From positions 2,046,001 to 2,110,000 of the forward strand of contig NZ_CP060587.1 in NCBI RefSeq assembly GCF_014334735.1: a stretch of 64,000 nt of DNA, read 5' to 3'. The DNA comes from Aeromicrobium senzhongii. Its GTDB lineage: Bacteria > Actinomycetota > Actinomycetes > Propionibacteriales > Nocardioidaceae. A model generated the notes under the pieces. The model did not search any database, was not told the DNA's origin, and worked only from the letters and a program-made list of their open reading frames with translations. Positions 1-64,000 of the stretch are shown here, piece by piece. Numbering within the stretch: position 1 is the stretch's first letter; each line of letters opens with the position of its first letter. The translations under genes and the position numbers were made by a program.

Positions 1-585
1 GCCGATGTCGTCGACGGCACGCTTGTCGCGGGGATCGCCGACGACGATGACGCCGACCCCGAACGAGCCGGGCCGGCCCAGGTTCCACGGCTCGCGCACC
101 GTCGCGAGACGGTCGCGCAGGTGGGCCACGGCGGCGATCTCGGAGCGGACCAGGAAGATCACGGCGTCCGAGCCCTCGACGACCGGGCTGGCCGGGGATC
201 CGGGGACGAAGCGGCCGGCATCCACGAGAACGTCACCGGTGTGGGCACGCAGGGTGCGCTGCAAGTGCGGCCAGGCCGGACCGAGGCTCTGGGCCTGGCG
301 AGGTCCGGACGCGCCCACCAGCACGTCGACACCGTCGCGGGTCTGCTGCAGGTGGTCGGCCAGGTCGACCTCGTCGCCGGCACGCACCGCGGCGCCCAGC
401 GAGACCAGGCCGCGCTGCTCGTCGAGGGCGTGGTCGTCGGCATCGCGCTCACGCGTGGCGACGTCGCCACCGATGGGGTCGAGGTCGGCCACGACCACGG
501 GCTCGGGCCAGCGGGCCGCCAAGCCGATCACCGCGGTGCTGACGCCCGGGGACCCCTTGGCCGAGACGAAGCTGATGAGCGTCAT
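1..585 (-). CDS. CpaE/ParA-like P-loop ATPase, 3' end beyond window
   Basis: The first 195 codons are visible and the gene runs off the left edge. The N-terminus reads MTLISFVSAKGSPGVSTA, a deviant Walker A (KGSPGVST) typical of the MinD/ParA superfamily, followed about 25 residues later by a VVADLDPIGGD segment matching the switch aspartate region. Family knowledge: such ATPases next to SAF-domain proteins are the TadZ/CpaE partners that place Flp/Tad pilus machinery at the inner membrane. The ATG overlaps the stop of the upstream SAF gene by 4 nt (ATGA), so the two are probably translationally coupled. Inference: a CpaF/TadA secretion ATPase gene should lie just beyond the left edge. It could instead be a stand-alone MinD-like protein. 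Confidence 0.75.
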   Translation of the reverse strand, partial: MTLISFVSAKGSPGVSTAVIGLAARWPEPVVVADLDPIGGDVATRERDADDHALDEQRGLVSLGAAVRAGDEVDLADHLQQTRDGVDVLVGASGPRQAQSLGPAWPHLQRTLRAHTGDVLVDAGRFVPGSPASPVVEGSDAVIFLVRSEIAAVAHLRDRLATVREPWNLGRPGSFGVGVIVVGDPRDKRAVDDIG

Positions 586-1352
586 CGGTTCACCGCCAGG
601 TTGCGGAGCCGGTCGGAGTCGGTCACCGCCACCCCGCGGTCGACCAGCGACATGCCGATGCGGTTGTTGCCGGCCGCGTCGACGATGGCGTCGGCGATGT
701 CGATGGGGACCAGCAACGTCGCGGCCGACCCCTTGGAGTCGCCGCCACCACCGAGCACGCCACCACCGCCGGACTCGACCGGCGGACGGACCACCAGGGC
801 GAGCGCCAGCGGCACGCTGGTCCCCTCGCCCTCGCCGATGCGCACGACGCGCACCAGGTCGCCGGAGTCGAGGCCGTCGGGCACCCGGCCCTCGACCAGC
901 GGCACCGCGACCTCGGCGAGCTTGCCGCCGCCGAGGGGGTTGGTCCGCACGAGCATCGACGTGTCGAGCAGCTGACCCTTGCTCAGCGGGACCCGGGAGT
1001 ACGTGCCCAGGACGCTCGACAGCGCACCCGCGGGGACGATCAGGTCGGAGTCGGAGGACACGTTGGTCTCACCCAGGATGTCGCGGGTGATCTCGGTGCC
1101 GGCCGGCACGTCGGACCGCAGCACCAGGACGGGATCGCGCGAGTCCATGCGCAGCGCGAGCAGACCGGCCAGGGCGGCTCCACCGATGATCAGCAGCACG
1201 CCGAGCAGCGCGAACGCGGGGCGACGGCGACGGGGCGGGGTCGGGCGCGAGGCGCCGGGCGCGGCCCGGCCTCCGACTCCCCGCGCGGTCCGGGCGCGTT
1301 GACGGTCCTGAGCCGCGTCGCTGACCGACTCGGTGGTGGTACGCATCGCCAT
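582..1352 (-). CDS. SAF-domain protein, CpaB/RcpC-like
   Basis: A 256-aa protein with a basic, Arg/Pro-rich N-terminal tail of about 55 residues, one transmembrane segment (AFALLGVLLIIGGAALAGLL), then a SAF domain beginning near VLRSDVPAGTEITRDIL. The C-terminal half contains a Gly-rich low-complexity stretch. This matches CpaB/RcpC proteins of Flp/Tad pilus assembly, with an extracytoplasmic SAF domain. I chose ATG 1352 because AGGGAG lies 9 nt upstream; an in-frame ATG at 1346 is less well spaced. It is followed by the CpaE-like ATPase with a 4-nt overlap. It is transcribed divergently from the EssC-like gene across a gap of about 200 bp. Confidence 0.75.
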   Translation of the reverse strand: MAMRTTTESVSDAAQDRQRARTARGVGGRAAPGASRPTPPRRRRPAFALLGVLLIIGGAALAGLLALRMDSRDPVLVLRSDVPAGTEITRDILGETNVSSDSDLIVPAGALSSVLGTYSRVPLSKGQLLDTSMLVRTNPLGGGKLAEVAVPLVEGRVPDGLDSGDLVRVVRIGEGEGTSVPLALALVVRPPVESGGGGVLGGGGDSKGSAATLLVPIDIADAIVDAAGNNRIGMSLVDRGVAVTDSDRLRNLAVNR

Positions 1353-1536
1353 GTAAGTGGGCTCCCTCGCAGACTTGTGGTGCGCCCCGGGGTGGCCGAC
1401 ATGCGTGCTCCCTCGCTCGACCCCCCACAGGAACCAGCACAGCCTAGCCGGATCGGGCCCCCACGTCCTCTCGAGTGGCAAGGTCGCACGTCGTCTCCGT
1501 CACACCGAACCGGAGAAGCATCGGCGACCGACCCTC

Positions 1537-1542
1537 TACCCT
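1537..1542 (+). promoter_or_regulatory. -10 element (TACCCT) for a leaderless EssC-like mRNA
   Basis: TACCCT lies 7 nt before the ATG at 1550, and no Shine-Dalgarno sequence is present. This spacing puts the transcript start at or next to the start codon. No good -35 is visible. The rest of the 197-bp divergent gap shows nothing else I can support. Confidence 0.5.
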
Positions 1543-1549
1543 GTGACCC

Positions 1550-4500
1550 ATGCGATTGCTCGTCACTGCGGAGGCGGCCTCGTCGGGGGAAAGTCGCGAC
1601 GCGATCGTCGCCTATTCCGCCGCGAGCACCGTCGGGGATCTCGAGTCCCTGCTGCAGCAACTCTTCGGTCAGCGGCCACTCCACGCCGACGTCGCCGACG
1701 TCATCGACCTCGACGCACGACGTGGCGGCGCGGGCGACCGCACCGGTCCCGGCCTGTACCTCGGTTCGCGGCGACTCGACCCGGACACGACCCTCGTGGG
1801 CGCCGGGATCCGTCACGGCGCGGTCGTGGGACTCGGCGGTCCCAGTCGGCACCGCGCCCAGGAGCCCCAGGGTCTGGTCGAGGTGCGGGTCAGCTCGGGA
1901 CGGGGCGCGGGTCGCGTGCACCGCCTCGGCATCGGCACCTGGACCATCGGCTCGGCCGAGCACTGCGCCATCCGGATCGCCGGCGCTCCCGAGATCGCGG
2001 CGCGGCTCGAGGTCGACGCCCAGGGAACGGTCGAGGTCACGGCCGACGAGGCAGCCCGTGACCTCACGGTTCCCGTCCCCGCCCGGCGCGAGCCGCCGAG
2101 CGAGCCCATCGTTCTCGCGGCGAGCGTCGCCACCCGCCAGCGCCGCAGGTTCCGGCGCAAGCGCCCGGGCCTGAGCGCGCTGCAGCAGGGCCGCCAGGTC
2201 GACCCCGGCGCCCCGCTGCCCCTCGTGCGTCTCGACCGCGAGGCCGTGACCGCGCCGACCACCTGGAACGCCGGCGCCGTGCTCGGCGTCGCGAACGTCC
2301 TGTTCGAGCTCGGCAGCGTCAGCGCTCCCGACGCGTCCCTGTCCCCCTCGGCGATCGGCCCGGAGCTGGACTACAACCGCCCGCCGCGACTGCACCCGCC
2401 GGCGCGCACCAGCGAGTTCTCGCTGCCCAGCGAGCCCAAGCGTCCCGACAAGTCGCCGATCCCGGTCATCATGATGCTCTCGCCCATGGTCATGAGCGGC
2501 TTCATGTACTGGCGCACGGGATCGATCTTCTCGCTCATGTTCATGATCCTGATGCCGATCATGATGCTGTTGAACGCCACGGGCACCCGGCGCCAGCAGA
2601 AGGTCCGCTACCAGGAGCAGCTGGCCGAGTTCCACCGTCGTCGCGCCGACGTCGAGAAGGCCGCCGTCGACTCGCTGACCTCCGAGCGCGGCCAACGTCG
2701 GTCGATCTACCCCGACCCGGCCTCGGTCCTGCTGTTCGCGACCGGCCCGCGCTCGCGGTTGTGGGAGCGCCGCCGCTGGGATCCGGACTTCCTCGAGCTG
2801 CGCCTCGGCACGAGCGACCTGCCCTCGGACGTGATCGTCAAGGACTCCACGCGCGAGCAGCACGAGGGGCCGCTGCGCTGGACCGCCCCCGACGTCCCGG
2901 TCGTCGTCCCGCTGGCGCCCACGGCCGTCCTGGGCATCTGCGGACCCCCGGACGAGTGCCTCACGACCACCTCGTGGCTCGTCGCCCAGGTGGCCGCACT
3001 GCACTCCCCCACCGACGCGTCGCTGTGGGTCTTCACCGACCGCACCAACGCCACGGCCTGGGAGTGGACCAAGTGGCTGCCCCACGCCCGCACCAGCGAG
3101 GACCATCCCCGCGCTGCCCGGCTGGCGATCGACGAGGACGATCGCGCGGGCATGATCTCGGAGCTGTCGGCGATCGTCGACCGCCGCAAGGAGCTGGACA
3201 CCGACGAGCGCGAGTCGCTGCCCTCGATCGTCGTGGTCCTGGACGGCGCCCGCGAGCTGCGCATGGCCCCGGGCATGACGTCGCTGCTGAAGTCCGGCGC
3301 GTTCGTGCACGTCTACTTCATCTGCCTCGACCGCACCGCGCGCGAGCTGCCCGAGGAGTGCCGCGCCGTCGTCGAGCTGCACGGCGAGCTGCTCGACCTC
3401 GAGACCACCGCCGAGCGTCACATCGACGGCGTGCGCCGCGACATCGTCGACTCGGCCTGGCTCGAGCGCCTCGGTCGCGCCCTCTCGCCCATCCGCGACG
3501 TGAGCACCGAGGACCTCAGCTCCAGCCTGCCGGCCGCCAGCCGCCTGCTCGACGTGCTCGGTCTGGACTCGCCCACCGGCGACGATCTCGTCCGGACCTG
3601 GGCCGGTGGCGGCCGCACGACGAAGGCCGTGATCGGCGAAGGGCTGGACGGCCCCTTCAGGATCGACGTCCGCGCGGACGGCCCGCACGGCCTCATCGCC
3701 GGCACCACCGGATCGGGCAAGTCCGAGCTGCTACAGACGATCATCGCGTCGCTGGCCGTGGGCAACCGGCCGGACGAGTTCAACTTCGTCCTGATCGACT
3801 ACAAGGGCGGCGCGGCCTTCATGGACTGCCAGCACCTGCCCCACACGGTCGGCATGGTCACCGACCTCGACGGCCACCTCACGACCCGCGCCCTCGAGTC
3901 GCTCGGCGCCGAGCTGCGCCGGCGCGAGCACCAGCTGGCCGACGCCCAGGCCAAGGACATCGAGGACTACCTGGCCGCACGTCAGCCCGGCGACGAGCCG
4001 ATGCCCCGACTGCTGATCATCATCGACGAGTTCGCGGCGCTCGTGGCCGAGCTGCCCGACTTCGTCACCGGCCTGGTCGACGTCGCCCGACGCGGCCGCT
4101 CGCTGGGTGTCCACCTGATCCTGGCCACGCAGCGGCCGGCCGGCGTGGTCAACGCCGAGATCAAGTCCAACACCAACCTGCGCATCGCCCTGCGCGTGAC
4201 CGACGCCAACGACTCCGACGACGTCATCGAGTCCAAGGTCGCGGCCGAGATCCCCAAGTCGTTCCCCGGTCGCGCCTACGCGCGACTGGGCCACTCGTCG
4301 CTCACGCCCTTCCAGAGCTCGCGCGTCGGTGGCCGTCCGGTCGGCGACGAGCGAGCCGAGCTGCGCTCGCGCGGGTTCGGCATCGACGAGCTGGTCGCTC
4401 CGCCGAAGGCCGCCGGCGACGGCGAGGAGGACGTGTCGATCCCGACCGACCTGGCGACCCTGGTCGGCGCCGTCCGTGAGGCGAACGACCTCATCGGGCT

Positions 4501-6109
4501 CGAGCCGATGCGCAAGCCGTGGCTGCCGCCGCTGCCCGAGACGCTCACCCTCGACGAGCTCGAGGTCGAGCCGGCGCCCGCGATCGGCGAGAAGGCGGAC
4601 ATCCCCCCGATCGTCTTCGGCCGCGGCGACCTGCCCCACCTGCAGCAGCAGGAGGTCGCGAGCTGGGACCTGCAGCGCGCCGGGCACCTCGTGATCGCCG
4701 GTCAGTCCCGCTCGGGCCGTTCGTGGTCGTTGCGGACGATCGCCGCCGCCATCGCCCGGCAGACGGCGCCGACCGACGTCCACGTCTTCGGCATCGACGC
4801 CGGCAACAACGCCCTGTTGCCGCTCATGTCGCTGCCCCACGTCGGCGCCGTCGTCACCCGCACGCAGACGGACCGGATCTTCCGCCTCTTCGCCCACCTC
4901 GGGCAGGAGCTGACGAAGCGCCAGCAGGTGCTGGCCGAGCAGGGCTTCGCCGACATCGCCGAGCAGCGCGCGGCCGTCGACGGCCCCGACCGGATGCCCT
5001 ACCTGGTCGTGCTGCTCGACCGGCTCGAGGGCTTCACCACGGCGTTCGAGTCCGTCGACGGCGGCGTGCTGCTCGAACGGCTCGTCGGTCTCCTGCAGGA
5101 GGGCGTCGGCGCCGGCATCCGGATCGTGATCGGCGCGGACCGCTCCGGCATCCTGGGGCGCTACTCGTTGCTCGTCGACGACCGGATCGTGCTGTCGATG
5201 AGCGATCCCTCCGACTTCTCGGTCGTGGGCCTGCCGACCAAGCAGGTGCCCGCGCACATCCCGCCGGGCCGCGGCTTCCGGGCCGGCGAGCGCCCGCAGG
5301 AAGTGCAGTTCGCGATGATCGATGCGTCCGGCGAGGGCACGGCCCAGGTCCGGGCGATCCACGAGCTGGGCCGCCTCGTGGCCGAGCGCTACGGCGATCT
5401 GCCGCGCAGCCTGCGGCCTCACCGCATCGACGAGCTGCCGGTGGCGATCAGCCTCGACGAGGCGCTCGGCCTCGAGCCGTCGGACGCGGCACTGAGCCCC
5501 AGCTTCATCCCGATCGGCGTGGGCGGCGACACCCTGAGCCTCGAGGGCTTCGATCCGCTCGCGACGGGTCCCGGCTTCCTGGTCGCCGGTCCGCCGCGGT
5601 CCGGACGCAGCTCGGCCCTGCTCATCCCGGTCAGTCAGCACCTGCAGCACCGCCGGGACGTCCTGGTGATCGCCCCGAGGCGCTCCCCGCTGCGCGATCT
5701 CGACGACCGGCGACTGCAGCTGTTCACCGGCTCCGAGCCCATCGACGAGATCCGTGAGGCGCTGTCGCGGCTGCGCACCCAACACCTCGTGGTCGTCGAC
5801 GACTTCGAGGTCGTGGGTGCCGACTCACCCCTGGGGCAGCTGCTGGGCGAGACCTACGGCGCCATGCGCGACACCCCCAACGCGATGATCATCGGCGGCG
5901 GCATCGACGAGCTGGGCGCGGTCTACCGAGGCCTGCCGGCCGACCTCAAGCGCGGGCGAACCGGCCTGGTCCTGTCCCCTCGCGCGTCCAACGACGGCGA
6001 CGTGCTGAACGCCCGCCTGCCCCGATCGGTCGGCGCCGCCGTGCCGCCGGGGCGCGGCCTGCTGATCAACCCCACCGGGTATCGCTGGATCCAGGTGCCC
6101 AAGGCCTGA
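1550..6109 (+). CDS. EssC/EccC-type FtsK/SpoIIIE ATPase with N-terminal FHA-like region
   Basis: A 1519-aa single-chain type VII secretion ATPase. Residues about 1-230 look like the EssC N-terminal FHA-type beta-rich region. Two hydrophobic segments follow at about 303-345 (Met-rich), then three P-loop domains. Domain 1 has a canonical Walker A GTTGSGKS (718-725) and Walker B LLIIIDEFA. Domain 2 has GQSRSGRS (from about 1051) and domain 3 GPPRSGRS (from about 1347); both replace the Walker lysine with arginine. Family knowledge: EccC/EssC is the inner-membrane motor that recognises WXG100 substrates. The length is close to Firmicute EssC (about 1480 aa) rather than to split EccCa/EccCb. The start is leaderless, following a TACCCT -10. 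It heads the type VII-like locus reaching to 14776. No EccB, EccD, EccE or mycosin gene is visible nearby. Confidence 0.88.
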   Translation: MRLLVTAEAASSGESRDAIVAYSAASTVGDLESLLQQLFGQRPLHADVADVIDLDARRGGAGDRTGPGLYLGSRRLDPDTTLVGAGIRHGAVVGLGGPSRHRAQEPQGLVEVRVSSGRGAGRVHRLGIGTWTIGSAEHCAIRIAGAPEIAARLEVDAQGTVEVTADEAARDLTVPVPARREPPSEPIVLAASVATRQRRRFRRKRPGLSALQQGRQVDPGAPLPLVRLDREAVTAPTTWNAGAVLGVANVLFELGSVSAPDASLSPSAIGPELDYNRPPRLHPPARTSEFSLPSEPKRPDKSPIPVIMMLSPMVMSGFMYWRTGSIFSLMFMILMPIMMLLNATGTRRQQKVRYQEQLAEFHRRRADVEKAAVDSLTSERGQRRSIYPDPASVLLFATGPRSRLWERRRWDPDFLELRLGTSDLPSDVIVKDSTREQHEGPLRWTAPDVPVVVPLAPTAVLGICGPPDECLTTTSWLVAQVAALHSPTDASLWVFTDRTNATAWEWTKWLPHARTSEDHPRAARLAIDEDDRAGMISELSAIVDRRKELDTDERESLPSIVVVLDGARELRMAPGMTSLLKSGAFVHVYFICLDRTARELPEECRAVVELHGELLDLETTAERHIDGVRRDIVDSAWLERLGRALSPIRDVSTEDLSSSLPAASRLLDVLGLDSPTGDDLVRTWAGGGRTTKAVIGEGLDGPFRIDVRADGPHGLIAGTTGSGKSELLQTIIASLAVGNRPDEFNFVLIDYKGGAAFMDCQHLPHTVGMVTDLDGHLTTRALESLGAELRRREHQLADAQAKDIEDYLAARQPGDEPMPRLLIIIDEFAALVAELPDFVTGLVDVARRGRSLGVHLILATQRPAGVVNAEIKSNTNLRIALRVTDANDSDDVIESKVAAEIPKSFPGRAYARLGHSSLTPFQSSRVGGRPVGDERAELRSRGFGIDELVAPPKAAGDGEEDVSIPTDLATLVGAVREANDLIGLEPMRKPWLPPLPETLTLDELEVEPAPAIGEKADIPPIVFGRGDLPHLQQQEVASWDLQRAGHLVIAGQSRSGRSWSLRTIAAAIARQTAPTDVHVFGIDAGNNALLPLMSLPHVGAVVTRTQTDRIFRLFAHLGQELTKRQQVLAEQGFADIAEQRAAVDGPDRMPYLVVLLDRLEGFTTAFESVDGGVLLERLVGLLQEGVGAGIRIVIGADRSGILGRYSLLVDDRIVLSMSDPSDFSVVGLPTKQVPAHIPPGRGFRAGERPQEVQFAMIDASGEGTAQVRAIHELGRLVAERYGDLPRSLRPHRIDELPVAISLDEALGLEPSDAALSPSFIPIGVGGDTLSLEGFDPLATGPGFLVAGPPRSGRSSALLIPVSQHLQHRRDVLVIAPRRSPLRDLDDRRLQLFTGSEPIDEIREALSRLRTQHLVVVDDFEVVGADSPLGQLLGETYGAMRDTPNAMIIGGGIDELGAVYRGLPADLKRGRTGLVLSPRASNDGDVLNARLPRSVGAAVPPGRGLLINPTGYRWIQVPKA

Positions 6110-6186
6110 GACCCGGCCCAGCATGGTTCGAAAGGCCCGCAACCACGCTATCGTGGCCGGACTCGACCAGAGGGGGGCTGGCGCGG

Positions 6187-6522
6187 ATGGAGACCAACTA
6201 CTACAAGGTGGCCCTGGGCCATGCGATGACGAGGGTCGCGTTCCAACGCGATCTGTTCGAGGGCTCTCCCTCGCCCGCCAGCGCGATCACCACGCCCGTC
6301 GTGGCGAACGACGGCTGGGAGTGCAGCGCCGCCGACGACTGGGCCGACGAGCTGCGCGAGCGGCTCCAGGGCCTGTACGAGGCCTTCGCCCAGGCGCACG
6401 CCGACCTCGCCGCCGAGCACGACGCCGAGCCCGACGAGGTCGAGGACGGCCACCGGCACGGGAACGCGTACCGCCCCCATGCGTACGCGCGACCGCACCG
6501 CAACATCCCGGTGGGCCCGTGA
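6187..6522 (+). CDS. Small WxC...W protein of type VII-like cassette 1
   Basis: A 111-aa acidic, helix-prone protein with no signal peptide. Its centre, NDGWECSAADDW...LYEAF, matches the protein at 11852 (NGGWVCKEADTW...ITEAF), so the two are paralogues sharing N-x-G-W-x-C-x-x-A-D-x-W. The C-terminus is His/Arg/Pro-rich. It has the size and the central Trp/Gly feature expected of a WXG100-like partner protein, but I cannot assign a family. A purine-rich ribosome site (GGGGGG) lies about 9 nt before ATG 6187. It begins 77 nt after the EssC-like stop, and its stop is 1 nt before the next ATG. Inference: a secretion partner or chaperone of the large protein that follows. Confidence 0.7.
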   Translation: METNYYKVALGHAMTRVAFQRDLFEGSPSPASAITTPVVANDGWECSAADDWADELRERLQGLYEAFAQAHADLAAEHDAEPDEVEDGHRHGNAYRPHAYARPHRNIPVGP

Positions 6523-6523
6523 C

Positions 6524-8500
6524 ATGACGGTCAAGATGAACGCCGCCGCCCTCGACGAGGCCATCGCGGCGGCGGGTGCGCTCGCCAGCCGCATCGAGAA
6601 CGCCCGCTTGGCGTGCTTGCGGGCCGTCCCGCCTGGCGGCCCCACCCTCACGTCCCTGAGCGTCCACGGCATCACGGGCAGCGCCCCCGAGTGGCTGCGT
6701 GAGCAGGCGAAGGACCCGCTCGGCGTCGTGCGCGACCTCGCCGACCTGCTGAGCTCCGAGGACGGCTCGTCCGTGACGTGGGACGGGTCCACGACCGGCA
6801 CGATCGCCGACCTCAAGCAGGAGCTGGCCCGTCGCATCGCCGACGACCTCGACGACCTCGACGACGTGCGCTCGCCGGAGGACCTCGCCCGGGTGGAGGC
6901 CGCGACCGCCCTGCTGATGAAGTACGTCGACGACCCCGACGTCACCGCGGCCGTCGCGACGGAGCTGGGACCCGACGGCGTCGCCGCGCTCATCGAGCAG
7001 GCGGCGGCGATGACCGGCCCCTACTCGAACTACCCCAACCAGTACGCGACGTACGAGGACTCCAGCTACGGCGAGGAGTACGACCGCGTGCTCGCGCTGC
7101 AGGACGACCTCGCCACCGCCCTGAGCGGCGCCGTCGCCACCGCCTCGCGCAGCCGCCGGCTCTCCGAGGACTACGGCCGCGAGCTCGTCGAGAGCGGCGG
7201 GCCCTTGGCTCCGGCCGTCCTGTTCGACTACGCACACCGCAACGGACAGGTGTTCGGCTCGGATTTCCTGACCAGCGCCGGCGAGGCGCTGCTCGAGTGG
7301 GAGGGCAGCGGCGAGGGGATGTACTGGGCGCAGTTCAACGGTGATCACCCCTTCGGCACGGCCGACCGCAACGAGCTCAGGGACCCCGTCGTGCAATGGA
7401 TGGAGTCCCTCTCGGACAACCCGCAGGCGTCGCAGGAGGTCTTGCTCGACCCCGACCGGGCCGCCTACCTGCTCGAGCGGCAGTCTCTCGGCGAGGAGAC
7501 CTCCGGCAACGCGGCCGGCATGGTGCTGCAGACCGCCACGATCGACCAGGCGCTCAATCACGGCTCGTCCGGCCAGAACGCCGCCACCATCGCGACCTGG
7601 GCCATCGAGCATTTCGGTGGCGACGCGAAGGCCCAGGACGGCGTCAACGAGGAGCTCGGCGGCATCGTTGCGACCTACATCCGCGACGTCGACCGGATCG
7701 CTTTCAACCGCAGTTCCGCCGAGGGCACGGGGACCTACGGGCCGGGCGGCCTGCCGCCGGGCACGAACTTCCCCGGCGAGGGGTTCCCGCCCCACGGGAT
7801 CATGCTGAACCGCGACTCCCTGACGAACCTGCTGGGCGACATCGGCGGCAACGACCAGGCCGTCTCGGTCATCGGCGGCGCGGCGACCCGGCTCAACGAG
7901 GTCCGGCTGCAGCACGGTATCGACGAGGTCATCGGCAGCGGCGTGGACCTCAGTGGCGCGGTGGGCGTCGACAACCCCGTTTTCGCCGCCACCCGGTCGA
8001 ACGCCGGCCTGCAGGGCTTCCTGTACGACAACATGCTCGAGGGCGGCATCAGCGCCGCCCGCGACAACGTGGCCCAGCGCCGGCGGATGGCCCAATTGCT
8101 GCTCCTGCCGACCGAGTTCGTCAAAGTGCCCGGCGGACCGGTCGGGTCGTACGTCGTGGGCGAGGTCAAGAGCCAGCTCACGAACGCGTTCGTCGGCAAC
8201 GGCGTCTCGGACTCGATCAGCGGCGCCAACGACATGTTCGACGACATCCAGACGCACTCCCAGCTGCAGGCTCTGCACACGTTGGCCACCTCCGACGCCG
8301 GTTTGCCCGTCGGCGACCTGCACGACACGTGGCCGGTCGACGAGCACGGCCGGCCCAAGCCGATCGACGAGCTGACCAACGCCGAGCAGACGGACATCAT
8401 CAACATGGCCAACGGTGGTGGCGACGGCTACGCGTCCGCCGCCTACAGCGGCTCGCTCGACGGTCGCGACCAGCTCCTGAGGCAGTACGGAGGTTCCTGA
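6524..8500 (+). CDS. Large helical protein of type VII-like cassette 1 (DUF6571-like)
   Basis: A 658-aa protein with no signal peptide or membrane segment, acidic and predicted mainly helical. It is paralogous to the protein at 12207. Shared landmarks are an N-terminal VKxxxxxLDEAIAAAGALA-type helix, a TELGPDG motif near residue 150, YGRELV/FGRDLV, DNPQA/ENPQA, and N(A/S)(G/S)LQGF in the last third. From memory it resembles actinobacterial proteins annotated DUF6571; a profile search would settle this. ATG 6524 was chosen because it starts 1 nt after the preceding stop; the reading frame stays open 45 nt further upstream into the previous gene. Inference: a type VII substrate or large structural partner, since it is always bracketed by the small WxC protein and a lipoprotein. 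Confidence 0.75.
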   Translation: MTVKMNAAALDEAIAAAGALASRIENARLACLRAVPPGGPTLTSLSVHGITGSAPEWLREQAKDPLGVVRDLADLLSSEDGSSVTWDGSTTGTIADLKQELARRIADDLDDLDDVRSPEDLARVEAATALLMKYVDDPDVTAAVATELGPDGVAALIEQAAAMTGPYSNYPNQYATYEDSSYGEEYDRVLALQDDLATALSGAVATASRSRRLSEDYGRELVESGGPLAPAVLFDYAHRNGQVFGSDFLTSAGEALLEWEGSGEGMYWAQFNGDHPFGTADRNELRDPVVQWMESLSDNPQASQEVLLDPDRAAYLLERQSLGEETSGNAAGMVLQTATIDQALNHGSSGQNAATIATWAIEHFGGDAKAQDGVNEELGGIVATYIRDVDRIAFNRSSAEGTGTYGPGGLPPGTNFPGEGFPPHGIMLNRDSLTNLLGDIGGNDQAVSVIGGAATRLNEVRLQHGIDEVIGSGVDLSGAVGVDNPVFAATRSNAGLQGFLYDNMLEGGISAARDNVAQRRRMAQLLLLPTEFVKVPGGPVGSYVVGEVKSQLTNAFVGNGVSDSISGANDMFDDIQTHSQLQALHTLATSDAGLPVGDLHDTWPVDEHGRPKPIDELTNAEQTDIINMANGGGDGYASAAYSGSLDGRDQLLRQYGGS

Positions 8501-8501
8501 C

Positions 8502-9020
8502 GTGCGACGAGCGTTGATCCTGGGTGTAGCCGTGTCGTCCCTCCTGGCCGCCAGTGGCTGCCAGGAGCCGTCGTACGACGCGGAGCGCGCGTGCTCCATC
8601 CCCACCGACGTCCTCGCAGCGGTGCTCGGCACCGACCGCTTCAGCGCCCCGTCGGAGCGCATCGAGCGACTCCCGTTCACCGAGACGTCCACGCGGGGCA
8701 GCGCAGGCTGCCGCATCGACGCCGGGGACGTGAGCCTCTATGCCGAGGCGCTCGTCCTGCCTTCCACCGAGATCCCGCAGCGCGAGGAAGTCATCCGCTC
8801 CGAGAGCGACAGCTTCGCGCTGCTCGACGGCATCGCTCGCGCCGACGGCCGGCGCGGCGGCTGGGTGTGCGGGTCCGTCGCCGTCTCCGTCGAGCTCGAC
8901 GGCAACCGCGACGCCGACCCGTCCGACATGCGCGCGGCCATCGAGGCCGTGGCCGACGAGGCGGGCTGCTACACGGCACCCCCGAGGCCGTGGGACCCCG
9001 CGACCACCGGGACGTCCTGA
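8502..9020 (+). CDS. Lipoprotein of type VII-like cassette 1
   Basis: A 172-aa protein starting at GTG 8502, with GGAGG 8 nt upstream and 1 nt after the previous stop. The N-terminus MRRALILGVAVSSLLAASGC is a lipoprotein signal; the lipobox ASGC is slightly off consensus. The mature part has further cysteines (ACSIP, AGCRI, WVCG, AGCY), which suggests disulfides outside the membrane. No enzymatic motif is visible. It holds the same position as the lipoprotein at 14177, third in the cassette, although the two sequences are only weakly alike. Inference: an extracytoplasmic partner of the cassette's large protein. Confidence 0.75.
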   Translation: MRRALILGVAVSSLLAASGCQEPSYDAERACSIPTDVLAAVLGTDRFSAPSERIERLPFTETSTRGSAGCRIDAGDVSLYAEALVLPSTEIPQREEVIRSESDSFALLDGIARADGRRGGWVCGSVAVSVELDGNRDADPSDMRAAIEAVADEAGCYTAPPRPWDPATTGTS

Positions 9021-9062
9021 CGGGTCAGTCGACCTCGGTCACGGATGCTCCTGGCAGGAAAA

Positions 9063-9092
9063 GACGCCCGGCCCCTAGGGGAGCCGGGCGTC
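9063..9092. terminator. Stem-loop terminator after cassette 1
   Basis: GACGCCCGGC pairs with GCCGGGCGTC around an inner CCCT/AGGGG stem carrying a one-base bulge. It lies between the + strand lipoprotein stop and the - strand WXG100 remnant. It is a diverged copy of the perfect hairpin at 10876-10905, so it was probably duplicated together with the WXG100 unit. There is no U-tract, as is common in actinobacteria. Confidence 0.6.
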
Positions 9093-9100
9093 CAGTCGGG

Positions 9101-9328
9101 TCAGCGGGGCGACTGCAGGGGCGTCAGCACCGGGTGCTGATCGGCTTCCTTGGCACCCTCGGCGAACTTGTTGTGCTGGAACGCCACGTCGGTACCGGCG
9201 TTGGAGAACGCCTGGCACAGCTGGGTCAGAGCCTGCTTGAACTGCACCCGCCGGTTCGTCCCCCAAGTGAAATCACGGGACCAGGATGCTGGCCATGAGC
9301 GTAACGGAGAGTTCTGTCCGCAGCAGCC
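9101..9328 (-). pseudogene. Truncated third copy of the WXG100-like gene
   Basis: Bases 9101-9249 match the 3' end of the gene at 10914 with one visible substitution, encoding the last 49 residues (ending HPVLTPLQSPR). At 9249/9250 the sequence jumps directly to the 5' non-coding region of that gene: the GGTTCGTCCCCC segment onward is again similar to about 11236-11312. An internal deletion has therefore removed the ribosome site, the start codon and about the first 52 codons. Substitutions in the upstream part have broken its GGACA-N4-TGTCC repeat. No ATG or GTG with a ribosome site restores this frame. Seen directly: a deletion-derived remnant. Confidence 0.85.
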
Positions 9329-9337
9329 TGAGCGATT

Positions 9338-10282
9338 TCAGTCGACCTCGGTGACGACCGACTGGATCTCGCCGACCGCGAGGCTCTGCGCCGGTGCGCT
9401 GCGGTTCATCGCTGCCGGGAACGAGAGCGGGCCGTTGGGCAGGTTGATCACCAGGTCGTACGCCACCGTCAGGGTCACGTCGTAGGACCCGGCGCGCCGG
9501 TAGGCGTGCTCGACGGCGCCGGCCTGACCGACCGCCGCGTTCCGCACCCCGACACCACTGCCGGACCCGCCGTCACCGAAGCTCCACGTGACCTCGCCGG
9601 GGGTGAACACCACCGGGATCGTGAGGCCGAACAAGGTGACGTCGACGGTCACCTCGGTCGCCTCGGCCGCGAAGTTGGTCGGGACGTTGACGTACGACAT
9701 CGCGGCGGGCTCGATCACGAACGACGGCGTCGGCGCGAGAGCGCGGGCCCGGTCGATGATGTCGTCGACCGTGATCGTCGGCGGCTCGGACTCGCGCGGC
9801 TCGTCCAGCCCTCGGCACACCACGCCGGCGCGGCTGAAGCCCGCCTCCTCGTCCTCGGCCACGTTGTCCGCGGTCATGCGACGTTCGAACACCCAGTACC
9901 GGAAATCGCCTTCCTCGGGGCACTCGTTGGCTCCGCCGCACATCACGTCAGGGTCCATCACGTAGTCGCGGACCCCCGGCCCGGTGGCGCGGACGATGTT
10001 GGCCGGGCACCACGGCGTGTGGACCCGTTGGGTCCACGGGCCCGGGATCGGGATCGTCGTGTTGCCGGGAGGCCCGGGGTTCGGGCCCGGGGTCTGACCG
10101 GGCTGCGTCGCACACAGGTCGACGGTGCCCTCGCCGTCGTGCGAACCGTCGTAGTCTTCATCGGGACAGTCGGCGGCAGCCACGGGCACCTGGGCGATCT
10201 CGATCGCCGTCATGGCCCCGACCGTCATCGTCGTGGTGACCGCCAGGGCACCGACGAGCCGGCACAGGCGGGACGCCGTCAT
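9338..10282 (-). CDS. Secreted PKD-like domain protein
   Basis: A 314-aa protein with an N-terminal signal (hydrophobic ALAVTTTMTVGAMTAIEIAQ, cleavage about VAAA|DC). A Pro/Gly-rich linker follows (TPGPNPGPPG), then a Cys-containing region. A C-terminal beta domain carries the PKD-type signature VTWSFGDGGSGSG and HAYRRAGSYDVTLTV. PKD folds usually mediate extracellular contacts. ATG 10282 overlaps the stop of the preceding lipoprotein gene by 4 nt (ATGA), so the two are coupled. The pair sits inside the type VII-like locus on the opposite strand to the cassettes, downstream of a WXG100 gene. Inference: a surface or secreted accessory of the locus; it could also be an unrelated insertion. Confidence 0.75.
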   Translation of the reverse strand: MTASRLCRLVGALAVTTTMTVGAMTAIEIAQVPVAAADCPDEDYDGSHDGEGTVDLCATQPGQTPGPNPGPPGNTTIPIPGPWTQRVHTPWCPANIVRATGPGVRDYVMDPDVMCGGANECPEEGDFRYWVFERRMTADNVAEDEEAGFSRAGVVCRGLDEPRESEPPTITVDDIIDRARALAPTPSFVIEPAAMSYVNVPTNFAAEATEVTVDVTLFGLTIPVVFTPGEVTWSFGDGGSGSGVGVRNAAVGQAGAVEHAYRRAGSYDVTLTVAYDLVINLPNGPLSFPAAMNRSAPAQSLAVGEIQSVVTEVD

Positions 10283-10854
10283 CCCAAGTCGTAGGTCAGG
10301 AGCTGCCACTGATCGCCCTTCCACTGGATGTTGGTCTTGAACGGCAATGCCTCGGCGGCGTTGACCGTGCCGATCTTCTTGCCGGTGTCCTTGCGGACGG
10401 ACTCGCCCTGAGGGATGTCCAGGGCCAGGCGGACCTGGAAGTAGACCTCGTCGTTGACGCTCGGCTCGTCCACGAGGTCGTGACGGGCCGGGCCCGAGCT
10501 GACCGTCAGCTTCTCGATCTTGCCGTCGTCGTAGTTGTCGACCCATCCTTGGCACGAGGTGCAGGTGGCGAGATCGGAGATCGCGGTCAGGGCCGGCACG
10601 TCACCGGTCGCCATCATGTACAGCACGGTGTCGGCGGCGAAGACGGCGAACGCCTCCGCGCCCTCCTGGCTGAACTCGTCCGCGGGGCGCTGTGGCTTGG
10701 CCGTGGCCGACCAGCTCGGAGTCGCCGACGGTGATGGCGAGGCCGACGTGGCGTCGGTCCTCGGCGGGGCGGCGTCGTCATCGTCGTTGCCGCACGCCGC
10801 CGTGCCCAGGGCGAGCGACAGGACGAGCGCGGCCAGAGCGGGAGATCGTCGCAT
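10279..10854 (-). CDS. Lipoprotein, DUF6318-like
   Basis: A 191-aa lipoprotein with signal MRRSPALAALVLSLALGTAAC, then an Asp-rich and Ser/Pro/Thr-rich linker of about 35 residues. The folded domain has a conserved-looking ATCTSCQGW motif. The aromatic/Ala-rich segment FAADTVLYMMATGDVPAL before CTSCQ resembles, from memory, the actinobacterial DUF6318 lipoproteins. AAGGAG lies about 7 nt before ATG 10854. The stop overlaps the start of the PKD-like gene. A strong hairpin at 10876-10905 separates it from the WXG100 gene upstream, so it probably has its own promoter or receives read-through. Function unknown; probably anchored on the outer face of the membrane. Confidence 0.72.
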   Translation of the reverse strand: MRRSPALAALVLSLALGTAACGNDDDDAAPPRTDATSASPSPSATPSWSATAKPQRPADEFSQEGAEAFAVFAADTVLYMMATGDVPALTAISDLATCTSCQGWVDNYDDGKIEKLTVSSGPARHDLVDEPSVNDEVYFQVRLALDIPQGESVRKDTGKKIGTVNAAEALPFKTNIQWKGDQWQLLTYDLG

Positions 10855-10875
10855 GGAGTACTCCTTGAGGGACAG

Positions 10876-10905
10876 GACGCCCGGCCCCTGGAGGGGCCGG
10901 GCGTC
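10876..10905 (-). terminator. Perfect 13-bp stem-loop after WXG100 copy B
   Basis: GACGCCCGGCCCC pairs perfectly with GGGGCCGGGCGTC around a TGGA loop, 8 nt past the WXG100 stop at 10914. It is a likely intrinsic terminator or attenuator, giving high WXG100 expression and low expression of the lipoprotein/PKD pair behind it. Confidence 0.75.
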
Positions 10906-10913
10906 TCGTCGGG

Positions 10914-11219
10914 TCAGCGGGGCGACTGCAGGGGCGTCAGCACCGGGTGCTGATCGGCTTCCTTGGCGCCCTCGGCGAACTTGTTGTGCTGGAACGCCAC
11001 GTCGGTACCGGCGTTGGAGAACGCCTGGCACAGCTGGGTCAGAGCCTGCTTGAACTGCACCCACGCCTCGTTGAACTCCTTGGCGCCGGTGGACTGCCAC
11101 TCCTCGTTCGCCTGGTTCAGCGACGCGTCCACGTTGTTGATCATCGTGTCGGTTTCCTGCATCGACTTGTTCAACGTGTTGTACAGCGCGTAGAGATCTT
11201 CGATCCGAGCTTGCACCAT
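10914..11219 (-). CDS. WXG100-like protein, copy B
   Basis: A 101-aa helical-hairpin protein starting MVQARIEDLYALYNTLNKS. The turn between the helices reads NEEWQSTGAKEF, where the usual W-x-G is W-Q-S with the Gly two residues later, so the signature is atypical. Length and helix-turn-helix layout fit EsxA/WXG100 substrates. The C-terminal tail (EADQHPVLTPLQSPR) has no clear YxxxD/E export motif. AAGGAG precedes ATG 11219 by about 9 nt. The protein is identical to copy C; the genes differ by one silent base out of 306. It lies 4.8 kb downstream of the EssC-like ATPase. Inference: the main secreted substrate, dosage-amplified or kept identical by gene conversion. Confidence 0.85.
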   Translation of the reverse strand: MVQARIEDLYALYNTLNKSMQETDTMINNVDASLNQANEEWQSTGAKEFNEAWVQFKQALTQLCQAFSNAGTDVAFQHNKFAEGAKEADQHPVLTPLQSPR

Positions 11220-11289
11220 GGGTATGTCTCCTTCGTCGGTTCGTCCCCCGAGTGAACTCACGGGACCAAGATGCTGGCCATGAGCGTAA

Positions 11290-11305
11290 CGGACACTTCT
11301 GTCCG
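11290..11305. promoter_or_regulatory. Inverted repeat CGGACA-N4-TGTCCG upstream of WXG100 copy B
   Basis: A perfect 6-bp inverted repeat with a 4-nt centre lies 70 nt upstream of the copy B start. The matching position in the truncated copy (about 9306-9321) is mutated, and copy C has unrelated upstream sequence. It may be an operator that distinguishes the two intact genes; a simple stem-loop cannot be excluded. Confidence 0.35.
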
Positions 11306-11339
11306 CAGCAGCCCGAACATTCTCGGGGCCCGGCTCCGA

Positions 11340-11645
11340 TCAGCGGGGCGACTGCAGGGGCGTCAGCACCGGGTGCTGATCGGCTTCCTTGGCGCCCTCG
11401 GCGAACTTGTTGTGCTGGAACGCCACGTCGGTACCGGCGTTGGAGAACGCCTGGCACAGCTGGGTCAGAGCCTGCTTGAACTGCACCCACGCCTCATTGA
11501 ACTCCTTGGCGCCGGTGGACTGCCACTCCTCGTTCGCCTGGTTCAGCGACGCGTCCACGTTGTTGATCATCGTGTCGGTTTCCTGCATCGACTTGTTCAA
11601 CGTGTTGTACAGCGCGTAGAGATCTTCGATCCGAGCTTGCACCAT
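11340..11645 (-). CDS. WXG100-like protein, copy C
   Basis: A 101-aa protein with the same amino-acid sequence as copy B, and therefore the same atypical WQSTG turn. The nucleotide sequences differ at a single site (a silent G/A in the Asn-Glu-Ala region). The ribosome site GAGGAGACAAACTC-ATG and the upstream region differ from copy B, so the pair shares coding sequence but not control. It is divergent from the cassette 2 operon at 11852. Role as for copy B: an expected substrate or targeting partner of the EssC-like motor. Near-total identity implies very recent duplication or ongoing conversion. Confidence 0.85.
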   Translation of the reverse strand: MVQARIEDLYALYNTLNKSMQETDTMINNVDASLNQANEEWQSTGAKEFNEAWVQFKQALTQLCQAFSNAGTDVAFQHNKFAEGAKEADQHPVLTPLQSPR

Positions 11646-11851
11646 GAGTTTGTCTCCTCAGTCCGTTCGTCCCCCCGAATGCACTCAGCACAGGGACTGT
11701 CAGTGATGAAGCATGATGCTAGCGGACGATGCTTCGTTCAGGGCGCGAAGCGACCATGCTCACATGGCCCGTTGTGACCAGATGGGCAGGACGAAAGCCC
11801 GAACCGTCTGTAGTCTGCTCACCGAGAGCACACGATCACTTGGGGGAATCG

Positions 11852-12196
11852 ATGACGCCTGAAGACGCCGAGGACAAGACCGAGCCGAACTTGTTCCGCT
11901 CCACCCTGCAGTCGGCGAAGTCGACCGTGACCACCTGCGGCGACAACGTGTACTCCGGCTACGGGTCTCCCCTGGACGCCATCGCGAACCCCCTGGCCAA
12001 CGGCGGGTGGGTCTGCAAGGAGGCCGACACCTGGATCGCCGAGATGAAGGACCAGTGCACCGGGATCACCGAGGCTTTCGACGACGCCGTCACGGCGATC
12101 CAGACTCGGATCGGCACCGAGCCAGACAAGGTTCCCGAGAACGACTGGCGGGGCAACAGCTGGCCCCGTCAGTGGCGCGTTCAGAACATGTACTGA
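11852..12196 (+). CDS. Small WxC...W protein of type VII-like cassette 2
   Basis: A 114-aa protein, paralogue of the 6187 product. It has NGGWVCKEADTW at the centre, ITEAFDDAVTAIQTRIGTEPDKV after it, and a Trp-containing tail (NDWRGNSWPRQWRVQNMY). There are two further Cys (TTCGDN, DQCTG). No signal peptide. GGGGGA lies 4-5 nt before ATG 11852. The gene following it starts 10 nt after its stop. Size and central Trp motif suggest a WXG100-like helper, but no family can be named. It is divergent from WXG100 copy C across about 200 bp. Confidence 0.72.
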   Translation: MTPEDAEDKTEPNLFRSTLQSAKSTVTTCGDNVYSGYGSPLDAIANPLANGGWVCKEADTWIAEMKDQCTGITEAFDDAVTAIQTRIGTEPDKVPENDWRGNSWPRQWRVQNMY

Positions 12197-12206
12197 GGAT
12201 GCGGCC

Positions 12207-14177
12207 ATGACCACCGTCAAGATCGACATCGACCAGATCGGCGCAGCCATCACGGCGGCCGAGGACCTCGCCGGCGCCATCGACACCCAGAGCGCCGCGG
12301 CCCGGACCGCCTCCCCCATCAGCCTGCCGTCCCTGGCCGACGGCACCGTGGGCAAGAAGTCGCAGTGGATCCGCGACCACCTCGAGGACCTCACGACCCG
12401 GCGTGACCTGGCGATCCTGCTGGACACCGAAGGCACCGGTAGCGCCAGCTACACCGTCACCCAGGACACCTTGACCAGCGTCAAGGAGATGCTCGGCGAG
12501 GAGCTGGCCGACTCGGTCGCCGACCTCGACCACGAGAGCGATCCCGAGGAGGTCGCCCGCGTCACGGCGATGCTCGACACGTGGAACAAGGACGGCGACG
12601 TGATGGCCGCCATGTTCACCGAGCTCGGCCCCGACGGCACCGTCGGCGCCATGTCCAACATCTCCTCCCTGATGGGATACGGCGGCTCCGGCGACCCCGA
12701 CGCCTACGCCGGCCTGGCCGAGAGCCTGCGCACCGGACTGTCCACCGCCTCGAACGATCCCGGATTCCCCGCCGAGCAGTTCGGCCGCGACCTCGTGCGC
12801 TACAGCGTCGCGCCCCTGCTGACCGACGAGGAGCAGCGCGCCTTCGCCGAGAACTTCCCCATGGGCATGAACGGCGCGAACATCCTCACGTACTTCATGC
12901 AGGACACGAACTACGACGACGACTTCCTGCTGGGCGCCGCCCGGTCGTTGGACGAGTTCGAGCAGCTCGCCAAGGACGGCAACTTCCCCGCCGACGTCTG
13001 GTACAGCCACAACGGCCACGGCCCGCTCGACACGGGCAACGAGACGGGTTGGTACGACGACCCGATGGCCGCGATCATGCACAACTTCGGCGAGAACCCG
13101 CAGGCCGGCCTGACCTTCTTCACCGAGGACGCGGATCGCCAGACGTACTACTTCAACGATCGCGAGTGGAAGGCCGACGGCTACGGCGGCATCTCGCACG
13201 CCGTCGAGGGCATCGGCACCGACGCCACGAACCTCAAGGACAACGCCGAGGACACGACGAACCTCGTGTCGCAGTTCCTCGACGAGGTGGCCAACAGCTC
13301 GGGCTTCACCCCCGAGGACGCCAAGGCAGCCTCCCCGCACATCGCGGACCTGCTGAAGTTCTACATGCCGGCGGTCGACACGACCTTGCGCAACGGCGCG
13401 AACGAGGGCGACTCCGGGTCGGGCCCGTTGTCGATCGATCACTTCGGGTCCTTCGAGCACTACCCGATCCTGTTCAAGGACGACCTGGACACCCTGATGA
13501 AGGTGGCGATGGGCACCCAGGACGGCACCCAGAGCATCGCCGAGGGCGTCGGTGGCTACCAGAAGACGCAGCTGAACAACATCGCGGCGCAACTGGCGCA
13601 GAACCCGGACGACCCGGGCCTGCGCACCGAGCTGCGCGACATCCTGGAGCGCAACGCGTCGCTGCAGGGCTTCACCGAGTTCTCGGTCGGGCAGGTCGAG
13701 ATCGACGGCGCAGCCGACCGCGACGCCCAGCGTCAGGCCTACATCGACTTGGTCTCCGACGCGGCCGGGATGATCCCGATGCCCGGCGCCGACCAAGTCG
13801 GCGACGTCGGAAGCAAGCTGATCGATTACGGCTGGAGCCAGGCGTCCGAATTGGGCAAGGATGCCGCCGGCAACGCCTGGACCTCCGAGGCGGCGGGCGC
13901 CACCGACAACGCCGAGGACCGCGCGGAGGCCGGCTCCAACCGGGTCAAGGTCGACTCCTACCTGTCCATGATCGAGTCCGGCCTCATCCCGCGTGACGAG
14001 GTGCCCGACCAGTGGTTCAAGAACGGCCGACTGATCGAGCTGGGGGACATCCCGCCCGAGCAGATGGGGTCCTACACGCAAGGCGCCATGAACGGGGTCA
14101 ACGAATTCGCGACGAACCATGACCTCGAGGGGGCGTACCGCGAGTCGTTCCTCAAGTTCTACGCCCCGGTGAAGTGA
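12207..14177 (+). CDS. Large helical protein of type VII-like cassette 2 (DUF6571-like)
   Basis: A 656-aa acidic protein without signal peptide or membrane segments, paralogous to the 6524 product. The N-terminal helix is TVKIDIDQIGAAITAAEDLA. TELGPDG lies near residue 150, FGRDLV near 195, ENPQAG near 300, and NASLQGF at about 485. The C-terminal third contains a Gly-rich hydrophobic stretch (AAGMIPMPGADQVGDVGSKL) and diverges from the cassette 1 paralogue, as expected if C-termini carry specificity. GAGG lies 8 nt before ATG 12207. The stop TGA shares one base with the next ATG. Inference: a type VII-dependent effector or scaffold; no catalytic motif is visible. Confidence 0.75.
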   Translation: MTTVKIDIDQIGAAITAAEDLAGAIDTQSAAARTASPISLPSLADGTVGKKSQWIRDHLEDLTTRRDLAILLDTEGTGSASYTVTQDTLTSVKEMLGEELADSVADLDHESDPEEVARVTAMLDTWNKDGDVMAAMFTELGPDGTVGAMSNISSLMGYGGSGDPDAYAGLAESLRTGLSTASNDPGFPAEQFGRDLVRYSVAPLLTDEEQRAFAENFPMGMNGANILTYFMQDTNYDDDFLLGAARSLDEFEQLAKDGNFPADVWYSHNGHGPLDTGNETGWYDDPMAAIMHNFGENPQAGLTFFTEDADRQTYYFNDREWKADGYGGISHAVEGIGTDATNLKDNAEDTTNLVSQFLDEVANSSGFTPEDAKAASPHIADLLKFYMPAVDTTLRNGANEGDSGSGPLSIDHFGSFEHYPILFKDDLDTLMKVAMGTQDGTQSIAEGVGGYQKTQLNNIAAQLAQNPDDPGLRTELRDILERNASLQGFTEFSVGQVEIDGAADRDAQRQAYIDLVSDAAGMIPMPGADQVGDVGSKLIDYGWSQASELGKDAAGNAWTSEAAGATDNAEDRAEAGSNRVKVDSYLSMIESGLIPRDEVPDQWFKNGRLIELGDIPPEQMGSYTQGAMNGVNEFATNHDLEGAYRESFLKFYAPVK

Positions 14178-14776
14178 TGCGCGCGCTCCTCGTCACTGCC
14201 GCTCTCGCTGCGGCGCTCGCTCTGGGCGGGTGCGCCGACGACGCCGGCTCGGACTCCGACGACCCGCTGGCCGGGCATCCCGAGCTCCTGCAGGTGTCCG
14301 ACCTGCCGCCGGTCGACTCGGTCGAGGTGAGCGAGCAGACCAACGTCTCCAAGACGAACTGCGCCGCCATGGACGCGGAGTGGAACCTCGCCGCGTCGAA
14401 GGACTTCGTCTACGCCTGGTACGAGCTGGAGGGCGACAGCGACACGACGGTGCGCTCGGCGGTCCAAGGGCCGGCCGCCACGAGCGACGCCATCGACGAC
14501 ACCTTCACGCGGCTCGAGTCGATGATCGCCGAGTGCGTGGCCGGTGGAGCGAGCACCGGCACCTTCGAGCGGTTGGAGGGTCTCCCGGACGGGGCGGTGG
14601 GCTTCGTCGCCACGCAGGACACCTCCAACGGCACCCAGACCACCGAGCGCGCCTACGTCAAGCTCGACGATCAGCGTGCGGCGGTCGTCACCGTGGTGCA
14701 CACCGGTGACGGAGAGGCCCCGGTCAGCGTGACCGAGCTGCTCCCGAAGGCGGTCGAGCGGGCCTCCGACGCCTGA
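14177..14776 (+). CDS. Lipoprotein of type VII-like cassette 2
   Basis: A 199-aa lipoprotein. MRALLVTAALAAALALGGC ends in a good lipobox (LGGC), followed by an Asp/Ser-rich linker. The mature domain has paired Cys (TNCAAM, AECVAGG) and a beta-rich C-terminal half. ATG 14177 overlaps the preceding stop (TGATG), which implies coupling; a GTG at 14174 is the alternative start. It is the third gene of cassette 2, matching the lipoprotein at 8502 in position. The substrate or partner is unknown. It ends 3 bp before the convergent cysteine desulfurase gene. Confidence 0.75.
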   Translation: MRALLVTAALAAALALGGCADDAGSDSDDPLAGHPELLQVSDLPPVDSVEVSEQTNVSKTNCAAMDAEWNLAASKDFVYAWYELEGDSDTTVRSAVQGPAATSDAIDDTFTRLESMIAECVAGGASTGTFERLEGLPDGAVGFVATQDTSNGTQTTERAYVKLDDQRAAVVTVVHTGDGEAPVSVTELLPKAVERASDA

Positions 14777-14779
14777 CGC

Positions 14780-15889
14780 TCAACCCTGCGCCATGCGAGC
14801 CAGCGCGCGCGCAGCATGTTCGAGCGCGACGCCGTCCACCGACGCGTCGAACGTGAATCGGACGGCGCTCTGGGCGACCTCGCGGTCGAGTCCCATGGCC
14901 GTCAGGACGTGGCTGGGCTCGTCGCTGCCGGCGGCGCAGGCCGACCCGCTGGAGCACACGATCCCGCGGGCCTCGAGGTCGACGAGCAGCGACTCGCCCG
15001 ACCGTCCGGGGAAGACGAAGGACGCGTGCCCCGGCAGACGGTCGCCGGGATGACCGGTGAGGCGCGTCCCCGGTGCGGCGGCCAGGAGACTCGCCACGAA
15101 GCGGTCGCGGCGCTCGGTGACTACGGCGGGATCGCCGTGGCCCAGCTCGAGCGCGGTCGCCAGGCCGACGGCGCCCGCCACGTCCTCGGTCCCGGAGCGG
15201 CGGCCGTCCTGCTGGCCTCCGCCGTGGACCAGCGGCTCGAACCGCTGCAGCCGGTCGACCCACAGGACGCCGATCCCCTTGGGCGTGCCGAGCTTGTGAC
15301 CGCTCAGGCTCAGCGCCGTGACACCGAGCGTCCGCACGTTGAGGTCGAGCCATCCCGCGGCCTGGACGGCATCGGTGTGGAAGGGCACGCCACGCTCGGC
15401 GGCCAGCGCCGCGAGCTCGGCGACCGGCTGGACCGTGCCGACCTCGTTGTTGGCGTACTGGACGCTGACCACGGTCGTGTCGTCGCGCAGCGCCTCGGCC
15501 AACACGGTCGGCCGGACGACGCCGTCGGCGTCGACGGGCAGGACGGTGACGTCGTACCCGAGTCGGCCCAGCCACGCCGCCGATTCCAGCACCGCCGGGT
15601 GCTCGACGGCGCTGACGACGACGTGGCGTCCCCGCGGGTCCGCCAGGGCGATGCCCTTGATCGCCGTGTTGTCGGACTCGGTGCCGCCACTGCAGAACGT
15701 GACCTCGGACGGCCTCGCGCCCAGCTGTCGCGCGACGCGCGCCCGGGCGTCGTCGAGCCCGTGACGCGCGGCGGCCCCCACCTCGTGGTGGCTGGCCGGG
15801 TTGCCGAAGTCGCGGGTCAGGTAGGGCCACATCGCCTCGAGCACCTCCCGGCGCACGGGCGACGTCGCCGCGTGGTCGAGGTAGATCAC
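14780..15889 (-). CDS. nifS: Cysteine desulfurase, NifS/IscS-like, in NAD operon
   Basis: A 369-aa PLP-dependent class V aminotransferase-fold enzyme. It contains the EHPAVL motif, the PLP lysine in SLSGHKLGTPKG, and the catalytic Cys in CSSGSACAAG of the short-loop type. It converts cysteine to alanine and donates persulfide sulfur for Fe-S clusters. The start is GTG 15889, overlapping the nadC stop by 4 nt (GTGA), which makes it the last gene of nrtR-nadA-nadB-nadC-nifS. Family knowledge: in Bacillus a NifS-type desulfurase encoded beside nad genes loads the 4Fe-4S cluster of quinolinate synthase. The same dedicated role for NadA is the natural inference here. Confidence 0.9.
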   Translation of the reverse strand: MIYLDHAATSPVRREVLEAMWPYLTRDFGNPASHHEVGAAARHGLDDARARVARQLGARPSEVTFCSGGTESDNTAIKGIALADPRGRHVVVSAVEHPAVLESAAWLGRLGYDVTVLPVDADGVVRPTVLAEALRDDTTVVSVQYANNEVGTVQPVAELAALAAERGVPFHTDAVQAAGWLDLNVRTLGVTALSLSGHKLGTPKGIGVLWVDRLQRFEPLVHGGGQQDGRRSGTEDVAGAVGLATALELGHGDPAVVTERRDRFVASLLAAAPGTRLTGHPGDRLPGHASFVFPGRSGESLLVDLEARGIVCSSGSACAAGSDEPSHVLTAMGLDREVAQSAVRFTFDASVDGVALEHAARALARMAQG

Positions 15890-16722
15890 GACAACCGCAC
15901 GTCCAGGCCCAGGTCGAGGTTCCTGACCGAGTGCGTCAGTGCCCCCACACTGATCACGTCGACACCGGTCCCTGCGATGGCGCCGATGGTCTCGAGGCTC
16001 ACGCCTCCGGAGGCCTCGACGAGGGCACGGCCCGCCACGACCTCGACACCTCGACGCAGGTCCTCGAGATCGAAGTTGTCGAGCATGATCGTGTCGACTC
16101 CCCCGGCCAGCACGGCCTCGATCTGGTCGAGCCGGTCCACCTCGACCTCGATGTGCGTCGTGTGCGGAAGCCGCGCCCGGGCGGCGCGGATCGCCTCGGT
16201 GACGTCCTCGACGAGCGCGAGGTGGTTGTCCTTGGCCATCACGGCGTCGGACAGGCTGAACCGGTGGTTGTGGCCTCCCCCGCACCGGACCGCGTGCCGC
16301 TCGAGGGCTCGCAGGCCCGGCGTGGTCTTGCGGGTGTCGGCCACCCGGACGCCCGGTCCGGCCGCCGCGACGTACGCCGCCGTGACCGTGGCGATGCCGC
16401 ACATCCGCTGGACCAGGTTGAGGGCGATCCGCTCGCCGCGCAGCACCGCCCGCGCGTTGCCGCGGACCGTGGCCAGCGGTGTCCCGGCACCGAAGAGCTC
16501 GCCGTCGGCGACCAGCAGCGTGACGTCGAGCCCGGGGTCGAGGGTGGTCATCGCGACCTCGAACACCTCGGCGCCGGCGAAGACGCCGGGCTCGCGGGCG
16601 ACGAGGTCGGCCGTCGCGACGGCCTCGGCCGGCACGAAGACCTCCGAGGTCAGGTCGCCGTGCGGCGCGTCCTCGTCCAGCGCGTACTCGACGACGCGGC
16701 GGATCTGACGACGATCAAGCAT
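15886..16722 (-). CDS. nadC: Quinolinate phosphoribosyltransferase (carboxylating)
   Basis: A 278-aa NadC of normal family length. Visible motifs are DTRKTTPGLRALE, CGGGHNHRFSLSDAVMAKDNH, VEVDRLDQIEAVLAGGVDTIMLDNF and EASGGVSLETI, covering PRPP and quinolinate binding. It makes nicotinate mononucleotide from quinolinate and PRPP in the cytoplasm. ATG 16722 lies 8 nt inside the nadB gene, and its end overlaps the GTG of the desulfurase. It is controlled with the rest of the operon from the NrtR-type promoter at 20142-20170. Confidence 0.95.
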   Translation of the reverse strand: MLDRRQIRRVVEYALDEDAPHGDLTSEVFVPAEAVATADLVAREPGVFAGAEVFEVAMTTLDPGLDVTLLVADGELFGAGTPLATVRGNARAVLRGERIALNLVQRMCGIATVTAAYVAAAGPGVRVADTRKTTPGLRALERHAVRCGGGHNHRFSLSDAVMAKDNHLALVEDVTEAIRAARARLPHTTHIEVEVDRLDQIEAVLAGGVDTIMLDNFDLEDLRRGVEVVAGRALVEASGGVSLETIGAIAGTGVDVISVGALTHSVRNLDLGLDVRLS

Positions 16723-18232
16723 GACGCACCCCCACGAGGGTCGAGTGGACCGCTGGGCCGGGCTCGGGCAGCGGGAAGTCGCGGCGGAAGTGGGCCCCGC
16801 GCGACTCGGTGCGGGCGAGGGCGGCGGCCACCACGGCACGCGCCACGAGCCACAGGTTCGCGTCCTCGGCCGCCTTCGCGTCGGTCGTCGCCGGCGGCGC
16901 CCACCGGGCGAGGACGTCGGCCGCCTCCTGCAGCCCGTCGGCATCACGCGACAGCCCTGCGGCGGACCACATCAGGTGCTGCAGGTCGGTGCGTCCGAAG
17001 GTGTCGTCACCTCCGTCGACGTCGAGCTCGAGCGGCGCGGCCCAACGCGCCCGGTCGAACGGCTCGGCCGCCGAGGGCTCCAGGACCGCGTCGGCCACCC
17101 GCTCGCCGAAGACCGCGCCCTCGAGCAGCGAGTTCGATGCCAGCCGGTTCGCTCCGTGCAAGCCGGTGCACGCGACCTCGCCGACGGCGAACAGGCCGGG
17201 CACGCTCGTGCGGCCCCATCGGTCGGTGCGGACACCGCCCATGGCGTAGTGCGCGGCCGGGGCGACCTCGATCGGGTGACGGGACCAGTCCAGGCCCTGG
17301 GACCGGACGACCGCGTCGATCGACGGGAACCGCTCCGCCAGGAACCCTGCGCCCAGCCCCGTGGCGTCCAGCCGGACGGGCGCGCCGCCCTGCCGCGCCA
17401 TCTGCTCGGCGATCCCGCGGGCGACGATGTCACGCGGGGCCAGCTCGGCGTCGGGATGGACCTCGGTCATGAACCGACGACCGTCGGCGTCGATCAGGAC
17501 CGCGCCCTCACCACGTACCGCCTCGGACACCAGGTGATTGCCCGGCGTCGCCAGGGAGGTGGGGTGGAACTGGTGGAACTCCAGGTCGGCCAGCACGGCA
17601 CCGGCGCGCAGCGCGATCGCGACGCCGTCGGCGGTCGCCACCGCGGGGTTGGTGGTGAATGGGAACAGCTGACCTGCTCCCCCGGTGGCCAGCACGACCG
17701 CGTCGGCGGTCAGCACCTCCCCGTCGAGCAGACGGACACCGCGGGCAGCGCCGGCCTCGACGACGACGTCGACCACGGTCGTGTTCTCGCGCACGACGAT
17801 CCCCGAGCCCTCGAGCCGTGCGATCAGGGCCGACGAGATCGCCGCACCGGTCGCGTCTCCGCCCGCGTGGACGATGCGCGCGTGGGAGTGTGCCGCCTCG
17901 AGGCCCAACGCGAGCCGGCCGCCCTCCTGGTCGAACCGGACCCCGCGACGGATCAACGTGCCGACCGCAGCCGGGCCCTCGGCGCACAACACCTCGGCCG
18001 CGTCGGTGTCGCACAGGCCCGCGCCCGCCGCGACCGTGTCGGCCACGTGCAAGGCCGCGGTGTCGGCAGGCGCGGTCACCACGGCGACCCCGCCCTGGGC
18101 GACGGCGGTGTTGGACTGGGCCAGGGGCGCCTTCGCCACGAGGGTCACCTCGACGCACGGGCGCACGGCCAGCTCCAGGGCCGTGGTCAGGCCGGCGACG
18201 CCGCTGCCGACCACGATCACGCGGGTCGTCAT
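16715..18232 (-). CDS. nadB: L-aspartate oxidase
   Basis: A 505-aa flavoprotein. The FAD dinucleotide motif VVGSGVAGLTTALELA is at the N-terminus, with NTAVAQGGVA for the isoalloxazine region, the active-site EFHQFHPTSL and HGANRLASNSLLEG near the C-terminal FAD contacts. It oxidises L-aspartate to iminoaspartate, which NadA condenses with dihydroxyacetone phosphate. The start codon overlaps the nadA stop by one base (TGATG) and the 3' end overlaps nadC by 8 nt. The C-terminal region is slightly shorter than in Escherichia coli NadB. Confidence 0.95.
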   Translation of the reverse strand: MTTRVIVVGSGVAGLTTALELAVRPCVEVTLVAKAPLAQSNTAVAQGGVAVVTAPADTAALHVADTVAAGAGLCDTDAAEVLCAEGPAAVGTLIRRGVRFDQEGGRLALGLEAAHSHARIVHAGGDATGAAISSALIARLEGSGIVVRENTTVVDVVVEAGAARGVRLLDGEVLTADAVVLATGGAGQLFPFTTNPAVATADGVAIALRAGAVLADLEFHQFHPTSLATPGNHLVSEAVRGEGAVLIDADGRRFMTEVHPDAELAPRDIVARGIAEQMARQGGAPVRLDATGLGAGFLAERFPSIDAVVRSQGLDWSRHPIEVAPAAHYAMGGVRTDRWGRTSVPGLFAVGEVACTGLHGANRLASNSLLEGAVFGERVADAVLEPSAAEPFDRARWAAPLELDVDGGDDTFGRTDLQHLMWSAAGLSRDADGLQEAADVLARWAPPATTDAKAAEDANLWLVARAVVAAALARTESRGAHFRRDFPLPEPGPAVHSTLVGVRHA

Positions 18233-19476
18233 CAGTGGTCCTGGGGCAGGGCCGCGAGCATCCGCTCGAGAGCGACCTTGGCGTGGGTGGCGACGTCAGG
18301 GTCGACGACGATCTCGTTGCGCACCTCACCCTCGACGAGGCCGTCGAGCACCCAGGCGAGGTACCCGGGGTGGATCCGGTACATCGTCGAGCACGGGCAC
18401 ACGACCGGGTCGAGGCAGAAGATCGTCTTGTCCGGGTGCTCCGCCGCGAGCCGGTTGACCATGTTGATCTCGGTGCCGACGGCGATCACGGAGCCGGACG
18501 GCTGGGCCGCGATGAACTTGCGGATCGCGTCCGTCGACCCGGCGGCGTCCGCAGCATCGACGACGGGCATCGGGCTCTCGGGGTGCACGATCACCCGGCA
18601 GCCCGGGTACTGGGCGCGCGCCTGCTCGATCTGGGCCACCGTGAAGCGCTTGTGCACCGAGCAGAAGCCGGGCCACAGCAACACGCGCGCGTCGTGCAGC
18701 ACCTCGGCGTCCACCCCCAGGTCGGTGGCGCGGGGGTTGATCATCGGCATCTGCTCCAGCGGGACGCCCATCGCCTTGGCGGTGTTGCGGCCCAGGTGCT
18801 GGTCGGGGAAGAACAGCACCCGGCGGCCCTGCTCGAAGGCCCACTCCAGCACGGTGGAGGCGTTCGACGACGTGCAGACGATCCCGCCGTGGCGCCCGCA
18901 GAACGCCTTGAGCGCCGCCGAGGAGTTCATGTAGGTGACCGGAACGGTGTCGTCGTCGCCGTAGAACTCGGTGAGGTACTCCCACGCCGCCTCGACCGAG
19001 TCCTCGTCGGCCATGTCGGCCATCGAGCAGCCGGCCGCGAGGTTGGGCAGGATGACGTGCTGCTCGGGGCGGGCCAGGATGTCGGCGGTCTCGGCCATGA
19101 AGTGCACGCCGCAGAAGACGATCGTCTCGGCATCGGGGCGGGTCAGCGCGGCATTGGCCAACTGGAACGAGTCGCCCACGAAGTCGGCGTACTGCACGAC
19201 CTCGTCGCGCTGGTAGAAGTGCCCGAGGATCACCAACCGGTCGCCCAGGGTCTGCTTGGCCGCGCGGATCCGCGCGTGCAGCTCGGCTTCGGGCATGCGC
19301 TGGTACGCCGACGGCAGCTGGCCGGGACGCACGACCGGCTCGGGGACCAGGTCGTGCTCCGACGCGCCCGGCCCGTACCCGGGAAACCCGTCGAACTCCC
19401 ACGGCGACTTCGCCAGGTCGGCGTCACACGAGCTGCCCGGCGCCGAGACGATGAGGTCGTTGATCGAGAGGGTCAT
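18232..19476 (-). CDS. nadA: Quinolinate synthase
   Basis: A 414-aa 4Fe-4S enzyme. Cluster cysteines are plausible at FCGVHFM, GIVCTSSN and VVCPCSTM. Substrate-site motifs include ILGHFYQRDEV, DSFQLA and HPESPMPVV. It condenses iminoaspartate with dihydroxyacetone phosphate to quinolinate. The N-terminus carries an extra stretch of about 65 residues before the first catalytic domain compared with short NadA proteins, as is common in actinobacteria. ATG 19476 overlaps the nrtR stop by 4 nt (ATGA). The desulfurase at the operon end is the likely sulfur donor. Confidence 0.95.
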   Translation of the reverse strand: MTLSINDLIVSAPGSSCDADLAKSPWEFDGFPGYGPGASEHDLVPEPVVRPGQLPSAYQRMPEAELHARIRAAKQTLGDRLVILGHFYQRDEVVQYADFVGDSFQLANAALTRPDAETIVFCGVHFMAETADILARPEQHVILPNLAAGCSMADMADEDSVEAAWEYLTEFYGDDDTVPVTYMNSSAALKAFCGRHGGIVCTSSNASTVLEWAFEQGRRVLFFPDQHLGRNTAKAMGVPLEQMPMINPRATDLGVDAEVLHDARVLLWPGFCSVHKRFTVAQIEQARAQYPGCRVIVHPESPMPVVDAADAAGSTDAIRKFIAAQPSGSVIAVGTEINMVNRLAAEHPDKTIFCLDPVVCPCSTMYRIHPGYLAWVLDGLVEGEVRNEIVVDPDVATHAKVALERMLAALPQDH

Positions 19477-20114
19477 GGTGTCTCCAGTCGGTAGAGAGCC
19501 GGGGGCCGGTGGCTGGTCCCGGTGAGGTGGCGCCCCGTGGGGACGATGCGCGGATTCGCGAGTGCCTGACGGCGGAAGTTGGCAGGATCGAGGCGGACCT
19601 GGCGGACCGCCTCGTGGACCTCGCGCAGCTGGGCGATCGTGAACTCCTCGCCCGTGAACGCGTGCGCGATGTCGGAGTAGGTGATCTTGGCGCGCAGCCG
19701 GCGCAGGGCGTACTCGACGATGTCGTTGTGGTCGAACGCGAGGTCGGGGACCTCGTCGGCCACGAACCACTCGACGTTCTCGCCGTCGATCGCGCGCGCG
19801 TCCTCGTCGGGGCGGACCAGCGCCCAGTAGACGATCGAGACGACCCGGTCGGGCGAGCGGTCGATGCCGCCGAAGCTGTAGAGCTGCTCGAGGTAGGACG
19901 GCTCGAGCCCGGTCGTGCGACGCAGTGTGGTGCGCGCCGACGTGACGAGGTCCTCGGCCGGCTCCAGCGGTCCGCCCGGCAGCGCCCATCGGCCGAGGAA
20001 CGGTTCGCGGATCCGCCGCACCAGCGGCAGCCAGAGCGTGTCGCGTCCGGTGGCCGGGTGCGGGCGCAACGCGAAGATCACGGTGGACACGGCCAACTCG
20101 ATCCGCTGTTCCAT
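19473..20114 (-). CDS. nrtR: NrtR-type Nudix-fold repressor of NAD biosynthesis
   Basis: A 213-aa protein with an N-terminal Nudix fold (about 1-140) and a C-terminal winged-helix region (about 145-213, FTIAQLREVHEAV...NFRRQALAN). The Nudix box is degenerate: where the catalytic REUxEExGU should be, the sequence reads RTTLRRTTGL, so hydrolase activity is unlikely. That is the hallmark of NrtR, which senses ADP-ribose and represses NAD genes. I chose ATG 20114 because GGAGG lies 8 nt upstream; the GTG at 20123 is too close to it. It is the first gene of the operon and sits directly behind two operator-like palindromes, implying autoregulation. Confidence 0.9.
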   Translation of the reverse strand: MEQRIELAVSTVIFALRPHPATGRDTLWLPLVRRIREPFLGRWALPGGPLEPAEDLVTSARTTLRRTTGLEPSYLEQLYSFGGIDRSPDRVVSIVYWALVRPDEDARAIDGENVEWFVADEVPDLAFDHNDIVEYALRRLRAKITYSDIAHAFTGEEFTIAQLREVHEAVRQVRLDPANFRRQALANPRIVPTGRHLTGTSHRPPALYRLETP

Positions 20115-20127
20115 CGCACCCACCTCC

Positions 20128-20148
20128 TTAGGGTCACAAGGACACTAA
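20128..20148. promoter_or_regulatory. NrtR-type operator 1
   Basis: TTAGGGT-N7-ACACTAA is a 21-bp inverted repeat with one mismatch between arms, extended to CCTTAG...CTAAGG. It covers the -10 element and abuts the nrtR ribosome site. Size and position fit an NrtR operator. Confidence 0.75.
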
Positions 20149-20170
20149 GGGGAGGTTATGGTCATGTCAA
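20142..20170 (-). promoter_or_regulatory. nad operon promoter (TTGACA, 17 bp, TAGTGT)
   Basis: On the minus strand, a perfect -35 TTGACA (20165-20170) lies 17 bp from TAGTGT (20142-20147). The -35 lies in operator 2 and the -10 in operator 1, so binding at either palindrome would block RNA polymerase. Confidence 0.75.
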
Positions 20171-20176
20171 CCCTAA
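20156..20176. promoter_or_regulatory. NrtR-type operator 2
   Basis: TTATGGT-N7-ACCCTAA has the same 7-7-7 layout as operator 1, with one arm mismatch. Its centre is 28 bp from that of operator 1, and it covers the -35 element. Confidence 0.7.
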
Positions 20177-20188
20177 GGTCGCTCTGTC

Positions 20189-21076
20189 TCAGAAATAGTC
20201 ACGGACCAGCACGGTCCCGGTCGGCGGCTCGAACTCCCCCGGCCGCAGCACGAGCAGGTCGTACGGGTGGTGCTCGCGGACCCGATGGTCCGGCAACACC
20301 GAGGTCAACTCCGTGCCGGACGTGTCGAAGCGGACCGTCGGGGTCATGCTCGAGAACGTGCCGAACATCCACAACAGGGTGTCGCGCGACGCGTCGTCGA
20401 CCCAGACCAGGTCCTCGACCTCGACGAAGGCATCCCCGCCGACACCCGGCGACCGGTTCCACGCGGCGTAGGCAACGGCACGGCCGTCCTCGTCGAGCGC
20501 GAGGGTGACTCCGGTGGCGTCGTTCAGCCAGACATCGTGGTCGAACTCCACCGAGGTGCGCGTGAGCGGCCCGTCGTGCCGGCTGGCCCAGTCGGCATAG
20601 ATCCGCTTCACCTCCGGCAGGTCGTCCGCCGTCGCGCGACGGAGCTCGCGCTGTCGTGTGAAGCCGCGCAGGGCGGTCGCCGGGACCTCGATCGTGTCCA
20701 TCGCCCCGACGGTTCGGTACCCCAGGCTCGCGTAGATCCCGGGCGCGCTGGCGAACAGCGTGGCGATCACGTCCCCCTGCGCCCGGGCGTCGTCGTGCAG
20801 TCGCTCCATGAGCGGTCGCAGCAGTCCACGGCCCCGGAACTCCGGCGCGATGGCGACGCCCCCGACGCCGCATGTGGGCACCTCTCGCCCTCTGAACCAC
20901 GAGGCGTACGGCTTGCGCGTGGCGGTGGCCACGAGCTGCTCGTCGAGGAACAGGCCCCACCGCTCGAACGCCGGGTGCTCGACGCGGTCGCCGCCGAGCG
21001 TCGTCGTGCCGAATGCCGGGAGCCGCACGGCGACGAGCGCGTCCCGGTCGTCCTCGGTGAGCCTCCGGATCTCCAT
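20189..21076 (-). CDS. Eis-like GNAT acetyltransferase
   Basis: A 295-aa protein beginning MEIRRLTEDDRDALVAVRLPAF. The first GNAT domain holds the acetyl-CoA loop VAIAPEFRGRGLLRPLMERL and YASLGYRTVG. A second GNAT-like half follows (LRRATADDLPEVKRIYADWA to about residue 265). This is the tandem layout of Eis proteins, but the C-terminal SCP2-like domain and terminal carboxylate region of full Eis (about 400 aa) are absent. Start: a TAACCT -10 seven bases upstream suggests a leaderless mRNA. Its stop lies just before the nad promoter. The substrate is unknown; Eis proteins acetylate lysines and aminoglycosides. Confidence 0.75.
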   Translation of the reverse strand: MEIRRLTEDDRDALVAVRLPAFGTTTLGGDRVEHPAFERWGLFLDEQLVATATRKPYASWFRGREVPTCGVGGVAIAPEFRGRGLLRPLMERLHDDARAQGDVIATLFASAPGIYASLGYRTVGAMDTIEVPATALRGFTRQRELRRATADDLPEVKRIYADWASRHDGPLTRTSVEFDHDVWLNDATGVTLALDEDGRAVAYAAWNRSPGVGGDAFVEVEDLVWVDDASRDTLLWMFGTFSSMTPTVRFDTSGTELTSVLPDHRVREHHPYDLLVLRPGEFEPPTGTVLVRDYF

Positions 21077-21083
21077 GGGCTCG

Positions 21084-21089
21084 AGGTTA
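21084..21089 (-). promoter_or_regulatory. -10 element (TAACCT), leaderless Eis-like gene
   Basis: TAACCT on the minus strand lies 7 nt before ATG 21076, with no Shine-Dalgarno. It supports this start. Confidence 0.5.
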
Positions 21090-21117
21090 GACCCGCTGCT
21101 TCGACACCTCCGGCGTC

Positions 21118-24100
21118 TCAGCGGAAGTCGCGGGAGCGGTGGCCCCGCGGGACGGCGGGGTCGATGAGCCGCTCGATGACCTCGGCGACGAGGTTGACGG
21201 CACCCTGCTGGTGCTCGAGCCGGCCCGTGACGACCACCGCCGCACTGGAGCGGGCGACCTGGCGATGGCGCTGCCACACGGTGTCGAACACGACGACGTT
21301 GAGCATCCCGGTCTCGTCCTCGAGGTTGAGGAAGGTGACGCCCCCGGCGGTGTACGGCCGCTGGCGGTGGGTGATGAGGCCCGCGACCCGGATCCGCCGG
21401 TTCGGCTCGTGCCGGATCAGACCACCCACCGCGAGCACCCCCTGCTGCGTCAGCATCGGCCGCAGGTGGGCGAACGGGTGCTCGCGCGGGGAGATCCTGG
21501 TCGACTCGAGGTCGGCCAGCGTCAGCTCGACGTCGCTCATCCCCGGCAGCATCGGCGGCGGCGCGACGATCGCCGTGCCCGGCAGCCGGTCCTGGCTGTC
21601 GGTGTAGCCCGCGTTCCAGATCGCCTGCCGCCGGGTCAGCCCGAAGCCGTCGAAGGCGCCCGCCGTGGCCAGCTGCTCCTGCTGGGCCCGGGTCAGCCCG
21701 CAGCGGCGCACCACGTCGGCCATGTCGTCGAACGGTCGCTCAGCACGCGCCGCCACGATGCGCTCGGCATCGGCCACCCCGATCCCCTGGACCGACGTCA
21801 GCCCCAGCCGCACCGCGTGGTGCCCGTCGCGGCGGTGCTCGGCGTGGTCGGGCTCGGCGGCGGGATCGAACTCCCCCACCGGCGGTTGCTCCTGGGCCGC
21901 GCAGGACGCCCGCCCCGTGGGCCCGGTGGCGTCGCCGAGCGGCTCGAGGTCGGCGTGCACCCCCGAGTGCACGATGTCGGGACTCCTGACCTCGACGCCG
22001 TGGCGCCGCGAGTCGGCCACGAGCGACTGTGGCGAGTAGAACCCCATCGGCTGCGCCCGGAGCAAACCGGCCAGGAACGCCGCCGGATGGTGCAGCTTGA
22101 GCCAACTGCTGGCGTACACCAGCAACGCGAAGCTGATGGCGTGGCTCTCGGCGAAGCCGAAGTTGGCGAAGGCCTGGATCCGGCCGTAGATGTCGTCGGC
22201 GAGGTCGCCGGTGATGCCCTTCTGCGCCATCCCCAGGTACAGCTGGTCGCGCAGCCGGTCGATCTTCTCCAGTCCTCGCTTCGAGCCCATCGCCCGGCGC
22301 AGCAGGTCGGCCTCGTCCCCGGTGCACCCGCCCAGCACCATCGCGATCTGCATGAGCTGCTCCTGGAACAGCGGGACCCCCAGCGTGCGCTCCAGCACCG
22401 GCTCGAGGGTGGGATGCGGATACGTGATCGGCTCCTCCCCCAGCTTGCGCCGGATGTAGGGGTGCACGGCTCCGCCCTGGATGGGGCCGGGACGGATCAG
22501 CGCGATCTCGATGACCAGCTCGTAGAACCGGCGGGGCCGCAGCCGCGGCAGGGTGCCGACCTGGGCCCGGCTCTCGACCTGGAACACCCCGATCGAGTCG
22601 GCCCGGCAGAGCATGTCGTAGACGCCCTGCTCCTCCTTGGGGATCGTCGCGAGCGTCCACCGCTCGCCGATCGACTCGTCGATGATGTCGAAGGTGTGCT
22701 GGATCGCGCCGAGCATCCCCAGGCCGAGCAGGTCGAACTTGACCAGTCCCATGTAGGCGCAGTCGTCCTTGTCCCACTGCAGCACGGTGCGGCCGGGCAT
22801 CCGGGCGCGCTCGATCGGCACGACCTCGCCCACGGGACGCTCGGTCAGGACCATGCCGCCGGAGTGGATGCCCAGGTGCCGCGGCGACTTCATCGCCTGC
22901 TCGGCCAGCCGCACGACCGGCTCGGGGATCGCCTCGGCGCCCTCACCACTGCCGTTCTCGGTGCGGACGGAGGACCACGAGTCGATCCGCTTGCTCCACG
23001 CGTCCTGCTGACCCGCCGAGTACCCCAGCGCCTTGGCCATGTCGCGCACCGCGGACTTGGGCCGGTAGCTGATCACGTTGCAGACCTGGGCGGCGTTGCG
23101 GCGGCCGTACTTGTCGTAGACCCACTGGATCACCTCCTCGCGACGGTCGGAGTCGAAGTCCACGTCGATGTCGGGCTCCTCGTCGCGGGTGGCCGAGAGG
23201 AAGCGCTCGAAGGGCAGCCCGTACTTGATCGAGTCGACCGCGGTGATCTCGAGGGCGTAACAGACCGCCGAGTTCGCCGCCGAGCCGCGGCCCTGGCACA
23301 GGATGCCGCGGCTGCGGGCGAAGGCGACGATGTCGTGGACGATGAGGAAGTAGCCGGCGAAGTCCTTGTCCTCGATGACGGCCAGCTCGCGCTGCAGCCG
23401 TGTCTCGGCGTCGTCGCGACAGTCGGCGTAGAGCCGGTCGGCCCCCTGCCGCACCAGCTCGCGCAGCCAGCTCATCGGGGTGTGTCCGGGCGGGACGTCC
23501 TGCTTGGGCAGCCGCGGCGAGGCCTTGCGCAGGTCGAACGCGCACGCGTCGGCGATCTCGACCGAGCGGGCGACCGCGCCGGGCCACCGGGCGAACCGCT
23601 GCGCCATCTCGGCCCCCGAGCGCAGGAACGGCGGCGGCGCCAGCCAGCCGTCCAGCTCGGCCAGGCTGCGCCGGGCCCGCACGGCGGCGAACGCCTGGGC
23701 CAGTCGCGTGTCGGCGGGTCGCGCGGCGTGGACGTTGCCGGTGGCGACCGTGGGCAGCCCCAGCTCGGCGGCCCAGCCCGCGAGGGCGTCGTTGGCGGGA
23801 CCGTCGCCGGGTCCGCCGTGGTCGGTGAGCTCGACGACCACGTGGTCGTGGCCGAAGAGATCGACCAGCCGGCGCAGTCCGCTCATCCCCTCGCGCCGGA
23901 CCCAGCCCTTGCGGCAGCCGGTCAGCACGACCCAACGGTCGCGACCGCGCTCGGCCAGGTCGGCCAGGTCGTAGGCAGGCCGGCCCTTCTCGTCGCCGGC
24001 CAGGTTCGCCTCGGTGATCGCCGAGGCGAGCGCGTGATAGCCCTCGACCCCGCGCGCCAGCACCAGCAGGTGGTCGCCCTCGGGATCGGGGACGCCGTTC

Positions 24101-24492
24101 TGGGGGCCGGTCAGCCCCAGGGACAGCTCGGCCCCGTAGACCGTGCGGAGCCCGTGCAGCTGGGCGGCCTCGGCGAACCGGGCGGCGCCGCTGAACCCGT
24201 CGTGGTCGGTCAGGGCGAGGGCCGACAGCCCCAGCCCCACCGCCTCGCGGACGAGCTCCTCGGGGTGGCTGGCACCGTCGAGGAAGCTGTGGTTGCTGTG
24301 GCAATGCAGCTCGGCGTACGGCACCACCGCGGCCGGCACCTCGGGAGTCTCGGGCGTCTCATAGGCGGGCCGCTTGCGCGAGAACGCCGGGCCGTCGCCA
24401 CCGTCGGGCAACGGCTGGGCCGGGTCGCGCCAGCGTCCGGACAGCCGTGCCTCCAGCTCGCGCCAGGAGATGTCGGGGTTGTTCCAGCCCAT
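21118..24492 (-). CDS. dnaE2: Error-prone DNA polymerase III alpha subunit
   Basis: A 1124-aa C-family polymerase. It has an N-terminal PHP domain (AELHCHSNHSFLDGASHPEELV), the catalytic palm motif PDIDVDFDSDRREEVIQWVYDKYG, CQGRGSAANSAVCYAL, helix-hairpin-helix motifs and a C-terminal OB-fold (RIRVAGLITHRQRPYT, FLNLEDETGMLNVVVF). Unlike replicative DnaE1 it lacks a long C-terminal tail. Family knowledge: DnaE2 works with ImuA' and ImuB in damage-induced mutagenic translesion synthesis. The start is 15 nt after the imuB stop, and the three genes form one LexA-controlled operon. Confidence 0.95.
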   Translation of the reverse strand: MGWNNPDISWRELEARLSGRWRDPAQPLPDGGDGPAFSRKRPAYETPETPEVPAAVVPYAELHCHSNHSFLDGASHPEELVREAVGLGLSALALTDHDGFSGAARFAEAAQLHGLRTVYGAELSLGLTGPQNGVPDPEGDHLLVLARGVEGYHALASAITEANLAGDEKGRPAYDLADLAERGRDRWVVLTGCRKGWVRREGMSGLRRLVDLFGHDHVVVELTDHGGPGDGPANDALAGWAAELGLPTVATGNVHAARPADTRLAQAFAAVRARRSLAELDGWLAPPPFLRSGAEMAQRFARWPGAVARSVEIADACAFDLRKASPRLPKQDVPPGHTPMSWLRELVRQGADRLYADCRDDAETRLQRELAVIEDKDFAGYFLIVHDIVAFARSRGILCQGRGSAANSAVCYALEITAVDSIKYGLPFERFLSATRDEEPDIDVDFDSDRREEVIQWVYDKYGRRNAAQVCNVISYRPKSAVRDMAKALGYSAGQQDAWSKRIDSWSSVRTENGSGEGAEAIPEPVVRLAEQAMKSPRHLGIHSGGMVLTERPVGEVVPIERARMPGRTVLQWDKDDCAYMGLVKFDLLGLGMLGAIQHTFDIIDESIGERWTLATIPKEEQGVYDMLCRADSIGVFQVESRAQVGTLPRLRPRRFYELVIEIALIRPGPIQGGAVHPYIRRKLGEEPITYPHPTLEPVLERTLGVPLFQEQLMQIAMVLGGCTGDEADLLRRAMGSKRGLEKIDRLRDQLYLGMAQKGITGDLADDIYGRIQAFANFGFAESHAISFALLVYASSWLKLHHPAAFLAGLLRAQPMGFYSPQSLVADSRRHGVEVRSPDIVHSGVHADLEPLGDATGPTGRASCAAQEQPPVGEFDPAAEPDHAEHRRDGHHAVRLGLTSVQGIGVADAERIVAARAERPFDDMADVVRRCGLTRAQQEQLATAGAFDGFGLTRRQAIWNAGYTDSQDRLPGTAIVAPPPMLPGMSDVELTLADLESTRISPREHPFAHLRPMLTQQGVLAVGGLIRHEPNRRIRVAGLITHRQRPYTAGGVTFLNLEDETGMLNVVVFDTVWQRHRQVARSSAAVVVTGRLEHQQGAVNLVAEVIERLIDPAVPRGHRSRDFR

Positions 24493-24507
24493 CAGAGCCG
24501 TCCCGGA

Positions 24508-26082
24508 TCAGTCATAGCGGGCCTCGGTCCACCAGCGGCCGTTCTCGACCACCATGAGCCAGGCACTGCCGTCGACACCGACGACCTGGAAACGGGCCAC
24601 GCGTCGGGCCGCGGCCTCGTCCCACCAGTGCTCGTCGACCGGCCACGGCCCGGCCCAAGCGGCCACGGGCTGCCAGGCCAGATCGGCCGCAGCGCGGAAC
24701 CGGGCCGGCCGACCCGACAGCCCGCCGCGTCCGCTGACACTGACCGGGAGCCCTTCGGCACCCACCACCTGCGCGGGCGCCGGCTCGGTGAACACCGTGG
24801 CCGGCGCCGGTGCCGGCACGCTGCCGGGCCACGGCCGGTCGACCGGTCGCTGCACGACAGGACGCTCGCCCCACGGCGCCGACAGCCGCCGGTCCGCCGG
24901 TGCGCGCCCGCCCTGGACACCGACCGTGCGCACCCCCTCGGGTCCGACCAGCGCCTGGACCCGCGCCACAGATCGCTCGACCTGGTCGTCGGGTCCCCCG
25001 CCGAACAGGCTCTCGGCATGGTCGCCCAGGGGCTCGACCTCGACCGGGACGCAGCGCACCGCGACCACCGGTCCACCGGGTGGATCGGCGGACAACTGCC
25101 AGCGCAGCCGGTCGAGCACGTCGCCGGACCCGAACCACCGCGGGTGACGCCACACCCGGCTGGACACGCGCGGCTCGCCCGCGACCTCGGCATCGACCTC
25201 GATCCGCAGCGTCGAGCAGACCAGACCGGCCCGGTCGAGTCCACGGACGAAGCTCTCGACGCTCTGGCGCGCGCTGAACACCACGGCCTCGGACCGCTCG
25301 AGCGCCGGTTCGAAGGCCACGGTGGCCACGAGCTCGGGCGGCGGGGTGCGGCGCGAGATCGGCCGCACCTCCTCACCCTGGGCCCACCGGTGCAGCAGCG
25401 CCCCGTGGGCGCCGAACCGCGCCACCACGTCGGCCGCGGGCAACGCCGCGAACTCACCGACCCGCCGGATCCCCAACCGGCGCAGCACGGTGACCAGATC
25501 CAGTCCCGGGGTGGTCGCATCCGCCGGCGTGGGCACCTCCAGCACCTCGACCGGCAGCTCGCGCAGGAAGTCGGCGTTGCCGCCGGGGGCCACGATGAGG
25601 CAGTCCTGGGCGGGCGCCTGCCGCGCCGCCAGCTCGGCGACGAAGACCCCGTCGGCGATGCCGAAGCGCACGTCCCACACCCCGAGCCCGACCAGGTGCT
25701 CGGCCATCACGGCAGCGGCCTCCGCCTCGCCGCCGTAGTACCGCTCGGGCACGCTCAAGGCGCACAGGCCAGGACGCAGTGGCGCCACCCCCGGGCTGAG
25801 CTCCTCGAGGGTGGTCAGCACCTGCTCGAAGGTGCGGGCGTCGACCTCGGGGCGGTGGTCGCACACCACCAGGTCGGGACAGCGCGACTGTGCGTCGCGG
25901 CGCCGCATCCCCCGGCGGACGCCCTGGGCCCGGGCCGCCAGCGTGCAGGCCAGCACGACGCCCTTGTCGAGCACCGCGAGCGCCTCGGCATCGGCGGTCG
26001 AGCCGCCCCGGTTCGCCTCGGCGTGCTCGGCCTGGCGTACGAGAGCGGGCCAGTCGGGAACCCACGCCACCATCGTGCGCAT
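24508..26082 (-). CDS. imuB: ImuB, Y-family-like mutasome hub
   Basis: A 524-aa protein beginning MRTMVAWVPDWPALVRQAEH. The fold follows Y-family polymerases (palm, then a helix-hairpin-helix LRRLGIRRVGEFAALP at about 235, little finger to about 400), but the carboxylate triad expected in an active polymerase is not present. It ends in a long Pro/Ala-rich C-terminus with LPVSVSGRGG, plausibly including a beta-clamp contact, and a WWTEARYD tail. ImuB bridges the sliding clamp, ImuA' and DnaE2. ATG 26082 shares one base with the imuA' stop; the in-frame extension to 26175 lies wholly inside imuA' and was rejected. Confidence 0.92.
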   Translation of the reverse strand: MRTMVAWVPDWPALVRQAEHAEANRGGSTADAEALAVLDKGVVLACTLAARAQGVRRGMRRRDAQSRCPDLVVCDHRPEVDARTFEQVLTTLEELSPGVAPLRPGLCALSVPERYYGGEAEAAAVMAEHLVGLGVWDVRFGIADGVFVAELAARQAPAQDCLIVAPGGNADFLRELPVEVLEVPTPADATTPGLDLVTVLRRLGIRRVGEFAALPAADVVARFGAHGALLHRWAQGEEVRPISRRTPPPELVATVAFEPALERSEAVVFSARQSVESFVRGLDRAGLVCSTLRIEVDAEVAGEPRVSSRVWRHPRWFGSGDVLDRLRWQLSADPPGGPVVAVRCVPVEVEPLGDHAESLFGGGPDDQVERSVARVQALVGPEGVRTVGVQGGRAPADRRLSAPWGERPVVQRPVDRPWPGSVPAPAPATVFTEPAPAQVVGAEGLPVSVSGRGGLSGRPARFRAAADLAWQPVAAWAGPWPVDEHWWDEAAARRVARFQVVGVDGSAWLMVVENGRWWTEARYD

Positions 26083-26765
26083 CAGCCGGCCACCTCGATC
26101 GGACCGCGACGCACGGCGCGCTCGACCGTCGACCCGCCGACCGGCGCGACGTGCAGCTCGCGGTCGGGGAACCACAGCCGGCGCGAGCCGGTGACCCGGC
26201 CACCTCGTTCGACCTCGAGGGTCACCTGCCGGGCCACGAGGTGTCCGTGTCCGTCCTGCACGCCGGTCCAGGCCGGGTCGCGCAGGCGTAGCCGGGCATC
26301 GGCGCGAGGCCAGTCACCGACCGCGATCAGGACGCCCTGGCGCCGGTGCAGGCGGGCGCGGAGCCGGGCGACCTCGCGCTCGGGCAGGGTCACGCGGTCG
26401 ACCATCACGACGCCGACCGCGTCGACCAGGGCGCCCAGCACGGAGGCCGGGTCGGCACCGGCGTCGGGCACCCAGACCGTGCGGTCGAGGTCGACCCCCA
26501 CCGCGGCGGCCGCCTCGAACCCCACCCGCTCGGTGCCGACCATCGCGCACCAGGCGCCGTCCCGCGAGGGTCCGGCCATCAGCAGCAGGGCCAGACTGGT
26601 GGCGTCGACGCAGTAGCTGCCGCCCGGCTGCAACGAGATCAGGCCCTCCAGCGCCGGGTGCGTCGGCATCGACAGCACCGAGGGACGGCCCTGCATCCGG
26701 CCGATCTGCGCCCGCAGGTCATCGACCAGTGTGGCGCCAGTGGCAGCAGGGACGGAGGGACTCAC
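26082..26765 (-). CDS. imuA': ImuA', RecA-like mutasome protein
   Basis: A 227-aa protein with a RecA-fold-like core (GGSYCVDATSLALLLMAGP, VVMVDRVTLPEREVARLRARL) but no intact Walker A. The sequence and its place ahead of imuB-dnaE2 identify it. Start choice: the frame is open to a GTG at 26813, but that codon lies upstream of the promoter and LexA box. GTG 26765 lies exactly 6 nt after the -10 GATGAT, consistent with a leaderless message; the purine run GGAGGA directly abuts it. Induction by DNA damage through LexA cleavage is expected. Confidence 0.85.
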   Translation of the reverse strand: MSPSVPAATGATLVDDLRAQIGRMQGRPSVLSMPTHPALEGLISLQPGGSYCVDATSLALLLMAGPSRDGAWCAMVGTERVGFEAAAAVGVDLDRTVWVPDAGADPASVLGALVDAVGVVMVDRVTLPEREVARLRARLHRRQGVLIAVGDWPRADARLRLRDPAWTGVQDGHGHLVARQVTLEVERGGRVTGSRRLWFPDRELHVAPVGGSTVERAVRRGPIEVAG

Positions 26766-26771
26766 TCCTCC

Positions 26772-26800
26772 ATCATCGAACACGTGTTCGATGTCGTCAA
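26772..26800 (-). promoter_or_regulatory. imuA'-imuB-dnaE2 SOS promoter
   Basis: The -35 TTGACG (26795-26800) and -10 GATGAT (26772-26777) on the minus strand are separated by 17 bp. The LexA box fills the spacer and overlaps one base of the -10. The predicted +1 falls on the GTG at 26765. Confidence 0.75.
26776..26791. promoter_or_regulatory. lexA box: LexA (SOS) box, perfect 16-bp palindrome
   Basis: TCGAACACGTGTTCGA matches the Gram-positive/actinobacterial LexA consensus TCGAAC-N4-GTTCGA at every defined position. It lies between the -35 and -10 of the mutasome operon. Confidence 0.93.
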
Positions 26801-26886
26801 CACCGGGGTGCACCCCCTCGTGTCGCGTTGCTCGCGCCTGCGCGCTTTGCTAACTTCCCCTCACCACAATCACCATCGGGGGGACC

Positions 26887-27426
26887 ATGTTCCGTATCAA
26901 GACCATCATCATCGCCACCGTGGCCGCAGCGGCCACGGCTCTCGCGCCGCAGGTCGCACACGCCGCGCCCGACTGCCAGAACCTGCCTTCCACCAAGTGG
27001 AAGTTCACGAAGATCTCGAAGTCCTACAAGCCCACCGGCCTGTACTCGGACTGGGTGCGTCCCAAGAACGCCAGGTTCACGATCACGTACAACCAGTCGG
27101 CCACGTCCGCCACGTCGGCCACCGTCAGCTCCAAGCTCTCGGCCGAGGCCGGCACCGTCTTCGTCAAGGCGAAGGCCGAGGTCAGCGGCTCGCTCACGAA
27201 GAAGTGGAGCAAGAAGAAGGCGTGGAAGTACACGGCCAGCGTGAAGCGGAACGGGAAGTACAAGTACCGCCTGCGCCAGCGTCAGGAGACGCGCAAGTTC
27301 ACCGCGACGAAGTACTCGCTGTACCGCGGCGACTGCCGGTACCGCAAGGTGAAGGCGGGCACCGCCGAGATGCCGCGCAGCACCCAGACCTCGCTCATCT
27401 GGGACGTCCAGAAGCGCAAGGCCTGA
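26887..27426 (+). CDS. Secreted very basic protein of unknown function
   Basis: A 179-aa protein with a clear signal peptide (MFRIKTIIIATVAAAATALA, cleavage about AHA|APDC). The mature chain is extremely Lys/Arg/Tyr-rich (KKWSKKKAWKYTASVKRNGK), with two cysteines (PDCQ, GDCRY) able to bridge its ends and a Thr/Ser/Ala patch (SATSATSATVSS). It looks like a beta-rich extracellular protein that would bind acidic polymers. No family recognised. GGGGGGACC precedes ATG 26887, and the gene ends at a strong terminator. It stands alone, divergent from the mutasome operon. Confidence 0.75.
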   Translation: MFRIKTIIIATVAAAATALAPQVAHAAPDCQNLPSTKWKFTKISKSYKPTGLYSDWVRPKNARFTITYNQSATSATSATVSSKLSAEAGTVFVKAKAEVSGSLTKKWSKKKAWKYTASVKRNGKYKYRLRQRQETRKFTATKYSLYRGDCRYRKVKAGTAEMPRSTQTSLIWDVQKRKA

Positions 27427-27441
27427 GCCACGCACAGCACT

Positions 27442-27471
27442 GAGGGGGTGGGCCGACCGGCCCACCCCCTC
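27442..27471. terminator. Bidirectional 13-bp stem-loop
   Basis: GAGGGGGTGGGCC pairs perfectly with GGCCCACCCCCTC around a GACC loop, between two convergent genes (27426 and 27489). Confidence 0.85.
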
Positions 27472-27488
27472 GTCGCTTCAGACCGTGG

Positions 27489-29198
27489 TCACAACGCCAG
27501 GTCGATGGACCCGCCCGGGATCGCGTCGAGCAGGCGGCGCGTGTACTCCTCGCGCGGGCTGTCGAACACCTGCGACACCGACGAGTGCTCGACGACCTTG
27601 CCGTTCTGCATCACCAGGACGTCGTCGGCGATCTGGCGGACGACCGCCAGGTCGTGGGTGATGAACAGGTAGCTCAGCCCCAGCGAGGCCTGCAGGTCGT
27701 TGAGCAGCTCGAGGATCTGCGCCTGCACCAACACGTCGAGAGCACTGACGGCCTCGTCGCAGATGACGACCTCGGGATCGAGCGCGAGAGCACGGGCGAT
27801 CGCGACGCGCTGACGCTGACCACCGGACAGCTCGCCCGGGTAGCGCGACATCACGTTGGACGGCAGCGAGACCTTGTCGAGCAGTTCGCGCACCTTGGCC
27901 TCGCGCTCGGCCTTGGAGCCGACATCGTGCGTGCGCAACGGCTCCTCGATCGAACGGTAGATCGAGTACATCGGGTCCAGCGACGCATACGGGTTCTGGA
28001 AGACCGGCTGCATCTGACGGCGGAACTTCAGCTTCTGCGCCTTGGACTTGAGCTCACGGATGTCGACACCGTCGAACAGCACCCGGCCCGACGTGGGCGG
28101 CAGCAGGTCCAGCACCATCCGCGCGACCGTGGACTTGCCCGAGCCCGACTCGCCCACGATCGCCGTCGTGGTGCCCCGGCGGAGCCGGAACGAGACCGAG
28201 TCGACGGCCGTGAACGGCACCTTCTCCCACGGCTTGCCGCCGCGCAGCTCGAAGACCTTGGTCAGGTCCTCCACGACCAGCACGTCGTCGCCGCCCTCGC
28301 CGAAGGCCTCCGCACTCTCGGAGACCTCCTGGGCGGTCTCGGCGGCGCTCTCCATGGCCTGCTCACGGACCTGCGTGCGCGCCCGCTCGGACGAGAGGCG
28401 CTGCGAGGCCAGCGAGGGCGCCTTGGACACCAGTCGCTTCGTGTACGGATGCTGCGGGTCCTGCAGGATCTCCAGCGCGGGACCGGACTCGACGACCTGC
28501 CCCTTGTACATGACGACCAGGTGGTCCGCCCGCTCGGCGGCCAGGCCCAGGTCGTGGGTGATCAGCAGGACGGCGACACCCAGGCTCTCGGTGAGCATGT
28601 CCAGGTGGTCCAAGATCTGCTTCTGCACCGTCACGTCCAACGCGGACGTCGGCTCGTCGGCGATCAACAGTCGCGGCCGGGCCGCCAGCGCCATCGCGAT
28701 GAGCGCGCGCTGGCGCATGCCGCCGGAGAACTCGTGCGGGTACTGGCGGGCCCGTCGTTCGCCGTCGGGCAGTCCGGCCTCGGCCAGCAGCTCGACGACG
28801 CGAGCGTCGGCCTCCTTGCCCGACGCCACGTCGTTGGCCTCGAGGGCCTCCTTGATCTGGGACCCGACCCGCCACAGCGGGTTGAGGTTCGACATGGGGT
28901 CCTGAGGCACGAGACCGATCGACGAGCCACGGACGGCCATGATCTGCTTGCGGCCGGCCGTCGTCAGATCGGTGCCGTCGAACAGGATCTGGCCGCCGGT
29001 GACCTGACCGCTGCCGGGGAGCAGGTCGATGACCGCATGCGCGGTCGTGGACTTGCCCGAGCCGGACTCGCCGACGATCGCGACCGTCTGGCCCTCGTAG
29101 ACCTTCAGATTGACGCCGCGGACGGCGGGAACGAGCTCCTTGCCGCGCGCGAACGCGACATGGAGGTCCTTGATCTCGAGCAATGCAGTGGAGTTCAT
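27489..29198 (-). CDS. Peptide/nickel-type ABC transporter, fused double ATP-binding protein
   Basis: A 569-aa protein with two complete ABC ATPase domains in one chain (OppD-OppF fusion). Each has Walker A GESGSGKST (about 42 and about 346), an ABC signature (FSGGMRQRALIAMALA; LSGGQRQRVAIARALA), Walker B (LLIADEPTSALD; VVICDEAVSALD) and a switch His (ITHDL). The second Walker B carries Ala in place of the usual Pro (DEAVSALD), a common variant. The linker at about 270-300 is Ala/Glu-rich. It powers uptake of oligopeptides or related solutes. The ATG overlaps the permease stop by 4 nt. It is the last gene of a four-gene operon. Confidence 0.93.
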   Translation of the reverse strand: MNSTALLEIKDLHVAFARGKELVPAVRGVNLKVYEGQTVAIVGESGSGKSTTAHAVIDLLPGSGQVTGGQILFDGTDLTTAGRKQIMAVRGSSIGLVPQDPMSNLNPLWRVGSQIKEALEANDVASGKEADARVVELLAEAGLPDGERRARQYPHEFSGGMRQRALIAMALAARPRLLIADEPTSALDVTVQKQILDHLDMLTESLGVAVLLITHDLGLAAERADHLVVMYKGQVVESGPALEILQDPQHPYTKRLVSKAPSLASQRLSSERARTQVREQAMESAAETAQEVSESAEAFGEGGDDVLVVEDLTKVFELRGGKPWEKVPFTAVDSVSFRLRRGTTTAIVGESGSGKSTVARMVLDLLPPTSGRVLFDGVDIRELKSKAQKLKFRRQMQPVFQNPYASLDPMYSIYRSIEEPLRTHDVGSKAEREAKVRELLDKVSLPSNVMSRYPGELSGGQRQRVAIARALALDPEVVICDEAVSALDVLVQAQILELLNDLQASLGLSYLFITHDLAVVRQIADDVLVMQNGKVVEHSSVSQVFDSPREEYTRRLLDAIPGGSIDLAL

Positions 29199-30169
29199 CG
29201 GTTCTTCCGCTTCGGATCGAGGGCGTCGCTGACGGCGTCACCCAACAGGATGAAGCCCAGCGCCGTGATCATCAGGGCACCGGCGGGCCAGTACATGACG
29301 CCCAGGCGGGTCCCCGAACGCACCTGGTTCTGGGCGGCGGCGATGTCGTTGCCCCACGAGACGATGCCGTAGGGCAGTCCGATGCCCAGGAACGACAGGG
29401 TCGCCTCGGCGACGATGAAGATGCCCAGCGACACGGTCGAGACCACGATGACCGGCGGCAGCGAGTTGGGGAGCACGTGACGCACCAGGTTGCGCAGCGG
29501 CGAGGCGCCGATCGCGCGGGCCGCGTCGATGAACTCGAGGTTCTTGACCTCGAGCACCGCACCACGCGCGATACGGGTGACCTGCGGCCAGCCGAAGGCG
29601 GCCAGGGCGAACACGACCGCGAAGATCGCACCCCAGTAGCCGCGCTCGGGGAACCGGTTGTCGACCATGGACAGACCCACGATCGCGCCCAGCAGAAGCG
29701 GGATCGCGAAGAACATGTCCGCGATGCGCGAGACGACGGTGTCGACCTTGCCGCCGTAGAAGCCGGCGATCATCCCGGTGACCGTGCCCAGCACGGCGAC
29801 CACCAAGGTGCACAGGATGCCCACGAGCACCGAGGCGCGCGCCCCGTAGATCGTGCGCGCGAAGACGTCGTACCCCTGCTTGTCGAAGCCGGCGGGGTGA
29901 CCGGGCGAGGGCCCGTCGAGGCTGCGACTCAGGTCGCTGTCCATCGGGTCGACGCTGGTGAACAGGCCCGGCGCCACCACGACGACGGTCACCCCGAGCA
30001 GGATCACGGCCGCCACCCAGAACATCCAGTTGCTGCGCAGGCTCTTCCAGGCGACGAGCCACTGGCTCTCGGGCGACTGGGACTCGTCGACGGTGCCGGT
30101 GGCCTCGAGCGGGGTGTGGGACAGCGGAGCGACGAAGCGCTCCTGGCCAGGGCGGATGACTTCACGCAT
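29195..30169 (-). CDS. ABC transporter permease, DppC/OppC type
   Basis: A 324-aa inner-membrane permease. It has a cytoplasmic N-terminal extension of about 40 residues, a first transmembrane helix (MFWVAAVILLGVTVVVVAPGLF), a periplasmic loop with DPMDSDLSRSL, and the EAA-loop region REFIDAARAIGA-like (LEFIDAARAIGASPLRNL). Five further helices follow. It pairs with the DppB-type permease, whose gene overlaps its start by 8 nt. The EAA loop contacts the fused ATPase. Confidence 0.92.
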   Translation of the reverse strand: MREVIRPGQERFVAPLSHTPLEATGTVDESQSPESQWLVAWKSLRSNWMFWVAAVILLGVTVVVVAPGLFTSVDPMDSDLSRSLDGPSPGHPAGFDKQGYDVFARTIYGARASVLVGILCTLVVAVLGTVTGMIAGFYGGKVDTVVSRIADMFFAIPLLLGAIVGLSMVDNRFPERGYWGAIFAVVFALAAFGWPQVTRIARGAVLEVKNLEFIDAARAIGASPLRNLVRHVLPNSLPPVIVVSTVSLGIFIVAEATLSFLGIGLPYGIVSWGNDIAAAQNQVRSGTRLGVMYWPAGALMITALGFILLGDAVSDALDPKRKNR

Positions 30170-31088
30170 AGCGGATCCTGGGATCGAGGAGGGCGTACAG
30201 AAGGTCGACGAGCAGGCTCATCAGCACGTAGACGAGGACCATCACGGTGACGACGCCGACGACCGTCGGCCCCTCGCCACGCTGGACGGCCGAGAAGGCC
30301 AGTCGACCGATGCCCGGGACGTTGAAGATGCCCTCGGTGACGATCGCACCCGCCATGAGCGTGCCCAGATCGGTGCCGAGGTAGGTCGTCACGGGGATGA
30401 GCGAGTTGCGCAGCACGTGACGGCGGTTGACCGTGGCCGACGACAGGCCCTTGGCGCGCGCCGTGCGGACGTGGTCGGCCGTGAGGTTGTCGACGACCGA
30501 GGAACGGGTCAGTCGCAAGATGTAGGCGAACGACGTCAGGCCCAACACGATGGCGGGCAGGATCAATCGTTCAAACGACGCGTCTCCACCGACGGTGATG
30601 GGCGCCCAACCGAGCTTGACGCCGAAGATCAGCTGCATGACGAAGCCGAAGACGAAGATCGGGACGGCGATGACCAGCAGCGAGACCAGGAGCATCGTCG
30701 AGTCGAAGATGCCGCCACGGCGGATGCCGGCGTAGAAGCCCGCGGCGATGCCGAGGGTGGCCTCGATGACCAGGGCCATCAGGGCGAGCTTCAAGGTGAC
30801 CGGGAAGGCAGTCGCGACGAGGTCGGCCACGGGACGGCCGGAGAAGGCCTCACCGAAGTCGCCGGTCAGCGCGTTGCCGAGGTACTTGAGCCACTGGACG
30901 AGGAAGGGGTCGTCCAGGTTGTACTGCGAAGCGATCTGGGCTCGCACCGCCTCGGGGACCGCCTTCTCGCCGAACAAGGCGCCGATGGGATCACCCGGAG
31001 ACAGGAACACCAGTCCGTAGACGATGAAAGTCGACCCCAGGATGACCGGGATCGTTTGGAGCAGTCGACGACCGACATACCACCACAT
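30162..31088 (-). CDS. ABC transporter permease, DppB/OppB type
   Basis: A 308-aa permease starting MWWYVGRRLLQTIPVILGSTF, the typical DppB N-terminal helix. The SPGDP motif follows (FLSPGDPIGALFG), then five more helices and the EAA loop (TARAKGLSSATVNRRHVLRN). GAGGAG lies 7 nt before ATG 31088; a GTG two codons upstream is less well placed. It sits behind the binding-protein gene, from which it is separated by a hairpin (31114-31141). Confidence 0.92.
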   Translation of the reverse strand: MWWYVGRRLLQTIPVILGSTFIVYGLVFLSPGDPIGALFGEKAVPEAVRAQIASQYNLDDPFLVQWLKYLGNALTGDFGEAFSGRPVADLVATAFPVTLKLALMALVIEATLGIAAGFYAGIRRGGIFDSTMLLVSLLVIAVPIFVFGFVMQLIFGVKLGWAPITVGGDASFERLILPAIVLGLTSFAYILRLTRSSVVDNLTADHVRTARAKGLSSATVNRRHVLRNSLIPVTTYLGTDLGTLMAGAIVTEGIFNVPGIGRLAFSAVQRGEGPTVVGVVTVMVLVYVLMSLLVDLLYALLDPRIRYA

Positions 31089-31113
31089 GTGCACACTCCT
31101 CGCGGCACACGGT

Positions 31114-31141
31114 GGGACGGCACCCTCTCAGGTGCCGTCCC
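31114..31141 (-). terminator. Intercistronic stem-loop after the binding-protein gene
   Basis: GGGACGGCACC pairs with GGTGCCGTCCC around CTCTCA, followed by a C-rich tract. Its place after the solute-binding gene fits partial termination or mRNA protection, keeping binding protein in excess over permease. Confidence 0.7.
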
Positions 31142-31163
31142 CCCGCGTTGTTACCGCTGTCGA

Positions 31164-32783
31164 TTACTTGGTGACGAGGTGGTACTCGGGCTTGCCCTGC
31201 CAGCTGAAGACGACGCCTTCGACGCCATCGGCAGCCGCACCGGCGATGCGCTGGTTCCACAACGGGATGGCCGGGAGGTCCTGGAACAGGATCTCCTGGA
31301 CCTCGGCCAACTTCTTGGCCTGCTCATCACCCTCGGCGCCGAGCGCCTCCTTGAGGAGCTTGTCGACCTCGGGGTTGGAGTAGTCACCGTCGTTCGAGCC
31401 GGCACCCGTGCCGTACAGCGGGCCCAGGTAGTTGTAGATCGACGGGTAGTCGGCCTGCCAACCGGTACGGAAGGCGGTCTTGATCTCGCGGTTGGTCACG
31501 AGCTCACGGAGCTCCTTGAACGTCGCGTAGCCCTTGGGCTTGGCCTCGATGCCCAGGTTCTTGCCGACCTGGTTCACGAGAGCCTCGACCCACTCCTTGT
31601 TGCCGGGGCCGTCACCGTTGTACGCCACCGTGAAGGAACCGTCGAACTTGGAGATGGCGTCGGCCTCTGCCCACAGCTTCTTGGCCTCGGCGGCGTCGAA
31701 GTCGAGGACCTCGCTACCGGGGATGTCCTTGGTGAAGCCCGGGAACAGCGACGTGGAGAAGTCCTCGGCCGGGACACGCGAGCCCTCGAAGATCTTCTCG
31801 GTGATCTCCTCACGGTTGATCGCCTTCGAGATCGCGGCGCGGCGCAGCTTGCCCTCTTCGCCGCTCCAGTGCTCGAGACGCTCGGGGATCGTGATCGACG
31901 CGAAGTTCGCGCCGTTGCCCGTGAAGGCCTGGATCGAGTCGTCGGTCTCGAAGCTGCTCAGCGCGCTCGGCGGGACGGCCTCGAGGACGTCGAGGTTGCC
32001 ACCCTGCAGGTCGGAGTACGCGGAGTCCGGATCGGTGTAGAACTTGAACGTCACACCGCCGTTCTTCGCCTCGCGCGAGCCCTTGTAGTCATCGTTGGGC
32101 GTCAGCTTGGCCTCGACCTCGTGCTCCCAGGACTCCAGGACGTACGGTCCGTTGCCGATCGGCTTCTCACCGAACTCGTCGGTGATCTTGCCGCTCTCGT
32201 CGAACGCGGCGTCGGGCAGCGGGTAGTACGCCGAGTAGCCGAGGCGCAGCGGGAACTCGGGCTCGGCCTCCTTCAGCGTGACCTGGATCGTCTTGTCGTC
32301 GACGGCCTTGGCGCCGAGGCCCTTGGCGGGATCGATGAGGACACCCTCTTCGTCCGTGCCGGCGAACGGGTACATGAAGTACGCCTGCAGCTGGCCGTTC
32401 TTGGGATCCGAGGCGTAGGTCCAGGCCTTCACGAAGGACTCGGCCGTGACCGGCGTCCCGTCGGTGAACTTCCAGTCCTTGAGCTTGATGGTCCAGTTCT
32501 TGTTGTCCTCGGACTCGATCGACTCGGCGACCTCGTTGGTCATCTCGCCCTCGGGGTCATAGGAGACCAGACCGGCGTACAGCAGGTCGATGATGTTGCC
32601 ACCGCCGACCTCGTTCGTGTTGGTCGTGATCAGCAGCTTCTGCGGCTCAGTGCCGTACGCCGTGATCACGGAATCGGTGGAGCCGCCACCGTTGTCGTCG
32701 CTGTCGCTCGAGCACGCTGCCAGGCTCAAACTGGCAACGGCGGCGATGGCGATACCTGCGAGGGCTGAACGCCGAAGTCGCAT
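31164..32783 (-). CDS. Solute-binding lipoprotein, family 5 (oligopeptide type)
   Basis: A 539-aa extracytoplasmic binding lipoprotein. The signal is MRLRRSALAGIAIAAVASLSLAAC with lipobox LAAC, then an Asp/Ser/Gly-rich spacer. SBP_bac_5 features include AGLVSYDPEGEMTNEVAESIE, WKFTDGTPVTAESFVKAW, GNGPYVLESW and GWQADYPSIYNYLGPLYGTG. It captures peptides or similar solutes and delivers them to the DppBC-like permease. AGGAGG lies 7 nt before ATG 32783. It is first in the operon. The specificity cannot be read from sequence. Confidence 0.93.
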   Translation of the reverse strand: MRLRRSALAGIAIAAVASLSLAACSSDSDDNGGGSTDSVITAYGTEPQKLLITTNTNEVGGGNIIDLLYAGLVSYDPEGEMTNEVAESIESEDNKNWTIKLKDWKFTDGTPVTAESFVKAWTYASDPKNGQLQAYFMYPFAGTDEEGVLIDPAKGLGAKAVDDKTIQVTLKEAEPEFPLRLGYSAYYPLPDAAFDESGKITDEFGEKPIGNGPYVLESWEHEVEAKLTPNDDYKGSREAKNGGVTFKFYTDPDSAYSDLQGGNLDVLEAVPPSALSSFETDDSIQAFTGNGANFASITIPERLEHWSGEEGKLRRAAISKAINREEITEKIFEGSRVPAEDFSTSLFPGFTKDIPGSEVLDFDAAEAKKLWAEADAISKFDGSFTVAYNGDGPGNKEWVEALVNQVGKNLGIEAKPKGYATFKELRELVTNREIKTAFRTGWQADYPSIYNYLGPLYGTGAGSNDGDYSNPEVDKLLKEALGAEGDEQAKKLAEVQEILFQDLPAIPLWNQRIAGAAADGVEGVVFSWQGKPEYHLVTK

Positions 32784-32944
32784 GAATATCCTCCTGTGAA
32801 TGTGCGTACGTCATTGGACATGCGTGTACGCGCCTCATCCATAAGTACCACCTGGGCATGTCCCGCCCCCAATCCAGACGCGCTAATTCACCGAACTGCA
32901 ACCAAATTCACGTCCCGGGCCGCAGGCCGTCCGCGGGCAGACAA

Positions 32945-32978
32945 CAGCGGCCCCGCCCCCGAGGGGACGGAGCCGCTG
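32945..32978 (-). terminator. Stem-loop terminator after etfA
   Basis: CAGCGGC pairs with GCCGCTG, with an inner CCCC/GGGG stem, 20 nt past the etfA stop. The rest of the gap from 32784 to 32997 must hold the promoter of the binding-protein gene; I see no operator there. Confidence 0.65.
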
Positions 32979-32997
32979 GTCGGCACAGGGAGAGTGG

Positions 32998-33945
32998 TCA
33001 GCCCTTGCGCTTGGTGATCTCCTCGGTGGCCTGCGGCAGGACCGTCTTGAGGTCACCGACGACGCCGAAGTCGACGAGCTCGAAGATCGGCGCCTCCTCG
33101 TCCTTGTTGACCGCGACGATCGTCTTGGAGGTCTGCATGCCGGCGCGGTGCTGGATGGCACCGGAGATGCCGTTGGCCACGTACAGCTGCGGCGAGACCG
33201 TCTTGCCGGTCTGGCCCACCTGGAACGTGTGCGGCTTCCAGCCCGAGTCGACGGCGGCGCGCGAGGCGCCGACGGCCGCACCGAGGGCGTCGGCCAGGGC
33301 CTCGACCTCGGAGAAGTCGCCACCGGTGCCACGGCCGCCGGAGACGACGATGGCCGCCTCGGTCAGCTCGGGACGACCGGTGGAGACGCGCGGCTCCGAC
33401 GAGACGATCTTGACCGTCTTGGCGGACTCGGGGACGTCGAACGAGACGGCCTCGACCGTGCCGGCACCGGCGACGGCCTCGGGCGCGGCCGAGTTCGGCT
33501 TGACCGCGATGACCGGGGCGCCCTTCGTGACCTGCGCGGCGACGGTGAAGTTGCCGGCGAACGCCATCTGGGTGGTGGTGATCGCGCCACCGTCGACGGT
33601 CACGTCGACGGCGTCGGTGATCAGGCCCGAGTCGGACTTGAGCGCGACGCGGGCCGCGATCTCCTTGCCCTCACTGGTGGAGGGCACCAGCACGGCGGCG
33701 GGCGACGTGGAGGCGACCAGCGCGGCCAGGGCCTCGGCCTTGGGCGCGACGAGGTACTCCTGGTAGACGCTGTCGGAGTAGGTGTAGATCTTCTCCGCGC
33801 CGTACTCGGACAGCACGGCGTTGTCGGCATCGCCGAAGACGACCGCCGACGGCTCGCCGATGCGGCGCGCGATGGTCAAGAGCTCCAGCGAGGGCTTCGT
33901 GACCTTGCCCTGCGGGGCTTCGATCAGAACGAGAACTTCACTCAT
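32998..33945 (-). CDS. etfA: Electron transfer flavoprotein alpha subunit
   Basis: A 315-aa EtfA. The N-terminal domain is [30 protein letters not shown]. The C-terminal FAD-binding signature reads [35 protein letters not shown]. It takes electrons from acyl-CoA dehydrogenases and passes them to ETF:quinone oxidoreductase. It lies 17 nt behind etfB. Relevance here: methylsuccinyl-CoA dehydrogenase of the ethylmalonyl-CoA pathway would need ETF, though that gene is not in the window. Confidence 0.95.
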
Positions 33946-33962
33946 GACTGTCTATGCCCTTC

Positions 33963-34745
33963 TCAGACGAACTTCTTGGACGCGAGGAACTCGACGAGCT
34001 TGGTGCCGCCGTCTCCCTCGTCGGTGACGATCTCGCCGGCGGTGCGCGGCGGACGGGGGGTCGTGGACTCGACCTTGGTCCAGGCGTTGTCGAGGCCGAC
34101 CTCGGCCGCGTCGACACCCAGGTCAGCCAGACTCCACTGCTCGACCGGCTTCTTCTTGGCGGCCATGATGCCCTTGAAGGACGGGTAGCGGGCCTCGCCG
34201 GTCTGGTCGGTGACCGAGACGACGAGCTTGCCGGTGGCCTCGATCTCGTGCGTGGCGGCGTCGCCGTCGCGACGGATCTTGACCGTGTCGCCGTCGACGG
34301 AGATCTCCGAGGCGAACGTGATGGCCGGCAGGCCCAGGCGCTCGGCGACGAGCGTCGGAACGACGCCCATGCCGGCGTCGGTCGAGCCCATGCCGAAGAA
34401 CACCATGTCGTAGTCGAGCTTCTCGATGGCCTTGGCCAGGATCAACGACGTCGCGAAGGCGTCCGATCCGGCGATGGCGTCGTCCTCGACGTGGACGCCG
34501 GCGTCGGCGCCCATCTGCAGGGCCTTGCGGACGGCATCCGAGGCGTCGGCGGGGCCGACGGTCAGGACGGTCACCTCACCGTCACCGTTCTCGACGACCT
34601 GCAGCGCCTGCTCGACCGCGTACTCGTCGAGCTCGGAGAGAAGGCCATCGACGTTCTCACGGTCGACGGTGTTATCCGCTTCGTCGAACGTGCGGTCCGC
34701 CGTGGCGTCCGGCACGTACTTCACAGCGACAACGATCTTGGTCAC
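33963..34745 (-). CDS. etfB: Electron transfer flavoprotein beta subunit
   Basis: A 260-aa EtfB (TKIVVAVKYVPDATADRTFD; GGxTDAGMG-like region FGMGSTDAGMGVVPTLVAERLGLP; ETF signature VTDQTGEARYPSFKGIMAAKKKP). The start is GTG 34745, with AGGAGG upstream; the in-frame ATG at 34817 has no ribosome site. First gene of etfBA. A perfect inverted repeat (34859-34874) lies about 115 bp upstream and may control it. Confidence 0.95.
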   Translation of the reverse strand: MTKIVVAVKYVPDATADRTFDEADNTVDRENVDGLLSELDEYAVEQALQVVENGDGEVTVLTVGPADASDAVRKALQMGADAGVHVEDDAIAGSDAFATSLILAKAIEKLDYDMVFFGMGSTDAGMGVVPTLVAERLGLPAITFASEISVDGDTVKIRRDGDAATHEIEATGKLVVSVTDQTGEARYPSFKGIMAAKKKPVEQWSLADLGVDAAEVGLDNAWTKVESTTPRPPRTAGEIVTDEGDGGTKLVEFLASKKFV

Positions 34746-34858
34746 GAGGACCCTCCTGTGAATTCGGGGCGCGAACGACGGTTGATCGCCCGCGAGGTAT
34801 CGGGACCACCCTGCCACGCGTTCGCACGCATGAGTGAGGCGACCCTTCCTGCCACGAT

Positions 34859-34874
34859 GTTACCGAAAGGTAAC
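34859..34874. promoter_or_regulatory. Inverted repeat GTTACC-N4-GGTAAC upstream of etfBA
   Basis: A perfect 6-bp inverted repeat lies in the 161-bp gap between the crotonase stop and etfB. It resembles a TetR-family operator in shape; the regulator is unknown. A small hairpin after the crotonase gene is the alternative. Confidence 0.4.
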
Positions 34875-34906
34875 GAAACCCCGCACCGCGAGGCGCGTGG
34901 CGTGGA

Positions 34907-35686
34907 TCACGAGCCGGTGAACGTCGCCTTGCCCGGGCCGTGTGCGACGAACGAGGCCATGCCGTCGGTCTGGTCCTGGGTGGCGAACAGGCCGGTGAAC
35001 CCGGCGCGCTCGATCTCGAGCCCGGTCTGCAGGTCGACCTCGAGTCCCTTGTCGATGACGTCCTTGGCGGTGCGCAGCGCGATGGCCGGTCCCCCGACGA
35101 ACTGCGACGCCCACTGGACCGCGCGGTCGAGGACCTGGTCGGCGGGCAGCACCTCGTCGACCAGGCCGAGGGCCAGCGCCTCGTCGGCCGCGACGAAACG
35201 GCCCGTGTAGATGAGGTCCTTGGCCTTGGCCGGACCGATCAGGCGCGCGAGGCGCTGGGTGCCGCCGGCGCCGGGGATGATGCCCAGCAGGATCTCGGGC
35301 TGACCGAGCTTCGCGTTGTCGGCGCAGAACCGCAGGTCCGTCGCCAGCGCGAGCTCGAGGCCTCCACCCAGCGCGAAGCCGGTGATCGCCGAGACGGTCG
35401 GCTTGCCGATCGCGGCGATGGCCCGCGTGAACTCCTGCAGCAGGTGCGCGTGGCGGAACATCTCGGGATAGCCCATGTCGGCCATCTCCTTGACGTCGGC
35501 GCCCGCGGCGAACACCCGCTCGCCACCCCACACCACGACCGCGGCCACGTCGTCGCGACGGTCGGCCTCGCGGGCCGCCTCCAGCAACTCGGTCTGAACC
35601 TGCGCGTCGAGCGCGTTCATCTTGGGTCGGTCGAGTCGGATCGTGCCGACGCCGTCGGTCACCTCGAGTCGGACGAACTCCGCCAT
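34907..35686 (-). CDS. Enoyl-CoA hydratase/isomerase (crotonase family)
   Basis: A 259-aa crotonase. The oxyanion-hole segments are FAAGADVKEMADM and ALGGGLELALATDLRFCADNAKLGQPE. Both catalytic glutamates expected in true hydratases seem present (GGGLELA and PEILLGIIPGAGGTQRL). It would hydrate crotonyl-CoA or short enoyl-CoAs. A good ribosome site (AGGAGG) precedes ATG 35686; the frame's upstream ATG was rejected. It lies upstream of etfBA, separated by 161 bp. Inference: it supplies or consumes crotonyl-CoA for Ccr. Confidence 0.9.
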   Translation of the reverse strand: MAEFVRLEVTDGVGTIRLDRPKMNALDAQVQTELLEAAREADRRDDVAAVVVWGGERVFAAGADVKEMADMGYPEMFRHAHLLQEFTRAIAAIGKPTVSAITGFALGGGLELALATDLRFCADNAKLGQPEILLGIIPGAGGTQRLARLIGPAKAKDLIYTGRFVAADEALALGLVDEVLPADQVLDRAVQWASQFVGGPAIALRTAKDVIDKGLEVDLQTGLEIERAGFTGLFATQDQTDGMASFVAHGPGKATFTGS

Positions 35687-35728
35687 GGCTGTGCCTCCTG
35701 TGTGGGTTGGGCCGAGCATAGGACAGCG

Positions 35729-36214
35729 TCAGGACACCGAGCCCAGCGCCTGCAACGGCTCGCCGGCCAGTCGGTACGTGCGCCACTCGGCCAGGTCGAC
35801 GCCGCCCAGCGAGCGGTAGAACTCGATCGACGGGGTGTTCCAGTCCAGCACCTGCCACTGCAGGCGGCTGTACCCGCGCTCGACGCACACCTGCGCGAGC
35901 CGGGCCAGCAGCGCCTTCCCCAGACCGGACCCGCGATGGGCCGGGTCGACGTACAGGTCCTCGAGGTGGATGCCGTGGACGCCGTCCCAGGTCGAGAAGT
36001 TCAGGAACCAGATCGCCACGCCGACCACGACACCGTCCACCTCGGCGACGTGGGCGTACAGCGCCGGCGACGACCCGAAGAGGCGCTCGTGCAGCATCTG
36101 GTCGGTCAGGACACACTCGTCCGGGGCGCGTTCGTACGCGGCCAGGTCGTGCACGAGCTGCACCATCGCGGGGACGTCGTCGGTCTGGGCGGGGCGGATC
36201 CGCGGATCGGTCAT
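35729..36214 (-). CDS. GNAT acetyltransferase, diamine/spermidine-acetyltransferase-like
   Basis: A 161-aa single-domain GNAT. The acetyl-CoA loop is LEDLYVDPAHRGSGLGKALL. The C-terminal WQVLDWNTPSIEFYRSLGG resembles SSAT-type enzymes that acetylate diamines or polyamines. The N-terminus RIRPAQTDDVPAMVQLVHDLAAYE is typical of the group. It is divergent from the GNAT-Nudix gene across only 38 bp. The substrate is inferred from family resemblance only. Confidence 0.82.
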   Translation of the reverse strand: MTDPRIRPAQTDDVPAMVQLVHDLAAYERAPDECVLTDQMLHERLFGSSPALYAHVAEVDGVVVGVAIWFLNFSTWDGVHGIHLEDLYVDPAHRGSGLGKALLARLAQVCVERGYSRLQWQVLDWNTPSIEFYRSLGGVDLAEWRTYRLAGEPLQALGSVS

Positions 36215-36240
36215 GGAGCCGATTCCATCACGGCGGAAGG

Positions 36241-36246
36241 TAGCCT
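36241..36246 (+). promoter_or_regulatory. -10 element (TAGCCT), leaderless GNAT-Nudix gene
   Basis: TAGCCT lies 6 nt before GTG 36253, and no Shine-Dalgarno is present. Confidence 0.5.
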
Positions 36247-36252
36247 CGGCTC

Positions 36253-37146
36253 GTGACCGAACCCGCGGACGCCTCAGCCCTGCTGCGCGACGACGACCTC
36301 GTGCTCGAACCGACCTCCGGCGCCGAGGATCTCCACGGGTTCGCCGTGGTCTACGGCGGTGAGCGGATCGGGACGGTCGCGCTCCAGCGCAGTCCCGGCA
36401 AGGCCGGCCGCACGCTCGGGTCGATGCGCTGGAAGTTCTCGACCGGACCGGGCGCCATGGTCGCCAGCCGCGCCCTGAGGATCGGCGTCGAGTACGCGTT
36501 CACGCAGTTGGGGTGGACCCGTGTCGAGGCCCGCGTCCCCGCCGACGACCCGCGGGGCCTGCGGGCGGCCTCGATCGCCGGACTCCGCCGCGAGGGCATC
36601 GCCCGCGCACCGCGGGGCGAGGTCGAGCAGGTCCTGCTGGCCCGCGTCGTCGACGACCCGCCGGCGTTCAGCCGCGACGGCTTCGTCGCGATCCTCAACG
36701 CCGGACTCCCCCGCAAGCGCGTGATCGGCCAGGGCGTCCTGCGCGATCGCGACGGCCGGGTGCTGTTGTGCGAGCTGACCTACAAGGGCGAGTGGGACCT
36801 GCCCGGCGGCGTCGTCGAGGTCGGCGAGAGCCCTGCGACCGGCTTGGTCCGCGAGCTCGAGGAGGAGCTGGGCATCACCGTCACGATCGACGGACTCGTC
36901 ACGATGAACTGGCTGCCGCCGTGGAGCCGCTGGGACGACGCGTGCCTGTTCGTGTTCGACCTGGGTGTCGTCGATGCCGACCTCGTCGACCAGATGGTGC
37001 TGCAGCGGTCCGAGATCGCCGCAGTCCACTGGTGCGACCTCGAGACCGTGCGCGAGAAGGCCACGCTGGCCACGACCGAGCTGCTCGAGTCGCTCGCCGA
37101 CGCTCCCCTGCCGGCCTACCGCGAAGCGCCGCAGCAGCCGGACTGA
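36253..37146 (+). CDS. GNAT-like and Nudix hydrolase fusion
   Basis: A 297-aa two-domain protein starting at GTG. Residues about 15-145 look like a RimJ/RimL-type GNAT (GERIGTVALQR, SRALRIGVEYAFTQLGWTRVEARV, LRAASIAGLRREG). Residues about 155-285 are a Nudix domain with an intact box GGVVEVGESPATGLVRELEEELGI (first G, E, then REUxEExGU), so it should hydrolyse a nucleoside diphosphate-X. Joining a putative acyltransferase to an active pyrophosphohydrolase suggests action on one nucleotide-linked or CoA-linked substrate. The leaderless start fits its -10. No operon partner. Confidence 0.82.
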   Translation: MTEPADASALLRDDDLVLEPTSGAEDLHGFAVVYGGERIGTVALQRSPGKAGRTLGSMRWKFSTGPGAMVASRALRIGVEYAFTQLGWTRVEARVPADDPRGLRAASIAGLRREGIARAPRGEVEQVLLARVVDDPPAFSRDGFVAILNAGLPRKRVIGQGVLRDRDGRVLLCELTYKGEWDLPGGVVEVGESPATGLVRELEEELGITVTIDGLVTMNWLPPWSRWDDACLFVFDLGVVDADLVDQMVLQRSEIAAVHWCDLETVREKATLATTELLESLADAPLPAYREAPQQPD

Positions 37147-37157
37147 GCGGCGTGACG

Positions 37158-37243
37158 GTTTACCACGGGACCGTGGTAATGGCGCGCACCCCCGGGGAAG
37201 CTTCCCTGGGGAGGCGCGTGTTTACCACGGGACCGTGGTAAAC
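37158..37243. repeat. 86-bp nested palindromic element between convergent genes
   Basis: Two copies of a 20-24 bp palindrome (TTACCACGG-GA-CCGTGGTAA at 37160-37179; a longer form flanked by GT/AC at 37220-37243) surround a central near-palindrome, CCCCGGGGAAGCTTCCCTGGGG (37192-37213), bordered by CGCGC/GCGCG. The whole 86 bp is itself an imperfect inverted repeat, so it can fold either as three hairpins or as one long cruciform. It fills the gap between the GNAT-Nudix and CnoX genes. It may be a two-way terminator, a REP/MITE-like element or a protein-binding site. Confidence 0.8.
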
Positions 37244-37249
37244 AGGCGC

Positions 37250-38158
37250 TCAGAACAGTGCCGCGGCGAGCGAGCGGCGCGCCTGCGCCACCCGCGGGTC
37301 CGTCAGACCGACCACGGTGAACAGGTCGAGCAGGTGCTGGCGCACCCGCTCGCGGTCGTCCTCGGACGTGCGCTTGACCAGGTCGATGAGCCGCAGGAAC
37401 GCGTCCTCGATGTGTCCGCCCGTGACGTCCAGGTCGGCCACCAGGATCTGGGCGTCGATGTCGTCCGGTGCATCGGCGGCCGCCTGGCGGGCTGCCTGCA
37501 GATCGGCACCCGACACGCGGGCATAGAGCTTCGTCGCGGCGAGGCGCTCGACGACCTCCGCGTCGCCCGGCGTCTGCGCGAGCAGCGCTTCGTACTCGGC
37601 GATGGCGGCGTCGAAGTCACCGCGGCCGTACGCCTCGTCGGCGGCCGCGAAGCGCGGGTCGTCCTCGGGCTCCTCGGGCGCGTCCGCGGGGGCACCACCG
37701 GAGGGCTGGGCCCGCCCGGTCAGGCCGTTCTCCTGCGCGAGCCGCACGAGCTCGTCGAAGAAGCGCTTGACCTCGGAGGCGTCGACCGTGCCCTGGAAGA
37801 GCGGCACGGGACGCCCCTGGACGAGGCCGACCACGAAGGGGACGGCCTGGACCTGCAGCGCCTGTGCGATGCCGGGGTTGGCATCGGCGTCGACCCTGGC
37901 CAGCTGCAGCGCTCCGCCGTACGCCGAGGTCGCCCGCGCGAGCACCTCGTTGAACTCCACGCTCTGCGGGGCGCGCGGGGACCACACACTGAGCACGACG
38001 AGGTGCTGCATCGAGGACTCGACGGCCTGCTGGAAGTCGGCCTCGTTCACGTCGATGACGTAGACCGCGCCATCGGGCGCGGGCGCGGCCGCTCCCGCCT
38101 GCGGACGGGGCTTGGCCAACGAGGACAGGTCGAACGCACCGGGCTGGGAGAAGCTCAT
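37250..38158 (-). CDS. CnoX/YbbN-like co-chaperone: thioredoxin fold plus TPR
   Basis: A 302-aa protein with an N-terminal thioredoxin fold (about 30-140) and TPR-like helices (about 165-300; FAAADEAYGRGDFDAAIAEYEALLAQ). The active-site position reads VWSPRAPQSVEF, so both CxxC cysteines are missing and it cannot act as a dithiol oxidoreductase. Family knowledge: CnoX/YbbN proteins hold unfolding proteins for GroEL and DnaK. A TAGACT -10 lies 6 nt before ATG 38158 (leaderless). In mycobacteria, by memory, a similar gene lies near the thiolase, so its position here is conserved. Confidence 0.88.
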   Translation of the reverse strand: MSFSQPGAFDLSSLAKPRPQAGAAAPAPDGAVYVIDVNEADFQQAVESSMQHLVVLSVWSPRAPQSVEFNEVLARATSAYGGALQLARVDADANPGIAQALQVQAVPFVVGLVQGRPVPLFQGTVDASEVKRFFDELVRLAQENGLTGRAQPSGGAPADAPEEPEDDPRFAAADEAYGRGDFDAAIAEYEALLAQTPGDAEVVERLAATKLYARVSGADLQAARQAAADAPDDIDAQILVADLDVTGGHIEDAFLRLIDLVKRTSEDDRERVRQHLLDLFTVVGLTDPRVAQARRSLAAALF

Positions 38159-38164
38159 GGGGAC

Positions 38165-38170
38165 AGTCTA
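38165..38170 (-). promoter_or_regulatory. -10 element (TAGACT), leaderless cnoX-like gene
   Basis: TAGACT on the minus strand is 6 nt before ATG 38158, inside the 22-bp gap after the PH-domain gene. Confidence 0.5.
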
Positions 38171-38180
38171 GGAAGAAAGG

Positions 38181-38837
38181 TCACAGACCGCGGATGGGCT
38201 CGGTTGGTTCGTCGTCCGAGTCACCGAACGAGCGATCGGGCGAGACCAGCAGGCGCTCGCGCCGACGGTTCTCCTTGTTCACGGCATTGTTGATCTCACG
38301 GTCGACCGCGAGGATGTCCGGCACGAACTTGATCTCGCGCAGCCCCTGCTCCTGGGCGGCGGACTCGAACACGAAGTGGCCGTAGCCGACGAGGCGCCCC
38401 AGCAACGGCCGGGTCATCGTCATGTCGAGGATGCGGTTGATCGGCATCGTCGCGACGCGGGCGGTGAGGACGCCGCTGAGCCGCACGACCCGCCAGTTGG
38501 TCACCACGAAGACGTCGCGCCATTCGACGTACGCACGCACCGCCGCCATCATCACGACGACGAGGGACACGAGCCAGAACAGCTGCGCGGCGGCCGAGGT
38601 CCAGTGGGCGAGCAGGACCACCAGCGCGCCCAGGGAGGCGAGCATCGACGCCGGCAGCGGCCAGTAGACGGCCACGTGCTTGGGGACGATCTGCAGGACG
38701 CGCTCGCCGCTGCGCGGGTTGAGGCGCTTGTTCAGCGCGACATGGGTCCCGGGGTCGGGGAACGGCTCACGCAGGCGTCGCCAGAATCGCGTCACGACAG
38801 AAGACGGTGCGATCTCGATCGCCGGTCGCTCGGTCAT
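38181..38837 (-). CDS. Bacterial PH-domain membrane protein (YdbS/bPH2-like)
   Basis: A 218-aa protein with two adjacent transmembrane helices (VYWPLPASMLASLGALVVLLAHW and LFWLVSLVVVMMAAVRAYV). A bPH2 domain follows (VFVVTNWRVVRLSGVLTARVATMPINRILDMTMT, with VNRILD-type signature), then a charged C-terminal tail. Function of such proteins is unknown; they are membrane-bound. It starts 9 nt after a 51-aa membrane protein gene, with which it probably forms an operon. Confidence 0.82.
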   Translation of the reverse strand: MTERPAIEIAPSSVVTRFWRRLREPFPDPGTHVALNKRLNPRSGERVLQIVPKHVAVYWPLPASMLASLGALVVLLAHWTSAAAQLFWLVSLVVVMMAAVRAYVEWRDVFVVTNWRVVRLSGVLTARVATMPINRILDMTMTRPLLGRLVGYGHFVFESAAQEQGLREIKFVPDILAVDREINNAVNKENRRRERLLVSPDRSFGDSDDEPTEPIRGL

Positions 38838-38846
38838 GACCCATCC

Positions 38847-39002
38847 CTACGCGAGCCCGGAGACGAACACGCCGACCTGTCCGAACGCGCTGATGGCCGC
38901 GTCGAAGGCCCTCCGCACGGCCGTCGCAGCGTCATCGGGCGTGCTGAACAGGTAGTAGAGCGCGAAGCCGACCACGAACAGGACCACTGCCTTTTTCACC
39001 AC
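38847..39002 (-). CDS. 51-aa membrane miniprotein
   Basis: Starting at GTG 39002 the frame reads MVKKAVVLFVVGFALYYLFS and then a 30-residue amphipathic tail (TPDDAATAVRRAFDAAISAF...VSGLA). One transmembrane helix is evident, with a positively charged N-terminus. A TAGAAC -10 lies 6 nt upstream, so a leaderless message beginning on this GTG is likely; GTG 38999 is the alternative. It lies 9 nt before the PH-domain gene. No family recognised. Being short, it is supported by the promoter, the membrane pattern and spacing rather than by known homology. Confidence 0.65.
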   Translation of the reverse strand: MVKKAVVLFVVGFALYYLFSTPDDAATAVRRAFDAAISAFGQVGVFVSGLA

Positions 39003-39008
39003 AGCACA

Positions 39009-39014
39009 GTTCTA
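39009..39014 (-). promoter_or_regulatory. -10 element (TAGAAC) for the miniprotein/PH-domain operon
   Basis: TAGAAC on the minus strand is 6 nt before GTG 39002. No Shine-Dalgarno is present. Confidence 0.45.
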
Positions 39015-39078
39015 TCGAACCGCAACTGCCGTTTTGGCGAGGCGCGACGGGAAAAATCGGGGTTCGTAACCCCGTCCT

Positions 39079-40032
39079 TCACTCGAGTCCCTCGAGCAAC
39101 TCCTTCGCCGCCGAGAACGGGTCGATCTGGCCGCCGAAGGCTCGCGCGGCCAGCGCGTCGAGCTCGTCTCCCCCGTCCAGGACGAACCGTCGCCGGACCT
39201 GGTCCAGCGCAATCGCCTGGATCTCGCGGCGCAGGCGGCTCGTGCGGCGCGTCGCCCACTGGCCCGACGCGCGCAGGTGCGCGGCATGCTCCTCGAGGTG
39301 GTCGACCAGCTCGGGGATCCCGGTGCCCTCCGTGGCGACGGTCAGGTCGATCGGTCGCTTCCACCCGTCGTGACGGTCGGACATCGAGAGCATCGTGCGC
39401 AGCTCGCGCCGCGTCGTGGTGGCACCGTCGCGATCGGCCTTGTTGACGCAGAAGACGTCGCCGATCTCGAGGATGCCCGCCTTGGCCGCCTGGATGCCGT
39501 CGCCCATCCCGGGCGCGAGCAGGACGACCGTGGTGTCGGCCAGCCCGGCGACCTCGACCTCGGACTGGCCCACACCGACGGTCTCGAGAAGGACGACGTC
39601 GCATCCGGCAGCGTCCAAGACCCGGATGGCATGGGGCGTCGCCCACGAGAGGCCGCCGAGGTGACCGCGACTGGCCATCGAGCGGATGTAGACGTCCGGG
39701 TCGGTCGCGTGCTCCTGCATGCGCACGCGGTCGCCGAGCAACGCGCCGCCGCTGAAGGGCGAGGTGGGATCGACGGCGAGCACGCCCACCCGGCGCCCCC
39801 GGGCACGCAGCTCACTGACGAGAGCGGACGTGGTCGTGGACTTGCCGACGCCCGGCGAGCCGGTCAGGCCGACGACGTGGGCCTTCCCGACCAGCGGCGC
39901 CAGGGCCGCACTGACCTCGTGCAGGTGGTCGGACTCGGTCTCGACCAACGTGATCAGACGTGCGACCGACCTGGCCTCGCCGGCTTGCGCCCGCGAGACC
40001 AGGTCGGCGACGTCGACGTTCCTGGAGTTCAA
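39079..40032 (-). CDS. meaB: MeaB/ArgK-type GTPase, chaperone of B12-dependent mutase
   Basis: A 317-aa G3E-family GTPase. P-loop GLTGSPGVGKSTTTSAL, switch region DPTSPFSGGALLGDRVRM, ETVGVGQSE and the NKAD guanine motif (VNKADRDG). MeaB/MMAA proteins gate AdoCbl loading and protect acyl-CoA mutases from inactivation. The only start giving full length is TTG 40032, 25 nt after the thiolase stop; GGAG directly abuts it, so initiation is odd and the start uncertain. The client is most likely the ethylmalonyl-CoA mutase at 50067. Confidence 0.92.
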   Translation of the reverse strand: MNSRNVDVADLVSRAQAGEARSVARLITLVETESDHLHEVSAALAPLVGKAHVVGLTGSPGVGKSTTTSALVSELRARGRRVGVLAVDPTSPFSGGALLGDRVRMQEHATDPDVYIRSMASRGHLGGLSWATPHAIRVLDAAGCDVVLLETVGVGQSEVEVAGLADTTVVLLAPGMGDGIQAAKAGILEIGDVFCVNKADRDGATTTRRELRTMLSMSDRHDGWKRPIDLTVATEGTGIPELVDHLEEHAAHLRASGQWATRRTSRLRREIQAIALDQVRRRFVLDGGDELDALAARAFGGQIDPFSAAKELLEGLE

Positions 40033-40057
40033 CTCCGCAGCTTCGGCGGTGAGCCGA

Positions 40058-41251
40058 TCAGGCCTGCTGCGGCACGCGGATGATCAGGGCGTCGCCCTGG
40101 CCACCGCCACCGCACAGGGCCGCCGCACCGGTGCCGCCGCCACGGCGCTGCAGCTCCAGCGCGAGGTGCAGCACGACGCGAGCGCCGCTCATGCCGATCG
40201 GGTGGCCGAGCGAGATCGCACCGCCGTTGATGTTGACCTTGTCGATGTCGACGCCCAGCTTGCGGGCCGAGACGATGCCGACGGCGGCGAACGCCTCGTT
40301 GAGCTCGAACAGGTCGATGTCGGCCGGATCGATGCCGTCCTTCTGCGCGGCCTTGATGATCGCGTTGGCCGGCTGCTCCTGCAGCGTCGAGTCCGGGCCC
40401 GAGACGTTGCCGTGGGCGCCGATCTCGGCGAGCCAGGTCAGGCCCAGCTCCTCGGCCTTCTCCTTGCTCATGACGACCACGGCGCAGGCGCCGTCGGAGA
40501 TCTGGCTGGCGGTGCCGGCCGTGATCGTGCCGTCCTTGGAGAACGCCGGACGCAGACGACCCAGCGACTCGGCGGTCGTCTCGCCGCGCACGCCCTCGTC
40601 GGACGTGACGACGATGGGGTCGCCCTTGCGCTGCGGGATCTCGACCGCGACGATCTCCTCATCGAAGAGGCCGTTCTTCTGAGCCGCGGCGGCCAGCAGG
40701 TGCGAGCGCGCACCGTACTCGTCCTGCTCCTCACGGGTCAGCGTGTCGGTGCTGGCGTTGCGCTGCTCGGTGAGCGAGCCCATCGCCTGGTCGGTCAGCG
40801 CGTCCCACAGGCCGTCGTACTCCATGTGGTCGAGCATCGTGACCTTGCCGTACTTGTGGCCGTCGCGCGAGCCGGTCAGCAGGTGCGGGGCCTGGCTCAT
40901 CGACTCCTGGCCGCCGGCGACGACGACGTCGTACTCACCGGCGCGGATCATCTGGTCGGCCAGCGCGATCGCGCTGATGCCGGACAGGCACACCTTGTTG
41001 ATGGTCATCGCGGGCACGTCGAGCGGGATGCCGCCCTTGAAGGCCGCCTGGCGCGCGGGCACCTGGCCGGCTCCTGCTCCCAGGACCTGGCCCATGATCA
41101 CGTACTCGACCTGGTCGCCGGTGATGCCGGCTCGGTCCAGGGCGCCCTTGATGGCGATGCCGCCGAGATCGGAACCGGACAGCGACTTGAGGGCGCCCTG
41201 CAGGCGTCCGATCGGGGTCCGGGCGCCGGCGACGATGACGGAAGTGGTCAT
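40058..41251 (-). CDS. Acetyl-CoA C-acetyltransferase (thiolase)
   Basis: A 397-aa biosynthetic-type thiolase. The nucleophilic Cys is in [13 protein letters not shown] (about 89). [37 protein letters not shown] (catalytic His) and [11 protein letters not shown] (second Cys) follow. It condenses two acetyl-CoA to acetoacetyl-CoA, the entry step of the ethylmalonyl-CoA pathway and of PHB synthesis. AAGGAG precedes ATG 41251. It is followed by meaB. A thiolase-epimerase neighbourhood like this is, by memory, conserved in mycobacteria (fadA4) and Streptomyces. Confidence 0.93.
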
Positions 41252-41336
41252 GGAACGTGCTCCTTCGAGTGCGTGCGTTGGGGTCACTGTACCTGTGGCC
41301 CCGCTCACCCCGGACCCGCCGTGGGAGACGTCACCA

Positions 41337-41765
41337 CTACATGACGGGGAAGAGCTCCGGCTCGGGTCCGAAGCGGAATTGGCGGCCCGTGATCTCGGTG
41401 ACATCGATGACCACGATGTTGTACTTCATCGTCGGGACCCACGAGTGCAGGTCGTCCAGATCGAGCTGCTCGAGCTCCTCGCGGGACTCGATCTTGCGCG
41501 CCTTGCCCTTCAGCACGACGCTGGACGCGCCCGACGCCCCGACCTCGTCGACCTCGAAGGCGACGTGGTTGTCCAGCAGCACGCCCATCAGCTTGGTCCC
41601 CTCAGCGGTGCGGAAGACGATCTTGCGCCCGGCCAGCACGTAGTTCACCGGGAAGATCTCAGGCTGCTCGAGGATGCTCATGGCCAAGCGGCCGAAGGTG
41701 TGGTCGGCGACGAAGTCCCACGGCTCGTTGCCGGTCATGTCGGTGATCGCGCTGTCGATGTCCAT
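41337..41765 (-). CDS. Pyridoxamine 5'-phosphate oxidase-fold (FMN-binding split barrel) protein
   Basis: A 142-aa small split-barrel protein ([50 protein letters not shown]). It belongs to the PPOX-class/F420- or FMN-binding group. Such proteins bind flavin-type cofactors, but the substrate is unknown. The minus-strand start ATG 41765 has CACAAT 6 nt upstream, which may be a weak -10 for a leaderless message. Divergent from the epimerase gene. Confidence 0.82.
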
Positions 41766-41818
41766 AGGTCCATTGTGACCCGGAATGCGGTCCGTGCGAA
41801 GGGAACCGTCACCCGTAC

Positions 41819-41824
41819 TAGGCT
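41819..41824 (+). promoter_or_regulatory. -10 element (TAGGCT), leaderless epimerase gene
   Basis: TAGGCT is 7 nt before ATG 41832, with no Shine-Dalgarno. Confidence 0.5.
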
Positions 41825-41831
41825 GCCCGCC

Positions 41832-42278
41832 ATGACCAGCGACAGTCTCGTTCCGGGCCACCTGCTCACCGCCATCGACCATGTCGGCATCGCCGTCCCC
41901 GACCTCGACGACGCGATCGAGTTCTACTCGCGCGTCTTCGGTCTCGAATCGATCCACGAGGAGGTCAACGAGGAGCAGGGCGTCCGCGAGGCCATGCTGG
42001 CCGTGGGCGACTCGGGCTCGTGCATCCAGCTGCTGGCGCCGCTGAGCCCGGAGTCCACGATCGCCAAGTTCCTCGACCGCAACGGACCGGGCATCCAGCA
42101 GTTGGCGTACCGTGTGAGCGACATCGACGCGGTCTCCACCACCCTGCGCGACCGCGGTGTGCGCCTGCTGTACGACACCCCCAAGCGGGGCACGTCCGAC
42201 AGTCGCGTCAACTTCGTTCACCCGAAGGACGCCGGCGGCGTACTGGTCGAACTGGTGCAACCCGCCGCCTCGCACTGA
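41832..42278 (+). CDS. mce: Methylmalonyl-CoA/ethylmalonyl-CoA epimerase
   Basis: A 148-aa vicinal oxygen chelate protein. IDHVGIAVPDLDDAIEFYSRVFG carries the metal His, with Gln and His ligands plausible in IQLLAP and QQLAYRVSD, and the terminal Glu in VLVELVQP. It interconverts (2R)- and (2S)-epimers of methylmalonyl-CoA and, in pathway-bearing organisms, ethylmalonyl-CoA. Directly upstream of ccr on the same strand (99-bp gap). Leaderless start. Confidence 0.92.
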   Translation: MTSDSLVPGHLLTAIDHVGIAVPDLDDAIEFYSRVFGLESIHEEVNEEQGVREAMLAVGDSGSCIQLLAPLSPESTIAKFLDRNGPGIQQLAYRVSDIDAVSTTLRDRGVRLLYDTPKRGTSDSRVNFVHPKDAGGVLVELVQPAASH

Positions 42279-42377
42279 TCCGGGCTCGCGGACTCTCCGC
42301 GTCCCGCATGCGGGAAGTGTTTCCCGCCAGTAACCTCTCCGCAGACCATCTGGCCTCACCGACGCGAAGGACCCCCT

Positions 42378-43715
42378 GTGCAGCACATCCTCGACGCCAT
42401 CATGTCCGGCGACCGCTCCGCCGAGACCTACCAGAACCTCGAACTGCCCCAGACCTACCGGGGCGTGACCGTCCACAAGGACGAGGAGTCGATGTTCGAC
42501 GGGATCGCCACCCGGGACAAGGACCCCCGCAAGAGCCTGCACATCGACGACGTGCCGCTGCCCGAGCTCGCTCCGGGCGAGGCACTCGTCGCCGTCATGG
42601 CCAGCGCGATCAACTACAACACGGTCTGGACCTCGATCTTCGAGCCCGTCTCGACGTTCCGGTTCCTCGAGCGCTACGGCAAGCTCTCCGAGTACTCCAA
42701 GCGCCACGACCTGCCCTACCACGTGGTCGGCTCCGACCTCGCCGGCGTCGTGCTGCGCACCGGTCCGGGCGTCAACGCCTGGAAGGCCGGCCAGGAAGTC
42801 GTCGCGCACTGCCTGTCCGTCGAGCTCGAGAGCCCTGACGGCCACGACGACACGATGATGGACCCGCAGCAGCGCATCTGGGGCTTCGAGACCAACTTCG
42901 GCGGCCTCGCCGAGCTGGCCATCGTCAAGTCGAACCAGCTGATGCCCAAGCCGGCCCACCTGACGTGGGAGGAGGCCGCCTCCCCCGGTCTGGTCAACTC
43001 CACCGCCTACCGCCAGCTGGTCAGCAAGAACGGCGCCAACATGAAGCAGGGCGACGTCGTCCTGATCTGGGGCGCCTCGGGCGGCCTGGGCTCGTACGCC
43101 ACCCAGATGGCGCTCACCGGTGGCGCGATCCCCGTGTGTGTCGTCTCCAGCCCCGAGAAGGCCGAGATCGTGCGCTCGCTCGGCGCCGAGCACATCATCG
43201 ACCGCTCCGCCGAGGGCTACCGGTTCTGGAAGGACGAGAACACCCAGGACCCGAAGGAGTGGCAGCGCTTCGGCAAGAAGATCCGCGAGCTCACCGGCGG
43301 TGAGGACCCGGACATCGTGTTCGAGCACCCGGGCCGCGAGACGTTCGGCGCCAGCGTCTACGTCGCGCGCAAGGGCGGCACGATCATCACCTGCGCCTCG
43401 ACGTCGGGCTACATGCACCAGTACGACAACCGGTACCTGTGGATGAACCTGAAGAACATCAAGAGCTCGCACTTCGCGAACTACCGGGAGGCCTACGAGG
43501 CCAACCGCCTGATCGACAAGGGCCTCATCCACCCGACCGTCTCGAAGGTGTACTCGCTCGAGGACACCGGCCAGGCCGCCCTCGACGTGCACCACAACTT
43601 GCACCAGGGCAAGGTCGGCGTGCTCGCGCTGGCCCCGCAGGAGGGCCTGGGCGTCTCCGACGAGGAGAAGCGCGCCAAGCACCTGACGGAGATCAACCGC
43701 TTCCGCGGCATCTGA
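42378..43715 (+). CDS. ccr: Crotonyl-CoA carboxylase/reductase
   Basis: A 445-aa MDR-family enzyme of the normal Ccr length. ATRDKDPRKSLHIDDVPLPEL, INYNTVWTSIFEPVSTFRFLERYG and HVVGSDLAGVVLRTGPGVNAWK are typical, as are the NADPH motif WGASGGLGSYATQMAL and the FEHPGRETFGASVYVARKGG region lining the CO2 site. It converts crotonyl-CoA, CO2 and NADPH to (2S)-ethylmalonyl-CoA, the signature step of the pathway. The start is GTG 42378 with AAGGA about 9 nt upstream. The mutase partner is at 50067. Confidence 0.95.
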   Translation: MQHILDAIMSGDRSAETYQNLELPQTYRGVTVHKDEESMFDGIATRDKDPRKSLHIDDVPLPELAPGEALVAVMASAINYNTVWTSIFEPVSTFRFLERYGKLSEYSKRHDLPYHVVGSDLAGVVLRTGPGVNAWKAGQEVVAHCLSVELESPDGHDDTMMDPQQRIWGFETNFGGLAELAIVKSNQLMPKPAHLTWEEAASPGLVNSTAYRQLVSKNGANMKQGDVVLIWGASGGLGSYATQMALTGGAIPVCVVSSPEKAEIVRSLGAEHIIDRSAEGYRFWKDENTQDPKEWQRFGKKIRELTGGEDPDIVFEHPGRETFGASVYVARKGGTIITCASTSGYMHQYDNRYLWMNLKNIKSSHFANYREAYEANRLIDKGLIHPTVSKVYSLEDTGQAALDVHHNLHQGKVGVLALAPQEGLGVSDEEKRAKHLTEINRFRGI

Positions 43716-43726
43716 TCGGCCACCTG

Positions 43727-44773
43727 ATGACGCGAGTCCGCGGTGTGGACGCCGCCCGCGGACTCGCGCTCATCGGGATGGTCATCGCCCACCTCGACAC
43801 CCGGATCGACTTCGATCCGGGTGTCGTCGCGTCCTGGCGCCATGTCGGTGACGGCCGGGCGGCCGTCCTGTTCGTCGTGGTCGCCGGGTTCTCGCTGGCG
43901 CTGTCCACCGGCGGGACGACGCCGCACCGGGGGCGCCGGCTCAGCGACGACCGGCTGGCCATCCTCGTGCGGGCCGCCGTCCTGGCCGGTCTGGGCGCGT
44001 TCCTCACCGCCCTGGGCACGCCGGTCGCCGTCGTCTTGACCTCGTACGCCGCCTTCTTCGTCCTGGCGCTGCCCCTGCTGCGCAGCCGGCCGGTTCCCGT
44101 CATCGCCCTGGGCACGGCCCTAGTCGTGCTGGGTCCGCTGCTGGCGGCCTGGGCCACGCGGGACCTGCCCGAGCTGCGCATCGATCCGGCCGGTGCGCTG
44201 CTGGTGGGGTACCCCTATCCGGCCGTGCAGTGGACCGGGTACCTCCTGATCGGACTCGGACTCGGCCGCATCCGGATGCGGAACTCCGATCTCGCGACCC
44301 TGGCCCTCACGGGACTGGGCGTCGGCGTCGTCCTGCACGCCCTGGTGCTGGACCTCGGCGGTCGGCTCTCGCAGACCGATCCGGCCGGCGAGTCGCTCGT
44401 CGTGCAGGCGCTCATGTCGGAGCACCGGTCACAGAACCCGATCGAGGCCGCGTCCGCCCTGGCCATCGCCGTGGGGCTGCTGACGGCGCTGGTGCTGCTG
44501 GCCCCGCACGCCCGCGGACTGCTCTACCCGCTCGAGGCCGTCGGCCGGATGACCCTGACCCTGTACGTCGCGCACGTCGTCGCCTACGCGGTCGCGATCG
44601 AGATCGACCCGTCACTCGTGCGGGGTTCGGGACTCCTGGCCGTCGCGACCATCGTCGTCGCCCTGGCCTTCGCCGGCGCGTGGTTCCGCCGCTTCCGGCG
44701 TGGACCGCTCGAGCGCGCCCTGCACGAGATCGTCGTGCGCACGCAGGCGCCGGCCGAATCGCGGGCCGGCTGA
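43727..44773 (+). CDS. Multi-pass membrane protein, DUF418/DUF1624-like acyltransferase
   Basis: A 348-aa integral membrane protein with about ten helices. It opens with RVRGVDAARGLALIGMVIAHL, the motif shared by DUF1624/DUF418 and heparan-N-acetyltransferase-like proteins (RxxxxDxxRGLA). A basic C-terminal tail follows the last helix (FRRFRRGPLERALHEIVVR). Proteins of this type are thought to move acyl groups across the membrane; the acceptor is unknown. It begins 11 nt after the ccr stop but shows no functional link. Confidence 0.75.
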   Translation: MTRVRGVDAARGLALIGMVIAHLDTRIDFDPGVVASWRHVGDGRAAVLFVVVAGFSLALSTGGTTPHRGRRLSDDRLAILVRAAVLAGLGAFLTALGTPVAVVLTSYAAFFVLALPLLRSRPVPVIALGTALVVLGPLLAAWATRDLPELRIDPAGALLVGYPYPAVQWTGYLLIGLGLGRIRMRNSDLATLALTGLGVGVVLHALVLDLGGRLSQTDPAGESLVVQALMSEHRSQNPIEAASALAIAVGLLTALVLLAPHARGLLYPLEAVGRMTLTLYVAHVVAYAVAIEIDPSLVRGSGLLAVATIVVALAFAGAWFRRFRRGPLERALHEIVVRTQAPAESRAG

Positions 44774-44787
44774 CGCAGCCGCGGGGA

Positions 44788-45567
44788 TCAGCGGGGCTTG
44801 TCCTGGAAGACCGCGGTCGTGCGATCGGCGTAGGCCGACGAGTCGGCGCGCTCCATGGGCCCGTCCCACTCCTGCGGCAGCGGCACCTCGACGGCGGGGT
44901 TCAACCGGGTGACGACCTCGTCCAGGACGCGCTCGGTGTCCCCGACCCACAGGTGCTTGGCTCCCTCGACCGCGACGACCTCGGCCTGGGGCACGACCGC
45001 GAAGCGCTCCCGCGCCTCGACCGGTCGCAGGTAGTCGTCGAACTCGGGCACCAGGGCGATCAGCGGCCTGCCGTCCTCGGCCCAGGCCGCGAGGTGCTCG
45101 GGGCCGCTGAACCGCAGCGGCGGCGACAGCAGGATCGCTCCCACCACGTCGGGCTCCAGGCCGTACATGAGCGTCAGATCGGTCCCGAACGACCAGCCGA
45201 CGACCCACACGTTCGGCAGCTCGGCGAACTCGGCGTACTCGATGGCGGCGGCGACGTCGAAGCGCTCTCCCACCGCGTGGTCGAACGTCCCCTCGCTGCG
45301 GCCGCGCACGCTCTCGGTGCCCCGGGTGTTGATCCGCAGCACCGCGATGTCGGCCAGTGCCGGCAGGCGGTAGGCGGCCTTGCGGAACACGTGACTGTCC
45401 ATCATGCCACCGTGCGTGGGCAGGGGGTGCAGGCAGATCATCGTGGCGACCGGAGGCTTCTCGGCCGGCAGGGCCAGCTCCCCCACGAGCGTCAACCCGT
45501 CGGCGGTCGTGAGCTCGATGTCCTCACGCCGGGCGGGCAGGACCGATGAACCGGTGATCTTCTTCAC
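44788..45567 (-). CDS. Alpha/beta hydrolase
   Basis: A 259-aa serine hydrolase fold. Nucleophile elbow VGWSFGTD, oxyanion region CLHPLPTHGGMMDSHV, acid region FDDYLRPVEARE and catalytic His in GAKHLWVG. The general layout resembles small dienelactone-hydrolase/esterase-like proteins annotated as alpha/beta hydrolases. GTG 45567 is the start; CAAGAT 6 nt upstream could be a -10. Substrate unknown. Confidence 0.82.
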   Translation of the reverse strand: MKKITGSSVLPARREDIELTTADGLTLVGELALPAEKPPVATMICLHPLPTHGGMMDSHVFRKAAYRLPALADIAVLRINTRGTESVRGRSEGTFDHAVGERFDVAAAIEYAEFAELPNVWVVGWSFGTDLTLMYGLEPDVVGAILLSPPLRFSGPEHLAAWAEDGRPLIALVPEFDDYLRPVEARERFAVVPQAEVVAVEGAKHLWVGDTERVLDEVVTRLNPAVEVPLPQEWDGPMERADSSAYADRTTAVFQDKPR

Positions 45568-45595
45568 GAGGCCATCTTGCCCGAGGGCCTCCGGG

Positions 45596-45871
45596 TCACG
45601 AATGGCGCTTCCAGCAACCTTGGTGCCAGTGCCGGCGCTCGTTGAGTCCGTCGGTCTCCAGCAGGCTCGGCACCTCGGGCCACACGACGTAGTGGGGCGT
45701 GGCCGGGGGGATCATCTGGTGGCAGCCCGGGCACCGATAGGGCTTGCTCGAGGTGGTGCCGGTGATGAAGCGCTGCCAGAAGTCGCCGGCCCGGCGGTGG
45801 ACGAGCTCCTCGCGCTGCGCGGGTGGCTCGCGTCGAGCGGCTCTGGCAGCAGCAGCCTTACGACGCGACAT
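45596..45871 (-). CDS. Small zinc-binding-motif protein
   Basis: A 91-aa protein with a basic Ala/Arg-rich N-terminus (MSRRKAAAARAARREPP), then a probable zinc site: CPGCHQMIPPATPH and RRHWHQGCWKRH. It resembles conserved actinobacterial proteins sometimes labelled ATP/GTP-binding; I cannot assign a function. ATG 45871 lies 7 nt after TACGAT, suggesting a leaderless message. An in-frame ATG at 45898 would add nine residues. Both start codons lie in opposite arms of a perfect hairpin (45869-45899). Confidence 0.7.
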   Translation of the reverse strand: MSRRKAAAARAARREPPAQREELVHRRAGDFWQRFITGTTSSKPYRCPGCHQMIPPATPHYVVWPEVPSLLETDGLNERRHWHQGCWKRHS

Positions 45872-45899
45872 GGCCCCGATCGTACCGATCGGGGCCATG
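45869..45899. terminator. Perfect 14-bp stem-loop over the start of the zinc-protein gene
   Basis: CATGGCCCCGATCG pairs with CGATCGGGGCCATG around TAC. It is 21 nt past the dehydrogenase stop, so it should terminate or protect that transcript. It also contains the -10 and both candidate ATGs of the next gene. Read-through transcripts would hide the ATG in the stem, whereas a leaderless one would not. Confidence 0.7.
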
Positions 45900-45920
45900 T
45901 GCGCGGTGTGCGCGGGCGAC

Positions 45921-47111
45921 TCAGTAGGTGTGGAAGCCCGCCTTGGTCTTGCGACCGAGCCTGCCGTCGGCGACGACCTGCTCGAGCGACGCGGCCGGCT
46001 TCCAGCCCTCGTGGCCGAACGCGCCGTGCAGCGTCTGCTGGATCGCCAGCGACACGTCGTTGCCGACCACGTCGAGCAGCTCGAACGGCCCCATCGGGAG
46101 CTTGGTCTCCTTCATCGCCGTGTCGATCTGCTCCATCGACGCAGCGCCCGACTCCTGCAGCGTGATCGCGTCGTTGAGGTACGGGAAGAGCAGCGCGTTG
46201 ACGATGAAGCCCGCACGGTCGCCGCACGAGACCGGGTGCTTGCCGGTCGCGAGGCACAGGGCGCGGACGGTCTCGTCGACGTCGGGATCGGTGGCGTCGG
46301 TCGTGACGACCTCGACCAGCTTCATCACCGGCGCGGGGTTGAAGAAGTGCATGCCGATGACATCGGCCGGACGGCTCGTGACGTCGGCGCAGGCGCGGAT
46401 CGACAGCGACGAGGTCGTCGTGGCCAGGATCGCGCCGGGCTTGCAGATGCGGTCCAGGTCGCGGAACAGCTCGAGCTTGATGTCCAGGTCCTCGGCGATC
46501 GCCTCGACGACGAGGTCGACGTCGGCCAGCGCCTCACGCTCGGTGGCACCGGTCAGGCGGGCGAGGACGGCGTCCTTGCCGGCCTCGTCGAGCTTGCCCT
46601 TCGCGACGGCGCGATCGAGGTTCTTCGTGACGTAGGCGACGACACCGTCGAGCTTCTCCTGCGAGCGGCCGACGTAGACGACGTCGTAGCCGGCCTGGGC
46701 GAAGACCTGGGCGATGCCCGAGGCCATCGTGCCGGTGCCGACGACACCGACCGAGGCGACCGGGCGCTTGACCTGCGGGACGGCGGTGCCGTCCGCGCCC
46801 TCGCCGGTGAACGCGGTGCCCTGGTCCGCGACCTCGACCAAGGCCGGAGCGGGCTGGTGCAGCGGATCGCCGGTGCGGCCGAACTGCTCGGACAGGCCCT
46901 CGACGACCGTCTTGGCGCCGAGAGCATCGATCAGGGCCAAGGGACCGATCGGGTAGCCGCAGCCGAAACGCATGCCGGCGTCGATGTCGGCAGCGGTCGC
47001 GTAACCGTCGCCGAACATGGTCGCTGCGTGGTTGAGGTACGGGAAGAGCAGGGTGCGAGCGATCCGGCCACCCTCGTCATCGGCGTTGATGCGATCGACG
47101 ATCTCTGCCAT
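45921..47111 (-). CDS. 3-hydroxybutyryl-CoA dehydrogenase with an extra N-terminal 3HCDH-C domain
   Basis: A 396-aa protein. Residues about 120-285 are the NAD-binding 3HCDH domain (VGVVGTGTMASGIAQVFAQAGYDV; MHFFNPAPVMKLVEV with the catalytic His). About 290-396 is the usual C-terminal domain (NALLFPYLNDAITLQ...LGRKTKAGFHTY). Unusually, residues 1-115 are a second copy of the C-terminal domain (RTLLFPYLNHAATMFGDGY...PIGPLALIDALG), giving a C-N-C order. It reduces acetoacetyl-CoA to 3-hydroxybutyryl-CoA or the reverse. AAGGAG precedes ATG 47111. It fits between thiolase and crotonase in the C4 pathway. Confidence 0.88.
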   Translation of the reverse strand: MAEIVDRINADDEGGRIARTLLFPYLNHAATMFGDGYATAADIDAGMRFGCGYPIGPLALIDALGAKTVVEGLSEQFGRTGDPLHQPAPALVEVADQGTAFTGEGADGTAVPQVKRPVASVGVVGTGTMASGIAQVFAQAGYDVVYVGRSQEKLDGVVAYVTKNLDRAVAKGKLDEAGKDAVLARLTGATEREALADVDLVVEAIAEDLDIKLELFRDLDRICKPGAILATTTSSLSIRACADVTSRPADVIGMHFFNPAPVMKLVEVVTTDATDPDVDETVRALCLATGKHPVSCGDRAGFIVNALLFPYLNDAITLQESGAASMEQIDTAMKETKLPMGPFELLDVVGNDVSLAIQQTLHGAFGHEGWKPAASLEQVVADGRLGRKTKAGFHTY

Positions 47112-47207
47112 CAGAATCTCCTTGGAGGCTTGGCTCCCCGGTGCTGCTTCCCGGCGAGCGTTCGTGACAGGGTAGCGTGACACGACCGATGTTCTGATGG
47201 GAGTCCC

Positions 47208-47576
47208 ATGTCCTCACGTCTCGTTGCGACTGTCGCCGCGACAGCCCTCCTCGCGGCCCTGGCCGGATGCGCCAAGGACGAGCCCGCCACGCCTGCCGCG
47301 CCGACCACCCAGACGCCCAGCGCGACCGTTCCCTCGAACGATCCGCGGATGGATCTCGTGGGGTCGTGGCGTGCCGACGAGGCCAACTGGACGGTGCACT
47401 TCGCCGAGGACGGCACGTTCACCGAGGACTTCGAGGGCAACGTCGACTTCCGCCGCGGGAAGTACCGCGTCGAGGACGATCTGGTCTTCCTCGAGGGCGA
47501 CGACGGCGAGACGACCGAGGGCGAGATCTCGGGCGACACCATCAACTTCAAGCTCGGGATGCTCGAGCGCCTGTGA
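47208..47576 (+). CDS. Small lipoprotein, lipocalin-like, ahead of nucS
   Basis: A 122-aa lipoprotein. [21 protein letters not shown] gives a good lipobox (LAGC), followed by a Pro/Thr-rich spacer. The beta-rich domain reads [26 protein letters not shown] and resembles small lipocalin-like/DUF-type proteins (GSW...F..DGTF). GGGAG precedes ATG 47208. Its stop overlaps the nucS GTG by 4 nt, so a surface lipoprotein and a DNA-mismatch endonuclease are co-expressed. Function unknown. Confidence 0.8.
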
Positions 47577-48250
47577 GGATCGTCGTCGCCCGCTGCCAGG
47601 TCGACTACGCCGGCCGGCTGACGGCCCACCTGCCGCTGGCCCTGCGCGTCATCATGGTCAAGTCCGACGGTTCGGTGCTGATCCACGCCGACGGCGGCTC
47701 GTACAAGCCGCTCAACTGGATGAGCCCGCCGTGCACGCTGCGTGAGGGCATCGCCGAGGACGGCGTGCCCGAGTGGACCGTCACGGCCAAGAAGACCGAC
47801 GACACGCTGCGGATCCGTCTCGAGGAGGTCCTGCACGACTCCGAGCACGAGCTCGGGATCGATCCGGGCCTGCAGAAGGACGGCGTCGAGAAGCACCTGC
47901 AGGAGCTCCTGGCCGAGCACACCGATGCCCTCGAGGACGGCATGGCGCTCGTCCGGCGCGAGTACATGACCGCGATCGGACCGGTGGACCTGCTGTGCCG
48001 CGACGCGGCCGGCGGCTCGGTGGCGGTCGAGATCAAGCGCCGTGGCGACATCGACGGCGTCGAGCAGCTGACCCGCTACCTCGAGCTGATGAACCGCGAC
48101 CCCAAGCTGCGGCCGGTCCGCGGCATCTTCGCCGCGCAGGAGATCAAGCCCCAGGCCCGCACGCTGGCCAAGGACCGCGGCATCGACTGCGTCATCGTCG
48201 ACTACGACGAGTTGCGCGGCCTCGACGACCCGAGCCTGCGCCTGTTCTGA
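47573..48250 (+). CDS. nucS: Mismatch-specific endonuclease NucS/EndoMS
   Basis: A 225-aa NucS. The N-terminal domain is [35 protein letters not shown] and [11 protein letters not shown]. The C-terminal RecB-like nuclease carries [37 protein letters not shown] and [14 protein letters not shown], including the PD-(D/E)xK set (GPVD, VEIK). It cuts both strands at mismatches and is the core of MutSL-independent repair in actinobacteria. GTG 47573 overlaps the lipoprotein stop (GTGA). Convergent with the next gene across 12 bp. Confidence 0.95.
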
Positions 48251-48262
48251 CCCCGCGGTCGC

Positions 48263-49201
48263 TCAGCGGCTGCAGATCCGCAGGTCGGCCCAGACCGCGC
48301 GATGGTCGGTGCCGTCGATGTCCTCGGTGCCCGAGCCCTTCACGCTCAGGCCACGCACCAGCACATGGTCGATGTCGGCGAAGGGCGGGTAGGCACGATC
48401 CAGTGGCCAGGTCGACGTGGGCCACCAGCCGGCCGTGTCGTACATCCCGCGCTTGGCGTCGCGGAACGGCGCATGGGCGGACGAGGCGTTGAAGTCCCCC
48501 GCCATGACGAGCGGGCGGCCCCGGTTGGCCCGCTGCCACTGCCCCAGCTCCATCAGGCCCGTGCGCCAGTCCTGCAGCCAGTCATCGACCGGCGGCTTCG
48601 GATGGACGCCCCGCACGAGCACCGGGGTGCCGCCGACGTCGACCGACATCGCCGGCTGCTGGAAGATCTCGGCCTCGCCGGCGGGCACGTCGACCCGGGT
48701 CGCGGGGTACCGCGAGAGGATCACGGTCCCCTCGGTGTCGCGGCTCTCGGGGGTCTGGCCGCTGCGGTGGGTGAACCGCCGGCCCGCTTCGGTCGCCGCC
48801 AGCTTCGCGATCATCGGCTCCGTGGCCTCCGGCATCACCAGGACGTCGATGTCGTGCCGCTGGACGGCCGCGGCGAGCTGGGCGACGTCGGCATCGCCGT
48901 AGTACGCGTTGAGGGCCATCACGGCCAGGCGGCCGTCACCGGCATCGCAGTCCGGGCGGTTGCTGACGTTGACGATGGTCACGAGGGCGACCGCGATCGC
49001 CACGAGGTTCGTGCCGCAGGCGAACCATGCCCGCGTCACGAGGCTCGCGACGATCCCCACGACCGCAGCCGCGATCCAGACCTTGCCGAGCGCCTGGACG
49101 GCGGGGAGCCAGGACGGCTCGACCCGATCCACCCACGGCGTCGCCGCGAGGACCAGCAGGGCCACCGCGACGACGGCCAGGAGCAGCCGGACGACCCTCA
49201 C
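48263..49201 (-). CDS. Membrane-anchored endonuclease/exonuclease/phosphatase-family protein
   Basis: A 312-aa protein. Three N-terminal helices (VRLLLAVVAVALLVLAATPWV; VWIAAAVVGIVASLVTRAW; LVAIAVALVTIVNV) are followed by an EEP domain: VMALNAYYGDADVAQLAAAV, VLVMPEAT, GDFNASSAHAPF and GTDHRAVWADL. The domain probably faces outside. Substrates could be nucleic acid, lipid or phosphoester. GTG start; it follows the ferritin gene by 3 nt, so the pair is co-transcribed. Confidence 0.83.
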   Translation of the reverse strand: MRVVRLLLAVVAVALLVLAATPWVDRVEPSWLPAVQALGKVWIAAAVVGIVASLVTRAWFACGTNLVAIAVALVTIVNVSNRPDCDAGDGRLAVMALNAYYGDADVAQLAAAVQRHDIDVLVMPEATEPMIAKLAATEAGRRFTHRSGQTPESRDTEGTVILSRYPATRVDVPAGEAEIFQQPAMSVDVGGTPVLVRGVHPKPPVDDWLQDWRTGLMELGQWQRANRGRPLVMAGDFNASSAHAPFRDAKRGMYDTAGWWPTSTWPLDRAYPPFADIDHVLVRGLSVKGSGTEDIDGTDHRAVWADLRICSR

Positions 49202-49204
49202 GCG

Positions 49205-49729
49205 TCAGGCGCCCGCGATCGGCGGCGCGGTGGGGTCGGAGGCCTCACCGGTCTCCTCGCGCGCGATCCAGTCCTCGATGCGCTCGTAGTCGTGCTTGGA
49301 ACGGGTGACCACGGCCAGCAGGTCGCTCATCTTGGCGACCTCCTCGACCTGCTCCTTGATGAACCACTGCATGAACTGGTCGGAGGCGAAGTCGTTGTCG
49401 TCCCGGGCGATCCGCGTGAGCTCGTTGATCTGGCTCGTGACGCGCTTCTCCTGGTCCAGGGCGACCTGGACCGGCTCGACGACGTCCGCGAAGTCCATCC
49501 GCGGGGCGGCGAGCGCGGGAATGACGATCGGCTGGTCCTGATCGAGCAGGTACTGAATCATCATCATCGCGTGATCGCGCTCCTCGACGGCCTGGGCGTA
49601 GAACAGCGCAGCCATCTGCGGCATCGTCAGCGCGTCGTAGTAGGTCGCGATGCCCACGTACTGCTGGTGCGCACTGAACTCGTGCCCGATCTGGTCCTGC
49701 AGGGCCCTGACGAACTGCTCGGAAGCCAT
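49205..49729 (-). CDS. Ferritin
   Basis: A 174-aa non-haem ferritin-like four-helix protein. Ferroxidase-site residues lie in HEFSAHQQYVGIATYYD and QAVEERDHAMMMIQYLLD, with QVEEVAKMSDLL in the C-terminal helix. It stores iron in the cytoplasm. AGGAG lies 5 nt before ATG 49729. An IdeR-type box 14-33 bp upstream suggests iron-dependent control like that of mycobacterial bfrB. It leads a two-gene unit with the EEP-family protein. Confidence 0.9.
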   Translation of the reverse strand: MASEQFVRALQDQIGHEFSAHQQYVGIATYYDALTMPQMAALFYAQAVEERDHAMMMIQYLLDQDQPIVIPALAAPRMDFADVVEPVQVALDQEKRVTSQINELTRIARDDNDFASDQFMQWFIKEQVEEVAKMSDLLAVVTRSKHDYERIEDWIAREETGEASDPTAPPIAGA

Positions 49730-49743
49730 GTTCACTCCTTCGG

Positions 49744-49762
49744 CTAGGACAGCCTAACCTCG
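49744..49762. promoter_or_regulatory. IdeR/DtxR-like iron box upstream of ferritin
   Basis: On the minus strand CGAGGTTAGGCTGTCCTAG matches the consensus TTAGGTTAGGCTAACCTAA at 14 of 19 positions, including the AGGTTAGGCT core. It sits between ferritin and the divergent 49781 gene, so it could affect both. Confidence 0.6.
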
Positions 49763-49780
49763 CGCTGTACCGTGGTTGTC

Positions 49781-49975
49781 GTGCCGAAGCCGCCGAAGAA
49801 GAAGTGCTGCGTCAGCAAGCCTCGCTGCAAGCGCTGCCCCATCCGCATGATGGCCGACGGCACCCTCCCGGACGGCTACACCGTCAAGAAGCGCAAGCTG
49901 GTCAAGGTCGGGGACAAGAAGAAGAACAAGAAGTCCTCCAAGTCCAAGACCAAGACCAAGCCGTTGGCGGCCTGA
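49781..49975 (+). CDS. 64-aa Cys/Lys-rich protein, conserved in actinobacteria
   Basis: From GTG 49781 the protein reads MPKPPKKKCCVSKPRCKRCP and ends in a long Lys/Ser/Thr-rich tail (KKNKKSSKSKTKTK). The four cysteines (KCC, RCKRC) could bind a metal. Similar small Lys/Cys-rich proteins recur in actinobacteria from memory, without known function. An in-frame GTG at 49772 is the alternative start. It is divergent from ferritin and shares the IdeR-like box region. Confidence 0.68.
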   Translation: MPKPPKKKCCVSKPRCKRCPIRMMADGTLPDGYTVKKRKLVKVGDKKKNKKSSKSKTKTKPLAA

Positions 49976-50008
49976 CCTCTTCGACTACTTCGATCACGGT
50001 CGAGCCTA

Positions 50009-50024
50009 GGGGCCCGAGGGCCCC
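50009..50024. terminator. Short GC hairpin between convergent genes
   Basis: GGGGCCC-GA-GGGCCCC in the 91-bp gap between the 49975 stop and the mutase stop. Nothing else is evident in the gap. Confidence 0.5.
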
Positions 50025-50066
50025 CGTGCCACGAAGGACAGGCGTGCCTTCCCGCCGTGTCTCGAC

Positions 50067-52052
50067 TCAGACGGGCAGGTCGTTGGCCTTGCGGATCTCG
50101 TCGACGACGCGGCTCATGATGTCGGTCATGCCGAAGTCCTTGGGCGTGAAGACCGCGGCGATGCCGGCGGCCTCCAGCTTGCGGCCGTCGGAGTCCGGGA
50201 TGATCCCGCCGACGATGACCGGCACGTTCGTCAGACCGGCGTCGGCCAGACCTTTTTGGACATCGGGCACCAGCTCCATGTGCGACCCGGACAGGATCGA
50301 CAGGCCCACGACGTGGACGTCCTCGGCGACGGCGGCCGCGACGATCTGCTCGGGCGTCAGACGGATGCCCTGGTAGATCACCTCGAACCCGGCGTCACGG
50401 GCACGCACGGCGACCTGCTCGGCGCCGTTGGAGTGCCCGTCCAGACCCGGCTTGCCGACCAGGAAGCGCAGGCGACCGCCCAGCTCCTCGCCGGTCTGGC
50501 GCACCTTCTCGCGGACGGCGGTCAACTCGGTTCCGGCCTCGGCCACGCCACTGACTCCTGACACGCCCGTGGGCGCTCGGTACTCGCCGAAGACCTCGCG
50601 CAGGGCCCCGGCCCACTCCCCCACCGTCGCGCCGGCGCGCACGGCGTCCAGCGTCGCGGCCATGAGGTTCTGATCGGTCTTGGCCTGCTGCTGCAGCGCC
50701 TCCAGCGCCGCGTCGACGGCCTGCTGGTCGCGCTGGTCGCGCCACTGCTGCACGTCGGCGATGGCGTTGGCCTCGGCCTGCGGATCGGCGACCATGATCG
50801 CCGCGTCGAGATCGGCCGTCAGCGGGGACGGCTCGGTCTCGGTGTAGCAGTTCAGGCCGACGACCTTCATCTCGCCGGACTCGATGCGAGCGCGCCGCTC
50901 GGCGTGCGAGGTGACGAGCTCCTGCTTCATGTAGCCCGACACGACGGCCGCGACCGCGCCGCCCATGGCCTGGACGCGGTCGATCTCGGCCTTCGCGCCC
51001 TCGACGAGCTCGTCGACCTTGGCCTCGATCACGTGCGAGCCGTCGAAGATGTCGCCGTACTCGAGCAGGTCGGACTCGAAGGCCAACACCTGCTGCAGCC
51101 GCAGCGACCACTGCTGGTCCCACGGACGCGGCAGACCCAGCGCCTCGTTCCACGCGGGCAGCTGGACCGCACGGGCGCGAGCGTCCTTGCTCAGCGTGAC
51201 GCCGAGCATCTCCAGGACGATGCGCTGCACGTTGTTCTCGGGCTGCGCCTCGGTCAGTCCCAGCGAGTTCACCTGCACGCCGTAGCGGAACCGGCGCATC
51301 TTCGGGTCGGTGACGCCGTAGCGGTCGCGGGTGATCTCCTCCCACAGCCGGCCGAAGGCGCGCATCTTGCACATCTCCTCGACGAACCGCACGCCGGCGT
51401 TGACGAAGAACGAGATGCGCCCGACGACCTGCTCGAACTGGTCGTCCGGCACCTGGCCGGAGTCCTTCACGGCGTCCAGCACCGCGATGGCGGTGCTCAT
51501 CGCGAACGCGAGCTCCTGCACGGGCGTCGCGCCGGCCTCCTGCAGGTGGTAGCTGCAGATGTTGAGCGGATTCCACTTCGGGATCGTCGACACCGTGTAG
51601 GCGATCATGTCGGTGGTCAGCCGCAGCGACGCCTCGGGCGGGAACACGTAGGTGCCCCGCGAGAGGTACTCCTTGATGATGTCGTTCTGCGTCGTGCCGG
51701 CCAGCGCGGCGGGCTCGACGCCCTGCTCCTCGGCGGCGACCTGGTACATGGCCAGCAGCCACATCGCGGTCGCGTTGATCGTCATCGAGGTGTTCATCTC
51801 CGACAGCGGGATGTCCTCGAACAGACGCCGCATCGCGCCCAGGTGCGGGATCGGCACACCGACCTTGCCCACCTCGCCGCGCGAGAGCACGTGGTCGGGG
51901 TCGTACCCCGTCTGGGTCGGCAGGTCGAACGCGACCGACAGACCGGTCTGACCCTTCGCGAGATTGCGCCGGTAGAGCGCGTTGGACTCGGCGGCGGAGC
52001 TGTGGCCGGCGTAGGTTCGCATCACCCACGGGCGATCAGGCTGCACTGACAT
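50067..52052 (-). CDS. ecm: Ethylmalonyl-CoA mutase (MeaA type), AdoCbl-dependent
   Basis: A 661-aa single-chain acyl-CoA mutase. The catalytic barrel opens with MRTYAGHSSAAESNALYRRNLAKGQTGLSVAFDLPTQTGYDPDH, the MeaA-type N-terminus. The C-terminal B12 domain has the base-off motif GLDGHSNGAEQVA (DxHxxG), LSILSGSH (SxL) and VGGIIP (GG). At about 660 aa it matches Ecm/MeaA rather than methylmalonyl-CoA mutase large subunit (about 730 aa). It converts (2R)-ethylmalonyl-CoA to methylsuccinyl-CoA. Leaderless start after TACCCT. The adenosyltransferase gene is 70 bp upstream, and meaB lies 10 kb away. Confidence 0.9.
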   Translation of the reverse strand: MSVQPDRPWVMRTYAGHSSAAESNALYRRNLAKGQTGLSVAFDLPTQTGYDPDHVLSRGEVGKVGVPIPHLGAMRRLFEDIPLSEMNTSMTINATAMWLLAMYQVAAEEQGVEPAALAGTTQNDIIKEYLSRGTYVFPPEASLRLTTDMIAYTVSTIPKWNPLNICSYHLQEAGATPVQELAFAMSTAIAVLDAVKDSGQVPDDQFEQVVGRISFFVNAGVRFVEEMCKMRAFGRLWEEITRDRYGVTDPKMRRFRYGVQVNSLGLTEAQPENNVQRIVLEMLGVTLSKDARARAVQLPAWNEALGLPRPWDQQWSLRLQQVLAFESDLLEYGDIFDGSHVIEAKVDELVEGAKAEIDRVQAMGGAVAAVVSGYMKQELVTSHAERRARIESGEMKVVGLNCYTETEPSPLTADLDAAIMVADPQAEANAIADVQQWRDQRDQQAVDAALEALQQQAKTDQNLMAATLDAVRAGATVGEWAGALREVFGEYRAPTGVSGVSGVAEAGTELTAVREKVRQTGEELGGRLRFLVGKPGLDGHSNGAEQVAVRARDAGFEVIYQGIRLTPEQIVAAAVAEDVHVVGLSILSGSHMELVPDVQKGLADAGLTNVPVIVGGIIPDSDGRKLEAAGIAAVFTPKDFGMTDIMSRVVDEIRKANDLPV

Positions 52053-52058
52053 GGGCCT

Positions 52059-52064
52059 AGGGTA
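52059..52064 (-). promoter_or_regulatory. -10 element (TACCCT), leaderless ecm
   Basis: TACCCT on the minus strand is 6 nt before ATG 52052; no Shine-Dalgarno is present. Confidence 0.48.
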
Positions 52065-52121
52065 CCGCCCGGTAGCACCGCCCGAACGTGGGCCACCTCA
52101 CGTCGGACGGGCCGTGCGGGA

Positions 52122-52703
52122 TCAGGCGCCGGTGCGGTCCCCGCCGGGCACCCAGAGCACGTCGCCGTGCTCACGATTGGCGTAGCGGCCCAGGATGAAC
52201 AGCAGGTCGCTGAGGCGGTTGAGGTACTTCGCCACGAGCACGTTCACGGTCGCGCCGTGCTGCTCGATGGCGGCCCAGGCGGCGCGCTCGGCGCGGCGGA
52301 CCACGGTGCGCGCGACATGCAGCTGCGAGGCGGCCATCGTGCCGCCGGGAAGGATGAAGGAGTCGAGCTTGGGGACATCGGCGTTGAACCGGTCGCACCA
52401 CTGCTCGAGCCGCTCGACGTAGTCGGGCTCGACGCGCAGCGGCTCGTACTTCGGTTCGGCCACGACGGGGTTGCCCACGTCCGACCCGAGGTCGAACAGG
52501 TCGTTCTGGACGTGGGTCAACACCGCCGTGACATCCGCATCGAGCTCGCCCGTGGCCAGGGCCACGCCGATCTGGCTGTTCGCCTCGTCGACGTCCGCGT
52601 AGACCACCAGACGGAGGTCGTTCTTGGACGTGCGCGAGAAATCGACGAGATTCGTCGTTCCGTCGTCGCCGGTGCGGGTGTAGATCTTCGTCAGGTGAAC
52701 CAT
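52122..52703 (-). CDS. ATP:cob(I)alamin adenosyltransferase, PduO type
   Basis: A 193-aa PduO/MMAB-type enzyme. The ATP-binding N-terminus is KIYTRTGDDGTTNLVDFSR; DEANSQIG, the VRRAERAAW motif and LNRLSDLLFILGRYAN follow. It makes adenosylcobalamin, the cofactor of the adjacent ethylmalonyl-CoA mutase. A TAGGGT -10 lies 6 nt before ATG 52703 (leaderless). Its place beside the atp cluster is, by memory, shared with mycobacteria. Confidence 0.94.
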   Translation of the reverse strand: MVHLTKIYTRTGDDGTTNLVDFSRTSKNDLRLVVYADVDEANSQIGVALATGELDADVTAVLTHVQNDLFDLGSDVGNPVVAEPKYEPLRVEPDYVERLEQWCDRFNADVPKLDSFILPGGTMAASQLHVARTVVRRAERAAWAAIEQHGATVNVLVAKYLNRLSDLLFILGRYANREHGDVLWVPGGDRTGA

Positions 52704-52709
52704 GGGCTC

Positions 52710-52715
52710 ACCCTA
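52710..52715 (-). promoter_or_regulatory. -10 element (TAGGGT), leaderless adenosyltransferase
   Basis: TAGGGT on the minus strand is 6 nt before ATG 52703; no Shine-Dalgarno is present. Confidence 0.5.
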
Positions 52716-52735
52716 GGGGCGAGGTGCCCCGTCGG

Positions 52736-52864
52736 TCACATCCAGTCGATACCGAGGGTGCGAACCTTGAACGAGGACGTGTCGTCGGCAGCCTGCGCGG
52801 GCGAGGCGGCGACGCCGGCAGCGACGGTCAGGGCGAGCAGCGTGGCAGCAATGATCTTCTTCAT
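52736..52864 (-). CDS. 42-aa secreted peptide
   Basis: ATG 52864 begins MKKIIAATLLALTVAAGVAA, followed by SPAQA and an AQA|AD signal-peptidase site. The predicted mature peptide is only ADDTSSFKVRTLGIDWM, 17 residues with no cysteine. The gene fills the gap between DUF2550 and the adenosyltransferase. CACACT, 7 nt before the ATG, is a weak possible -10, and no Shine-Dalgarno is evident. The textbook signal peptide argues that it is real. Role unknown: a signalling or wall-associated peptide, or just a residual small secreted protein. Confidence 0.65.
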   Translation of the reverse strand: MKKIIAATLLALTVAAGVAASPAQAADDTSSFKVRTLGIDWM

Positions 52865-52928
52865 GTGTCCAAGTGTGGACGCTCGCGGGGGCAGCGGCAA
52901 CCGAAATGCACAGATCCGGACACCCGAG

Positions 52929-53375
52929 TCACAGGACGTTGTTGACGCCGCGTCCCGGCGGCGAGGACTCGAGCCACGACAGCAGCCCGGTCAGGGAATT
53001 GGGGCTCAGCGCGAACTGCGCGATGCCCTCGGCGTTCTCGGTGCAGACGACGATGTGACCGTCGTGCAACGCGTACTCCTCGGCCCCCTCCGGATCCCGG
53101 CGGCCCTCGATCAGGACCTGGCCGCGGACGAAGCGGTAGCGGGGCTTGGGCGAGAAGGAGAACGTGCGGTACCAGTCGATGCGGTCGTCGCCATAGACCG
53201 CGACGCCGAGCATCCAGCCTGCGGCTGAATGCTCGGCGCCTCGATTGACGCTCAACTCGAACGTGACACCCTTACGGGCGATCCACCGCCGCCTCGCGAC
53301 GATCGCGCCCACCAGGAGCACGCCCAACACGACGATGATCGCGAGGGAGTCGACCAGCCACATCCACAGCGGCAT
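52929..53375 (-). CDS. DUF2550 membrane-anchored protein
   Basis: A 148-aa protein with one N-terminal membrane helix (WMWLVDSLAIIVVLGVLLVGAIVARRRW) and a beta-rich domain (AGWMLGVAVYGDDRIDWYRTFSFSPKPRYRF). This is the DUF2550 pattern of the gene that follows atpC in many actinobacteria. Function unknown. It starts 23 nt after the atpC stop and is probably in the atp operon. Confidence 0.88.
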   Translation of the reverse strand: MPLWMWLVDSLAIIVVLGVLLVGAIVARRRWIARKGVTFELSVNRGAEHSAAGWMLGVAVYGDDRIDWYRTFSFSPKPRYRFVRGQVLIEGRRDPEGAEEYALHDGHIVVCTENAEGIAQFALSPNSLTGLLSWLESSPPGRGVNNVL

Positions 53376-53398
53376 GACTCACTTCCTCGCGATCACCA

Positions 53399-53770
53399 TC
53401 AGGACGCCTTGCCGACCAGGCGCAGCTTCGCCTCGGCGCGGCGGACCCCGAGTCCGTCCTCCGACGAACGAGCCTCGTCGAGCTCGGCGGTGACCGCCGA
53501 CTCGTCGACCTCGTCGGCCAGGAAGATGTCCTCGGACAGGATCGACACCCGGTCGGCAGCGACGGACACGAAGCCCTCGCTGACGGCCGCGCGGACGACC
53601 TCACCGTCGACGGGATGAATCTCGACGACACCGGGCACCAACAGCGACAGCAGCGGCGCGTGGCCGGAGAGCACGCCGATGTCACCCTCGGCGGTACGGG
53701 CGATGACCTCACGGGCCTCGCCCGACCACACGATGCGGTCGGCGGCGACGAGCTCGATCTGCAGTGTCAT
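53399..53770 (-). CDS. atpC: F1 ATP synthase epsilon subunit
   Basis: A 123-aa epsilon subunit (MTLQIELVAADRIVWSGEAREVIARTAEGDIGVLSGHAPLL) with a short C-terminal helical part (ESAVTAELDEARSSEDGLG). It couples gamma rotation to the catalytic head and can inhibit ATP hydrolysis. It starts 11 nt after atpD. Confidence 0.97.
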   Translation of the reverse strand: MTLQIELVAADRIVWSGEAREVIARTAEGDIGVLSGHAPLLSLLVPGVVEIHPVDGEVVRAAVSEGFVSVAADRVSILSEDIFLADEVDESAVTAELDEARSSEDGLGVRRAEAKLRLVGKAS

Positions 53771-53781
53771 GTCAGCGGGCC

Positions 53782-56176
<2,395 letters not shown>

Positions 56177-56178
56177 CG

Positions 56179-57822
56179 TCAGCCTCGCTTCTGCCGGACG
56201 ATCTGCTCCTGCTCGACCTCTTCGTCGGCCAGCGCGTCGAACTCCTCGTGCCCGGGCTTGATCGACGCACCCTCGCTCGTCTGGAACTGGTCCAGGAACG
56301 AGTCGTAGGCACCGTCGAGAGCCTCGGCGCTGGAGTCCTCGAACTTGCCGCTCTCGCGGATCGCGTCCAGGACACCGGAGTGCGAGCGCTTGACGTAGTC
56401 CAGGAACTCCGCCTCGAAGCGGTGGACGTCCGAGACCGGCACCGCGTCCAGCTTGCCCGTCGTGGCGGCCCAGATCGAGACGACCTGCTGCTCCATCGGG
56501 AACGGGTTGTACTGGGCCTGCTTGAACAGCTCCATGAGGCGCTGACCACGGGCGAGCTGAGCCTTCGACGCCGCGTCGAGGTCGGACGCGAACATCGCGA
56601 ACGCCTCCATGGCGCGGTACTGGGCGAGCTCGACCTTGAGCGAGCCGGTGACGGCCTTCATCGCCTTGGTCATCGCCGAGCCACCGACGCGCGACACCGA
56701 GATGCCGACGTCGACCGCGGGACGCTGGTTGGCGTTGAACAGGTCCGACTGCAAGAAGATCTGGCCGTCGGTGATCGAGATGACGTTCGTCGGGATGTAC
56801 GCCGAGACGTCGTTGGCCTTCGTCTCGATGATCGGCAGGCCGGTCATCGAGCCGGCACCCAGCTCGTCGCTGAGCTTGGCGCAACGCTCGAGCAGCCGCG
56901 AGTGCAGGTAGAAGACGTCGCCCGGGTAGGCCTCGCGGCCCGGCGGACGGCGCAGCAGCAGCGACACGGCGCGGTAGGCCTCGGCCTGCTTCGACAGGTC
57001 GTCGAAGATGATCAGAACGTGCTTGCCCGAGTACATCCAGTGCTGGCCGATGGCCGAGCCGGTGTACGGGGCGAGGTACTTGAAGCCGGCCGAGTCCGAG
57101 GCGGGAGCCGCGACGATGGTCGTGTACTCCAGCGCGCCGGCCTCCTCGAGGGCGCCACGGACCGACGCGATGGTCGAGCCCTTCTGGCCGATGCCCACGT
57201 AGATGCAGCGGACCTGCTTCGTCGGATCGCCCGACTCCCAGAATTCCTTCTGGTTGATGATCGTGTCGATCGCGATGGCGGTCTTGCCGGTCTGACGGTC
57301 ACCGATGATCAGCTGACGCTGGCCACGGCCGACCGGGGTCAGCGAGTCGATCGCCTTGAGGCCGGTCATCAGCGGCTCGTGCACGCTCTTGCGCTGCATG
57401 ACGTTCGGCGCCTGGAGCTCGAGCGCACGACGACCCTCGAGGCCGGTGATCTCGCCGAGGCCGTCGATCGGGTTGCCCAGCGGGTCGACCACGCGGCCGA
57501 GGTAGCCCTCGCCGACGGGGACCGAGAGGACCTCGCCCGTGCGCTTGACCTTCTGGCCCTCTTCGATGCCCTCGAAGTCACCGAGGATGACGACGCCGAT
57601 CTGGCGGACGTCGAGGTTCAACGCGAGACCCAGGGTGCCGTCGTCGAACTCGAGCAGTTCGTTGGCCATCGCCGAGGGAAGTCCCTCGACCTGCGCGATG
57701 CCGTCGGCCGCCGACGCGACGACGCCGACTTCTTCGGCCTCGCCCTGCGTCGGGGTGTAGTCCGACACGAACTTCTGCAACGCGTCGCGGATCTCCTCCG
57801 GACGAATCGAGAGTTCAGTCAT
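56179..57822 (-). CDS. atpA: F1 ATP synthase alpha subunit
   Basis: A 547-aa alpha subunit. Non-catalytic P-loop [41 protein letters not shown] and a longer Glu-rich C-terminus ([22 protein letters not shown]), as is usual in actinobacteria. Starts 39 nt after atpH. Confidence 0.98.
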
Positions 57823-57861
57823 GCTGTGTGCCTGCCTTCTTGTGCGAACGGTGCGTTCTGG

Positions 57862-58665
57862 TCAGCCTGCGATGCGCCGGCGGGCGGCCTCGAGGCGGGT
57901 GGACATGGTGGCGTCGACGACCTCGTCGCCCACGGAGACGGCGATGCCGCCGATGACGGACGGATCGACCACGGTGTTGAGTTGGATCGATCGGCCGTAC
58001 CGCCGCGACAGTGCCGCGGTGAGCCGGTCGCGCTCGGCGTCATCGAGCTCGTACGCGACACGCGCCACGGCGACGAGACGATCCTCGCGCGCCGCGACCT
58101 GCCGGCTGAAGATGTCGAGGACCCGCTCGAAGGAGCCGGTCCGTGCCACCGCCGCCTGCGTCAGCAGGGCCAGCGTAGCGCTGGAGACCTTGCCACCGAA
58201 GACGTCGCGCAACAGCGTGGTCTTGGCCCCGACCGGAACGGACCGGTCCGAGATGACCTGACGCAGCTCGGCCGAGCCGTGGATGACCTGGCCGGCCTCG
58301 AAGAGCTCGTTCTCGAGCACGTCGCCCTGACCGGCCGCATCCGCGGACCGCGTGTACGCCGCGACCCCGGCGATCTCGAGACCGTCGGTCAGGTCACGTC
58401 CTGCGGCCCAGCGACCGGCGACGGCCGCCTCGAGCACCGAGACGGTGTCCGCGCCGACCTTGCCGCCGAAGATCCCGGCGACGAGCGAACGCTTGCCCTC
58501 GGTCTCGATCGACGGATCACTCAGGAGGCGACGTGCCGCGATGGCACCATCGAGGGCCGCGACGACGCCGAACAGCTCGGCGCCGACCTGCGCCGCCGAC
58601 GAACCCGGCACCGCGGAGACCGCGGACAGGGTCGCGTCGAGCGACTTGGCAGACGATCCACGCAT
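57862..58665 (-). CDS. atpH: F1Fo ATP synthase delta subunit
   Basis: A 267-aa delta subunit of the long actinobacterial type, with an N-terminal extension of about 80 residues before the OSCP-like core (AYTRSADAAGQGDVLENELFEAGQ; terminal INTVVDPSVIGGIAVSVGDEVVDATMSTRLEAARRRI-type). It forms the stator link between F1 and subunit b. ATG shares a base with the atpF stop (TGATG). Confidence 0.95.
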   Translation of the reverse strand: MRGSSAKSLDATLSAVSAVPGSSAAQVGAELFGVVAALDGAIAARRLLSDPSIETEGKRSLVAGIFGGKVGADTVSVLEAAVAGRWAAGRDLTDGLEIAGVAAYTRSADAAGQGDVLENELFEAGQVIHGSAELRQVISDRSVPVGAKTTLLRDVFGGKVSSATLALLTQAAVARTGSFERVLDIFSRQVAAREDRLVAVARVAYELDDAERDRLTAALSRRYGRSIQLNTVVDPSVIGGIAVSVGDEVVDATMSTRLEAARRRIAG

Positions 58666-59207
58666 CAGTTCGCCGACCCCTCGAGCTCGTCCATGAAGCG
58701 CTGAACGGAGCGACGCTGCGCATCGGTGTCGGCGAGGGTCTCACCGACGATCCGAGCCGCGAGCTCGGTGGCCATGCCGCCGACCTCGGACTTGAGCTGC
58801 GCGATCGCCTGCTGGCGTTCGGCGGCGATCTGCGCCTGAGCAGCCGACAGAATCCGCTGGGACTCTGCCTGGGCCTGCTCGCGCATCTCGACGACGATCT
58901 GGGCACCCTGCTCGCGCGCCTCCTCGCGGATGGCGGCGGCTTCGTGCCGCGCCTCGGCCAGCTGCGCCGTGTACTTCTCCAGCGCTGCCTGCGCCTCGTT
59001 CTGGGCCGCCTGCGCCTCCTCGATGCCACCCTCGATCTCGGCGGTACGCGCGGCGTACGCCTTCTCGAAGTTGGGCACCACGTACTTCGTCATGAGCGCG
59101 ACGAGCGCCACGAAGAAGATCAGTCCCCAGATGATCTCGGGGAGGTGCGGGATCAGCGGGTTGGGCTCTTCGCCCTCCGCCGCTGCCGCCAGGAGGATGG
59201 CCTTCAT
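58665..59207 (-). CDS. atpF: Fo ATP synthase subunit b
   Basis: A 180-aa subunit b with one N-terminal helix (EIIWGLIFFVALVALMTKYVVP) and a long Ala/Glu/Gln-rich coiled coil forming the stator stalk. The start overlaps the atpE stop (TGATG) and the stop overlaps the atpH start, so the three subunits are coupled. Confidence 0.96.
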   Translation of the reverse strand: MKAILLAAAAEGEEPNPLIPHLPEIIWGLIFFVALVALMTKYVVPNFEKAYAARTAEIEGGIEEAQAAQNEAQAALEKYTAQLAEARHEAAAIREEAREQGAQIVVEMREQAQAESQRILSAAQAQIAAERQQAIAQLKSEVGGMATELAARIVGETLADTDAQRRSVQRFMDELEGSAN

Positions 59208-59410
59208 CAGATGGCGAACGCGAGCGCGATGCCGATGATCGCGAGAGCCTCAGCCAGAGCAAAGCCCAGAATGGCGATGGTCTGGAGACGACCCTGGACC
59301 TCGGGCTGACGGGCGACGCCGTTGATGTACGCGGCGAAGATCAGACCGACGGCAATACCGGGGCCCACGGTGGCGAGACCGTAGCCGAGCATGTTGAGGG
59401 AGCCTTCCAC
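59207..59410 (-). CDS. atpE: Fo ATP synthase subunit c
   Basis: A 67-aa two-helix proteolipid: [22 protein letters not shown], the polar loop [14 protein letters not shown], then [21 protein letters not shown] with the ion-carrying Glu in LAEALA. I chose GTG 59410 because AAAGGA lies 6 nt upstream. In-frame ATGs at 59425 and 59437 have no ribosome site. Forms the c-ring. Confidence 0.93.
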
Positions 59411-59488
59411 GGCTTGTCCTTTCATTGTGACGCGCATCGGCGTCGGTGGTGGTAACTCGTGAGGCTATGAAGTTGTCAGTTCGCGGAC

Positions 59489-60301
59489 TCAGTGCTCGTC
59501 CGCGATCGCCCCGCCCACGTAGATCGCGGTCAACAGGGTGAAGACGTAGGCCTGCAGGAACATGATCAACACTTCCAGCACGCTGATGAGCAGGAACATC
59601 ACGCCCGAGCCGAGGCCGGACAGGATGTGCAGACCGCCCTTGTCGAACATCAGGTAGTGCGAGCCCATCGAGAACAGGATCAGGAGCAGGTGGCCGGCGA
59701 ACATCGTGGCGAACAGACGCAGGGCCAGCGTGAGCGGGCGGACCAGGATGTTGGAGACGAACTCCAGCGGGATCAACAGCGCGAGCACCGGGCCCTTGAT
59801 GCCCGACGGCACCGTCTGGAGCTTGAGGTAGCCGAAGAAGCCGTGCTTGCGGATGCCGGCGCCGTTGTAGAGGAGCCAGGCGCACAGCGCGAGCGCGACC
59901 GGGAAGCCGATGCGCGCCGCCGACGGGAACTGCAGCACCGGGACCAGGCCGTAGTAGTTGTTCGCCAGAATGAAGGTGAAGAAGGAGAACAGGATCGGCA
60001 TGTACGGCTTGAACTGATCCGACCCGATGTTGTCCCGGGCGAGGCCACGGACGAAGCCGTAGACGTACTCGCCGGCGAACTGCAGCCGGCCGGGGACGAC
60101 TGCGGCGGGGCGAGCGGAGGCGGCGAAGAAGCCGGCGATCAGCACGACCGAGAGGGCCAGCAGCAGCATGGGCTTCGTGACGCCCAGGCCAGCGACCTCG
60201 AAGACGGCAGGAAGCTCGAAACTCGACGGTCCGGGGATGTACGGGCCATCACCCGAAGCGCGGAACTGGGACCCGGCGTTGAGGAGCGCGGTGTTGGTCA
60301 C
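59489..60301 (-). CDS. atpB: Fo ATP synthase subunit a
   Basis: A 270-aa membrane protein. The essential Arg is in RPLTLALRLFATMFAGH; EYVYGFVRGLARDNIG and FSFFTFILANNYYGLVP are typical. GTG 60301 is preceded by AAGGGTGG. Forms the proton half-channels with the c-ring. Confidence 0.97.
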   Translation of the reverse strand: MTNTALLNAGSQFRASGDGPYIPGPSSFELPAVFEVAGLGVTKPMLLLALSVVLIAGFFAASARPAAVVPGRLQFAGEYVYGFVRGLARDNIGSDQFKPYMPILFSFFTFILANNYYGLVPVLQFPSAARIGFPVALALCAWLLYNGAGIRKHGFFGYLKLQTVPSGIKGPVLALLIPLEFVSNILVRPLTLALRLFATMFAGHLLLILFSMGSHYLMFDKGGLHILSGLGSGVMFLLISVLEVLIMFLQAYVFTLLTAIYVGGAIADEH

Positions 60302-60426
60302 AGACCACCCTTTACATTCTGGCGCGGCCGGCAGCGCAGGCGCTGTACCGCTTCGGTCGACGTCGTTGGTGCGCAGTGTGTGCGCGGGCTGCGAGGCACG
60401 AGACTCACGCAGCGAGTACGAGATTA

Positions 60427-60843
60427 TCAGGCGTCGTGTCGACCCCGGTCATCGAGGTCGTAGATGACGTGCCGAGCCCGCAGATCGGCGACCACGAGCC
60501 ACGTCACGGCGAACAGTGAACCGCCGATGAGCGTCGCCGTGAACCACCGGTCGTCGAGATGGCGGCCGGGGCCCTGCGGGTCCAGCAGCACCAGCACCAC
60601 GACACCCAGAGCGAGCACCTTCGTGCCGTAGAACAGCAGCGCGGCCGCCAGGGAGGCCCCGGGCAGGTACTGCGCGATCGGGCCCAGGACGACCTTGGTC
60701 GAGCCGAAGAAGACCACGACGATGACGGCGGCCAGAGCGGCGGCGAGGGCCGCGGCCCGACCACCGAGCAGTCCGGCGACACCCGCCCAGGCGGCGACCG
60801 TCAGCCCCACCGCCACGAGCCCGCTCCTGCGCTTCACGTCCAC
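60427..60843 (-). CDS. AtpI-like membrane protein
   Basis: A 138-aa protein with four helices (LVAVGLTVAAWAGVAGLLGG; AALAAVIVVVFFGSTKVVLG; LLFYGTKVLALGVVVLVLL; TLIGGSLFAVTWLVV) and a charged C-terminus. Position directly upstream of atpB and the helix pattern fit AtpI/ATP synthase protein I, which helps c-ring assembly or cation handling. GTG 60843 overlaps the WecA-type gene end by 10 nt. Confidence 0.82.
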   Translation of the reverse strand: MDVKRRSGLVAVGLTVAAWAGVAGLLGGRAAALAAALAAVIVVVFFGSTKVVLGPIAQYLPGASLAAALLFYGTKVLALGVVVLVLLDPQGPGRHLDDRWFTATLIGGSLFAVTWLVVADLRARHVIYDLDDRGRHDA

Positions 60844-61967
60844 AGTCGCGACTCCAGCTTCGGGAGGAGGAAGATCGCCGCCGCGACGAGGGCGGTCAGC
60901 ACGGCGATGGCGACGAAGAGCTGCCAGCCGCTGAACAGGCCGACCGCCACGACGCCGAAGGCCACGAGGGCCGCCGCCGCGTACATCAGCAGCACGGCAC
61001 GACGGTGCGAGTGGCCGATCTCGAGCAGGCGGTGGTGGATGTGCATCTTGTCGGGACTGAACGGCGACCGCCCCGCACGGGTGCGGCGCAGCACGGCCAG
61101 GCCCATGTCCAGGAACGGGACGGTCAGGATCGCGAAGGGCAGGACGAGCGGCAGTATCGCCGCCGGGAGCAGACTCGAGTCGGCTCCGCCGATCCCCTCC
61201 GACAGGCTCGTGGCCGGGAACTGGCCCGTGAGACTGATCGAGGAGCAGGCCAGGACGAAGCCCAGCAGCATCGAGCCGGAGTCACCGATGAACATCCGGG
61301 CCGGGAAGAAGTTGTGCGGCAGGATCCCCAGGCAGGCGCCGGCCAGGCTGATGGTCAGGATCGCTGCCGCGACCGCGCGGGTCTCGCCGTTCTCGACCGC
61401 CAGGACGAAGGCGTAGAGGAAGAAGGCGATCGAGCCGATGGCCGCCATGCCGGCGGCCAGGCCGTCGAGACCGTCGACGAAGTTCATCGCGTTGGCCGTC
61501 GCCACGATCAGGAAGACCGTCAGGATCATCGCCTGGGCCTGGTCGAGTCCCAGGTACGTGTTCGGCAGTGGCAGGTAGACGAAATTCAGACCCATCGCCA
61601 CGGTGATGACGCCCGCCAGCACCTGTCCGGCGAACTTGCTGAGCGCATCGAGCTCGAAGAGGTCGTCGATCACGCCGACCAGGCAGATCACGAAGCCGCC
61701 CACCAGCACCGCGCGCAGGTCGGTGAACAGCGATTCGTCGCCGCCGGACAGGAACGGCAGGTGCGTCGCGGTCAGGTAGGCCGCGAACAGACCACCGAGC
61801 ATCGCCGGTCCGCCGAAGTACGGCGTCGGGATGGCATGCACGTCACGGTCACGAACCTTCGCGACGGCCCCGAAGTGCTGGGCGGTCTGACGCGCGATCG
61901 ACGACAGCAGGTACGCCACGCCGATCGCCACACCGAAGACGACGAGGTACTCACGCACCGGCTCCAC
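60834..61967 (-). CDS. wecA: Undecaprenyl-phosphate GlcNAc-1-phosphate transferase (WecA/Rfe type)
   Basis: A 377-aa polyprenyl-phosphate sugar-1-phosphate transferase with about 11 helices. Catalytic motifs are VIDDLFELD (DDxxD), NAMNFVDGLDGLAAG, FIGDSGSMLLGF and HIHHRLL. It starts wall glycopolymer (arabinogalactan- or teichoic-type) linkage units. In mycobacteria rfe also precedes atp genes. GTG 61967 lies 17 nt inside the sua5 gene end. Confidence 0.93.
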   Translation of the reverse strand: MEPVREYLVVFGVAIGVAYLLSSIARQTAQHFGAVAKVRDRDVHAIPTPYFGGPAMLGGLFAAYLTATHLPFLSGGDESLFTDLRAVLVGGFVICLVGVIDDLFELDALSKFAGQVLAGVITVAMGLNFVYLPLPNTYLGLDQAQAMILTVFLIVATANAMNFVDGLDGLAAGMAAIGSIAFFLYAFVLAVENGETRAVAAAILTISLAGACLGILPHNFFPARMFIGDSGSMLLGFVLACSSISLTGQFPATSLSEGIGGADSSLLPAAILPLVLPFAILTVPFLDMGLAVLRRTRAGRSPFSPDKMHIHHRLLEIGHSHRRAVLLMYAAAALVAFGVVAVGLFSGWQLFVAIAVLTALVAAAIFLLPKLESRLWT

Positions 61968-62604
61968 CGCCGGCGGGCTCGATCGTGTTGTTGTACGCGT
62001 GCAGCGTGGCCAGGTCGATCGCGCCCTGGCGCAGCACCCGCGGCACCGGACCGGTCACGTCGAGGATCGTGGAGGGCGTGGCACCGGTGGTGGGCCCGCC
62101 GTCGAGGTAGACCCGGACGCTCTCGCCGAGCATCGTCTCCGCCTCGTCGACCGACGTCGCCGCCGGCTGACCGCTGAGGTTGGCGCTGCTGACGGCGCTC
62201 GGCCCCGCCTGGCGCAGCACGGCGCGCGTGCGGTCGTCGTCGGGGACGCGCACGGCGACCGTCCCGTGGGTCTCCCCCAGGTCCCAGGTGAGCGACGGCT
62301 GCGCACGGAAGACCACCGTGAGCGGACCGGGCCACAGGTCGTCGAGCATCGTCTGCAGCCAGAGCGGCGGCCGCTCGGCGACGAGCGCGTCGAGCGTGGC
62401 CGGCTCGGCGATCAGGACCGGAGGCGGCATGTCCCGGCCCCGGCCCTTCGCCCGGAGCAGACCGGCGACGGCGGTCGCGTCGAACGCGTCGGCGGCGATC
62501 CCGTAGACGGTGTCGGTCGGCAGGACCACGAGCGCACCGTCGCGCAGGGCCGCCACCGCGGCCTCGACGCCGGCGTCGAGCTCGGTCGCGCAGTCGAACC
62601 TCAT
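61951..62604 (-). CDS. L-threonylcarbamoyladenylate synthase (Sua5/YrdC/TsaC)
   Basis: A 217-aa Sua5/TsaC. LPTDTVYGIAADAFD, the LRAKGRGRDMPPPVLI lysine/arginine region and SSANLSGQPAAT are diagnostic. It makes threonylcarbamoyl-AMP for t6A37 of ANN-decoding tRNAs. A TAACCT -10 lies 7 nt before ATG 62604 (leaderless). It lacks the long C-terminal Sua5 domain, so it is the short TsaC form. In many actinobacteria it follows prmC; here a DMT permease gene intervenes. Confidence 0.94.
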   Translation of the reverse strand: MRFDCATELDAGVEAAVAALRDGALVVLPTDTVYGIAADAFDATAVAGLLRAKGRGRDMPPPVLIAEPATLDALVAERPPLWLQTMLDDLWPGPLTVVFRAQPSLTWDLGETHGTVAVRVPDDDRTRAVLRQAGPSAVSSANLSGQPAATSVDEAETMLGESVRVYLDGGPTTGATPSTILDVTGPVPRVLRQGAIDLATLHAYNNTIEPAGGGAGA

Positions 62605-62611
62605 ACTTCCA

Positions 62612-62617
62612 AGGTTA
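62612..62617 (-). promoter_or_regulatory. -10 element (TAACCT), leaderless sua5/tsaC gene
   Basis: TAACCT on the minus strand is 7 nt before ATG 62604. This promoter can drive the Sua5-WecA-atp run independently of prmC. Confidence 0.55.
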
Positions 62618-62665
62618 GGGGTCGGCGGCGGCACCCACGCGTGCGGCCACCGATGAATCGATCGG

Positions 62666-62671
62666 TAGGAT
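62666..62671 (+). promoter_or_regulatory. -10 element (TAGGAT) ahead of a leaderless uORF
   Basis: TAGGAT is 7 nt before the ATG at 62679; no Shine-Dalgarno is present. Confidence 0.45.
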
Positions 62672-62678
62672 CGTGCAG

Positions 62679-62732
62679 ATGCCCCACTCGCCCGCGGCTG
62701 CGGTCGACCGCCCGGCGGTCGCCGCGTCATGA
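62679..62732 (+). CDS. 17-codon upstream ORF coupled to the DMT permease gene
   Basis: ATG 62679 reads MPHSPAAAVDRPAVAAS and its TGA overlaps the permease ATG by 4 nt (ATGA). The permease start has no ribosome site of its own. A leaderless uORF delivering ribosomes by coupling is therefore plausible. The peptide itself is probably unimportant. Confidence 0.45.
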   Translation: MPHSPAAAVDRPAVAAS

Positions 62733-63607
62733 CTCCCTCCCCGACCCTCGCGGCCGTCCTCGCCCTGTGCTCGGCGCTCGGCTTCGCGTTCTCGACGTCG
62801 TTCCAGCACCTGGCCGCGGGCCGCGTGCAACTGACGGTCACCCATCCCCTGTTGGTGCTGCTGCAGCTGCTGCGCAGTCCCCGGTGGCTGGCGGGGAGCA
62901 CGATCGGGCTGGCTGCCTGGCTCCTGCACGCGGTCGCCCTGAATCTCGGCACGCTGTCGCTGGTCCAGCCGATCATCCTGCTCGGCGTCGTCCTCGCGGT
63001 CGTGGTCCGGTCCTCGCTGGAGCGCCGCCTGCCCCAGCTCACCGAGCTCGCGGGGGTCGTCGTCACGATCGTCTCCCTGATGGCCGTCGTCTCGGTCGCC
63101 GACACGAGCCACCAGGGACGGGACGCTCCGACGGTGGCGATGCTGGCCGTGGCCGCGACGGGCGTCGTGATCGCCCTCGCCGTCACGCGACTGTCGAACC
63201 AGCTGCCGCGCCGCGGGATGGCCGCGTTCGTCCTTGGCATGACCGCCGGGATGCTGTTCGGCATCACCGCCTGCCTGATGAAGGTGGTCGGCACCGCCAT
63301 GAGCGACCACGGGTTCCCCGGCTTCCTGGGCACCTGGTCGCCCTGGGTGCTGCTGGCCTGCGCCCTGCTGGCGATGTCGCTGAACCAGCGCGCCTACCAG
63401 CTCTCGCGGCTCTCACACTCGATGCCGGTCCTGAACGTCACATCGGTGCTGCTGTCGATCCTGCTGGGCTCCCTGCTGTTCGACGAGTCGTTGCCGACCA
63501 CGCCCGGCGCGCTCGCGATCCAGGCCATCGGCCTGGTGGGCATCGCCTGGGGCCTCTACCGCATCGCCGACGCGGGCAGCCGCGCCACCGTCGTCACCAC
63601 CGACTGA
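62729..63607 (+). CDS. DMT-family permease (EamA/NIPA-like)
   Basis: A 292-aa membrane protein with about nine helices in two repeats (FAFSTSFQHLAAG; LVQPIILLGVVLAVVVRSSL; LNVTSVLLSILLGSLLFDESL). The paired EamA-like pattern suggests export of metabolites or a magnesium/NIPA-type carrier. It is divergent from sua5 and convergent with prmC, interrupting an otherwise conserved prmC-sua5-wecA-atp order. Confidence 0.8.
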   Translation: MTPSPTLAAVLALCSALGFAFSTSFQHLAAGRVQLTVTHPLLVLLQLLRSPRWLAGSTIGLAAWLLHAVALNLGTLSLVQPIILLGVVLAVVVRSSLERRLPQLTELAGVVVTIVSLMAVVSVADTSHQGRDAPTVAMLAVAATGVVIALAVTRLSNQLPRRGMAAFVLGMTAGMLFGITACLMKVVGTAMSDHGFPGFLGTWSPWVLLACALLAMSLNQRAYQLSRLSHSMPVLNVTSVLLSILLGSLLFDESLPTTPGALAIQAIGLVGIAWGLYRIADAGSRATVVTTD

Positions 63608-63622
63608 CGACCGGGCGCCCGC

Positions 63623-64000
63623 TCAGGGGCGACGAGCGGTGACGAACCGCGGACGGTCGGCGAGGTCGCGGTGGTCGCGGACCTCGGCCCAGCGCGCGGT
63701 GAAGACCGCCGGTGCGCTCTCGCCCTGGGCGTCGGCGTGCTCGGCCCCGACGACGCCGCCGGGTCGCAGCAGTCGCCAGGCGACCTGCTCGACGACGCGC
63801 ATCGCGTCGAGCCCGTCGTCGCCCGACCACAGCGCGAGCTGGGGGTCGTGGTCGCGGGCCTCCGGAGCCACGGACTCCCACGCGTCGAGTGGGATGTACG
63901 GCGGATTCACGACGACGACGTCGACCGTCCCGTCGAGCTCGGGGAAGGCGTCGGCCATGTCCCCGCGGCGCAGGTCGACTCCCGTGCCGTCGAGGTTGCG
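63623..64000 (-). CDS. prmC: PrmC/HemK release-factor glutamine methyltransferase, 5' end beyond window
   Basis: The last 125 codons are visible. The catalytic NPPY motif lies in VVVVNPPYIPLDAWESVAPEA, followed by LALWSGDDGLDAMRVVEQVAWRLLRPGGVV. It methylates the GGQ glutamine of release factors RF1/RF2. The rest of the gene continues to the right. Typical actinobacterial order puts prfA upstream. Confidence 0.92.
   Translation of the reverse strand, partial: RNLDGTGVDLRRGDMADAFPELDGTVDVVVVNPPYIPLDAWESVAPEARDHDPQLALWSGDDGLDAMRVVEQVAWRLLRPGGVVGAEHADAQGESAPAVFTARWAEVRDHRDLADRPRFVTARRP

What the first reader, a model, noticed from the sequence alone, without database searches (positions are those of the whole stretch)
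1550..14776. Type VII-like locus built from a duplicated three-gene cassette
Seen: a single-chain EssC-like ATPase is followed by two tandemly organised units of the same design: a WxC...W protein of about 112 aa, an acidic helical protein of about 657 aa, and a lipoprotein. The large proteins share an N-terminal helix, TELGPDG, FGRDLV/YGRELV and NxLQGF but diverge at the C-terminus. No EccB, EccD, EccE or mycosin is nearby. Inference: a minimal or variant secretion system in which each cassette supplies its own cargo and surface lipoprotein. The large proteins may be DUF6571-type, but their link to type VII export seems poorly described.
Basis: partly seen in the sequence, partly recalled or inferred. 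Interest (0 to 1): 0.72.

Follow-up and report, generated by a model that had tools for sequence, protein, structure and literature searches.

The report
Pilus-linked type VII effector locus
A soil-type bacterium carries a small protein-export engine beside genes for an adhesive pilus, together with sets of a guide protein, a large protein to be exported and a guard protein; relatives of the large protein end in toxin domains, so these sets look like weapons against neighbouring bacteria, though nothing has been tested at the bench.

Summary
In detail: one EssC-type ATPase and two small/large/lipoprotein cassettes. Three corrections. (1) A minus-strand block was missed: two identical WXG100 genes, a truncated third, a DUF6318 lipoprotein and a PKD protein. 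(2) The cassettes are old paralogues, not a local duplication; their lipoproteins are unrelated. (3) A Tad pilus operon stands divergently beside the ATPase, with a third, hydrolase-bearing unit beyond.

The large proteins are DUF6571. Relatives carry an N-terminal WXG100 domain (hhalign 96%). In 11 relatives the same trunk bears another tail (ADP-ribosyltransferase, nuclease, unknown kinds) with a matching soluble third gene. I read the cassette as WXG100-like guide, effector and immunity protein of a T7SS without EccB and EccD.

TadA lies within 15 kb of an EssC in 64 of 128 TadA copies compared (about 1% expected). Tad-linked T7SSg/h were reported from a few Bacillota, the link left open (PMC11217815). 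Against: export motif YxxxD/E absent; many cassettes lie away from any EssC. Structure prediction never ran.

The parts
1550..6109 (+). EssC-type (single-chain EccC-like) FtsK/SpoIIIE ATPase, 1519 aa
   Evidence: TIGR03928 584 bits over aa 274-1378, under cut-off; best solved relatives 4nh0 (294 bits), YukB 9qks (250), EccC5 (180)
1550..1876 (+). N-terminal ubiquitin-like domain fused to the ATPase (aa 1-109)
   Evidence: hhalign of 19 ATPase N-termini against EccD N-termini: 82%, score 37.8; TadZ control 17.6; 30 column shuffles max 16.8. No Pfam match of its own
6187..6522 (+). small1, 111 aa, W-E-C; WXG100-like guide protein (inferred)
   Evidence: paralogue of small2; profile of its family against WXG100 48.6%, score 27.6, shuffles max 15.7
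6524..8500 (+). large1, DUF6571, 658 aa; candidate effector
   Evidence: PF20211 33.0 bits, cut-off 27; trunk 132 and C-half 154 bits with own profiles; groups with L077
8502..9020 (+). lipo1, lipoprotein (start GTG 8502 or GTG 8532); candidate immunity protein
   Evidence: lipobox LLAASGC; same family as the third gene of L077
9101..9247 (-). remnant of a third WXG100 gene, lacking its N-terminal half
   Evidence: repeat family D1; 46 bits to the WXG100 profile; relative L069 has an intact gene at this place
9338..10282 (-). secreted PKD-domain protein, 314 aa
   Evidence: PKD_4 30.1 bits, cut-off 27; signal-peptide-like start
10279..10854 (-). DUF6318 lipoprotein, 191 aa
   Evidence: PF19843 33.6 bits, cut-off 23.8
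10914..11219 (-). WXG100 protein, copy 2 (101 aa)
   Evidence: PF06013 33 bits, cut-off 27.3
11340..11645 (-). WXG100 protein, copy 1 (101 aa, identical to copy 2)
   Evidence: PF06013 33 bits; 300 nt 99% identical; profile matches EsxA 2vs0, E 1.7e-5
11852..12196 (+). small2, 114 aa, W-V-C; WXG100-like guide protein (inferred)
   Evidence: as small1
12207..14177 (+). large2, DUF6571, 656 aa; candidate effector
   Evidence: PF20211 79.7 bits over aa 1-602; trunk 197 and C-half 212 bits
14177..14776 (+). lipo2, lipoprotein, 199 aa (GTG 14174 possible); candidate immunity protein
   Evidence: lipobox LALGGC; same family as the third gene of L069, L091, L094, L104, L106
1..1481 (-). end of the divergent Tad pilus operon: TadZ-like (1-585, runs on upstream) and SAF-domain CpaB-like protein (582-1481)
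   Evidence: TadZ-like family among Tad loci; SAF 24.8 bits. The rest is in L003:11626-19956: TadA (T2SSE 100.9 bits), T2SSF, TadE/G-like, BTAD protein

Best explanation
A type VII secretion locus of an undescribed actinobacterial variety beside a Tad pilus operon. The single EssC-type ATPase, with a ubiquitin-like domain fused to its N-terminus, and the WXG100 protein form the export engine; EccB and EccD are absent from this genome. Each cassette is an effector module. The WXG100-superfamily small protein pairs with the helical N-terminus of the DUF6571 protein and brings it to the ATPase; the DUF6571 protein is an antibacterial effector; the third gene protects the producer and its kin. In the window the guard is a lipoprotein outside the membrane, so the DUF6571 C-terminal half probably acts outside the cytoplasm, on membrane or wall. 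Shown by sequence: families, gene order, conservation, swapping of tails on a common trunk, co-variation of tail and third gene, Tad proximity. Inferred: export by this ATPase, guide function, toxicity, immunity, and any working link with the pilus.
For: Engine: only one EssC-type match at E 1e-50 (2 of 5 candidates scored; with the EccCa model the next ORF has 107 bits) and only two WXG100 genes over cut-off in the genome. Large N-termini with an explicit W-x-G (15 sequences) match WXG100 at 95.8%, score 50.0 against a shuffle maximum of 14.7; TadZ control 9.4. 38 of 49 large genes follow a small gene. Tail swapping: 11 proteins of family f23, from 10 genomes, share trunk and pre-toxin stretch (47-75% between kinds) but bear ADP-ribosyltransferase (61.4 and 56.4 bits), Endonuclea_NS_2 (44.9 and 46.5 bits; a third by tail similarity) or unknown tails; their third genes have no lipobox and no membrane stretch in 11 of 11. 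Where the DUF6571 C-half is present, the third gene is a lipoprotein in 34 of 42 (28 by script, 6 by eye) and membrane-anchored by eye in 4 more. Third-gene family follows tail family; lipo1 and lipo2 are unrelated while small and large are paralogous. All 10 genomes with swapped tails have exactly one EssC match, so an unlinked cassette there would have to use it if type VII export applies. Tad: 64 of 128 TadA copies within 15 kb of an EssC; in G330 one strand runs from TadZ through TadA, Flp, TadE-like genes, BTAD protein, WXG100, EssC, small, DUF6571 and third gene.
Against: No YxxxD/E export motif in the window's WXG100, small1 or small2, and in only 6 of 38 small proteins. None of the 11 swapped-tail genes lies near the EssC of its genome (positions). 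In the order 8 of 22 genomes, and outside it 16 of 20 stretches, show no EssC near DUF6571. The small-to-WXG100 match is moderate (48.6%; a smaller first set gave 7.5%), and no window small protein matches WXG100 in Pfam. The window's own C-half resembles no known toxin and no solved structure; lipo2 neither. Of 42 third genes, 4 are neither lipoprotein nor anchored. Some TadA are far from EssC: all 36 misses of the 69-76% class are of genus g9. No structure could be predicted.
Confidence: 0.66

Rival explanations
1. The large proteins of the window are not toxins but surface or pilus-associated structural proteins; the lipoprotein is their membrane tether or assembly partner. The toxin-tailed relatives are a later side branch.
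For: No toxin domain is recognised in the window's large proteins; closeness to Tad genes and to a PKD protein; a lipoprotein is a natural tether; the C-half is conserved across many genomes, which is unusual for a toxin end.
Against: Trunk with swapped tails and matching soluble third genes; the lipoprotein family changes with the large clade, lipo1 and lipo2 being unrelated; tandem lipoproteins after a hydrolase-ended relative in the same genome.
Confidence: 0.22
2. The cassettes are T7SS effectors, but not tied to this Tad-linked engine: DUF6571 modules ride with whatever T7SS the genome has, and Tad and EssC are neighbours by inherited gene order only.
For: 8 of 22 genomes have the cassette away from EssC, each with an EssC/EccC match elsewhere; in G055 and G100 WXG100, DUF6318, PKD and the cassette sit together far from EssC and Tad (L091, L092). 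DUF6571 also stands beside EccD-bearing EssC loci (G067, G091, G181, G185, G244 or 56 by profile) and in loci without Tad in the stretch.
Against: This genome has one EssC, so here the choice hardly arises. Tad proximity recurs in families f1, f3, f20, f22 and f23 with different orientations, and 10 of 17 DUF6571-positive f23 genomes have a DUF6571 match within 27 kb of TadA (tables).
Confidence: 0.4
3. The ATPase is a DNA translocase or other FtsK-like motor, and nothing here is secreted by a type VII route.
For: All three EssC/EccC models score under their cut-offs; EccB and EccD are missing; no YxxxD/E motif.
Against: Full-length match to EssC over three ATPase domains, far above FtsK models (584 against 66 bits); best solved relatives are EccC and YukB; WXG100 genes in the same locus and in 30 of 35 Tad-linked EssC loci examined.
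Confidence: 0.05

Closest known systems
T7SSg and T7SSh (Garrett, Higginson and Palmer 2024, PMC11217815)
   Same: EssC-type ATPase, WXG100 protein and ubiquitin-like part beside a full Tad locus; no EccB/EccD type components named for them in the passages read.
   Different: Reported only from Bacillota; their ATPase lacks N-terminal FHA domains and their Ubl is a separate gene. Here Actinomycetota, Ubl fused to the ATPase, DUF6318/PKD pair and DUF6571 cassettes. TsgL, TshG and TshM were not looked for.
T7SSa (ESX)
   Same: EccC-like ATPase domains and WXG100 protein.
   Different: No EccB or EccD in this genome; EccE and mycosin not searched.
LXG effector modules of T7SSb with Lap guide proteins and immunity proteins such as TipC (PMC9600955 and PMC6193138, abstracts)
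   Same: Small WXG100-like partner, large protein with helical N-terminus and variable toxin end, guard gene next to it; TipC is anchored outside the membrane.
   Different: The trunk is DUF6571, not LXG; one small partner instead of two Lap proteins; lipoprotein guards; actinobacterial.
Type VII lipase toxins with C-terminal targeting domain (mentioned in PMC11217815; TslA/TilA recalled, not looked up)
   Same: Hydrolase effector with guard genes resembles the third unit of this genome.
   Different: Targeting part is C-terminal there; here the helical part is N-terminal.

Membership tests
Type VII secretion system (general) | EssC/EccC-type membrane ATPase | tested here: met
   584 bits to TIGR03928 over aa 274-1378, though under the curated cut-off; best solved relatives EccC and YukB
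Type VII secretion system (general) | WXG100 protein in the locus | tested here: met
   two genes, 33 bits each, cut-off 27.3
Type VII secretion system (general) | YxxxD/E export motif in a substrate or its partner | tested here: not met
   absent from WXG100, small1 and small2 of the window
Type VII secretion system (general) | secretion shown | not testable with these tools
   needs a secretome
T7SSa (ESX) | EccB and EccD | tested here: not met
   no EccB match, EccD 15.9 bits against 94.95
T7SSa (ESX) | EccE and mycosin | not tested
T7SSb | EssA, EssB, EsaA | not tested
   not searched genome-wide
T7SSg/T7SSh | Tad pilus genes adjacent | tested here: met
   TadA 2.6 kb from EssC
T7SSg/T7SSh | separate Ubl gene; ATPase without N-terminal FHA | tested here: not met
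   Ubl-like domain is fused to the ATPase; an FHA-like stretch is hinted only by a 15.6-bit sub-cut-off match
DUF6571 | match over Pfam gathering score | tested here: met
   33.0 and 79.7 bits, cut-off 27
Polymorphic toxin (DUF6571 family) | common trunk with swapped toxin tails | tested here: met
   11 relatives of family f23
Polymorphic toxin (DUF6571 family) | cognate guard gene next to each tail | tested here: met
   third-gene family follows tail family by clustering; guarding itself untested
Polymorphic toxin (the window's proteins) | recognisable toxin end | tested here: not met
   large1 and large2 end in the DUF6571 C-half; no toxin family matched
WXG100 superfamily (small1, small2) | helical hairpin of about 100 aa with W-x-G turn | tested here: inconclusive
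   W-x-C here, W-x-G or W-x-S in relatives; profile match 48.6% above shuffles, 7.5% with a smaller set; no Pfam match; no structure predicted

The most novel reading that the evidence does not exclude
In Actinomycetota the Tad pilus and the EssC/WXG100 unit work as one machine: the pilus makes the contact or forms the outer path, and the ATPase, without EccB and EccD, feeds it DUF6571 effectors escorted by WXG100-like guides.
Probability: 0.25. Interest if true: 0.92.

Novelty: new variant of a known kind. Interest (0 to 1): 0.72.

Why it matters
If right, it gives DUF6571 a role (trunk of type VII effectors in actinobacteria), adds an undescribed Tad-linked T7SS in Actinomycetota, and makes the question left open in PMC11217815, whether Tad pili and T7SS belong together, testable in harmless actinobacteria across several families.

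Tried and rejected
Rejected: 'duplicated cassette' (tree: large1 pairs with L077, large2 with L069 and then L091/L104; tandem pairs do occur in G117 and G102). Rejected: real + strand genes at about 10.9-11.8 kb (antisense of WXG100). Rejected: canonical ESX. Of little use: a 17-row alignment was too divergent for a collection scan; the narrower scan gave 4 loci. Solved-structure searches found no relative of large or lipo2. My iterated 'lipo' and 'DUF6318' profiles drifted to other lipoproteins, so I did not count with them. No held paper names DUF6571 or DUF6318.
Full report
What is there. The window is G000:C1:2046001-2110000 of a 3.13 Mb genome in one contig. The genus is probably Aeromicrobium: Aeromicrobium flavum (L104) holds a large2 of 72% identity inside the same cassette. 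On the + strand stand the ATPase (1550-6109), small1, large1, lipo1, then small2, large2, lipo2, with gaps of 77, 1 and 1 bp and of 10 and -1 bp. Between the cassettes, on the - strand, stand two WXG100 genes with identical proteins, a DUF6318 lipoprotein, a PKD protein and a truncated WXG100. Upstream and divergent is a Tad/Flp pilus operon. Beyond it is a third large protein: it joins the large-family profile (267 bits), though the trunk profile did not list it, and it ends in Abhydrolase_8 (43.0 bits, cut-off 20.5); two lipobox genes follow.

The engine. The ATPase matches EssC/EccC models strongly but under each cut-off. It is the only match in the genome at E 1e-50 (2 of 5 candidates scored). 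The two WXG100 genes are the only ones over cut-off; at E up to 1 that model also rings in 13 of 14 control genomes, so weak matches mean nothing. EccB is missing and EccD gives noise; among 22 genomes of the genus 4 have EccB and 10 have EccD over cut-off. The N-terminus of the ATPase profiles to the ubiquitin-like N-terminus of EccD (82%, score 37.8; TadZ control 17.6; 30 column shuffles, maximum 16.8). So the usual separate Ubl seems fused here.

The cassettes. Large1 and large2 are DUF6571. In the order 22 of 245 genomes have DUF6571 and 195 of 245 an EssC/EccC match. Comparing positions, 14 of the 22 have an EssC within about 20 kb (G051 only through my gene calling); 8 do not, and each of these has a match elsewhere. 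In the class 38 of 296 genomes have DUF6571; of 20 stretches fetched outside the order 4 hold an EssC. Of 49 large genes (trunk over 100 bits, repeats with the same first 80 residues removed) 38 have a gene of 80-175 aa directly upstream on the same strand. Fifteen large N-termini with an explicit W-x-G match WXG100 at 95.8%; the small proteins of the window's kind match it at 48.6%, the window-type large N-termini at 24%; all score above 40 shuffles, the TadZ control does not. A first, smaller comparison gave only 7.5%. Sub-cut-off Pfam matches include WXG100, PPE, EspA/EspE and EspC, besides unrelated families. YxxxD/E is absent from the window's WXG100 and small proteins and present in 6 of 38 small proteins, which speaks against standard recognition.

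Effector and guard. In family f23, 11 trunk proteins from 10 genomes lack the C-half and end otherwise: ADP-ribosyltransferase (L151, L173), non-specific endonuclease (L152, L175; L179 by 85-86% tail identity), and unknown kinds (L135/L145; L176; L177/L178/L180). Trunk plus pre-toxin stretch is 47-75% identical between kinds. Tails are 23-42% identical, against 25% mean and 33% maximum for 60 shuffles; the values above that maximum all involve L176 or the short tails of L135/L145, and L176 clusters by its last 150 residues with the nuclease kind while its third gene differs. Third genes have no lipobox and no membrane stretch in 11 of 11; that of L176 is DUF6188 (98.6 bits), the other third genes scanned matched no family over cut-off. 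Where the C-half is present, the third gene is a lipoprotein in 34 of 42 (28 by script with upstream extension, 6 by eye), anchored by a membrane stretch in 4 by eye, neither in 4. L139, L148 and L169 have a trunk without a recognised C-half and are followed by lipoproteins (L139 by eye); trunk matches under 100 bits were not classed. Related genomes are not independent, so the Fisher values only describe. In the window lipo1 and lipo2 are unrelated while small and large are paralogous, and each lipoprotein family follows its large clade. This is the pattern of toxin and immunity, as in LXG modules, where TipC guards from outside the membrane (PMC6193138, PMC9600955: abstracts and outlines seen). 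None of the 11 swapped-tail genes is near the EssC of its genome, but each of those 10 genomes has exactly one EssC match.

The pilus link. In the order 32 of 80 TadA copies lie within 15 kb of an EssC: 21 of 24 of the class at least 80% identical to the own TadA (the other 3 are in genomes of 150-590 contigs), 11 of 47 of the 69-76% class, 0 of 9 below 60%. Outside the order it is 32 of 48: 17 of 20 in f23, 11 of 11 in f20, 4 of 7 in f22, 0 of 10 elsewhere. About 1% is expected even for 25 kb. Against tight linkage: all 36 misses of the 69-76% class are of genus g9, 8 of them at 50-61 kb. In f23 the order can be one strand from TadZ through TadA, Flp, TadE-like genes, BTAD protein, WXG100, EssC, small, DUF6571 and third gene, with gaps of 171 and 178 bp around WXG100 (L156). 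Of 35 EssC loci with a Tad gene in the fetched stretch, many chosen for that closeness, 30 have WXG100, 18 a PKD-like protein, 18 a DUF6571 trunk and 2 EccD. From the tables, 10 of 17 DUF6571-positive f23 genomes have a DUF6571 match within 27 kb of TadA.

Compared with the literature. PMC11217815 (abstract, sections 5, 7 and 15, and passages seen) defines T7SSa-j, names only a and d for Actinomycetota, and says that T7SSg and T7SSh of Bacillota always sit beside Tad genes, link unclear. My searches for Tad with T7SS terms showed no other paper that describes such a linkage: I looked at passages of PMC5720513, PMC4572677, PMC4965825 and PMC11004387, which treat the two systems apart, and saw the rest only as listings. 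No held paper contains DUF6571. The library lacks most subscription journals, so absence there proves little. PMC3482391 (passages) lists WXG-type T7SS toxins in actinobacteria in general.

Verdict. The cassette is best read as guide, DUF6571 effector and immunity lipoprotein of a Tad-linked type VII system without EccB and EccD (0.66). That the pilus and the export unit form one machine is open (0.25). The first, returned version of this report gave 0.68 for the main reading; I lowered it because none of the swapped-tail genes lies beside an EssC.

Noticed in passing
9096-9395, 10909-11208, 11335-11634: Three copies of a WXG100 block: two 99% identical over 300 nt, one truncated; the cut edge abuts a 92% copy (9249-9331) of the WXG100 upstream region. 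Relative G070 has an intact gene at the place of the truncated one (L069:7801-8106).
   Followed up: partly
9064-9093 and 10874-10905: Two similar G+C-rich hairpins lie just downstream of the truncated WXG100 and of WXG100 copy 2 (minus strand), terminator-like by eye.
   Followed up: no
L003:9027-11625 (G000:C1:2036027-2038625, outside the window): Third large protein with an Abhydrolase_8 end and two tandem lipobox genes, on the far side of the Tad operon.
   Followed up: partly
L091, L092 (G055, G100): WXG100, DUF6318, PKD and a whole cassette sit together away from EssC and Tad, so they can move as one block.
   Followed up: partly
9338-10854: DUF6318 lipoprotein and PKD protein recur together near EssC in several relatives; function unknown.
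   Followed up: partly
L003:11626-14271: BTAD-domain protein of about 880-1000 aa at the end of the Tad operon in many loci.
   Followed up: no
L085:12207-14240: A DUF6571 copy in G085 has an in-frame stop and looks broken.
   Followed up: no
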